A stretch of DNA of 35,174 bases from an uncultured Candidatus Melainabacteria bacterium (lineage in GTDB: Bacteria; Cyanobacteriota; Vampirovibrionia; Gastranaerophilales; Gastranaerophilaceae), in the NCBI GenBank assembly GCA_949398305.1, contig CASLVD010000013.1:1-35174 (forward strand), in the 5' to 3' direction. Below the pieces are notes generated by a model, which worked only from the letters and a program-made list of their open reading frames with translations, was not told the origin of the DNA and did not search any database. Both the position numbers and the translations under genes were made by a program. Below are positions 1 through 35,174 of this stretch, piece by piece (the first letter of the stretch is position 1; the number at the start of each line of letters is the position of its first letter).

Positions 1-700
1 TCCTAAAAAAGCATTTACCTTAGCAGAGGTATTAATCACCCTCGGCATAATTGGTATTGTTGCAGCGATGACTATTCCTAACTTGATTTCTCATTATCAA
101 AAAGAATCAACTGCAACACAATTGAAAAAGACTTTTGCAACAGTTTCACTTGCGGTAAGAACCTCTGAATCAGAAAATGAAGAGGTCGCTGGATGGGATA
201 TGTCAAATAAAAATACAATTGAAGTTTTTGATAAATACCTTGCTCCATATATGAAATGTTCTAAAAAACTAATAAATGCTGGTGAAATAAAATATTTTAG
301 TCCAAATGGAAAACAAGAAAAGGGCTTGGCAATTATACGGGGTGGTGCTGGTGTGTATACTTTGCTATCAGGCGTACAGCTTATTGTTAATAATGGAGTT
401 ATTGTTGGTAATAATAATGGCTATTACAGTATAGGTATTATGGTTGATTTGAATGGTTATAATACAAAACCGAATAAATTTGGTCGTGATGCTTTTTTTA
501 TTTCCATAGCGCCTGAAGAAGGTGTGAAGATGTCTTATCGCGATGACGGAGAAGGTATTGTACAAAAAACTCGTAAACAATTAATAGACGGACCTTCAAA
601 TGAGAATTATCAATGTAATTACAGCGGGCGCGGAATCTGGTGCGGAGCTTTGATTCAGCGTGACGGCTGGAAAATCAGCGATGATTATCCGTGGAAATAA
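1..700 (+). CDS. type IV pilin-like (pseudopilin) protein, 5' truncated by window edge
   Basis: The reading frame is open from base 2, so the gene starts before the window; 232 residues are visible. The first residues read PKKAFTLAEVLITLGIIGIV, a class III-type prepilin cleavage site (A/F-T-L-A-E) followed by the hydrophobic N-terminal helix of type IV pilins and type II secretion pseudopilins. The Glu at +5 is present; position -1 is Ala rather than the usual Gly. The rest is a globular domain with a few Cys residues that I do not recognise. It ends one base before the convergent mlaD-like gene. Known for the family: processing by a prepilin peptidase and insertion in the inner membrane or pilus. 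The specific role is unknown. It is one of three dispersed pilin-like genes in this window. Confidence 0.85.
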   Translation, partial: PKKAFTLAEVLITLGIIGIVAAMTIPNLISHYQKESTATQLKKTFATVSLAVRTSESENEEVAGWDMSNKNTIEVFDKYLAPYMKCSKKLINAGEIKYFSPNGKQEKGLAIIRGGAGVYTLLSGVQLIVNNGVIVGNNNGYYSIGIMVDLNGYNTKPNKFGRDAFFISIAPEEGVKMSYRDDGEGIVQKTRKQLIDGPSNENYQCNYSGRGIWCGALIQRDGWKISDDYPWK

Positions 701-701
701 A

Positions 702-1610
702 TTATTCGCAGTTACTATTTTTGATAGGTTTGCCAAAAAATATTCTTGCTCCTCCAAAACGCTGTTGGAGTGTCTTTTTAACCCCGACTACAATATCATT
801 AACATTGCAGACTACAAGTTGAACTGCGTCAATCAGAACGCTTAATTTCGGTACTAGTACTGAAAAATCCGAACTTGTTTTATTGAAGTTGCCTGAAATT
901 GATATAAAATCTTTTGATGAATTGGCGAAATTAGCTGTAGTCATTTCTAAATTTGTTGCACTGTTTCTAATTGTTTGGCGTGTAATTTCATCATTTGTTT
1001 TTTGTGATAAATCTTTCAGATTCGCAGTTGTTGTTTGAAGATTTTGCATACTGTTTTTTAGGTGAGTTGTTGAATCCAAAATATTTTCTCTGTTTTCTGT
1101 TAAGATTTCTGTTACCAGATCAAACAATTCTGTTAAAGCATCTGTTGTTTTGGTGGCAGAACTTAACAGGCTTTCCCCTTTTTCTGATAAGTTATCTAAG
1201 TGTGCCTGATTTATGTCTGAAATTCCGCTGAATGTAAATCCTGATTCACCTTTAATTACATCACCGGTTCTGATATATTTAAGCATAGGTGCACGCGGAT
1301 ATTGAATATCAACGTACTTGGTATCCTCATCGTAATTTTTTATACGTGCAGTGATGTTTTTAGGAAGCTGTAAACCTCTTTGATTTAATGTTATATATAA
1401 ATATGTTGTTTTAAAATCTTTTGAAATTTTTAGTTTTCGTGTTGTGCCGAGTTTGTAACCCTTATAGTAAACTCCCATTCTGGGGGGCATAGGGTCCATT
1501 TTGTTAAATTCAGCTTTAATGTATGTGTGATTAAAATATGTCACAACAACTACGCCTAAAAATATAAATAACAAGATTAGTAAAATTATTTTTCCGACTG
1601 TAAGATTCAT
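702..1610 (-). CDS. MCE/MlaD family lipid-transport protein
   Basis: 302 residues. An N-terminal membrane anchor (about residues 7-27) is followed by an MCE domain (about 30-120), with the typical run of ...VYYKGYKLGTTRKL, then IKNYDEDTKYVDIQYP. A long helical, Thr/Asn/Ser-rich region (about 130-290) follows and is likely to form a coiled coil or tunnel. This matches MlaD-like substrate-binding subunits of ABC systems that move phospholipids between inner and outer membranes, which supports a diderm envelope. No ATPase or permease partner (MlaE/MlaF) lies next to it. It sits 48 bases downstream of folP on the same strand and may be co-transcribed. I see no clear Shine-Dalgarno before the ATG. 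Family confidence is high; the substrate is inferred. Confidence 0.85.
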   Translation of the reverse strand: MNLTVGKIILLILLFIFLGVVVVTYFNHTYIKAEFNKMDPMPPRMGVYYKGYKLGTTRKLKISKDFKTTYLYITLNQRGLQLPKNITARIKNYDEDTKYVDIQYPRAPMLKYIRTGDVIKGESGFTFSGISDINQAHLDNLSEKGESLLSSATKTTDALTELFDLVTEILTENRENILDSTTHLKNSMQNLQTTTANLKDLSQKTNDEITRQTIRNSATNLEMTTANFANSSKDFISISGNFNKTSSDFSVLVPKLSVLIDAVQLVVCNVNDIVVGVKKTLQQRFGGARIFFGKPIKNSNCE

Positions 1611-1658
1611 ACAAATAGTATTGGAAATTAGAAAAAATAATTAAATTGGACTGTTGAT

Positions 1659-2792
1659 TTAGCCTGATATCTTTTGAAATTTTTTATGAATTTGAACATT
1701 GTGAACTCTTATAATATCAAGTCCTTCGTTCATTAAAATACTTGCAAAAGCAAGAGAATAAATGTCTTTTTCCTCATTGGTTGCATCAGGCATTTCTAAA
1801 AAGCTTTTTCTGGATAAACCTATAAGAACCGGACAGCCTAGTGTTTTTAACTCTTTCCAGCGTTTTAAAATTTCAAGATTGTGTTCTTTTGTTTTGCCAA
1901 AACCGATGCCCGGGTCGATTATAATATTTTCTTTTTTTATACCTTTAGATATTGCAAAATCAAGTTTAGATTTCAAATTTAAATAAATTTCATCCATTAT
2001 GTTTTCATAACTCGGTGAATCCTGCATATTTTCAGGAGTTCCCTGACTGTGTTGAAGAATTATTTTTGTATTTGGAAAGTTTGCCAGAGTATCTGCCATT
2101 TGTTCATCGTAATCCATACCGGAAACATCGTTGATGATATCAGCACCAATTTCAATACATTTTGAAGCAACTTCTGAACTTCTTGTGTCAATACTGATTG
2201 GCGGGTGCGAAATTGTTTTTAAATACTCAAGAATAGGAATAAGTTTATCCAATTGCTTTTGCACTGGAATCGCTTTAGAATACGGTTTTGTGGATTCTGC
2301 TCCGATATCAATAATATCAGCTCCGTCCTCAATCAATTTATGCAACTGCTTTATGGAATCTTCAAACTCATAATATCTACCACCATCAGAAAATGAATTT
2401 TGGGTAACATTTAAAATCCCCATAATTTTAGTTTTTACTTTTTGGGTAGATAGTTTTTCTAATATATTTTGTCCGAGATTTTTCAATCCAAACGGCTGAA
2501 ATTGGAGCTTCTGTGCTATTTTCGTAAGTTCAGATATACTTCCGCCTAAAATGCAGTTTGAATTTTCGATTTTACCCGTGATGACTTCACGATGCGTTCC
2601 GCAATCTGCACCTGCTGAAATTGCGGTTTGTTTTATGATATTTGCCTGCGCGGGTGTAAGGTTGAAAATTTTGAAATTCTTATACTCAAACTTGTCTTTA
2701 GCTTTCCCTGTATAAGTTTTGTCAAAGCCTATAAGCTCAAGTTCTTTTTCGATATCAGTATTAACAATCTCTTTTAAAACAAAATCGTGCAT
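1659..2792 (-). CDS. folP: dihydropteroate synthase with N-terminal extension
   Basis: 377 residues. The catalytic TIM barrel begins near residue 121 and carries the DHPS signatures GILNVTQNSFSDGG (pterin binding), DIIDIGAESTKP, SIDTRSSEVA, IINDVSG, IIDPGIGFGKT and GLSRKS. It condenses 6-hydroxymethyl-dihydropterin pyrophosphate with p-aminobenzoate in folate synthesis, in the cytoplasm. The first ~115 residues are extra relative to the ~280-residue E. coli enzyme; a comparable N-terminal domain occurs in some clostridial and archaeal-type DHPS proteins, from my knowledge of the family. The usual MHMQGTP loop reads LQHSQGTP. The start codon has no Shine-Dalgarno and lies inside an inverted repeat. 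No other folate genes are adjacent. Confidence 0.93.
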   Translation of the reverse strand: MHDFVLKEIVNTDIEKELELIGFDKTYTGKAKDKFEYKNFKIFNLTPAQANIIKQTAISAGADCGTHREVITGKIENSNCILGGSISELTKIAQKLQFQPFGLKNLGQNILEKLSTQKVKTKIMGILNVTQNSFSDGGRYYEFEDSIKQLHKLIEDGADIIDIGAESTKPYSKAIPVQKQLDKLIPILEYLKTISHPPISIDTRSSEVASKCIEIGADIINDVSGMDYDEQMADTLANFPNTKIILQHSQGTPENMQDSPSYENIMDEIYLNLKSKLDFAISKGIKKENIIIDPGIGFGKTKEHNLEILKRWKELKTLGCPVLIGLSRKSFLEMPDATNEEKDIYSLAFASILMNEGLDIIRVHNVQIHKKFQKISG

Positions 2793-2810
2793 AAACTAAG
2801 TTTAGCACGA
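2785..2810 (-). promoter_or_regulatory. inverted repeat spanning the folP start codon
   Basis: TCGTGC-A-TAAACT and AGTTTA-GCACGA form 12 base pairs with one bulged A. On the minus-strand transcript the right arm contains the folP ATG. It could fold over the start and limit translation, or it could be a protein-binding palindrome. Only the symmetry is directly seen; the function is inference. Confidence 0.4.
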
Positions 2811-2838
2811 TTGTTGTTATTTCTCAAATTTTATAAAT

Positions 2839-3330
2839 TTAAGCTGCGTTTCTCATTTCGTTAAATTGATGTTTAAAATCGTCAATTGCGATTTCACCGG
2901 TTTTTACGGCTTTATTTACGCCTGTAATAAGAACGAAAAATGCTAATGCACCGCCAAAGAAACCTGCAACTTTTTTAGTTAACGGACTTTTAATAATTGG
3001 TCCGATAAATTTAGTATCTTTTAGTTTGTTTAATCTCGCAAAAATATCGTTTGAATATATTTTTATGTTATTTTTAAAGGTTGCCCACAAACCGGATACT
3101 GCTTTTGTATTTTTATTAACAGCCTGTTGTGTTTTGGTAACTGTTCCAAGCATATTAGATAATGATTGCTCGGCTTGAAGTCCTCTTTTACCTGCCATTT
3201 TTGTGGCAGATGTAGTTAAACCGGCAGCTCCGCCGACACCTGCTGCAACTTGTTCGCTTTTTTCTTTACGTTGCTGAGCTGTCATAGATGGACTTGTTGT
3301 ATTAGCATTGATTGGTGGTATTCCTGTCAT
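2839..3330 (-). CDS. small membrane-associated protein of unknown function
   Basis: About 163 residues if translation starts at the ATG at 3330; an in-frame ATG at 3342 is also possible, but GAGG lies directly against it. The chosen start has GAGG/GGTG 7-13 bases upstream and begins one base after the upstream stop codon (3332-3334), so the two genes are almost certainly translated together. The N-terminal half is polar with Gln/Lys/Ala/Gly-rich low complexity. The C-terminal half has one likely membrane segment (KKVAGFFGGALAFFVLITGV). I recognise no enzyme motif. Its partner upstream is another lineage-type protein with Ala/Gly/Lys-rich amphipathic segments, so the two may form a complex at a membrane. 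Confidence 0.75.
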   Translation of the reverse strand: MTGIPPINANTTSPSMTAQQRKEKSEQVAAGVGGAAGLTTSATKMAGKRGLQAEQSLSNMLGTVTKTQQAVNKNTKAVSGLWATFKNNIKIYSNDIFARLNKLKDTKFIGPIIKSPLTKKVAGFFGGALAFFVLITGVNKAVKTGEIAIDDFKHQFNEMRNAA

Positions 3331-3331
3331 A

Positions 3332-4165
3332 CTATTCACCATCCTCAAGCATTTTTTCAACTTCATTTAATTCATTATTATCATTATTTATGACATCTTC
3401 TTTATCATCTATGTCATCTATATTTTCAATTTTTACAGCTACAAGTTTTTCATCTTGTTCAGAGTTATCTGCATTAGGTGTCTTTTTTGAATCCTTTGTC
3501 GCTGCATCATATGCACCTGCTGCGCCTGCTCCAACCCCCATTGTATTTGAGGTTACTTTTGCAGCTTTATCGTATAATTCTTCACCTGTTTTACCTTTAA
3601 ACGGTTTAGCGATTGCTTCGAAGCCTTTTTTGACTAAGCCGCCTACATATTTGAAAGCTTTTCCGATGTATTCAAATGCTTTTACAACATATTTGCCAAC
3701 AGAATGGTTGTTCAATTTTTCTGTAATTGCAGCAAGTTTTTCAGCAGCTCCGGTGTAGAGTTTTGAAGCTTTTACGTTATCAACACCTTTGGACAGAACC
3801 TCAATGAATTTTGCTCCGCCTTTTTTGATTCCTGAAAACATAGGGCTCAATACTTTATATAATTTGCTGTCTGCACCTTTTACAAGAATAGATGGTTTAA
3901 CAATTTTTGCACCTTTATGAGCACCCCAGGCAACAGCCCAACCTTCCAGCAGACCTTCTGAAACAACTTTAGAACCTTTTAATACTTTTTTAAAGGTTTT
4001 ATTTGTATGTTTATCCTGAATTAATTCATCAAGTTCTTCAACTTGTTTTGCATAATGTTTTTGCTTTTCTTCATAAATTTTGTCTTCGTTTGACGGGTCT
4101 TCACCTCTAAACGCAATTTGTCTTGTGTTTGAATAATGTGTGAATTTTGGTTGAATTGTTAACAT
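3332..4165 (-). CDS. unknown protein with N-terminal F-x-G motif and acidic tail
   Basis: 277 residues, no recognised domain. The N-terminus (residues 1-22) is Ser/Thr/Asn/Gln-rich and contains IAFRGE at 17-22, the F-x-G motif seen in four other proteins here. Residues ~25-55 are charged and helical. Residues 60-230 are Lys/Gly/Ala-rich with repeated amphipathic segments (VKAFEYIGKAFKYVGGLVKK) and a glycine zipper-like run (MGVGAGAAGAYDAA). The last 50 residues are strongly acidic (Asp/Glu/Asn). There is no signal peptide. The start has GTGGGG 8-13 bases upstream. The downstream gene starts one base after its stop. Role unknown; the amphipathic repeats suggest membrane interaction, which is inference. 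Confidence 0.8.
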   Translation of the reverse strand: MLTIQPKFTHYSNTRQIAFRGEDPSNEDKIYEEKQKHYAKQVEELDELIQDKHTNKTFKKVLKGSKVVSEGLLEGWAVAWGAHKGAKIVKPSILVKGADSKLYKVLSPMFSGIKKGGAKFIEVLSKGVDNVKASKLYTGAAEKLAAITEKLNNHSVGKYVVKAFEYIGKAFKYVGGLVKKGFEAIAKPFKGKTGEELYDKAAKVTSNTMGVGAGAAGAYDAATKDSKKTPNADNSEQDEKLVAVKIENIDDIDDKEDVINNDNNELNEVEKMLEDGE

Positions 4166-4304
4166 ATAGTATTCCCCACTACACTTAAATAAATTTCATT
4201 CGTATAATACAGCTGAAAAATATTTTTTGCTAAAACACCTGCTATCCATTAACAAAATGTTACATTAGGACACCTATATTATCCCATATTAGTTCGCATT
4301 TGTA

Positions 4305-4412
4305 AAGGTACTTCGTACTGTATTATGTTACAAATTGTTTCCGAGTCATTTCAATTATTCAGCTCCGCAAGGTACTTCGTACCGTATTATGCTATAAATT
4401 GTTTCCGAGTCA
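4305..4412. repeat. two 44-bp direct repeats in the 4166-4438 intergenic gap
   Basis: Copies at 4305-4348 and 4369-4412 match at 41 of 44 positions; both run from AAGGTACTTCGTAC to TTTCCGAGTCA, with a period of 64 bases. The unit contains GGTAC-TTC-GTACC, a small perfect palindrome in the second copy. The rest of the 273-base gap holds the promoter region of the 4165 gene, and no further gene is visible. Confidence 0.8.
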
Positions 4413-4469
4413 GGGGTAAATATAACAGTGATTATAACCTAAAGCAAGCGGTATTGTTCAGCACCGCAG
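4413..4469. repeat. dispersed repeat element fragment overlapping the end of the radical SAM gene
   Basis: GGGGTAAATATA (4413-4424), then GATTATAACCTAAAG, then TTGTTCAGCACCGCAG (4454-4469). The same three blocks in related form occur at 13602-13730 (GGGGTAAATATA; AATTATAGCCTAAAA; CTGTTGAGCGCCGCAG and TTATTTAGCTCCACAG), and the first occurs again at 22350. Part of this copy is read as the last ~10 codons of the radical SAM gene. Confidence 0.5.
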
Positions 4470-5383
4470 TTTGAACCTTGAAATGAATTCCTTTTAATAA
4501 ATTCGCGATCAATTTTATTAAGACAGTCAAGTTTTGCTCCAAGCCAGCGCGGTGCTATTAAATTTTTCTTTAAACCGTTTCCTGCAAGTCTGTGAATTGT
4601 TGTACTTTGAGGCAAAATTTCCAAAAAGTCACAGCAAAGATTTACGTATTCTTCTTCGCTCATAAAATCTATTTCGCCGGCTTCGTAAAGCTTTGAAAGT
4701 CTTGTGTCTTTAAGCGCGCAAAGCATGTGAATTTTTACTCCATCTACTCCAAGTTCGGCAAGTTTTTGGGCGGTTTGCAGAATCTCATCACGGGTTTCCC
4801 ACAGTCCGAAAATTACGTGTACACAAACATTAATCCCTTTTTCTTTTGTTTTTTCATAAGCTTTCAAAAAACAGTCAAAATCATGACCACGGTTGATTTT
4901 TAAAAGTGTTTTGTCATGAATAGATTGTAATCCGTATTCAACCCACGTGTAATAATCTTTTGCAATATCTGAAATTAGTTCCAGTTTTTCATCTTCAACA
5001 CAGTCTGGGCGTGTCCCGATTGATAAACCTACAACATCAGGATGTGTTAAGGCCGATTTATATATTTTTTCAAGTTCGTTAACCGGTTTATAAGTATTTG
5101 TATAAGCCTGAAAATATGACATGAATTTTTCGGCTTTAAATCTGTTATGAAGAGTTTCAGCACCAATTTTAACCTGTTCTTCTATTGATAGAAGATTAGA
5201 GTGAGCTTGTGAGAAACTTCCTCCATCATCACAAAAAATACAACCGCCTGTGGATATTGTACCGTCCCTGTTTGGACATGAAAAACCAGCATCTAAGGTT
5301 ATTTTATAAACCTTTGCTCCGAATTTGTTTTTCAAATATGCACTGAATTGGTTGTATCTTTTATCTGTATTGTTAAAAAACAT
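4439..5383 (-). CDS. radical SAM protein, TIGR01212 (YhcC-like) family
   Basis: 314 residues, near the usual ~310. Cluster-binding cysteines C36, C48 and C51 lie in SCPNRDGTISTGGCIFC, the hallmark of this radical SAM subgroup (Elp3-like fold). Also visible are SIGTRPDC, VEYGLQSIHD, GHDFDCFLKAYE and VHVIFGLW, which are typical of the family. Members bind a [4Fe-4S] cluster and SAM; the substrate of this family is not established as far as I know. Its ATG overlaps the stop of the upstream zinc-ribbon gene (TAATG), so translation is coupled. The extreme C-terminus overlaps a dispersed repeat and may be a recent replacement. Confidence 0.9.
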   Translation of the reverse strand: MFFNNTDKRYNQFSAYLKNKFGAKVYKITLDAGFSCPNRDGTISTGGCIFCDDGGSFSQAHSNLLSIEEQVKIGAETLHNRFKAEKFMSYFQAYTNTYKPVNELEKIYKSALTHPDVVGLSIGTRPDCVEDEKLELISDIAKDYYTWVEYGLQSIHDKTLLKINRGHDFDCFLKAYEKTKEKGINVCVHVIFGLWETRDEILQTAQKLAELGVDGVKIHMLCALKDTRLSKLYEAGEIDFMSEEEYVNLCCDFLEILPQSTTIHRLAGNGLKKNLIAPRWLGAKLDCLNKIDREFIKRNSFQGSNCGAEQYRLL

Positions 5384-5550
5384 TATTTGTCTTCTTCGTT
5401 GTCATAAATCGGATAAACGTAATGTTCACCGCAATTAGGACAAACAACTTCCTGCTGCTTTCCGTCTTCTAATTTTGCTACTTCAAATAAACATTTGCAG
5501 CCTGATTGTACACATCTTATTGCCCATGTTGGTCTGATTAATCTTGCCAT
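5383..5550 (-). CDS. small zinc-ribbon protein
   Basis: 55 residues, starting MARLIRPTWAIRCVQSG. Cysteines at 13, 18, 20, 37 and 40 (CVQSGCKC ... CPNCGEHY) suggest a zinc ribbon, with the second knuckle CPNC clear and the first ambiguous. The tail is acidic (YDNEEDK). The stop codon overlaps the start of the radical SAM gene by one base in TAATG. The ATG is preceded by GTGAGGG 6-12 bases upstream. The coupling suggests that the two proteins act together or that this small protein helps the enzyme; that is inference. Confidence 0.85.
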   Translation of the reverse strand: MARLIRPTWAIRCVQSGCKCLFEVAKLEDGKQQEVVCPNCGEHYVYPIYDNEEDK

Positions 5551-5619
5551 AATTTTACCCTCACTTTACTATACAACTTGAGTTTATCACCTAATTTAAG
5601 TTCATGCAAGTTATTAAAG

Positions 5620-6903
5620 TTATGAATACATTTCATCATCCCAGTATTCAAGTTCAAGCTTGCCGACAACGATAGTATCGCCGTTTTGAACACCTAAACG
5701 CTTGATTTCATCCATAATTCCCATACTTATCATGATATTTTGGAATCTTATAACCTGTTCTGTGCTTCTCGGGTCTGTAACCTGTGAAATCCTTATGATT
5801 CTTCCGCCGGTTACGACAAATGTGTCTTTGTTCACCTTTTGAACATTCCAATAGCCGTCATCATTGTTTGTTGCATCCAGATCTTCTTCAACAGTAATTT
5901 CAGATTCAGGTTTTTCAATTGAGTCAACTTTAATTTCAAGCTCGTACTTGATTTTGTCAAGATTTTCACCTGTAACAGCAGAAATTAAAAATGGCTTTAT
6001 ACCAAGTTTTTCAAATTCCTGTTGAAGTTCGGTTAATCTTTCCGGTTCAATTGCATCAATTTTATTAATTGCAACAACCTGATAAAGCTTTGCAAGTTTT
6101 TCGGAATATTTTGCAAGTTCATCATTAATGATTTTGTAATTTTTTATCGGATCTTCTTCTGTTCCGTCTACTATGTGAAGCAGAAATCTACAGCGTTCTA
6201 CGTGGCGAAGGAAATCGTGTCCTAAACCAACACCGTCAGATGCTCCTTCAATCAGTCCGGGAATATCTGCAATTACATACCCGTCTCCGTTGGATTTTCT
6301 GACAACCCCGAGGTTCGGAACAATTGTTGTAAACGGATAATCGGCAATTTTGGGTTTTGCTGCTGAAACTCTGCTTATGAATGTAGATTTTCCGGCATTA
6401 GGGAAACCTAAAAGCCCAACATCAGCCAGAAGTTTTAATTCCAGTTGAAGTTCGCGTTCAATTCCCGGTTCGCCAGGTTCGCAATATTGCGGAGCTCTGT
6501 TTTGAGGGGTGCAGAAATGAGTGTTTCCCCTTCCTCCGCGCCCGCCTTTGGCGACAAGAACTGTTTGTTCATGCACTGTTAAATCGGCAATAATATTACC
6601 GCTTTTCAGGTCTTTAACAATGGTGCCAGTAGGAACTTTTATGTATAAATCTTTAGCACTTTTTCCGTGCATACTTTTTTTGAAACCGTTTTCACCATTG
6701 TCGGCTTTGAATATCGAACGGTAAGTAAAATCTAAAAGTGTTGATAAGCCTTCATCTGCGATTAAATATACACTTCCGCCTTTTCCGCCGTCACCGCCAG
6801 CCGGTCCGCCTTTGTCTACAAATTTCTCGCGACGCCAGGCAACAACGCCGTTTCCGCCTTTTCCTGATGATATTTTTATTTTCGCTTTATCGATAAATTG
6901 CAT
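5620..6903 (-). CDS. obgE: Obg/CgtA GTPase
   Basis: 427 residues with the three expected domains. Residues 1-158 are the glycine-rich Obg domain (SSGKGGNGVVAWRREKFVDK, GGRGGRGN). Residues 159-330 are the GTPase domain with G1 GFPNAGKS (166-173), switch II DIPGLIEGASDGVGLGHDFL and G4 NKID. The C-terminal OCT domain is at about 350-427. Obg acts in late 50S subunit assembly and links growth to guanine nucleotide levels. AAAGGA precedes the ATG by 8 bases, and TATAAT (minus strand, 6925-6930) is a likely -10. The usual rplU-rpmA partners are not adjacent. Confidence 0.97.
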   Translation of the reverse strand: MQFIDKAKIKISSGKGGNGVVAWRREKFVDKGGPAGGDGGKGGSVYLIADEGLSTLLDFTYRSIFKADNGENGFKKSMHGKSAKDLYIKVPTGTIVKDLKSGNIIADLTVHEQTVLVAKGGRGGRGNTHFCTPQNRAPQYCEPGEPGIERELQLELKLLADVGLLGFPNAGKSTFISRVSAAKPKIADYPFTTIVPNLGVVRKSNGDGYVIADIPGLIEGASDGVGLGHDFLRHVERCRFLLHIVDGTEEDPIKNYKIINDELAKYSEKLAKLYQVVAINKIDAIEPERLTELQQEFEKLGIKPFLISAVTGENLDKIKYELEIKVDSIEKPESEITVEEDLDATNNDDGYWNVQKVNKDTFVVTGGRIIRISQVTDPRSTEQVIRFQNIMISMGIMDEIKRLGVQNGDTIVVGKLELEYWDDEMYS

Positions 6904-6987
6904 AGTATAAATCCTTTTGATTTGATTATACTATAAGGGGGAAATATTTGCGACTAATTGTAACAAATTTAAGCAGTATTTACCCTT

Positions 6988-7152
6988 TTATACTTCTTCA
7001 GGAATGAATAACGGATTTTTACCGAGTAATTCTCTGGTATGTTCATAGCAGCAGCTTTTGCGGGTAATCTGCTGATATTCACGTATAATATTTAACACAT
7101 CTTCTGTAGATAATCTGATAATTCTTCTTTGACCTTCAATAATTTTTGCCAT
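6988..7152 (-). CDS. 54-residue conserved-looking protein of unknown function
   Basis: A perfect ribosome binding site (AAGGAGG, 5 bases before the ATG) makes this a real gene. It begins MAKIIEGQRRIIRLSTEDVL and ends NPLFIPEEV. It is mixed charged/hydrophobic, with a short helix around STEDVLNIIREYQQI and a CCYEH pair of cysteines near residue 35. No transmembrane segment and no recognised family. It lies 84 bases upstream of obgE on the same strand and downstream of two hairpins that close the preceding gene, so it may share a transcript with obgE, although obgE also has its own -10 element. Confidence 0.8.
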   Translation of the reverse strand: MAKIIEGQRRIIRLSTEDVLNIIREYQQITRKSCCYEHTRELLGKNPLFIPEEV

Positions 7153-7190
7153 AACGACCTCCTTGATAAATTATCTATCGTCAACAAAAT

Positions 7191-7213
7191 AAATGACCTT
7201 TAAAAGGTCATTT
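7191..7213 (-). terminator. palindromic hairpin, possible second terminator
   Basis: AAATGACCTTT and AAAGGTCATTT are perfect 11-base arms around one central base. On the minus strand the right arm is followed by ATTTTG, so it may act as a weak terminator behind the stronger one at 7237-7271. It could also be an operator for the 7152 gene, whose start is 39 bases away. Confidence 0.45.
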
Positions 7214-7236
7214 GGAAGGTGTAAAAATCTTATTTG

Positions 7237-7271
7237 AAAAACGAAAAACCGGAGAATATTTTCTCCGGTTT
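7237..7271 (-). terminator. rho-independent terminator of the 7291-8607 gene
   Basis: AAACCGGAGAA / TTCTCCGGTTT is a perfect 11-bp stem with a 4-base loop. On the minus strand it is followed by TTTTTCGTTTTT. It lies 20 bases past the stop codon. Confidence 0.88.
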
Positions 7272-7290
7272 AATTTTATATTTATTATAA

Positions 7291-8607
7291 TTAGTCTGAC
7301 CAGTTGAAATTTTGGTTTACTAGTGTGACATTTGTCCAACCTTGTTGAGATAGTGCTGCTTTCATTTTGTTTGATAAGTCTTCCATTGCTCTTTGATGTG
7401 TTAATGACATACCTGTTTCAACTGTATATGTTTTACCATCAGGTGTTTTTACTGTAGCTGTACCATTGTTTCCTCTCATTGTGTGGATTGAGAAATTGAT
7501 TGTTAATTTTCTTGGTTTAGCTTTTTCAGCGGCAGTCCATTGAGTTCCTTGAGCTCCTTGAGCTCCTTGGGATTTTTGTGCTCCTTGAGATTTTTGAGTA
7601 TTTTGAGTTTGACCGCCTTTTGAGAATTTGAAGTTTTGGTTGGTTAGAGTTACATTTGTCCAACCTGCTTTTTTCAATTGAGCCATTATGTCATCAGCTA
7701 ATGCGTTCATTGCCCTATTGTGTGTTAATGAAGCTCCTGTTGAAGCTGTGTATCTTGTACCATCAGGCATTGTAACTGTTGCAGTACCACTGTTTGTTGT
7801 ATTTGAGTGAATTGAGAATGATATGTTAACTTTTACCGGTTTAGTTTTATCGATATTGTTTTTGTTACCAGCTCCTTGAGTACCATCGGCTTTGTTGCTT
7901 CCGCCGGCTTTACTGCTTCCGCCGGATCTTCTTGTTCCGCTGTTATCTTTAACTTTGCCGTTATCGTCTTTGACTTTACCGGTATTGTCATCTTTAACCT
8001 TACCGGTATCATCATCTTTAACTTTGCCGGTATCATCATCTTTGACTTTACCGCCTTTGTTATTATCATTGTTCTCAACTTTTTCTTTTTCCTCAGACTT
8101 AGCCTTCGATAAGGCTTCGCACATATCTTCGTAGCTCAAGCCTTTACCAATTAAATGTCCTTCTTTATCAGTTGCTGAATATTTATCATTACCATCTGAT
8201 ACTATGTTATGGTTTGGATAAAGAGTTTTTAAGTTAGCTAGTTTATCTTGGTTTCCAGGTAATTGTTGTGGTTGAGCTTGTTGAGCGTTTATCATACCAA
8301 ATGGATTAAAACTGCCCATTCCGCCGCCAAAGAGGTTACTGAACAAGCCGCCAAACAGACCGCCGCCCATTCCCATACCCATCATTCCGCCACCGCCAAA
8401 TAGGCCGCCGAATAATCCTGACATGAATCCCCAGAATCCTGTAGGTCCATTATTAATGGTTACATTCGTATTCTGTGGTGCACAATGACAGTGACCGCCA
8501 AACATTATTGGTTGTCTCGCTTGCCTGATATTCATCCCTCGATTAGGTACATAGGTGTTTTGTGCATATCGTAGATTAAATGCTTTGCCTGCTCCGTAGA
8601 TGCCCAT
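7291..8607 (-). CDS. multi-repeat protein with duplicated C-terminal domain, unknown function
   Basis: 438 residues without a signal peptide. Residues 33-38 (PIMFGG) carry an F-x-G motif, followed by HCHC. Residues ~58-105 are Gly/Phe/Met-rich (LFGGLFGGGG). Residues ~125-165 form a small globular segment (YPNHNIVSDGNDKYSATDKEG). Residues ~186-223 are a charged repeat, KVKDDDTG and variants, about five units. Residues ~259-333 and ~363-438 are two copies of one domain, marked by FSIH, GTATV, PDG-x-x-Y-T, SLTH-x-RAM and GWTNVTL-x-NQNF. A KSQGAQ-rich linker joins the copies. The composition suggests a surface, adhesive or matrix protein, but the function is unknown. A terminator follows the stop, and the start has AGAGGACAGAGAT upstream. 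Confidence 0.85.
   Translation of the reverse strand: MGIYGAGKAFNLRYAQNTYVPNRGMNIRQARQPIMFGGHCHCAPQNTNVTINNGPTGFWGFMSGLFGGLFGGGGMMGMGMGGGLFGGLFSNLFGGGMGSFNPFGMINAQQAQPQQLPGNQDKLANLKTLYPNHNIVSDGNDKYSATDKEGHLIGKGLSYEDMCEALSKAKSEEKEKVENNDNNKGGKVKDDDTGKVKDDDTGKVKDDNTGKVKDDNGKVKDNSGTRRSGGSSKAGGSNKADGTQGAGNKNNIDKTKPVKVNISFSIHSNTTNSGTATVTMPDGTRYTASTGASLTHNRAMNALADDIMAQLKKAGWTNVTLTNQNFKFSKGGQTQNTQKSQGAQKSQGAQGAQGTQWTAAEKAKPRKLTINFSIHTMRGNNGTATVKTPDGKTYTVETGMSLTHQRAMEDLSNKMKAALSQQGWTNVTLVNQNFNWSD
7941..8053 (-). repeat. degenerate 24-bp coding tandem repeat
   Basis: About four to five copies of a 24-base unit encoding KVKDDDTG, KVKDDNTG and KVKDDNG variants inside the 7291-8607 gene. Such repeats can gain or lose units by slippage, which would change the length of the linker without breaking the frame. 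Confidence 0.8.
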
Positions 8608-8715
8608 ATCTCTGTCCTCTTATTTTTGTTATCTTATATATATTAAGTATATACTTTGTGTATAATTTCAGGAATATGGGATTTTTGTTACAAAAGTTTA
8701 CATAGACAGCGGTGT

Positions 8716-8749
8716 TCAAATAAAAGAAAAGGAGCGATTTCTCGCTCCT
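8716..8749 (-). terminator. rho-independent terminator of the 8812-9510 gene
   Basis: AGGAGCGA-TTTC-TCGCTCCT forms a perfect 8-bp stem; on the minus strand it is followed by TTTCTTTTATTT. It lies 63 bases beyond the stop codon. The rest of the 8608-8811 gap holds the promoter and leader of the 8607 gene; no other gene is seen. Confidence 0.8.
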
Positions 8750-8811
8750 GACAAAGTTTTTAATGTTTAGCAATACCATGTATTTGATTCATGCGGAGTG
8801 CCGCCGGACAC

Positions 8812-9510
8812 TCAATTACCTCCAATATTTGAGGATGCGCCTGCAGGAGTAAATGATGAAACTGCACGAGCTACGTTAGCTGCAGTATTTAATCCTTGCA
8901 TTGTTCTGTTCCAAACACTGTTTTGTTGGGCTGCTTGATATGCTGCTTGATTGTAGTTGTTACCTGAAGCAGTATTTGCGTTTGCAAGCTGCATGAAATT
9001 CATCATTTGACTGTTGTAGTTTGTATATAAACCGCTTAGCAATGAAATATAATTCATTCGGTTTGCCATTTCAGTTGAATACAAATCATTTTGCTTCATG
9101 AGTAATGAATCACTTAAATCTGCAACAGCTTGAGCTTTATTTTCTGTGATATTACTTAAGTTATCCATGAAAATTGAGTTATCAAGGTTACCGAATCTTG
9201 AAGCAATATCATTTTTTAAAGCGTTTTGCATAGGGTCATAAATGTCGTTAATTTGTTTTATGCCTTGTTTTTTATAGGTATCAAGTGTTTGATTCCATTG
9301 CTCTTGTTTTGCATCAGAAATAGAAAACAAATCTTTCAGACTTGTGTCTAAGTTACCTAAAACTCCATCATAAACGGATTTTTCAGTATCAGTCATGTCG
9401 TATGAACTGCTGTAAGTGTTTTTTCCTGTTTTTGAAGATGTTGCAACTTTGTTTCCATTAATTTCTACGCTCCCTGTTGCGTAGCCCGGGTATTTTGATG
9501 TTTTTCCCAT
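8812..9510 (-). CDS. unknown protein resembling phage-type structural proteins in composition
   Basis: 232 residues. The N-terminus MGKTSKYPGYATGSVEINGN is Gly/Ser/Thr-rich, followed by a polar helical middle (DTEKSVYDGVLGNLDTSLKDLF, LDTYKKQGIKQINDIYDPM) and an Asn/Gln/Ala-rich C-terminus (NYNQAAYQAAQQNSVWNRTM). No signal peptide or membrane segment. This style is common in virion internal or tail-tip proteins, but no phage neighbour is present, so I do not call it phage. It has its own sigma70-type promoter, a leader hairpin over the ribosome binding site (AAAGGAAA) and its own terminator, so it is a monocistronic unit. Confidence 0.8.
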   Translation of the reverse strand: MGKTSKYPGYATGSVEINGNKVATSSKTGKNTYSSSYDMTDTEKSVYDGVLGNLDTSLKDLFSISDAKQEQWNQTLDTYKKQGIKQINDIYDPMQNALKNDIASRFGNLDNSIFMDNLSNITENKAQAVADLSDSLLMKQNDLYSTEMANRMNYISLLSGLYTNYNSQMMNFMQLANANTASGNNYNQAAYQAAQQNSVWNRTMQGLNTAANVARAVSSFTPAGASSNIGGN

Positions 9511-9516
9511 AGTAAA

Positions 9517-9538
9517 ATTTCCTTTCTAACAAGGAAAT
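9517..9538 (-). promoter_or_regulatory. leader hairpin sequestering the ribosome binding site of the 9510 gene
   Basis: On the minus strand ATTTCCTT and AAGGAAAT form a perfect 8-bp stem around a 6-base loop. The right arm is the Shine-Dalgarno itself, 6 bases before the ATG. Translation may depend on opening the hairpin; the function is inferred from the geometry. Confidence 0.5.
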
Positions 9539-9574
9539 CATCTGTTATTTAGTGCAGCTGGTCTGGATGAGCCT

Positions 9575-9603
9575 ATTATAACACATTTATGAGTGATTGT
9601 AAA
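9575..9603 (-). promoter_or_regulatory. sigma70-type promoter of the 9510 gene
   Basis: On the minus strand TTTACA, 17 bases, then TATAAT, giving a leader of about 60 bases. It is divergent from uvrA, whose start lies 53 bases away. Confidence 0.75.
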
Positions 9604-9655
9604 GCGTTTTGTCTGATTATTTGAATTTTTTTTGTAATCGTATAATAATATTGTT

Positions 9656-12490
9656 ATGGCAGATATGATTAAAATAGTGGGAGCAAAAGAACATAATTTG
9701 AAAAATGTCTCCCTTGAAATCCCCAAAAATGAACTTATTGTTTTTACAGGAGTGTCAGGATCCGGAAAAAGTTCATTAGCTTTTGATACTATTTTTGCAG
9801 AAGGTCAAAGACGTTATGTCGAAAGTTTATCGACTTATGCAAGACAGTTTTTAGGACAGCTTGATAAACCTAATGTTGAATACATTGACGGCTTGTCACC
9901 TGCTATATCTATTGATCAAAAATCAAAAAGTAACAATCCGCGCTCAACTGTCGGAACAATTACCGAAATTTATGATTATTTGCGTTTACTTTATGCAAGA
10001 GTCGGGACTCCGTATTGCCCGTCTTGCGGTAAAAAGATTAAACCGCAGACGCTTGATGAGATTGTAAATAAAATCATAGCGCTTGGAGAAGGTATTAAAA
10101 TCCAGATATTAGCTCCTGTTGTTCGCGGTAAAAAAGGTGAATATTCTTCGCTTTTTGAAGAATTAAGGCAGGAAGGTTTTGTAAGGGTTAAGGTTGATGG
10201 TGAAGTTTATAACCTCGATGAAGACGAAATTGAACTTGCAAAAACTAAAAAACACGATATCAGTGTTGTTGTAGATAGAATTGTAGTAAAAGAGTCTGCA
10301 ATGTCAAGGATTGCAGACAGTGTTCAAATTGCTTTGAAAAAAGCTGATGGAATAGTCGTTGTAGATGTTGTTGGCGATAAGGAAATCGTTTTTTCTGAAA
10401 AACTGGCTTGTCCTGATTGTAATCTGAGTTTTGAAGAGTTAACTCCGAGAATATTTTCATTCAATGCTCCGTACGGTGCTTGTGAAAGATGTTCAGGGCT
10501 TGGTGCGGATTTTATTGTAGATCCGGATCTTGTTGTACCTGATAAATCAAAGTCTTTAAATGACGGTGCAATTTTTGCGTGGGCAACAAGAAGTGCCACA
10601 ACTTATTATCATGATTTGTTAAGTTCTGTTTGTGCGGCTTATGATATCGATATGAATGTGCCGTTTGAGGATTTAACAGAAGAACAGCAAAAAATTATTC
10701 TTTACGGATCAAAAGAGCCTATAAAAATCAGAGTTCAGCAATTTGGCACACATCGTTATCAAACAAATACTTCTCCGTTTGTCGGTGTTATTCCGTTTTT
10801 GGAAAAACGTTACAATGATGCTTTAGGAGATTACTGGCGTGAAGAAATCGAAAAGTTTATGGTTGCAAAACCTTGCCCGTCTTGCGGTGGCGCTCGTCTT
10901 AAACCATTCCCGCTTGTGGTTAAAATTCGCGATAAAAATATTTACGAATTTACAAAAATGTCTATTGATGACGAATTACAGTTTATTACCGACTTATATC
11001 TTGACCTGACTGATTATCAGATGAAGATTGCAAAACAGGTGTTAGATGAAATTCGTGCACGTCTGAAATTCTTAAGCGATGTAGGACTGCATTATCTGGA
11101 TTTAGCGCGTATGGCTGGAACTCTTTCCGGCGGTGAATCCCAGAGAATTCGTCTTGCTTCTCAAATCGGAAGCGGATTAAGCGGAGTTTTATATGTTCTT
11201 GATGAGCCGTCAATTGGGTTGCACCAGCGCGATAACGATATGCTTATTAAAACTCTGTTTAAGCTTAGAAATTTAGGAAACACCCTGATTGTTGTAGAAC
11301 ACGATGAAGATACTATTAGAAGTGCAGATTATATTGTTGATATCGGACCAAAAGCCGGACTTGCAGGTGGTAAAATTATCGCTCAAGGTTCTGTTGATGA
11401 TATTATTGCGGCAAAAAATTCTATTACAGGGAAGTATTTGAGCGGCGAAAAATCTATTCCGATTCCGGAAAAAGTACGTGAAGGTAACGGAAATTTTCTC
11501 GAAATAAAAAATGCACATCTGAATAACCTTAAAAATGTAGACGTAAATATTCCGCTCGGAAAAATAGTTGTGCTTACCGGAGTTTCAGGATCCGGTAAAT
11601 CAACGCTTATGCAGGAGTTGATTTATGAATACGCCGCACACAAACTTCGTAAAAATAAACCTAAACCGCAAGGTGTTGATGAAATTCTCGGGTTTGAAAA
11701 TATTGATAAAGTTATTGATATTGATCAATCTCCAATCGGCAGAACACCACGTTCCAATCCTGCAACTTATACCGATGTTTTCACACCTATTCGCGATCTG
11801 TATTCAAAAACTAATGAGGCAAAAGTTCGCGGATATAAACCGGGAAGGTTTAGTTTTAACGTAAAAGGCGGACGCTGTGAAGCTTGTAAAGGTGACGGAC
11901 TTGTAAAAATCGAAATGAATTTCCTTTCTGATGTTTACGTAAAATGCGATATCTGCAAAGGAAAACGTTACAACCGCGAAACGCTTGAAGTTAAATATAA
12001 AGGAAAAACAATCGCTGATGTTCTTGATATGAGTGTAAAAGAAGCTTTAGAATTTTTTGACAGCGTACCTGCTATTAAAAATAAACTTCAAACACTTAAC
12101 GATGTCGGACTTGACTATATGAAACTTGGTCAAAGTGCCACAACACTCTCCGGCGGGGAAGCTCAGCGTATAAAATTAGCATCCGAACTTAACAAACGTT
12201 CAACCGGAAGAACTTTATATCTGCTTGATGAACCGTCGGTTGGACTTCACTGGGCGGATTTAGACAAGCTTGCTAAAATTCTTCAGGCTCTTGCTGATCA
12301 AGGAAATACAATCCTTATGATTGAACATAACCTTGATTTGATTAAAATCGCAGACCATATTATAGACCTTGGACCTGAAGGCGGTGTTGGCGGCGGACAA
12401 GTTATTGCTCAAGGTACACCTGAAGAAGTTGCGAAATGTAAAGATTCTTATACCGGTAAATATTTGGCAAGATACTTTGAAAATGCTTAA
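9656..12490 (+). CDS. uvrA: excinuclease ABC subunit A
   Basis: 944 residues, full length for UvrA (~940). Two ABC ATPase modules are present, with Walker A GVSGSGKSS near residue 32 and GVSGSGKST near residue 640, and two LSGGE signatures. The zinc-binding pairs CPSCGKK, CPDC, CERC and CEACKGDG are visible, and the N-terminus has the family's IVGAKEHNLKN. It is the damage-recognition subunit of nucleotide excision repair, dimerising and loading UvrB. uvrB and uvrC are not in the window. No Shine-Dalgarno precedes the ATG; a TATAAT at 9641-9646 ends 9 bases before it, so the mRNA may be almost leaderless. A start at the ATG at 9665 cannot be excluded. Confidence 0.98.
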   Translation: MADMIKIVGAKEHNLKNVSLEIPKNELIVFTGVSGSGKSSLAFDTIFAEGQRRYVESLSTYARQFLGQLDKPNVEYIDGLSPAISIDQKSKSNNPRSTVGTITEIYDYLRLLYARVGTPYCPSCGKKIKPQTLDEIVNKIIALGEGIKIQILAPVVRGKKGEYSSLFEELRQEGFVRVKVDGEVYNLDEDEIELAKTKKHDISVVVDRIVVKESAMSRIADSVQIALKKADGIVVVDVVGDKEIVFSEKLACPDCNLSFEELTPRIFSFNAPYGACERCSGLGADFIVDPDLVVPDKSKSLNDGAIFAWATRSATTYYHDLLSSVCAAYDIDMNVPFEDLTEEQQKIILYGSKEPIKIRVQQFGTHRYQTNTSPFVGVIPFLEKRYNDALGDYWREEIEKFMVAKPCPSCGGARLKPFPLVVKIRDKNIYEFTKMSIDDELQFITDLYLDLTDYQMKIAKQVLDEIRARLKFLSDVGLHYLDLARMAGTLSGGESQRIRLASQIGSGLSGVLYVLDEPSIGLHQRDNDMLIKTLFKLRNLGNTLIVVEHDEDTIRSADYIVDIGPKAGLAGGKIIAQGSVDDIIAAKNSITGKYLSGEKSIPIPEKVREGNGNFLEIKNAHLNNLKNVDVNIPLGKIVVLTGVSGSGKSTLMQELIYEYAAHKLRKNKPKPQGVDEILGFENIDKVIDIDQSPIGRTPRSNPATYTDVFTPIRDLYSKTNEAKVRGYKPGRFSFNVKGGRCEACKGDGLVKIEMNFLSDVYVKCDICKGKRYNRETLEVKYKGKTIADVLDMSVKEALEFFDSVPAIKNKLQTLNDVGLDYMKLGQSATTLSGGEAQRIKLASELNKRSTGRTLYLLDEPSVGLHWADLDKLAKILQALADQGNTILMIEHNLDLIKIADHIIDLGPEGGVGGGQVIAQGTPEEVAKCKDSYTGKYLARYFENA

Positions 12491-12555
12491 TTTACGGACT
12501 ATTTGATATTTTTTGAAAAATTTGTTATTATGTTTTCATAAAAAAGGTAACTGTT

Positions 12556-13143
12556 ATGAGGCAAAAATTTTTATATTTATGTTTTTTAATGGTATTATCT
12601 TGTGCGTTTTCGATATGTTACGCGCAAACCATTGAAGTTTCGGCTCTTGAAGATTTTTCAACAGCAGAACCTCCAAAAACTATATCTGTGAAGCTGGTAG
12701 AACCTTTGGAATTTACAGAACCAAAAGTTATAATAGCAGGATCAACTCTAAAAGGTAATCTTATAGATGTAGTAAGTCCGAAAAGACTTAAACGTGATGC
12801 AGGATTCTCATTTCAACCGACAGAATATACGGATTTAAATGGTGAAACTCATCCGATAAATTCGTACATTACAGCTTCATATACACAGCCGGTTGATAAA
12901 GGCTCAGTTGCAAAAAGTGCAGCATTAGGTGTTGGTAATTTTTTTGTAAAAGGCTTATCAATGGGAGTTGCAGCAGTATCCGGAGCAGTTAAAAATTCGG
13001 AAGGAAACAGGTTTAAATCCTCTGCTAAGTCAATGTATGAATCCTCGCCGTTCTCATATGCCGAAAAAGGTGAAGATTTATATATAAAAACAAATCAAAG
13101 TTTTTTCCTGAAATTTCCGGATGCAGAAAAAATAAAACAATAA
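12556..13143 (+). CDS. exported protein, paralogue of the next gene
   Basis: 195 residues. A signal peptide is clear: MRQK, a hydrophobic core of ~18 residues, then a cleavage-type site near CYAQ (about residue 24). The mature N-terminus TIEVSALEDFSTAEPPKTI matches TVQVTALEDFQTSNPPQVL of the downstream protein, so the pair is paralogous. Residues ~125-150 contain a weakly hydrophobic Gly/Ala segment (FFVKGLSMGVAAVSGAV). AAGGTAA lies 8 bases before the ATG. The gene starts 65 bases after uvrA and may have its own promoter. I do not recognise the family; a beta-rich envelope protein is plausible. Confidence 0.85.
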   Translation: MRQKFLYLCFLMVLSCAFSICYAQTIEVSALEDFSTAEPPKTISVKLVEPLEFTEPKVIIAGSTLKGNLIDVVSPKRLKRDAGFSFQPTEYTDLNGETHPINSYITASYTQPVDKGSVAKSAALGVGNFFVKGLSMGVAAVSGAVKNSEGNRFKSSAKSMYESSPFSYAEKGEDLYIKTNQSFFLKFPDAEKIKQ

Positions 13144-13184
13144 AAGGACAAAATTATATACTATAGAAAAGGAGTAATTTAAAG

Positions 13185-13601
13185 ATGAAAAAGTTATTTA
13201 TGTTATTTACAGCATTTGTTCTATCCCTTGCTATGTTTCAGGGAGCAGAAGCTAAAACTGTACAGGTAACAGCTTTGGAAGATTTCCAAACATCTAATCC
13301 GCCTCAGGTTTTACACGTACAAATGAATGCTAATACAAGACTTGATTATGATTTGATGTTATTTCAAGGTTTTCAGGTAACAGGTAAGGTTGTTCCTCAG
13401 CAAAATGGCGGATTCTTATTTGTTCCGGTTAGCTACGTAAATTATCAGGAAGAAAATTTAAATATTGATAAAGAATATCCGGCTTCATACAAAGGTAAAG
13501 CAGGACTTATCAGACAAAACCAACCATTCCAGCTGGTATTTCCTAACAACGGTCCTGATACATTCCAATATTATGTTCCTAGCGTAAGCGACATGAACTA
13601 G
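13185..13601 (+). CDS. exported protein, short paralogue of the upstream gene
   Basis: 138 residues with a typical signal peptide (MKK, hydrophobic core, cleavage near AEAKT at ~23-25). The mature part begins VQVTALEDFQTSNPPQ, which is shared with the upstream protein, then a beta-rich stretch (FQVTGKVVPQQNGGFLFVPV) and an Asn/Pro-rich end. AAGGAG lies 10 bases before the ATG. The gap to the upstream gene is 41 bases, so the two are probably one transcript. Function unknown; likely periplasmic or outer-membrane associated. A dispersed repeat begins exactly at its stop codon. Confidence 0.87.
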   Translation: MKKLFMLFTAFVLSLAMFQGAEAKTVQVTALEDFQTSNPPQVLHVQMNANTRLDYDLMLFQGFQVTGKVVPQQNGGFLFVPVSYVNYQEENLNIDKEYPASYKGKAGLIRQNQPFQLVFPNNGPDTFQYYVPSVSDMN

Positions 13602-13795
13602 GGGGTAAATATAGCTAACGATATATCCAGGTCGTCTCAACTGTTGAGCGCCGCAGGTTCTCGCCGGACTGGGTAATATGCTGCTAATTATAGCCTAAAA
13701 AACTGATATTATTTAGCTCCACAGGTTCTCACACGAAGCGGAAGCAAAAAACAGGAATGACGATAATATGTCATCCTGAACTTGATTCAGGATCT
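13602..13795. repeat. dispersed intergenic repeat element
   Basis: Fills most of the 316-base gap before the DUF475 gene. Blocks in order are: GGGGTAAATATA (13602-13613); CTGTTGAGCGCCGCAGGTTC (13641-13660); AATTATAGCCTAAAA; TTATTTAGCTCCACAGGTTC (13709-13728); and TGTCATCCTGAAC with its inverted partner TTCAGGAT (13769-13795). Related blocks occur at 4413-4469 and 22350-22422. The final inverted block resembles the TCATCCTGAA...TTCAGGA palindromes found between genes in many bacteria. No ORF of note lies in the gap. Confidence 0.6.
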
Positions 13796-13813
13796 ATTTA
13801 GATAGATTTATAT

Positions 13814-13850
13814 AAAAGAGTTCTCAATATGAGGACTCTTTTAGTTTATT
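13814..13850 (+). terminator. terminator-like hairpin before the DUF475 gene
   Basis: AAAAGAGTTCTC and GAGGACTCTTTT pair over 12 bases with one T-G wobble and a 5-base loop, followed by TAGTTTATTT. It probably closes the transcript of the two exported-protein genes. Confidence 0.7.
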
Positions 13851-13917
13851 TATATGATAACAAATGCACAAATTTTTATTACTATTAAATAGTTATAAAA
13901 AAAGAAAGAGTATTTTT

Positions 13918-14961
13918 ATGTTACAGTATTTTTTAGGTTCGTATATTATTACAATTGCAGGTGTTATTGCTGCATATTTCTGGGGTGAACATGTTCATGC
14001 AGGTGCAGGGCTGTCAAGTATTTTTATTGTACTTGTTCTTGCTGTTTTAGAAACCAGTTTATCGTTTGATAACGCTGTTGTTAACGCGATGAAACTCGAG
14101 AAAATGTCTGATGTTTGGAGACATAGATTCTTAACATGGGGTATTGCGATTGCAGTATTCGGGATGAGATTTTTGTTTCCAGTGTTAGTTGTATCAATTT
14201 TTGCTCATCTTGATATGGTAACTGTAACAAAAATTGCACTGACCGATTCTCAAAAATATGCCGGATATTTGCATGCAACTCACGCGCCGATTGTAACTTT
14301 TGGCGGAATGTTTTTGATAATGTTGTTTCTTAATTATTTTTTCAATCACGAAAAAAATGTTCATTGGCTTAAGCCTATTGAAGCCCCGCTATCTCATTTA
14401 GATCATATTAGTGGTATTGAAATTATAATTTCGTTGTTAATGCTGATCGGGGTGCAATCCTTTATTCCTGCAGAATCAAAAGTTGCCGTAATTATTTCAG
14501 GTATGGCCGGGATTATTACATTCTTGGCAATTGACGGTGTTGCTCATTTCTTGGAAAAACACGAAGAAATGCGTAATGCGAAATGTGCTGCTGACAGTGT
14601 AAAATGTGCCGGACTAATTAGTTTTATATACTTGGAACTTATTGATGCTTCTTTTTCTTTAGACGGGGTTTTGGGAGCGTTTGCTTTAAGTAATGATGTT
14701 TTGATTATTACAATAGGTTTGGCGATTGGTGCGATGTTTGTAAGATCTTTGACAATAATGCTTGTGGAAAAAAAGACTCTGGCACAGTTTTTATATCTTG
14801 AACACGGAGCACACTGGGCAATCGGGGCGTTAGCTGTGATTATGCTTGTTTCAACAGTTAAGGAAGTCCCGGAAGTCGTAACAGGGCTTATCGGATTATT
14901 CTTTATTGTTGCGGCGTTGATTTCATCAATTATTCATAATAAAAAACAACTTTCTAAATAA
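13918..14961 (+). CDS. TerC-superfamily / DUF475 integral membrane protein
   Basis: 347 residues from the ATG at 13918; the frame is open upstream to 13864, but the family N-terminus fits MLQYFLGSYIITIAG. There are about eight to nine hydrophobic helices. The conserved TerC-type acidic motifs are present twice: LETSLSFDNAVVNA near residues 43-56 and LIDASFSLDGVLGA near 242-255. These Asp/Asn-containing membrane motifs are typical of TerC-like proteins, some of which are linked to manganese or other metal export. The substrate here is not known. The gene stands alone and is closed by a strong shared terminator. Confidence 0.9.
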   Translation: MLQYFLGSYIITIAGVIAAYFWGEHVHAGAGLSSIFIVLVLAVLETSLSFDNAVVNAMKLEKMSDVWRHRFLTWGIAIAVFGMRFLFPVLVVSIFAHLDMVTVTKIALTDSQKYAGYLHATHAPIVTFGGMFLIMLFLNYFFNHEKNVHWLKPIEAPLSHLDHISGIEIIISLLMLIGVQSFIPAESKVAVIISGMAGIITFLAIDGVAHFLEKHEEMRNAKCAADSVKCAGLISFIYLELIDASFSLDGVLGAFALSNDVLIITIGLAIGAMFVRSLTIMLVEKKTLAQFLYLEHGAHWAIGALAVIMLVSTVKEVPEVVTGLIGLFFIVAALISSIIHNKKQLSK

Positions 14962-14966
14962 AAATA

Positions 14967-14992
14967 AAAGCCGGTCTAAAAAGACCGGCTTT
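14967..14992. terminator. bidirectional terminator between the DUF475 gene and ahcY
   Basis: AAAGCCGGTCT-AAAA-AGACCGGCTTT is a perfect 11-bp stem with T-rich flanks on both strands, between two convergent stop codons. Confidence 0.92.
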
Positions 14993-15014
14993 CTTATTCG
15001 GAGTTACTTTGAAC

Positions 15015-16361
<1,347 letters not shown>

Positions 16362-16457
16362 TTATTTGAGTTCATTGTAAAAATTTCTTAATAATGCATG
16401 AATAAGTGTCAAAAAATTTTCTTTATGGTTGTTATAATTGAAGCTAAGGAGTGTTTT

Positions 16458-19400
16458 GTGAAAGTTAGTTTTGATTTAAAAAATGAAAAAATGAAACATC
16501 AAAATTCTGTTTCGTTTGAGGGGTACAAATTTACTAAATCAGAAGATGGTTTCAGGGAATTTGAAGTAGCATATCCTTATGATGAAAATAAGGATGATTG
16601 TTATTTAGAAATTTATAAACTTGATAAAGACGAGCATGGTAATTATTTTACGACCGGCAAAGCCTACAGCCGTTCAGGCGGTGATAATTACAAAATGAAT
16701 CCCGGACAAAATCGTATTGATTTAGCCCGTGAGTTCGGTATTGAGGATAATCAGGCATTTGCATATCATTTTTTGCTTGTTGATAAAAAAACACATTTTA
16801 CTAAAACAAGAGTTGACGCGGGTGATGTTATAGATGAACGTTCTGAGGCTAATCAAAAACGTAACTTTTTCAATATTGTAACTCCTGATAAATCAAATCT
16901 TTCTCGCGGCGGTGCGATGAAGCTTGTTATTATAGATTCGCAAAAGGTCGGTTATGTTTATAATGACCAGAATATGATTGTAAAAGACGAAAAGCTTGAA
17001 AAACGCGGTCAGGAAGGTATTAAAACACTTACAAATAAATTCGGCGGAACTCTTGCCGGATTAGAGCAGGCTATTGATAACGGTGAATACGATAATTATG
17101 GACGAATTATTTCATTACCTGTTTTTACTGATGATGATTTTACCGCTCATGCATACTGGAATAAAAACTGTATGCAGATGGCAAGTTCTTTAGGTAATAT
17201 CAATAACTATGCTTCATTACAAAGAAAAATGTTTGCTCACGGTTTGAATTTTGTTTCAGACGGCGCTTTTGTTAATGAAGGCTTAGAAGGTATTCACTTT
17301 AAAAATATTTTAAGATGGGGTGAAGATTCTCCTTATTTTAACTGGTTCAGGGCTTCATCATTAAAAGACGGTCCTTTAAGTATGGGTGTTTTTGTCAAAA
17401 ATAAAGATTATATTTCACACAAAATCGTAAACTCTCCTTATACTTACAACCAGAGCCGTACAGGTTCTATTTCAATAAAAGATAATCCGCTGTATGATTC
17501 TAAAAAACCGACTTATATTCAATTTTTTGATACCCGTTTAGTAACGGAAGAAGAAAGAAATGATACTACTTCTTTAATAAAAACATACTCTCAAATGAGT
17601 ACACCGAATATTTATGATCTTCATTCGCATAATGATTCTATTTATCCATATGCATTTGAAATTAATCCGGAAACTTATAACAAAAATATTCGTAACTTAA
17701 GTTCATATAATAATGCAAATGCACAATTCCCTATTTATATGGATAGTCCAAAAGCTGCCCGATTCCTTTCAAAATTTGAAACCTTTGTTGTTGACGGTAA
17801 ATTTGAAAGCGGTTTTGAAACCTGGGATGCCAATCCTGATATTGCAAAATTGAACTTTGTTTATTCAAATGCCGATGCTCTTGCTTTGAAAAATCTTTCT
17901 GTAAACGAAAGAAAAGCAGAAATGGCAAAGATTTTACGCGGCAACTATCAGGTTCAGGATTATGTAATTACATCAGGTAAGTATTGGACTCAGAAAACAG
18001 ATGATATTTTAAGAACTCATGTTGCTCAAAGTCTGCGAAATATTGATTCTGATAATCCTCAGCAGGTTTATGAATATATCATGAAAATTTCTGATAATAA
18101 AATATTGCCTAAATCTGTAAAAGCAGAGGTTACAAAAGCAGAAGTCGAAAATGTTTTATCAGGTTTTTATAATAATAAACGACATCTCTCTAATGAAGAT
18201 AAAAAATCTCAAATATTGGAAGGCTTAATGGATACACCATTAGATTCGTTTGAATTTGGTGATAATTTAGTTTCTGTGTTGTCTTCTGCGCTTGTTTCAA
18301 AAAGAGCGGTTAAAAAATCAGAAATCGGCTTGTCCAGATATGAAATGTTTAAACAGGGTAATCCAAGTTTATCTGATGAGTATGCAAAAACATACAATAT
18401 GATGGATAAAATTTATACTAATGAAATGCTTGAATTTGCTCAAACTGTTTTAAATAATGTAGATTCAGCACTTCCTGATGGCAGAAAATTGTTTGACGGT
18501 GATAATGTTACCGAATATGGTAAATATGTTCTTCCGCTTGTTCTGCCATCAATTGCGAAATATGCTGTAGTTAAAGCTTTAGCTCCTGATAATACTGTCG
18601 CTATAGATAGCAGTACAGGTGAAATTTCTTACGATTACAAATCATTAAAAGAAGTTTCGCTTCAGACTCTGGGTATTACTAATCCGGCAAGTCCTGTTGA
18701 TGAAGCTCAAATGGTTTTGGAAGCTTTAGCTAAAGGTATTAAAAACGTTGATTCATCAATTGACGGTGAAATTGTTGAAAGTGTATTCAGAACTATTGAA
18801 GGTACAAACACTGCAAGTTTCCAACTGGCAGATTTAATTATTGATAAAACGCAGGCCGGTCTTGATTGGAGAATTGACGCAACTAAAGATATTGCAGATA
18901 TTGAAGATTTACGTAACAGAAATACTAATTTTGAATATACATGGCAAAGAGTCACAGATTTCTGGAAAAACTTTAACAAGGCAGTAATTTCTAAAAATCC
19001 GAATGCTTATACTGTAGCCGAAGTTACAGATGAAGGTACTCTTCATAAGCTTGGGTACGGTAAATATTCAGGTAAATATCCAAAATGGGAAGATATTGTT
19101 CCGAAATTCTTAAGAGATACCGGACTTACTGCTACAGCTAACTATACTCACTTCTTTAGAGATGTATCAAAAATCTTTACAAAAGACTTTGAAGACGGTT
19201 CAAGTTTTAGTGATAATAATTATTTACAGCGTATAATATTTGAAAAAATGTTGAATGGCGGTAATGCATTTATTCGTTCAGGCGGACTTGATGCAATAAG
19301 ATATTCTTATACATTTATAGGTAATCACGATAAGCCGCGTGCTTTGCACTGTGCAGCTATGGATATGGAACTATTTTATACTGATTTGACATATCCTGAA

Positions 19401-20567
19401 AATATGGAAAAACGCCGTAAGGCATATCAAATTATTAAAGATAAATTTCACGATCCGATTTCAGATGAAGAAGTTAGAAAATATAACTTTGCTGCGGTTT
19501 CTCCAAAAGCTGTAGCGATGGCTGATGCTGTCAGACCGGCATTTGTTAATGTCTTAAAAACTTATCAGGATAAATATCATTATTCAAAAGAAACATTTGA
19601 TCAGGCTTATATTCCGATAAGTAAAGCCGTTTCAGATTTAGCTAACGGTAAGTTTATGGGTAAACAATTTGACCCTGAAGCTTTTGGTGTAAAACCTTTG
19701 GATGTAACAATTTCTATGGTCTTAAAACAGGCAAAAGAAGTTTATGGTTTCAGACTTCCGGGATTAGAAGCAGACGATTTTGAAGATGATGTTTTTGAAG
19801 CTTTGATGAAGCCTGCTTTATCTAAAGTACTCGGTATGATGAAATATCTGGTAGCACTTCCAGGTATGCCGACTTTATTTGACGGAGATGATGCCGGAGC
19901 AACAGGCTATGATACAAAAACTAAGAATATGTACCTGCAGTGCCGCCAAAAAGTTCACGATGAATGGCTGGAAGCAGACAGTCCGAAATACAAAAAATTC
20001 TTAGATGACTATAAAGAACTTTTTGATAATGTTATGAAAGTTCGCCGTAATCCTAAATGTAATGCTTTAAACAATGGTGCTGTTTATACGCTTCCGTTGA
20101 ATAAAACACAATCGGGAGAACTTGTATCATCTATATTCAGACAAAGTACAGATGGTAGAATGGCAATTTCTATATTTAACCCGTCAGGTCTTCATACAGA
20201 CCACAGACGTGCATATAAAGAAAATACCTTATATCTTAACAGATTGTATTTCACAGAATCCGGAGACAGTACTGTTGGTATTGCAGGACTTCGTGAAGGT
20301 ACTCAATTTGTTAATGCAAACGATGAAAAAGATATTTACTACACAAGAATTGATGAAAACGGAAATTATTACCTGTCACGTCATTGTGACGGAAAAGATG
20401 TTCCAATGCCAATTAATGATACAACTTTAATTTTGTATCACGTACCAAAAGGAATTCCTTTGACATTCACAGGTTCTTGTATGGTGAAACCAAATACCAG
20501 ATTTGTCGCAAATGCTTATGAAAATAAAACTTATGACTGCGGTAAAAAATTGGCATTAGTTAAGTAA
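16458..20567 (+). CDS. giant GH13-like (alpha-amylase superfamily) protein with a large insertion
   Basis: 1369 residues from GTG at 16458, chosen because AAGGAG lies 6 bases upstream and TATAAT sits at 16433-16438. There is no signal peptide; SVSFEGYKF at 17-25 carries the F-x-G motif. Residues ~25-135 look like an N-terminal beta domain. GH13 landmarks follow in order: region I-like LNFVSDGAFVNEG (D268), nucleophile-type LDWRIDATKD (D807), acid/base-type YTVAEVTDEG (E855), FIGNHDKPRA (D958), then GMPTLFDGDDAG near 1136. Normal GH13 proteins have ~100 residues between regions I and II; here there are ~540, so a ~440-residue helical insertion splits the barrel. It probably acts on alpha-glucans (glycogen-like) inside the cell; the exact reaction is unknown. 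It is divergent from ahcY and closed by a strong terminator. Confidence 0.8.
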   Translation: MKVSFDLKNEKMKHQNSVSFEGYKFTKSEDGFREFEVAYPYDENKDDCYLEIYKLDKDEHGNYFTTGKAYSRSGGDNYKMNPGQNRIDLAREFGIEDNQAFAYHFLLVDKKTHFTKTRVDAGDVIDERSEANQKRNFFNIVTPDKSNLSRGGAMKLVIIDSQKVGYVYNDQNMIVKDEKLEKRGQEGIKTLTNKFGGTLAGLEQAIDNGEYDNYGRIISLPVFTDDDFTAHAYWNKNCMQMASSLGNINNYASLQRKMFAHGLNFVSDGAFVNEGLEGIHFKNILRWGEDSPYFNWFRASSLKDGPLSMGVFVKNKDYISHKIVNSPYTYNQSRTGSISIKDNPLYDSKKPTYIQFFDTRLVTEEERNDTTSLIKTYSQMSTPNIYDLHSHNDSIYPYAFEINPETYNKNIRNLSSYNNANAQFPIYMDSPKAARFLSKFETFVVDGKFESGFETWDANPDIAKLNFVYSNADALALKNLSVNERKAEMAKILRGNYQVQDYVITSGKYWTQKTDDILRTHVAQSLRNIDSDNPQQVYEYIMKISDNKILPKSVKAEVTKAEVENVLSGFYNNKRHLSNEDKKSQILEGLMDTPLDSFEFGDNLVSVLSSALVSKRAVKKSEIGLSRYEMFKQGNPSLSDEYAKTYNMMDKIYTNEMLEFAQTVLNNVDSALPDGRKLFDGDNVTEYGKYVLPLVLPSIAKYAVVKALAPDNTVAIDSSTGEISYDYKSLKEVSLQTLGITNPASPVDEAQMVLEALAKGIKNVDSSIDGEIVESVFRTIEGTNTASFQLADLIIDKTQAGLDWRIDATKDIADIEDLRNRNTNFEYTWQRVTDFWKNFNKAVISKNPNAYTVAEVTDEGTLHKLGYGKYSGKYPKWEDIVPKFLRDTGLTATANYTHFFRDVSKIFTKDFEDGSSFSDNNYLQRIIFEKMLNGGNAFIRSGGLDAIRYSYTFIGNHDKPRALHCAAMDMELFYTDLTYPENMEKRRKAYQIIKDKFHDPISDEEVRKYNFAAVSPKAVAMADAVRPAFVNVLKTYQDKYHYSKETFDQAYIPISKAVSDLANGKFMGKQFDPEAFGVKPLDVTISMVLKQAKEVYGFRLPGLEADDFEDDVFEALMKPALSKVLGMMKYLVALPGMPTLFDGDDAGATGYDTKTKNMYLQCRQKVHDEWLEADSPKYKKFLDDYKELFDNVMKVRRNPKCNALNNGAVYTLPLNKTQSGELVSSIFRQSTDGRMAISIFNPSGLHTDHRRAYKENTLYLNRLYFTESGDSTVGIAGLREGTQFVNANDEKDIYYTRIDENGNYYLSRHCDGKDVPMPINDTTLILYHVPKGIPLTFTGSCMVKPNTRFVANAYENKTYDCGKKLALVK

Positions 20568-20568
20568 T

Positions 20569-20598
20569 AAAAAAGGTGACATTCAAGTCACCTTTTTT
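20569..20598. terminator. bidirectional terminator between the GH13 gene and ychF
   Basis: AAAAAAGGTGAC-ATTCAA-GTCACCTTTTTT, a 12-bp stem, directly after the GH13 stop codon and six bases before the ychF stop on the other strand. Confidence 0.92.
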
Positions 20599-20604
20599 TC
20601 TATT

Positions 20605-21702
20605 CTATACTGCAAATCTGAAATGAACTAAATCGCCGTCCTGGATTACATAATCCTTTCCTTCAAGACGTGTAACCCCTTTTTCCTTGCAGGCATTGTA
20701 AGATCCAAGCTCTGCAAAGTCTTTATATGGTGTGATTTCTGCCCTGATAAATCCTTTTTCAAAGTCTGTATGGATTACGCCGGCAGCCTGGGGAGCTTTT
20801 GTTCCTGCTGTAATAGTCCAGGCATGGACCTCTTTTTCTCCAGCTGTAATAAATGTTCTTAGTTTTAGAAGATTGTAAACAGATTTTATCATTCTGTTGA
20901 TTCCTGAATCCTCAATACCAAGCTCTTGTAAGTATTCTTCCGCTTCTTCTTTACCAAGTTCTGCTAATTCTTCTTCAATTTTTGCTGTAATTACAACCAT
21001 TTCTGCACCGTGAGATTTCGCGTATTCTGCAACTTTTTTGGTGTATGCGTTTCCGTCTTTCAAATCAAATTCTGAAACGTTAGCACAATAAATAACAGGT
21101 TTAGTTGATAGAAGATTTAACATTTTTACCACCTGAATTTCATCGTCTTCAAAGTGTTTTGAAATATCAATAAATGTACATTCTGATAATAGTTCAACTA
21201 ATTTTTTCAAAACTTTGTCTTCCAAAACAGCGTCTTTATCACCTGATTTAACGGTTTTAGCGATTCTTGCCTGACGTCTTTCAACTGATGCCATATCAGC
21301 AAGTGCAAGTTCAGTGTTAATTGTTTCAATATCACTAATCGGATCAACTTTACCTTCAACGTGAATTGTATTTTCATCGTCAAAACATCTTACAACCTGA
21401 ATAATAGCATCAACTTCTCTGATGTTTTGCAAAAATTGGTTTCCTAAGCCTTCGCCCTTGCTTGCACCTTTTACAAGCCCTGCAATATCAACAAATTCAA
21501 TTGCTGTAGGGATAATTGTCTGTGCTTTACAAAGTTTAGATAATATTTCAAGTCTTTCATCCGGTACTTCTACGACACCAATATTCGGTTCGATAGTACA
21601 AAACGGGTAATTTGCGCTTTGAGCATTTCGTGCGTTTGTTAAAGCATTAAATAATGTTGATTTACCGACATTTGGCAGTCCTACTATTCCTGTTCTAAGC
21701 AT
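20605..21702 (-). CDS. ychF: ribosome-binding ATPase YchF (Obg family)
   Basis: 365 residues, standard length. G1 is GLPNVGKST (8-16), followed by NYPFCTIEPNIGVVEVPDERL and the switch region DIAGLVKGASKGEGLGNQFL. The variant nucleotide motif that favours ATP over GTP is expected in this family (CANVSEFD at the G4 position). A C-terminal TGS domain ends HFRFAV, as in other members. It binds ribosomes and is linked to stress responses. AAAGGAAA lies just upstream of the ATG. With obgE, it is the second Obg-family P-loop protein in the window. Confidence 0.97.
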   Translation of the reverse strand: MLRTGIVGLPNVGKSTLFNALTNARNAQSANYPFCTIEPNIGVVEVPDERLEILSKLCKAQTIIPTAIEFVDIAGLVKGASKGEGLGNQFLQNIREVDAIIQVVRCFDDENTIHVEGKVDPISDIETINTELALADMASVERRQARIAKTVKSGDKDAVLEDKVLKKLVELLSECTFIDISKHFEDDEIQVVKMLNLLSTKPVIYCANVSEFDLKDGNAYTKKVAEYAKSHGAEMVVITAKIEEELAELGKEEAEEYLQELGIEDSGINRMIKSVYNLLKLRTFITAGEKEVHAWTITAGTKAPQAAGVIHTDFEKGFIRAEITPYKDFAELGSYNACKEKGVTRLEGKDYVIQDGDLVHFRFAV

Positions 21703-21827
21703 TTATATTTCCTTTTTATAGTGTAATTTCATTTACCCCTATTTTACCCCAAACCCATTGTAATAAATAGCATTTTGAGCCATTGTAAACAAATGTAACG
21801 AATATATACTTTTTCGATAAATTTTAG

Positions 21828-21858
21828 GCAATTTTTCAATCTGTAAATACTTTATATA
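21828..21858 (+). promoter_or_regulatory. shared promoter element, copy A
   Basis: GCAATT (21828-21833), 19 bases, TATATA (21853-21858) inside AAATACTTTATATA, followed by TGTAAGGG. An extra upstream stretch from TGTAACGAATATATAC is nearly identical in copy B. It lies 40 bases before the ATG of the 21899 gene. Confidence 0.7.
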
Positions 21859-21898
21859 AATGTAAGGGATATTTATTAAGAGAAACGGGGAATTGATT

Positions 21899-22192
21899 AT
21901 GACAAATATTTATGGAGAAATGATTACAGTAAAAGAATATGCAGAAACTTTAAGATATAATCCGGCAGATGAATCTTCTATGATTAGAGTTGAAGATTAT
22001 GTTGCATCTATCAGAACTCAATCAGTTCAAGCTCAAACTTCAGAATTCATCACAGTTAAAGATTACGTTCAAGCATTAAATAACGAAAGATACTTAACAC
22101 CCGCAGAACAAGAATTAGCTTCAAGAATTGAAAAATCAGTTTCTTCAAAAGCAAATAAAGCAGCACAAGAATTAGAACAATTATTAGCATAA
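21899..22192 (+). CDS. small protein with three ITVKEY-type repeats
   Basis: 97 residues from the ATG at 21899, with ACGGGG 8 bases upstream; an in-frame TTG six bases earlier is less likely. Three copies of one motif are visible: MITVKEYAETL (residues ~8-18), MIRVEDYVASI (~29-39) and FITVKDYVQAL (~52-62). The last repeat is followed by YLTPAEQELASRIEKSV and a helical end KANKAAQELEQLLA. The repeats match the single motif in the 23655 and 24249 proteins, so this is a new small-protein family in multi-repeat form. No signal peptide, no cysteines. Function unknown. Promoter copy A drives it and a terminator follows. Confidence 0.85.
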   Translation: MTNIYGEMITVKEYAETLRYNPADESSMIRVEDYVASIRTQSVQAQTSEFITVKDYVQALNNERYLTPAEQELASRIEKSVSSKANKAAQELEQLLA

Positions 22193-22219
22193 TCATCTCT
22201 CTTTAATATAAATTTTACG

Positions 22220-22240
22220 AGCCGGTTTTACCGGCTTTTT
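22220..22240 (+). terminator. rho-independent terminator of the 21899 gene
   Basis: AGCCGGT-TTT-ACCGGCT, a 7-bp stem followed by TTTTTCTT. Confidence 0.88.
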
Positions 22241-22300
22241 TCTTATCTTGCCATGCTTAATCAATAGTAGTAGTATGAGAAATATAAGAAGGAGAAAATT

Positions 22301-23518
22301 ATGAAAAACACTGGTAAATTCACAAAACGGGGGGGGGGTAATTGCTTAAGGGTAAATATATTCTCCCGATTATTCCTAAACTTTCTCAATGGTTGTCAAA
22401 AAAATGATGTCATCCTGAACTTTACAAGGCGAACAAGGAATAAATGTAAAAGAGCTTTCACCTTAACTGAAATATTGCTAGCAGTGGCAATAGTAGGAAT
22501 AATTTCATCAATAATACTTCCTGCTGCAATAAGTAAGTTTAATGAAAAAGTATTAGATTTGGGTTATGAACGTGAAATAAAAACGATAAAGAGTTCAGTA
22601 GACAGCTTAGTCGTGAGTGAGAATAAAAAGGATTTCTTTTCAACAATGATGTACACAGATGTTGAACCGGAGTCTTATGAAGATACTTCAGGCAAGTTTT
22701 TAAAGAAATATTTAAGGGTAGCTAAATATTGCGGTGATACAAACGGAGATTGTTTTGCGTCAAAATATTATGATTATTCAGATAACGGGAAAAAGGAGTT
22801 TCTACCGACTTATAAGGGCAGCTGTGCCCGCTTAAAAAATGGAATGAGTATTTGTATAACCCCTCAAATCGGCGCAAGAAGTATAGAAGGAATTATTGAT
22901 ATAAATGGTCAGAAAGGGCCAAATGTATTGGATCGAGATTTGCGCAGTTTTATAATAAATGCCAAAACACGAACCGGCAGAGTGAGTGATTCAACCGAAG
23001 TATTGGCACATAACGGTTATATAGAATTGGGCGGAGGAGACACCCCTCCAAATTCTCCGGAAGATCCGCCGGAACCACCAAAGTCAGCCTGCGAAATAGA
23101 TCAAAATAGTTTGGATTGCTGTAGAATAAGAGCTATCAGTGATCCTGCAGATGCTTGTTGTAACTATGAAGAGATAAAAAACGGAAATGCTAGTTGTCAT
23201 CAAGTTGTAGATATTGCATTAAATTGTACTCCCGGAAGTTGGAGTGGCCGTGATGGTAACTATACTAGAGTTATATCGTGTACTACTTCAATAAATCCTT
23301 ATGTTGCAGGTTTTCAAACGAGTAATGGCGCTAAGAAATTTAACATAGGAGAAAAATTTAATTTTAGTCAATCTTGTTATAAAATGCAAAATTGTCCAAA
23401 CTCGACGAGTTATAAACTTTGGTTCAGCGGAAATCAATTTTTTGAACAGATTGTAAAAGAAACTCAATGGAACAATTTTCATGTGAAGTATAATATTACG
23501 ACTAAACGGTTATTATAA
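22301..23518 (+). CDS. pilin-like protein with long repeat-derived leader and G10 tract
   Basis: 405 residues. AAGGAG lies 7 bases before the ATG. The prepilin motif KRAFTLTEILLAVAIVGIIS begins only at residue ~50 (Ala at -1, Glu at +5), so the leader is unusually long. Codons 10-13 span ten consecutive Gs. Codons ~14-48 match pieces of the dispersed repeat (GGGTAAATATA; TGTCATCCTGAACTT), which suggests an insertion between the native first ~10 codons and the prepilin motif. The C-terminal half has a Pro-rich linker (GGGDTPPNSPEDPPEPP) and a Cys-rich domain (ACEIDQNSLDCCRIR, ACCNYEE). The gene is open as sequenced; loss or gain of one G would break it. Known family role: pilus or pseudopilus subunit. 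Confidence 0.8.
   Translation: MKNTGKFTKRGGGNCLRVNIFSRLFLNFLNGCQKNDVILNFTRRTRNKCKRAFTLTEILLAVAIVGIISSIILPAAISKFNEKVLDLGYEREIKTIKSSVDSLVVSENKKDFFSTMMYTDVEPESYEDTSGKFLKKYLRVAKYCGDTNGDCFASKYYDYSDNGKKEFLPTYKGSCARLKNGMSICITPQIGARSIEGIIDINGQKGPNVLDRDLRSFIINAKTRTGRVSDSTEVLAHNGYIELGGGDTPPNSPEDPPEPPKSACEIDQNSLDCCRIRAISDPADACCNYEEIKNGNASCHQVVDIALNCTPGSWSGRDGNYTRVISCTTSINPYVAGFQTSNGAKKFNIGEKFNFSQSCYKMQNCPNSTSYKLWFSGNQFFEQIVKETQWNNFHVKYNITTKRLL
22329..22338 (+). repeat. homopolymeric G10 tract inside a coding region
   Basis: Ten consecutive G residues, 28 bases into the coding sequence of the 22301 gene, in an AT-rich genome. This is the classic form of a slipped-strand contingency tract. Confidence 0.9.
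22350..22422. repeat. dispersed repeat remnant inside the pilin-like gene
   Basis: GGGTAAATATA at 22350-22360 and TGTCATCCTGAACTT at 22408-22422 occur in the same order as in the 13602-13795 element. The middle is diverged or shortened. Confidence 0.5.
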
Positions 23519-23578
23519 GTATCATAATATTAGTTGTAACGAAATGTAACGAATATATACTTTTTCGATAAAAATTAG

Positions 23579-23609
23579 GCAATTTTTAAATCTAAAAATA
23601 CTTTATATA
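23579..23609 (+). promoter_or_regulatory. shared promoter element, copy B
   Basis: GCAATT (23579-23584), 19 bases, TATATA (23604-23609) inside AAATACTTTATATA, followed by TGTAAGGG. The upstream part (TGTAACGAATATATAC, TTTTTCGATAAA) is almost identical to copy A. It lies 45 bases before the ATG of the 23655 gene. Confidence 0.7.
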
Positions 23610-23654
23610 AATGTAAGGGAAACGATATTAAGAGAATTCAAAGGGGATAAAATT

Positions 23655-23825
23655 ATGAGAAATGATTATGAAATGATTACAGTTGCAGATTATGTTAACA
23701 CAGTAGAAAATGTAAAATGTTTATCTGTTGAAGAAAAAGAAATTCAAGCACAAGTTGAAAGATATTTATTAAACCAAAAAAGATATGAAACTAACGCAAA
23801 AATCGTTGAAGCTCTATTAGCTTAA
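23655..23825 (+). CDS. 56-residue ITV-motif small protein
   Basis: Starts MRNDYEMITVADYVNTVENV and ends ETNAKIVEALLA. AAGGGG lies 9 bases before the ATG. MITVADYV matches the repeats of the 21899 protein, and the spacing to LSVEEKEIQAQVERYLL matches that of the 24249 protein. The C-terminal tail TNAKIVEALL also ends the ribbon-helix-helix protein and the 24249 protein. No membrane segment or signal peptide. Function unknown; the even spacing and charged helices suggest a small two-helix adaptor or dimer, which is inference. It has its own promoter copy (B) and a terminator. Confidence 0.87.
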   Translation: MRNDYEMITVADYVNTVENVKCLSVEEKEIQAQVERYLLNQKRYETNAKIVEALLA

Positions 23826-23852
23826 TTATAAAAAATATGTTAAACATTTTTT

Positions 23853-23882
23853 AAGAACCGATATAATTTATCGGTTCTTTTT
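23853..23882 (+). terminator. rho-independent terminator of the 23655 gene
   Basis: AAGAACCGATA-TAATT-TATCGGTTCTT, an 11-bp perfect stem, followed by TTT. Confidence 0.88.
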
Positions 23883-23961
23883 GTGCTTAAAACCCAATGA
23901 TAGTAACGATTTTAAATTGTAACGATATATTACAAATATATACTTTTTAACTCAAAATTAC

Positions 23962-23992
23962 GCAATTTTTGCAAATAAAAATACTTTATATA
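23962..23992 (+). promoter_or_regulatory. shared promoter element, copy C
   Basis: GCAATT (23962-23967), 19 bases, TATATA (23987-23992) in AAATACTTTATATA, followed by GAGTAAGGGG. The upstream region again has TGTAACGA and AATATATACTTTTT. It lies 42 bases before the ATG of the ribbon-helix-helix gene. Confidence 0.7.
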
Positions 23993-24034
23993 TGAGTAAG
24001 GGGATTACAATCAGGAAAAATTAAAGGAGAAAAA

Positions 24035-24223
24035 ATGGCTAGAGTATTAATTTCAATGCCCGAAAAATTTTTAGATGAGATTGATTCAGTTGCGGATTCT
24101 GAAAATCGTACACGTTCTGAATTGATTCGTGAAGCATTAAGAACTTATATGTATAGAAGTCAGCTTAGAAATGGTAAAAAAGCAACAACAAATGCAGAAA
24201 TTCTTGAAGCACTGCTTGGTTAA
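24035..24223 (+). CDS. ribbon-helix-helix (CopG/NikR-type) DNA-binding protein
   Basis: 62 residues. Beta strand ARVLISMPEKFLDEID, then helix A and the turn SENRTRSELIREALRTYM: the CopG-type ribbon-helix-helix fold, with the usual R-S-x-L-I-R-x-A in helix B. These proteins bind DNA as dimers, with the paired strand in the major groove. The C-terminal tail KATTNAEILEALLG is not part of the fold; it matches the tail of its downstream neighbour and of the 23655 protein. AAAGGAG lies 5 bases before the ATG. It is probably co-transcribed with the 24249 gene (25-base gap). It may regulate the promoter set that drives it; this is inference. Confidence 0.9.
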   Translation: MARVLISMPEKFLDEIDSVADSENRTRSELIREALRTYMYRSQLRNGKKATTNAEILEALLG

Positions 24224-24248
24224 TTAAAATTTGAAACGGATGGGGAAA

Positions 24249-24428
24249 ATGGCAAAGAATAATTATCAAATGATTACAGTAAAAGAGTATGTAAATATGT
24301 TGGACAATGAAGTAACATATTTGGATACTGATGCAAAAGAATTAAAAGCAAGTGTTGAAAAGTATCTTATAAAGGTACGTAGAGCGCAGACTAATGCCAA
24401 AATCTTAGAAAGTTTACTTGGTTATTAG
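24249..24428 (+). CDS. 59-residue ITVKEYV small protein
   Basis: Start placed at the ATG at 24249 (TGGGGAAA directly upstream), giving MAKNNYQMITVKEYVNMLDN; a TTG-started longer form is possible but less likely. The motif MITVKEYV, then YLDTDAKELKASVEKYLI, then TNAKILESLLGY repeats the plan of the 23655 protein in the same order and spacing. It is the second gene of an operon with the ribbon-helix-helix protein, and the two share the C-terminal tail. Function unknown. Confidence 0.85.
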   Translation: MAKNNYQMITVKEYVNMLDNEVTYLDTDAKELKASVEKYLIKVRRAQTNAKILESLLGY

Positions 24429-24502
24429 TAACGCAAAATGGAAGCATTCATTGGTTTAGGTAAATTCCACTCGGTAAAGATTTAGAAAGTAAGTTAGAAA
24501 AG

Positions 24503-24538
24503 AAAAAAGACTTGATGAATTTCATCAAGTCTTTTTTT
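24503..24538. terminator. bidirectional terminator between the small-protein operon and tuf
   Basis: AAAAAAGACTTGATGA and TCATCAAGTCTTTTTT pair over 16 bases with a 3-base loop, between two convergent genes. Confidence 0.92.
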
Positions 24539-24557
24539 GCTTAAGTTAAGCTTTTAA

Positions 24558-25766
24558 CTATTCGATGATAGAGTCAACAACACCAGCACCAACAGTTCTA
24601 CCGCCTTCACGGATAGCAAATCTCATACCTTGTTCGATAGCTACAGGAGCGATAAGTTCAACTTCCATAACAACGTTATCACCAGGCATTACCATTTGAC
24701 CTTCAAATTTGATTGAACCGGTTACGTCAGTTGTTCTGATGTAGAACTGAGGTCTGTAACCAGGGAAGAATGGAGTGTGACGTCCACCTTCATCTTTTGT
24801 CAATACGTAAACGTTTGCTGTGAATTTAGTGTGTGGGTGAATTGAACCAGGTTTAGCAAGAACTTGACCACGTTCAATTTCAGTTTTATCAACACCACGA
24901 AGTAAAGCACCGATATTATCACCTGCTTGACCTTGGTCAAGAGATTTTCTGAACATTTCAACACCGGTTACTGTAGTTTTTTTAGTTTCACCTAAACCAA
25001 CTAATTCAACTTCGTCACCAACTTTAACAACACCACGTTCAACACGACCGGTAGCAACTGTACCACGACCAGTGATTGAGAATACGTCTTCAACCGGCAT
25101 CAAGAATGGTTTATCTAATTCTCTAACAGGTTCTGGGAAGTATGAATCCAAAGCATCCATAAGTTCCCAAATTTTATCTGTCCATTGGTTGTCGCCTCTA
25201 GCAACTGAAGGGTTAGCTTGAACTGCTTCTAAAGCTTTTAAAGCTGAACCGTGGATGAATGGGATATTGTCGCCATCGAATTCGTAAGAAGAAAGAAGTT
25301 CTCTAACTTCCATTTCTACTAATTCTAATAATTCAGGGTCATCAACCATATCGCATTTGTTTAAGAATACAACAAGGTTAGGAACACCAACTTGGCGAGC
25401 AAGCAAAATGTGTTCACGAGTCTGAGGCATAGCACCGTCAGTAGCTGCAACTACAAGAATTGCACCGTCCATTTGAGCAGCACCTGTGATCATGTTTTTA
25501 ACATAGTCAGCGTGGCCCGGGCAGTCAACGTGAGCATAGTGTCTTGAATCTGTTTCGTATTCAACGTGAGCAGTAGAGATGGTAATACCTCTTGCTTTTT
25601 CTTCTGGAGCAGCATCGATTTCATCGAATTTTTTAGCATCTGCTTTACCAGCTGCTGCTAATGTACCGGTAATTGCTGCTGTTAATGTAGTTTTACCGTG
25701 GTCAACGTGGCCGATTGTACCTACGTTAACGTGCGGTTTCGTACGTTCATACTTTTCACGTGCCAT
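24558..25766 (-). CDS. tuf: translation elongation factor Tu
   Basis: 402 residues, slightly longer than the E. coli form (~394). G1 is GHVDHGKT (19-26), switch I is RGITIST, G3 is [12 protein letters not shown], and G4 is NKCD. Domains II and III continue to [15 protein letters not shown]. It delivers aminoacyl-tRNA to the ribosome. The gene has its own strong promoter (25833-25860) and an AAGGAG upstream of the ATG. It stands alone: rpsL, rpsG and fusA are not adjacent, so it is not in a classical str operon here. Confidence 0.99.
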
Positions 25767-25832
25767 GAGATTAATCTCCTTCTTTTTTGTCTACTATATA
25801 CTACTTTTAATTAGTATTCTACGATAATTATA

Positions 25833-25860
25833 ATTCTATTCGCTCATAATTTTTTGTCAA
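25833..25860 (-). promoter_or_regulatory. strong sigma70 promoter of tuf
   Basis: On the minus strand TTGACA, 16 bases, then TAGAAT; a second AT-rich TATAAT lies a few bases further down. The leader to the tuf ATG is about 60 bases. Confidence 0.8.
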
Positions 25861-25935
25861 GATATAATAGAAATTTGAATATTTTCTTTAATATTTTTTT
25901 AATATTAAGATATGTAACAATATTTTTGCAATTGC

Positions 25936-25966
25936 GCAATCCGCTCCTTAATAAATACTTTATATA
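25936..25966 (+). promoter_or_regulatory. shared promoter element, copy E
   Basis: GCAATC (25936-25941), 19 bases, TATATA (25961-25966) in AAATACTTTATATA. It lies 34 bases before the ATG of the 26001 gene. TGTAAC occurs upstream, as in copies A-C. Confidence 0.65.
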
Positions 25967-26000
25967 TACATAAGTTAGATTATGATTCGGAGGATGAAAT

Positions 26001-26198
26001 ATGGCAGGCGAAGATATGAAAATCGGTTCAGGTTTAACCGGTATTAATAATTTTTTTAACGGATATTCTACAGGAGAACACGGAACTAAAGTTTCATTTA
26101 AAGACATATTGAAAAAAACTCCTATTTTTCAATTAGATTCTAATTTACAGGCACAAGCTGCATCATCCAGTGCAACAGCTTCAACCGGTATGAATTAG
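26001..26198 (+). CDS. 65-residue protein of unknown function
   Basis: Begins MAGEDMKIGSGLTGINNFFN and ends ASSSATASTGMN. CGGAGG lies about 8 bases before the ATG, an ideal site. The first half is Gly/Asn-rich (FFNGYSTGEHGTKVSF), then a short helix (KDILKKTPIFQL), then a Ser/Ala/Thr tail. No signal peptide, and it lacks the ITV motif and the TNAKI tail. It is included in the group only through its promoter, which is copy E of the shared element. The gap to coaX holds a perfect hairpin. Confidence 0.8.
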   Translation: MAGEDMKIGSGLTGINNFFNGYSTGEHGTKVSFKDILKKTPIFQLDSNLQAQAASSSATASTGMN

Positions 26199-26226
26199 TA
26201 TTTTGCAATAAAACTATGTTTGTAAT

Positions 26227-26258
26227 AAAATAGTCCTCAGATATGTGAGGACTATTTT
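26227..26258 (+). terminator. 13-bp perfect hairpin abutting the coaX start codon
   Basis: AAAATAGTCCTCA-GATATG-TGAGGACTATTTT; the next three bases are the coaX ATG. It looks like an intrinsic terminator of the 26001 gene, but its right arm contains GAGG, the only Shine-Dalgarno for coaX (8 bases before the ATG). It may both terminate and gate translation. Confidence 0.75.
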
Positions 26259-27032
26259 ATGTTATTAACAGCAGATATCGGAAATACTAATATTACCCTG
26301 GGTTTATTTGACGAAAATAAATATATTAATGAGTTTCGTTTAGCTTCTGATAGGGATTTGTCCGGTGAGGAATATGAAATTCTTTTGAAATCCTTATTTA
26401 AGGATTATCTTATCGAAGGGTGTGTTATAGCTTCTGTTGTAGAAGAATTAAATATTAAATTCAAACGTGCTGTTGATAATGTTTTTAGGATAAATTCAGT
26501 ATTTGTTGATTGTGATGTCAGTTTAGGTATAACAATCAAAACTGATAATCCGCGTGAAGTAGGTGCAGACAGAATTGCAAATGCTGTAGCAGCATCTAAA
26601 ATGTATGAAGGTGCTGTAATTGTTATAGATTTTGGTACGGCAACATCTTTTGATATTATAAATTCAAAAAAAGAGTTTTTAGGCGGTGTAATTGCTCCCG
26701 GTATTAACACGCAGATGAAATGTTTGAAAAATTCGACTTCAAAGCTGCCAAAGATTGATGTTTCCATATCGCCTGCTGCTATCGGGCATAATACGACTGA
26801 TGCAATTTTATCAGGCGTAATCAGGGGGACAGCTTGTATGGTAGACGGGCTTGTTGAACAATGTGAAGCAGAATTAGGCGAGAAGGTGACAATTGTTGCA
26901 ACCGGCGGTTATTGCGGGCTGATTGCAAATTATTTAAAAAGACCGTTTGATTTTGTAAATCCTGTTCTTACTCTTGAAGGTTTAAGGTTTATATACTTAG
27001 CAAATGTTTCGAATAATGTATTATCGAAATAA
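26259..27032 (+). CDS. coaX: type III pantothenate kinase
   Basis: 257 residues, usual length. The ASKHA-fold motifs are visible: LTADIGNTNITLGLF at the N-terminus, DNPREVGADRIANAVAA, VIDFGTATSFDI and GGVIAPGINTQM, then ATGGYCGLI. It phosphorylates pantothenate, the first step of coenzyme A synthesis, and the type III form is insensitive to CoA. A coaE gene lies 2.8 kb downstream, so two CoA steps are encoded in this window. The start codon directly follows a hairpin that hides its ribosome binding site. The 3' end overlaps the convergent XRE gene by 12 bases. Confidence 0.96.
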   Translation: MLLTADIGNTNITLGLFDENKYINEFRLASDRDLSGEEYEILLKSLFKDYLIEGCVIASVVEELNIKFKRAVDNVFRINSVFVDCDVSLGITIKTDNPREVGADRIANAVAASKMYEGAVIVIDFGTATSFDIINSKKEFLGGVIAPGINTQMKCLKNSTSKLPKIDVSISPAAIGHNTTDAILSGVIRGTACMVDGLVEQCEAELGEKVTIVATGGYCGLIANYLKRPFDFVNPVLTLEGLRFIYLANVSNNVLSK

Positions 27033-27230
27033 TTCAATTACATCGACATCAAAAAACTCTGCAATATTAGCTATTTTTTCAATAGTAATATTCAGTTTTC
27101 CGTTTTCGACTTTTCCAATATAAGAACCATCCAAATCCAGATTCAAAGATAGTTCTTCTTGTGAAAGGTGTTTTTGTTTTCTTAGTTTTTTTATATTTTT
27201 ACCGAGTTTTTTCTTTATATCCTTGGTCAT
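27021..27230 (-). CDS. small XRE-family helix-turn-helix regulator
   Basis: 69 residues from the ATG at 27230, chosen because the HTH domain fills the whole protein from there; the frame is open upstream to 27302 but shows nothing conserved. The fold is clear: LGKNIKKLRKQKHLSQEELS, LDGSYIGKVENGKLNITIEK, IANIAEFFDVDVIELF, a one-domain HTH_3 protein. No Shine-Dalgarno is visible. It is divergent from the pilin-like gene at 27329, with 98 bases between starts, and may regulate it or itself. Its end overlaps coaX. Confidence 0.88.
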   Translation of the reverse strand: MTKDIKKKLGKNIKKLRKQKHLSQEELSLNLDLDGSYIGKVENGKLNITIEKIANIAEFFDVDVIELFR

Positions 27231-27328
27231 AAAAATTATTGTGCAAATAAAATACAGATTATTCCACGATTGACAGTCGGCAAAAATCATGATATTCTCC
27301 ATAATAACAGTGTTTGGAGGTATGTAAA

Positions 27329-28063
27329 ATGAGAAAATTGGCGTTTACGCTAGCGGAGGTTTTAATAACTTTAGGAATAATTGGGGTTGTTTCAGCAATA
27401 ACTATTCCTGCACTTATTTCCAAATATCAGGAAATAATTACAGTTGTTAAAGTAAAAGAAACATATTCAATAATGGCACAAGCTTCAAAACGCTGGATGG
27501 ATGAATATGATTGTGTAGATGATGTCGGAGGCTGTATTGCGGGTTGCACTCCTCACTCAGCCTGTAACTTGAAACAAATGATTAAGTATATGAAAGTTTC
27601 AGATGTTATTTATAAGGGAGATGGACAAAATCGAAATAAAAAACAATGGCTATCAGATAAGGGCGCAACTGCTCTAAATGGAGCAGCGGGGCAAGTCTAT
27701 TGGGGAGTAAATAAACTTGATCCTCACTATTCTGCACAAATTTTATTACCAAATGGAGTTTCAGCTACGTTTATGATTGATACATATGCAAAAGAGGTGA
27801 TACCTATTTTTATAGATATAAATAACTCTGCTAAACCTAATAGAATCGGTGTTGATGTTTTTCCATTATCACTTGGAGCTTATAAAAATGAAAAATACAA
27901 AGGCATTAATCCCTATTACGGAGAAGATGGAGCGGGAGGGGCTGATTTAGGATTATGTGCAACAAGAAATGGCGGGATTTGCAATCCCGATGACGGACAT
28001 TCTCCAACTGCATATATTTTAAAATATAATAAAGTTTTTAATTTAAAAAAACTAGGTTATTAA
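27329..28063 (+). CDS. type IV pilin-like (pseudopilin) protein
   Basis: 244 residues from the ATG at 27329, with GGAGG 8 bases upstream. MRKLAFTLAEVLITLGIIGV is a short positively charged leader and a prepilin site (A/F-T-L-A-E), followed by the hydrophobic helix. The body carries cysteines (CVDDVGGCIAGCTPHSACN) and a Gly/Tyr-rich end (GINPYYGEDGAGGADLG). The N-terminal 30 residues are nearly the same as in the gene at the left window edge, but the bodies differ. It ends two bases before the rex stop. Probably a minor pilin or secreted pseudopilin; the partner is unknown. Confidence 0.9.
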   Translation: MRKLAFTLAEVLITLGIIGVVSAITIPALISKYQEIITVVKVKETYSIMAQASKRWMDEYDCVDDVGGCIAGCTPHSACNLKQMIKYMKVSDVIYKGDGQNRNKKQWLSDKGATALNGAAGQVYWGVNKLDPHYSAQILLPNGVSATFMIDTYAKEVIPIFIDINNSAKPNRIGVDVFPLSLGAYKNEKYKGINPYYGEDGAGGADLGLCATRNGGICNPDDGHSPTAYILKYNKVFNLKKLGY

Positions 28064-28065
28064 AT

Positions 28066-28680
28066 TTATATATTATATGTAAATTGTAGGAAGTTCCCCA
28101 TTAAGTTTTCATTCCAAACCTGAACATCATCCGGTACATTCAGAACAGTTGGAGTAAAATTCCAAATGTATTTAATATTAGAATTAATAATGAATTCTGC
28201 GGTATTTTGCGCAAATTTTCCCGGAACTGTCAGAATCGCAATTTCTACTCCGTGCTCTTTTGCAAGTTGGGGTAAATCTTTAATGTTATATATAGTTTTT
28301 GAATTTATTGTTTTACCGATTTTTGTTTTGTCGTTATCAAAAAGTCCGATAATATTAAGTCCGTAACTTGTAAAATTGTCGTATTTCGCTAGTGCCATAC
28401 CGAGGTTTCCGGCACCGATTATGTACGCTTTTTTTGTTTTTGCAAAACCAAGTGTTGTTTCTATTGATTTCTTTAACTCTTTTACAATATAGCCGACTCT
28501 GGATTTTCCGGAGTTGTTAAGTAAATTAATATCTTTTCGAACCTGAGAGTCGTCAATTTTTAGAAGTGTTGCGATTTGTTTACTTGAAATATATTCGTTT
28601 CCTTTAGTGATAAAATCCTGCAAAATACAGTGGTAAAGGGTTAAACGATTGATTACTTTTTCTGATATTTTTGTGTTCAT
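28066..28680 (-). CDS. rex: redox-sensing transcriptional repressor Rex
   Basis: 204 residues from the ATG at 28680 (family ~210). The N-terminal winged helix (residues ~1-75) contains ISSKQIATLLKIDDSQVRKD, and the Rossmann domain has GAGNLGMALA (89-98) and GLFDNDKTKIG. The C-terminus is NFTPTVLNVPDDV...FTYNI, as in other Rex proteins. Rex senses the NADH/NAD+ ratio and represses fermentative and respiratory genes. No Rex-type operator (TTGTGA...TCACAA) is visible next to it. A TATAAT lies six bases before the ATG, which predicts a leaderless mRNA. Confidence 0.95.
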   Translation of the reverse strand: MNTKISEKVINRLTLYHCILQDFITKGNEYISSKQIATLLKIDDSQVRKDINLLNNSGKSRVGYIVKELKKSIETTLGFAKTKKAYIIGAGNLGMALAKYDNFTSYGLNIIGLFDNDKTKIGKTINSKTIYNIKDLPQLAKEHGVEIAILTVPGKFAQNTAEFIINSNIKYIWNFTPTVLNVPDDVQVWNENLMGNFLQFTYNI

Positions 28681-28686
28681 AAATCT

Positions 28687-28718
28687 ATTATACATTAATA
28701 TAATTTTAGTGTTATAAT
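28687..28718. promoter_or_regulatory. divergent overlapping promoters for rex and the thioesterase operon
   Basis: On the minus strand TATAAT (28687-28692) has ATAACA 17 bases upstream; on the plus strand TATAAT lies at 28713-28718. Each -10 overlaps the other's -35 region, and each ends exactly 6 bases before a start codon. Transcription in one direction should interfere with the other. Confidence 0.65.
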
Positions 28719-28724
28719 TCGGGT

Positions 28725-29150
28725 ATGAAAAATATATTTGAACAAAGGGTTTTTTATTCAGACACTGATTCATACGGTGTGGTTTGGCACGGCTCATACC
28801 TAAGATGGCTTGAAATGGGACGTGTATACTGGACTGAAATGAAAGGTTTAAGTCTGATTGATTTAGTTGAAAATCAGGATATTACACTTCCTGTGACAAA
28901 TTTGAGTGTGAAGTATAAATCTTCTGCCAGACTGGATGATATTGTTGTGGTTGAAACCGAAGTGGCTTCATTTAACGGATTAACTGCAGTATTTAAACAG
29001 TTTATCAAGTCAAAAGAAACAGGTAAAACATTTGTGGAAGCTGAAGTTTCTGTTGTTGCAATCAATAACAGCGGAAAATTATACCGCAGAATGCCGCAAA
29101 TTTTAGCAGAAAAATTTGACGAGGAATTAAAATGTCCGGCACTCGTTTAA
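28725..29150 (+). CDS. 4HBT-type acyl-CoA thioesterase (YbgC/FadM-like)
   Basis: 141 residues, usual for the hotdog fold. The active-site motif YSDTDSYGVVWHGSYLRWLE near residues 11-30 includes the catalytic Asp (D-T-D) and is followed by LPVTNLSVKYKSSARLDDIV. It hydrolyses acyl-CoA or acyl-carrier thioesters; the natural substrate is not certain. It is the first gene of an operon with rluB and coaE, which overlap it and each other. No Shine-Dalgarno is visible and a TATAAT ends six bases before the ATG, suggesting a leaderless start. Confidence 0.9.
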   Translation: MKNIFEQRVFYSDTDSYGVVWHGSYLRWLEMGRVYWTEMKGLSLIDLVENQDITLPVTNLSVKYKSSARLDDIVVVETEVASFNGLTAVFKQFIKSKETGKTFVEAEVSVVAINNSGKLYRRMPQILAEKFDEELKCPALV

Positions 29151-29869
29151 ATAAATATATCGCTTCATCCGGATTATGTTCAAGACGTAAAGCTGATGAA
29201 CTTATCGAGTCAGGTGTTGTGACCGTTAACGGGAAAAAAGTTACCGAGTTGGGTTTTTCTGTTCAGCCTAAAGATAAAGTTTTTGTCAGCGGCAAGATGA
29301 TTCACCCTGTAAAACATGAATATTACAGGTTTTACAAACCTGCGGGATATATTACGACTTCTGATGATGAAAATGGCAGAAAAACAATTTACGATTTATT
29401 GCCGGAAAATCTTCATCATCTAAAACCTGTCGGCAGGTTAGATAAAGATTCTACCGGATTGTTAATTTTAACAAATGATGGTGATTTGATAAACGAATTA
29501 ACCCACCCGTCAGCTAAAGTTCCAAAACTGTACAGAGTTGTTGTGAATTCTGCGATTACCCAGAATGACATTGATAAAATGTACAAAGGTATTGAAATTG
29601 AACCCGGAAAAACTGCTTATGCGCAGGTTGATGTATTGGAAATTGATAAATCTTCGACTGTTATGGAAATCCTTTTATATCAAGGTCTGAACCGGCAGAT
29701 TAGGAAAATGTTCGAACATTTAGGATATGAAGTTGTATCGTTAAAACGTGTTCAGCACGCTATTCTAAACCTTGACGGGCTTAAACGCGGTGAGTTTAAA
29801 CCAATTAAGCCGCGTCAGATTAAGGATTTAAGAAATTTCTTAAACAGGATTGCACAAAAAAATGATTAA
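29132..29869 (+). CDS. rluB: RluB/RsuA-family rRNA pseudouridine synthase
   Basis: 245 residues. An N-terminal S4 RNA-binding domain (LNKYIASSGLCSRRKADELI, VTVNGKKV) is followed by the catalytic domain with the conserved GRLDKDSTGLLILTNDG, which holds the catalytic Asp (GRLD). QGLNRQIRKMFEHLGYEV follows, all typical of the RsuA family. It isomerises a uridine in rRNA, for RluB one in the 23S peptidyl-transferase region. GAGGAATTAAA precedes the ATG, which lies 19 bases inside the upstream gene. RluB, rather than RsuA or RluE, is the likeliest assignment by length and sequence style, not proven. Confidence 0.92.
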   Translation: MSGTRLNKYIASSGLCSRRKADELIESGVVTVNGKKVTELGFSVQPKDKVFVSGKMIHPVKHEYYRFYKPAGYITTSDDENGRKTIYDLLPENLHHLKPVGRLDKDSTGLLILTNDGDLINELTHPSAKVPKLYRVVVNSAITQNDIDKMYKGIEIEPGKTAYAQVDVLEIDKSSTVMEILLYQGLNRQIRKMFEHLGYEVVSLKRVQHAILNLDGLKRGEFKPIKPRQIKDLRNFLNRIAQKND

Positions 29870-30434
29870 GGCGGCACTTGTCGGAAATATTGCAAGCGGA
29901 AAATCTGCTGCAGAAAATATTTTATTAAAGCTCGGTTATAAAGTTCTTGATACGGACAAAGTTTGTCACAAGCTTCTATACGAACTTGATGAAATTGCTG
30001 TTGTATTCAGGGATTTTGATGTGTTTGAAAATGGTAAAATCTCCAGAGAAAAACTTGGTAAGTTAGTTTTTGACATCCCGGACTTAAAACAAAAACTTGA
30101 AAATATTCTTTACCCGCATTTACGTATAAAAATAGAAGAATTTTTTGTGCAAAACAGCAATGAAAATATGGCATTCGTGGCAATCCCGTTACTGTTTGAA
30201 GCCGGCATGGAAGATTTATTTGATAAAGTGTTTTTTATTTATTGTAATGATGAAATACGCTTAAATCGTCTAATCGCTCGTAATGGCTACACAAAAGAGT
30301 ATGCAAAAATAAGGATGGAGTCCCAAGCTTCGCAGGATGAAAAAATCTTAAAAGCCGATTTTATTATATATAATGAATCTACGCTTGAAGAACTTGAAAA
30401 TAATATCAGACTGGTAATCGGACAAATCCGCTAA
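29862..30434 (+). CDS. coaE: dephospho-CoA kinase
   Basis: 190 residues from the ATG at 29862 (the frame is open 12 bases further upstream through a TTG). P-loop GNIASGKS (8-15), then the conserved VLDTDKVCHKLLYEL, and FVAIPLLFEAGMEDLFDKV with the LID region RLIARNGYTKEYAKIRMESQ. It phosphorylates dephospho-CoA to CoA, the last step. It overlaps rluB by 8 bases (operon), and its 3' end overlaps the convergent CHAP gene by 29 bases. Confidence 0.94.
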   Translation: MIKAALVGNIASGKSAAENILLKLGYKVLDTDKVCHKLLYELDEIAVVFRDFDVFENGKISREKLGKLVFDIPDLKQKLENILYPHLRIKIEEFFVQNSNENMAFVAIPLLFEAGMEDLFDKVFFIYCNDEIRLNRLIARNGYTKEYAKIRMESQASQDEKILKADFIIYNESTLEELENNIRLVIGQIR

Positions 30435-31191
30435 GGTCAGCATAATTGGCACCATATCTTTCTCGTACAACAGAATCAACTCCGTTGTATGATACATTAC
30501 CTTCAATTGTCTCAAATGAGCCGTCTTTATTTACCTTTGTGACTATTCCAATATGAGAAGCATCGTTTTCTCTCAAAATCATTAAGTTTCCGGGTTTGAT
30601 ATTTTGTGCAATGAATTGTGCTTTATTTTCTTTACCGACTGTACTTAAGAAATTATTATTTTTGATACTCCATTGTTTTATTTCTTCAACTCGGTGTGAA
30701 CCAAAACCTTCTGGTATTGGTAATCCTTTTTCTTTATAGGTTTCTTTTACAACATATGATACAAAATCTGCGCACCATTCAGGACTTGAAGAGAATTTTT
30801 CATAAGTTTTATCCCCTTCTATGCAGCCTAAATACTTTTCAACATTAGAAACAAGTGCTGTATTAAATTCTTTTGTCGAAAGTTTAGGCTTTTCTTCAGG
30901 TTTAGAGTCAGGTTTTGATTCTTTTACTGTCTTAGTATCGGAAGCTTTCGAAACAGTAGAAACACTTGCAGAACCTCCGGTTCCTGTAAAATTATACACA
31001 GGACCTAAGAAATTCCATCCATATGAAGGCTGCTGCCAGAAAAATCGATAATCCGTGTTTGAAGATTTTCTGCCTTTAAAATTATATACAGGTCCGATTG
31101 AGTATTGAAAAAACCTGTTATTATACCAGTTTACAAGCGGATTGATATTGTTATCGTATCCCATTGGACTACATAAATCAAGCATATGCAA
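30406..31191 (-). CDS. CHAP-domain peptidoglycan amidase-like protein
   Basis: 261 residues. The CHAP domain is at ~110-261, with C140 (PEWCADFVSYVV), H213 (DASHIGIVTKV) and E230/N232 (ETIEGN), the expected Cys-His-acidic set. CHAP domains are cysteine amidases or peptidases that cut peptidoglycan. No signal peptide is present. The N-terminal ~70 residues hold two repeats about 30 residues apart, GPVYNFKG and GPVYNFTG, so the F-x-G motif occurs twice, followed by a Ser/Lys/Glu/Pro-rich linker. CGGGG lies 8 bases before the ATG. It is driven by copy F of the shared promoter element. Confidence 0.88.
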   Translation of the reverse strand: MHMLDLCSPMGYDNNINPLVNWYNNRFFQYSIGPVYNFKGRKSSNTDYRFFWQQPSYGWNFLGPVYNFTGTGGSASVSTVSKASDTKTVKESKPDSKPEEKPKLSTKEFNTALVSNVEKYLGCIEGDKTYEKFSSSPEWCADFVSYVVKETYKEKGLPIPEGFGSHRVEEIKQWSIKNNNFLSTVGKENKAQFIAQNIKPGNLMILRENDASHIGIVTKVNKDGSFETIEGNVSYNGVDSVVRERYGANYADLSGFVRLPV

Positions 31192-31220
31192 AATTTCCCC
31201 GTTCTATTTTCCCCTATATT

Positions 31221-31251
31221 TATATAAAGTATTTTTGAACTGAAAAATTGC
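31221..31251 (-). promoter_or_regulatory. shared promoter element, copy F
   Basis: On the minus strand GCAATT, 19 bases, TATATA in AAATACTTTATATA, followed by TATAGGGG. It lies 29 bases before the CHAP gene start. Confidence 0.7.
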
Positions 31252-31266
31252 TATTTGTTAAAATTT

Positions 31267-33084
31267 TTAAACAGAAATTTCTTGATTTTTAAATTGCATA
31301 TCGTAAAGGTGTTTGTAATTACCGTCTTTAATATTCATCAACTCCACGTGAGTCCCGAGTTCTACAAGTTCACCTTCATTAATTACCGCAATTCTGTCGG
31401 CATTGTTTATTGTCGAAAGTCTATGCGCGATTACGAAAACTGTTTTGTTCTGCATTAAGTTATCAAGAGCTTTTTGAACAATTGCTTCTGATTCATTGTC
31501 AAGAGCTGATGTTGCTTCATCTAAGATTACAATCGGTGCATCTTTAATCATTGCTCTTGCAATCGCAACGCGCTGTCTTTGACCGCCTGATAAGGAAGCT
31601 CCGCGCTCTCCTACATATGTATCAATTCCGTTTTCAAGTGTTGATAAAAATTCATCAAGGTGCGCCATTTTTATTACTGTATTTATTTCATCTTCTGTGG
31701 CATTAGGTTTTCCCATCAAAATATTTTCCCTGATTGAACCGGAAAATAAGAAATTATCCTGAAAAACAAATGATATATTATCTCTAAGACTTTCAATATC
31801 AATATTTCTTATATCTATTCCGTCAAATTTTACAGAACCGCTTTTGATATCGTAAAATCTGGGCAGCAGGTTTACTGTTGTACTTTTTCCGCCGCCGGAA
31901 TTTCCCACAAGTGCTATAGTTTCACCTTTATTAACGTGAAGCGTGAAGTCTTTTAGTACAGGAACATCCTGTTCATATTCAAACCATACGTTTTCAAAAT
32001 CTATAGACGATTTTAAATCACTCATTTTTATGGCATTTTTAGAATTTTCAATATGCGGAACTAAATCAAATAACTCAAAAACCCTGCCTAAAGCGACAAA
32101 TGTTGTTTGAAGATCAGTTAAAGTTCTTCCGAGGTTTTTAACCGGTTTGTATAATAACAATAAAGATGTGACAAAAGAAGCAAAACTTCCTGCTGTCATT
32201 TCGCCTTTTATGATAAGCGAATTCCCGTAAAACATTACAAAAGCTATACCGATAGAACAAATAAAATACATTATCGGTGACATCCAGCCAACTCTTTTGG
32301 TAAGCGACATTGTTAAATTAAACTGAGTTTTAATTTGTTTTTCAAATTTATTATTTTGTAATTTCTGCAGGTTATAAGCTGTCATTATTTTGTTTCCTGC
32401 AAAGGTTTCGTTGAAGTTTGTAGTCATATCTCCGCCGACAACCATTGTTGCATTAGAAACTTTTTTAATTCTTTTTCTTAAAAATACAACAGGTGTAATC
32501 GCAATAGCCATGATACCGACACCGATGATTGCCAGTTTCCAGGAATTATATAAAAGAACGCTTACAAGTCCAACAATTCCGAAAATTGTCATGATAAACG
32601 TTCTGATGGTATTTATTATATTTTTGGAAGCAGTTTCAGGGTCTGTGAAAAACCTTGTTAAAACGAGACCTGAAGAGTTTATATCGTAGAATTTAGGGTC
32701 TAAAGATGTTAGTTTTTTAAATAATTCAATTTTTAAAGAGTTTGATATTTTATTTCCTGTCCAATCTGTAAGGTAGTTGTTTGCGTATTTTAAAACCCCT
32801 TGAACTACAGCAAAAAGTACAATTCCAAAAGGAATTGCTATTGCAAGAACATTTTGTTCCAGAGTAAAACTTCCGATTGTCCAGGATTTGCCGTTGATTA
32901 CACAATCCATATAAGGTTTTAGGGCAAATGCAACAACCCCGTCTAAAAGGCCCAGAGGAATAGCGATAAGTATGTTTAAAAAAATTCTTGACAGATGCGG
33001 TTTTATAAACGGTGCAATTTTTTTTGTCAAATAACCGTATCTGAATGCGTCTTTAGATAACGTATCTTTTAATTTATATTCCAT
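31267..33084 (-). CDS. ABC exporter, MsbA-like (fused membrane and ATPase domains)
   Basis: 605 residues. Six membrane helices are expected at ~20-330, and the ATPase domain follows. Walker A is GNSGGGKST near 393, the signature LSGGQRQRVA near 498, Walker B IVILDEATSALD near 520 and the switch His in IAHRLS near 553. This is the type IV (half-transporter) layout of MsbA and related lipid or drug exporters. MsbA flips lipid A precursors in diderms; the substrate here is not proven. AGGGATGAG precedes the ATG. It lies between the CHAP and hydrolase genes on the same strand. Confidence 0.93.
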   Translation of the reverse strand: MEYKLKDTLSKDAFRYGYLTKKIAPFIKPHLSRIFLNILIAIPLGLLDGVVAFALKPYMDCVINGKSWTIGSFTLEQNVLAIAIPFGIVLFAVVQGVLKYANNYLTDWTGNKISNSLKIELFKKLTSLDPKFYDINSSGLVLTRFFTDPETASKNIINTIRTFIMTIFGIVGLVSVLLYNSWKLAIIGVGIMAIAITPVVFLRKRIKKVSNATMVVGGDMTTNFNETFAGNKIMTAYNLQKLQNNKFEKQIKTQFNLTMSLTKRVGWMSPIMYFICSIGIAFVMFYGNSLIIKGEMTAGSFASFVTSLLLLYKPVKNLGRTLTDLQTTFVALGRVFELFDLVPHIENSKNAIKMSDLKSSIDFENVWFEYEQDVPVLKDFTLHVNKGETIALVGNSGGGKSTTVNLLPRFYDIKSGSVKFDGIDIRNIDIESLRDNISFVFQDNFLFSGSIRENILMGKPNATEDEINTVIKMAHLDEFLSTLENGIDTYVGERGASLSGGQRQRVAIARAMIKDAPIVILDEATSALDNESEAIVQKALDNLMQNKTVFVIAHRLSTINNADRIAVINEGELVELGTHVELMNIKDGNYKHLYDMQFKNQEISV

Positions 33085-33137
33085 AAGCTCATCCCTAATT
33101 CTGTTTACTTTGTCATTATGGCATAAACTTTACGGAT

Positions 33138-34037
33138 TTACAAATTTTCTAAAATATTTGCAATCGCTTCAACTTTTTTACTGTCAACTTTATGTCCCCC
33201 TGTCGGCAGGCAAATGAAGTTTTTGAAAATTCCTCTTTTCCTTGCTGTTTTTACAAGTTTGCGGGCATGGATTATTGGAGTTACAGAGTCGTTTTTAGAC
33301 TGTATAATGTATGTCGGAACTTTTGTTTTGTTAAGCTTATTTATGGAATTAAAACATAAAGAGTAAAGCCATCTCAATGGTTTTACATGTTCTGTTGTTT
33401 TATATATAGGTTTTGGAATGCCTTCTCCTATTTGTTTATGAATAGCAAACCTTTCGCCAATGTTAGATAAATTTGTAATAGGACATATTAATATTAGAGA
33501 TTTAAGATTTTTGTGTTTGCTTGCGAGGTTAGTGGCAAGAGCTCCGCCCATGCTGTGACCTATTAGGATAATATTTTCAGGGCTTATTCCTTTTTCTTCT
33601 GTTAAGTACTTGTAGGCTCTGTCAACATCTGCTCTTAATTTGTCTTCAGAAATTTTTGCTTTCGGATTTATTCCGTAGCCGCGGTATTCCGGTGCGAAAA
33701 CGCCGAATCTCTTGCTTAGAATTGTTTTATATAATGGCTGGTAGTCATAAACATTTTGTGCCATTCCGTGTAGAAACATGACATAAGTTTTTGAGCCTGA
33801 CGGGTTTATATCTAATGCCGAAATTAATGTGTTCTTCTTACTTTTCATCCAAATTGTGTTGACAAAAGGTGCTATATCTTCACTTAATTCAGTTATGTGT
33901 AAACCGGAATTCTGCGCAGATTTGTTAAAATATCGGTTAGAATATCGTGAAATAGGGTTTAGCACATTAAATGATTTAATGCCGCCTTGAAATGTTATAT
34001 TTTTGCTATTGTAAGAAGAAATGGCTAAATTATTCAT
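33138..34037 (-). CDS. alpha/beta hydrolase with N-terminal F-x-G motif
   Basis: 299 residues from the ATG at 34037. The frame is open to 34178, but the first part would run into the tRNA-Leu region, and the likely -10 (minus strand, 34116-34121) lies downstream of the first two ATGs, so they are excluded. An alternative start at 34103 would be nearly leaderless; the chosen one has AGG 7-8 bases upstream. Residues 14-18 (ITFQG) carry the F-x-G motif. The hydrolase fold has FLHGMAQN (oxyanion), nucleophile S162 in IGHSMGGA, D250 (SKNDSVTP) and H282 (GGHKVDS). It looks like a monoacylglycerol-lipase or esterase type. No signal peptide; substrate unknown. Confidence 0.85.
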   Translation of the reverse strand: MNNLAISSYNSKNITFQGGIKSFNVLNPISRYSNRYFNKSAQNSGLHITELSEDIAPFVNTIWMKSKKNTLISALDINPSGSKTYVMFLHGMAQNVYDYQPLYKTILSKRFGVFAPEYRGYGINPKAKISEDKLRADVDRAYKYLTEEKGISPENIILIGHSMGGALATNLASKHKNLKSLILICPITNLSNIGERFAIHKQIGEGIPKPIYKTTEHVKPLRWLYSLCFNSINKLNKTKVPTYIIQSKNDSVTPIIHARKLVKTARKRGIFKNFICLPTGGHKVDSKKVEAIANILENL

Positions 34038-34096
34038 TATTCTACCTGTATATCTTGTAGGATATCTAAAATATACTAAATTTTCAAGATTTATAC

Positions 34097-34123
34097 TTGA
34101 CATTGTAAATTGGTTATTATACA
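34097..34123 (+). promoter_or_regulatory. likely promoter of tRNA-Leu
   Basis: TTGACA at 34097-34102 and TATACA at 34118-34123 with a 15-base spacer, 30 bases before the tRNA. The spacer is short, so confidence is moderate. It overlaps the divergent hydrolase promoter. Confidence 0.45.
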
Positions 34124-34144
34124 TTAGATATTGTCCTAAGACAA
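34116..34144 (-). promoter_or_regulatory. likely promoter of the hydrolase gene
   Basis: On the minus strand TTGTCT, 17 bases, then TATAAT. A transcription start near 34109 gives either a leaderless start at 34103 or a ~70-base leader to 34037. Confidence 0.5.
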
Positions 34145-34153
34145 CACACGCGT

Positions 34154-34235
34154 GGGCGTGTGGTGGAATGGTAGACACGCTAGTCTTAGGAACTAGTGCG
34201 AAAGCATGGGAGTTCGAGTCTCTTCACGCCCACCA
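34154..34235 (+). tRNA. tRNA-Leu (anticodon UAG)
   Basis: GGGCGTG pairs with CACGCCC as acceptor stem, and CCA is encoded at 34233-34235. The anticodon stem is CTAGT/ACTAG around CTTAGGA, giving anticodon TAG at 34187-34189. The long variable arm TGC-GAAA-GCA marks a class II tRNA, and the T arm contains GTTCGAGTC. It reads CUA and, by wobble, other CUN codons. Confidence 0.97.
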
Positions 34236-34241
34236 TTTTAA

Positions 34242-34270
34242 AAAGAACCTTGTATGAGGTTCTTTTTTTT
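34242..34270 (+). terminator. terminator after tRNA-Leu
   Basis: AAAGAACCT-TGTATG-AGGTTCTTT, a 9-bp perfect stem followed by TTTTT. Confidence 0.92.
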
Positions 34271-34335
34271 TGTTAGAAATGTGGGGCAGAATCGACTCGA
34301 AAGTAGTTTGATTTAGTTGAAATCAAATAACCTAG

Positions 34336-34362
34336 TTAGACGCCTATGTGTCTAGTTTTTTT
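34336..34362 (+). terminator. second terminator-like hairpin downstream of tRNA-Leu
   Basis: TTAGACGC-CTAT-GTGTCTAG pairs over 8 bases with two G-T pairs and is followed by TTTTTTT. There is no gene between it and the tRNA terminator, so it may end an unseen short RNA or back up the first terminator. The rest of 34271-34487 shows no gene. Confidence 0.6.
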
Positions 34363-34487
34363 GTATTACAAATATTTAATGTTTTTTATTTTGTAAAGAT
34401 TTTGTGATAATATGAACAGGAGGAGCAAGAAAAAGTATTTGTATATGTTATATAATATATAAATAGTTTTATAAAGGAAATTTTATT

Positions 34488-34649
34488 ATGGTATTATATG
34501 AACCAGTTATTGGGAATAATGTTTTTAATAATATTATTGACTATCCTGAGTTGATTAAGTTTATTAATGACGGAGATTTAAAAAAAGAATACGAAAAATG
34601 TATGGCTGAACGTAAAGAGAGAAGTAAAAATGGCCAGAACAAGAGCTAG
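34488..34649 (+). CDS. 53-residue protein of unknown function
   Basis: Begins MVLYEPVIGNNVFNNIIDYP, is acidic and helical in the middle (ELIKFINDGDLKKEYEK), and ends basic (AERKERSKNGQNKS). AAGGAA lies 9 bases before the ATG. Its 3' end overlaps the start of the TPR gene by 20 bases in another frame, so the two are translated together. No known family. Confidence 0.7.
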   Translation: MVLYEPVIGNNVFNNIIDYPELIKFINDGDLKKEYEKCMAERKERSKNGQNKS

Positions 34650-35174
34650 GCAAAGACATCCTTTAGTTTTAAGAGAGAAGGATACAAAGAAATTATTTAG
34701 CGAAAAAAGATATTTAGAAATTATTGCAATAAAAAATAAAATTAAAACTATGCTTGATGCAGAATTTTTAAATTATTCATATTTCAATAATAAAGTTTCT
34801 TGTCTGTTGTATACAGGATTAAGTTATGCCGAAATAGGCTTTTATAAAAATGCATATAAAACTTTTTCAGAAATTCATGAAAAATTAAGTCAGTTAAAGC
34901 GGGCAAGAATATCTTGGACTCAAATAAAAAGATATCCTGCAAGCAAAGAATATTTAAATATGGCGAATGAAGCTTTGTCAATGATAAAAGAACAAATAGA
35001 TTTTTTTAATAAAAATAATTACATAATCTATTTATCTAATATTGCTTATGTTTGTTATAAATTAGGAAATTATGATGATGCAATTGTATATTATAAAAAA
35101 GCTCTCTGTCGCGATAGTAAAGATATACAATTAAATTTAGGAATAGCACAGGCACAGTATTATCATTATCGAAG
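34630..35174 (+). CDS. TPR-repeat protein, 3' truncated by window edge
   Basis: Open from the ATG at 34630 to the window end, 181 residues visible. It starts MARTRARQRHPLVLREKDTK, a basic segment, then helical pairs. A TPR-type unit is clear at ~137-170: NIAYVCYKLGNYDDAIVYYK followed by KAL; earlier helices (GLSYAEIGFYKNAYKTFSE) look like another TPR. TPR repeats mediate protein-protein contacts. GAGAGAAG lies 6 bases before the ATG. It overlaps the 34488 gene and forms an operon with it. Confidence 0.8.
   Translation, partial: MARTRARQRHPLVLREKDTKKLFSEKRYLEIIAIKNKIKTMLDAEFLNYSYFNNKVSCLLYTGLSYAEIGFYKNAYKTFSEIHEKLSQLKRARISWTQIKRYPASKEYLNMANEALSMIKEQIDFFNKNNYIIYLSNIAYVCYKLGNYDDAIVYYKKALCRDSKDIQLNLGIAQAQYYHYR

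Follow-up and report, generated by a model that had tools for sequence, protein, structure and literature searches.

The window analysed here is a stretch of 35,174 nucleotides, which is the entire contig C13 of a 1.92 Mb genome in 109 contigs. A GTPase gene (20605-21702) and tuf (24558-25766), both on the minus strand, flank a plus-strand series made up, in order, of a tandem ITV gene, a prepilin-like gene, ITV-A, a gene for a ribbon-helix-helix (RHH) protein, and ITV-B. The RHH protein (24035..24223, +, 62 aa) is a CopG-like regulator (RHH_1, 1.7e-8) with the C-terminal tail TNAEILEALLG. Its companion ITV-B (24249..24428, +, 59 aa) follows in the same transcription unit after a gap of 25 nt. 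ITV-A (23655..23825, +, 56 aa) consists of a single motif, a helix B-like segment and the tail NAKIVEALLA. The tandem ITV protein (21899..22192, +, 97 aa) contains the motif copies MITVKEYA, MIRVEDYV and FITVKDYV, encoded at 21920-21943, 21980-22003 and 22046-22069. More than one motif match is found in none of 200,000 shuffles of this protein, and three motif-like units are discernible in nearly all of its orthologues. The preliminary description, in which proteins of 97, 56 and 59 aa share MITV[KA][ED]Y[VA] beside an RHH protein and the longest has three tandem copies, is thus borne out, and the open reading frames are real.

L034, the closest relative, has the genes for the tandem protein, the RHH protein and ITV-B together, with no prepilin gene in the gap. 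The dN/dS values against this relative are about 0.12 for ITV-B, 0.22 for the tandem gene and 0.06 for the RHH gene. All three genes are under purifying selection. Translation of the ITV genes is supported by these values together with the homologues in most genomes of the genus. For ITV-A, dS is low against three relatives (0.34-0.47), where the dS of ITV-B is above 0.8. This suggests strong codon constraint or high expression. The prepilin-like gene (22301-23518, +; N_methyl, 4.5e-5, above the cut-off) has a tract of 10 G at 22329-22338, 28 bases past the ATG and ahead of the prepilin leader. It is the sole G/C run of at least 8 within the window and a candidate phase-variation switch, at present in frame. 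The sole RNA element found in the window is a tRNA.

Core promoters are located at 21828..21858 ahead of the tandem gene (GCAATTTTT-N14-TTTATATA), at 23579..23609 ahead of ITV-A and at 23962..23992 ahead of the RHH/ITV-B unit, all on the plus strand and of one class-wide type. The earlier statement that each unit has the same promoter therefore holds for the three transcription units (97 aa, 56 aa and RHH) but not for the 59-aa gene, which begins 25 nt past the RHH stop codon and lacks a separate promoter. The core promoter GCAATTTTT-N14-TTTATAWA occurs throughout the class with 4-16 strict sites per genome, compared with 0-1 for the reversed control. We rejected it as the RHH target: it is just as frequent in g35, a genus in whose genomes no RHH match was found, and thus represents a general promoter class. 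It often precedes small lineage-specific genes, and an additional site is present in the window near 31211-31251.

Upstream of the core promoter, the three units have in common the repeat TGTAA(A/C)nn(A/T)ATRTWAC(A/G)AATATATAC. These operator-like elements match the pattern on the plus strand at 21784..21809 before the tandem gene (TGTAAACAAATGTAACGAATATATAC, 0 mismatches), at 23535..23560 ahead of ITV-A (TGTAACGAAATGTAACGAATATATAC) and at 23918..23943 ahead of the RHH/ITV-B unit (TGTAACGATATATTACAAATATATAC). In the whole genome the repeat is perfect only at these cluster sites; apart from them there is one site with 1 mismatch, and there are two with 3 mismatches. Genomes elsewhere in the genus have related elements ahead of their tandem, ITV-A and RHH genes. 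Because of its position, the TGTAAC repeat is likely the operator of the RHH protein. The site with 1 mismatch (L197, G000:C58, 4075-4100) lies before a 60-aa open reading frame (MVEKSEQNLEVIETT...) that is followed by a 170-aa gene and one resembling prmC.

The RHH protein passes the curated cut-off of PF01402 (34.5 bits against 20.5). ITV-A, ITV-B and the tandem protein have no RHH family match above the curated cut-off, and their assignment to any known family was rejected, with only sub-threshold matches in Pfam, NCBIfam, PHROGs, PADLOC and PDB sequences. The view that they belong to no described family is in agreement with these searches. We found no open PMC paper on Gastranaerophilales regulation that names the RHH protein or the small proteins. 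The RHH protein itself is found in 358 of 382 class genomes at E<=1e-6 and is nearly invariant over residues 1-42; many genomes have it without a companion, absence being called from MAGs. A second RHH paralogue (L058 735-923, G000:C24) has the same tail (LQNANLLESLLS) and a similar promoter in front, and genomes of the family contain up to about three to four paralogues of this type.

Relatives of ITV-B are present in 33 of 59 nearby genomes, every one in the same genus. A companion profile which includes relatives from other genera matches 132 of the 382 class genomes at E<=1e-3, all of the same family, a few of these matches being weak or stemming from a membrane protein. Strong companion matches fall in about 13 genera (g1, g18-g28, g45) of one Gastranaerophilales family. 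Other genomic matches such as C96 (E 0.35) are noise. In the profile searches, ITV proteins are not limited to this locus but are present in almost all genomes of the genus. A lineage-specific, RHH-linked family expanded by duplication of genes and repeats had been proposed. That it is undescribed, has expanded and is linked to the RHH protein stands, and the proposal was incomplete in three respects: relatives occur beyond the genus as the RHH companion in about 13 genera, the family is related to the adjacent RHH protein through a common helix B and tail, and the motif also lies within a large membrane protein.

In the RHH neighbourhoods taken from other genera, the gene after RHH is nearly always a companion of 46-98 aa, and the motif is written YxMSSxDEYFxxLDKE outside the window's genus. 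The companion in the window's genus has the form YQMITVKEYVNMLDNE...ELKASVEKYLIKVRRAQTNAKILESLLG. The SS-type companion of g18, g20, g21 and others reads YIMSSLDEYFEILDKEN-KRRSELVAKSLVKYLQ, and its tails differ. In g22 the companion starts with YATTTLEEYLALPEDNSN, continues with a complete RHH domain (VVLALPAKAINELQTVKYSKNRSELVSKTLKKYL) and ends with the tail QAQTNAKIVEALLS. An additional SS-type companion is located 5' of the RHH gene in genus g19 (L152, -210 to -46) besides the downstream one. Alignment of profiles (hhalign) relates the RHH protein to the g22 companion over the whole domain plus tail (2.2e-12), to the SS-type over helices A-B (1.6e-5; ungapped to RHH residues 13-43) and to the genus ITV-B across helix B and tail (2.8e-8). 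ITV-B in turn aligns with the SS-type (1.7e-10) and, in full length, with the g22 companion (2.5e-13). In shuffle controls of the RHH-core profile, 0 of 480 for g22 and 0 of 1080 for the SS-type score as high. For the ITV proteins of the window's genus, this profile minus the tail scores no higher than shuffles, and the tail contributes most to their resemblance to the RHH protein. Their kinship is inferred through the intermediates, g22 and SS-type. As judged from these alignments, the companion lineage overall is RHH-related. In the AlphaFold monomer ITV-B forms a single long helix, modelled less confidently at the N-terminus, and shows neither an RHH fold nor a strand; the models cover monomers, and that of ITV-B gives no sign of dimer formation. 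Structure prediction of the single and tandem forms, which had been suggested earlier, thus yields one long helix for ITV-B and a poor tandem model with a mean pLDDT of 65.

The peptide YxM-S/T-S/T-x-x-E-Y/F-x-x-x-L/I-D, which we refer to as the docking peptide (YQMITVKEYVNMLDNE, ENYLLSSLDEYLSILDTE), takes the local form ITVKEYV. In several genera the companion profile also matches open reading frames of 600-790 aa, which encode a membrane protein of about 700 aa. This protein is composed of a signal peptide, an AMIN-like ectodomain (AMIN, PF11741: 14.5 bits, 0.04, under the cut-off of 20.5), a hydrophobic segment and a long C-terminal tail, and its gene adjoins that of a solute-binding protein. 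From the sequence, the peptide-bearing tail is predicted to be cytoplasmic. The window genome encodes its copy at G000:C77:3852-6035, carrying ENYLLSSLDEYLSILDTEE. The docking peptide is found in 31 of the 33 membrane-protein sequences compared, and the companion profile scores it with a median of 18.0 bits, above the shuffle maximum of 8.6. Its residues Y, E and D are invariant in an alignment of 13 membrane-protein sequences. There it is internal, lying in a variable linker that contains no RHH domain. When a DNA pattern of the peptide was run on three genomes of the genus (G000, G205, G022), the membrane protein and ITV-B were the only places where it was conserved. Strong membrane-protein matches fall in the same genera as the companions. 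This co-occurrence at the genus level follows one clade, partly through how the profile was built, and may reflect phylogeny alone.

A hint as to what the peptide binds comes from genomes lacking a strong match to the full-length RHH protein and/or to an adjoining companion. Each of the 10 membrane proteins of these genomes keeps a recognisable peptide, the weakest being that of G101 (3.1 bits). Something other than the companions thus seems to maintain the peptide, and its receptor is probably a third protein. Outside the genus, 20 of the 22 companion loci examined have a HEAT-like gene directly 5' of RHH. In the window genome this gene has moved from RHH and is located at L197 (G000:C58) 7959-8672, beside a class-wide promoter; its product matches HEAT_2 at 8.6e-4, below the cut-off. 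From gene order alone, the HEAT-like protein is a candidate receptor for the docking peptide.

The cluster RHH is a member of the CopG/Arc-type RHH proteins (RHH_1, PF01402), the companions have its helix B and tail, and those of g22 contain a complete RHH domain. The companions of the window's genus, however, fall below every RHH model, have no clear strand and carry an N-terminal docking peptide that is not described for RHH proteins. A second comparison is provided by CdrS and CdrL, haloarchaeal RHH regulators of cell division encoded by adjacent genes, one short and widely conserved, the other lineage-specific and binding upstream of the gene for the short one (PMC7439475). The window locus also pairs a conserved short RHH protein with a lineage-specific neighbour, and the RHH protein matches the NCBIfam model of the cell-cycle regulator aCcr1 at 4.8e-7 (29.6 bits, below the cut-off of 60). 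CdrL, however, is an RHH protein with a zinc ribbon, whereas the companions are 53-98 aa long, bear a docking peptide and also come in tandem versions. The ftsZ linkage of CdrS/CdrL is not found at this locus, where the neighbours are tuf, the GTPase gene and, in other genera, the HEAT-like gene. The best PDB sequence match of the window RHH is EndoAI (4me7), a MazE-type antitoxin with an RHH N-terminal domain; unlike EndoAI, the window RHH has no MazF partner, a different C-terminus and a near-universal chromosomal gene. The membrane protein resembles AMIN-domain envelope proteins (PF11741) in its ectodomain, below the cut-off, and adds to them a transmembrane segment and a long, presumably cytoplasmic tail in which both the peptide and a conserved C-terminal domain lie. 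Eukaryotic microProteins and Id proteins are small relatives of transcription factors which retain the contact region minus the DNA-binding part. With the companions this is an analogy only, the docking peptide having no counterpart there.

Based on these data, we tentatively propose that the ITV proteins are autoregulated co-regulators which connect the RHH regulator with a receptor on which the membrane protein docks as well, a reading we consider possible at somewhat less than an even chance. The basis of the model is the relatedness, the common peptide, the common operator-like element, the conserved gene order and the purifying selection. The ITV proteins would be derived from the adjacent RHH transcription factor, or would have swapped parts with it. 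In each, an N-terminal docking peptide would be fused to a helix B-like segment and, within this genus, to the C-terminal tail of the RHH protein. The RHH protein would bind the TGTAAC repeats 5' of the three transcription units, so that the set would be autoregulated. The companions, which seem to be without a clear DNA-binding strand of their own, would contact the RHH protein or its partners via the common helix and tail. Their docking peptide would bind a cytosolic receptor that also takes the same peptide in the cytoplasmic tail of the membrane protein. As membrane protein and companion compete, a signal from the envelope would be passed on to the RHH regulon; the tandem form with its three copies would be a high-avidity version.

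The main rival to this co-regulator model is that the companions are complete small RHH proteins, with the ITV motif as degenerate RHH strand and helix A. They would bind DNA themselves, either as homodimers or in heterodimers formed with the RHH protein, and the tandem form would repeat the strand-helix A module. The ungapped alignment of SS-type companions with RHH residues 13-43 (helices A and B), the full RHH domain inside the g22 companions and the likeness by eye of ISMPEKFLDEID to ITVKEYVNMLD speak for it. Yet the same peptide lies in the variable linker of the membrane protein without an RHH domain, in g22 it precedes a separate, complete RHH domain, and the ITV-B monomer model has no strand. 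We therefore regard this reading as rather unlikely, though a serious one. The small proteins could also be independent structural proteins encoded beside RHH, with a tail likeness that arose by local gene conversion and no functional coupling. That many genomes have the RHH protein without companions and that the SS-type tails differ would fit. This is quite unlikely in view of the RHH adjacency retained in about 13 genera, the operator-like repeat common to the units and the complete RHH domain of the g22 companions.

A peptide that is short and conserved among otherwise unrelated proteins, in companions with a hydrophobic Leu/Ala C-terminus, might instead be a degradation tag or protease-adaptor signal which destabilises the companions and the membrane protein, with the ALLA/ALLG end of the tail as part of the signal. 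This is improbable: in the membrane protein the peptide is internal with invariant Y, E and D, and the tail also occurs in the RHH protein, where the peptide is absent. Finally, the cluster might be the remnant of a toxin-antitoxin module, with the RHH protein as a MazE/VapB-like antitoxin and the small proteins as toxins or extra antitoxins. Such an origin would account for EndoAI as the closest solved relative by sequence (2.4e-7) and for small genes in an autoregulated-looking cluster. It is highly improbable, since MazF/PemK is absent from 24 of the 25 genus genomes searched and PemK from the window genome, so that a MazF partner for the RHH protein was rejected for all but one of the genus genomes covered. 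Furthermore, there is no PADLOC match, no toxin open reading frame or toxin-like domain was found in the cluster, and a near-invariant RHH protein in 358 of 382 class genomes is unlike a mobile module.

In its fullest form, the co-regulator model describes a membrane-to-gene circuit. A trimmed RHH relative bearing the docking peptide of an envelope transmembrane protein would rival that protein for one receptor, for which the HEAT-like neighbour is a candidate, and one-copy and three-copy co-factors would set the strength. As a whole this extended picture is doubtful. If true, it would be a bacterial membrane-to-gene circuit of a new kind, in which a near-universal, near-invariant RHH protein would be linked to fast-evolving companions and a membrane protein by a defined peptide of 10-15 residues. 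It would also be a rare bacterial example of small regulators that originate from a transcription factor.
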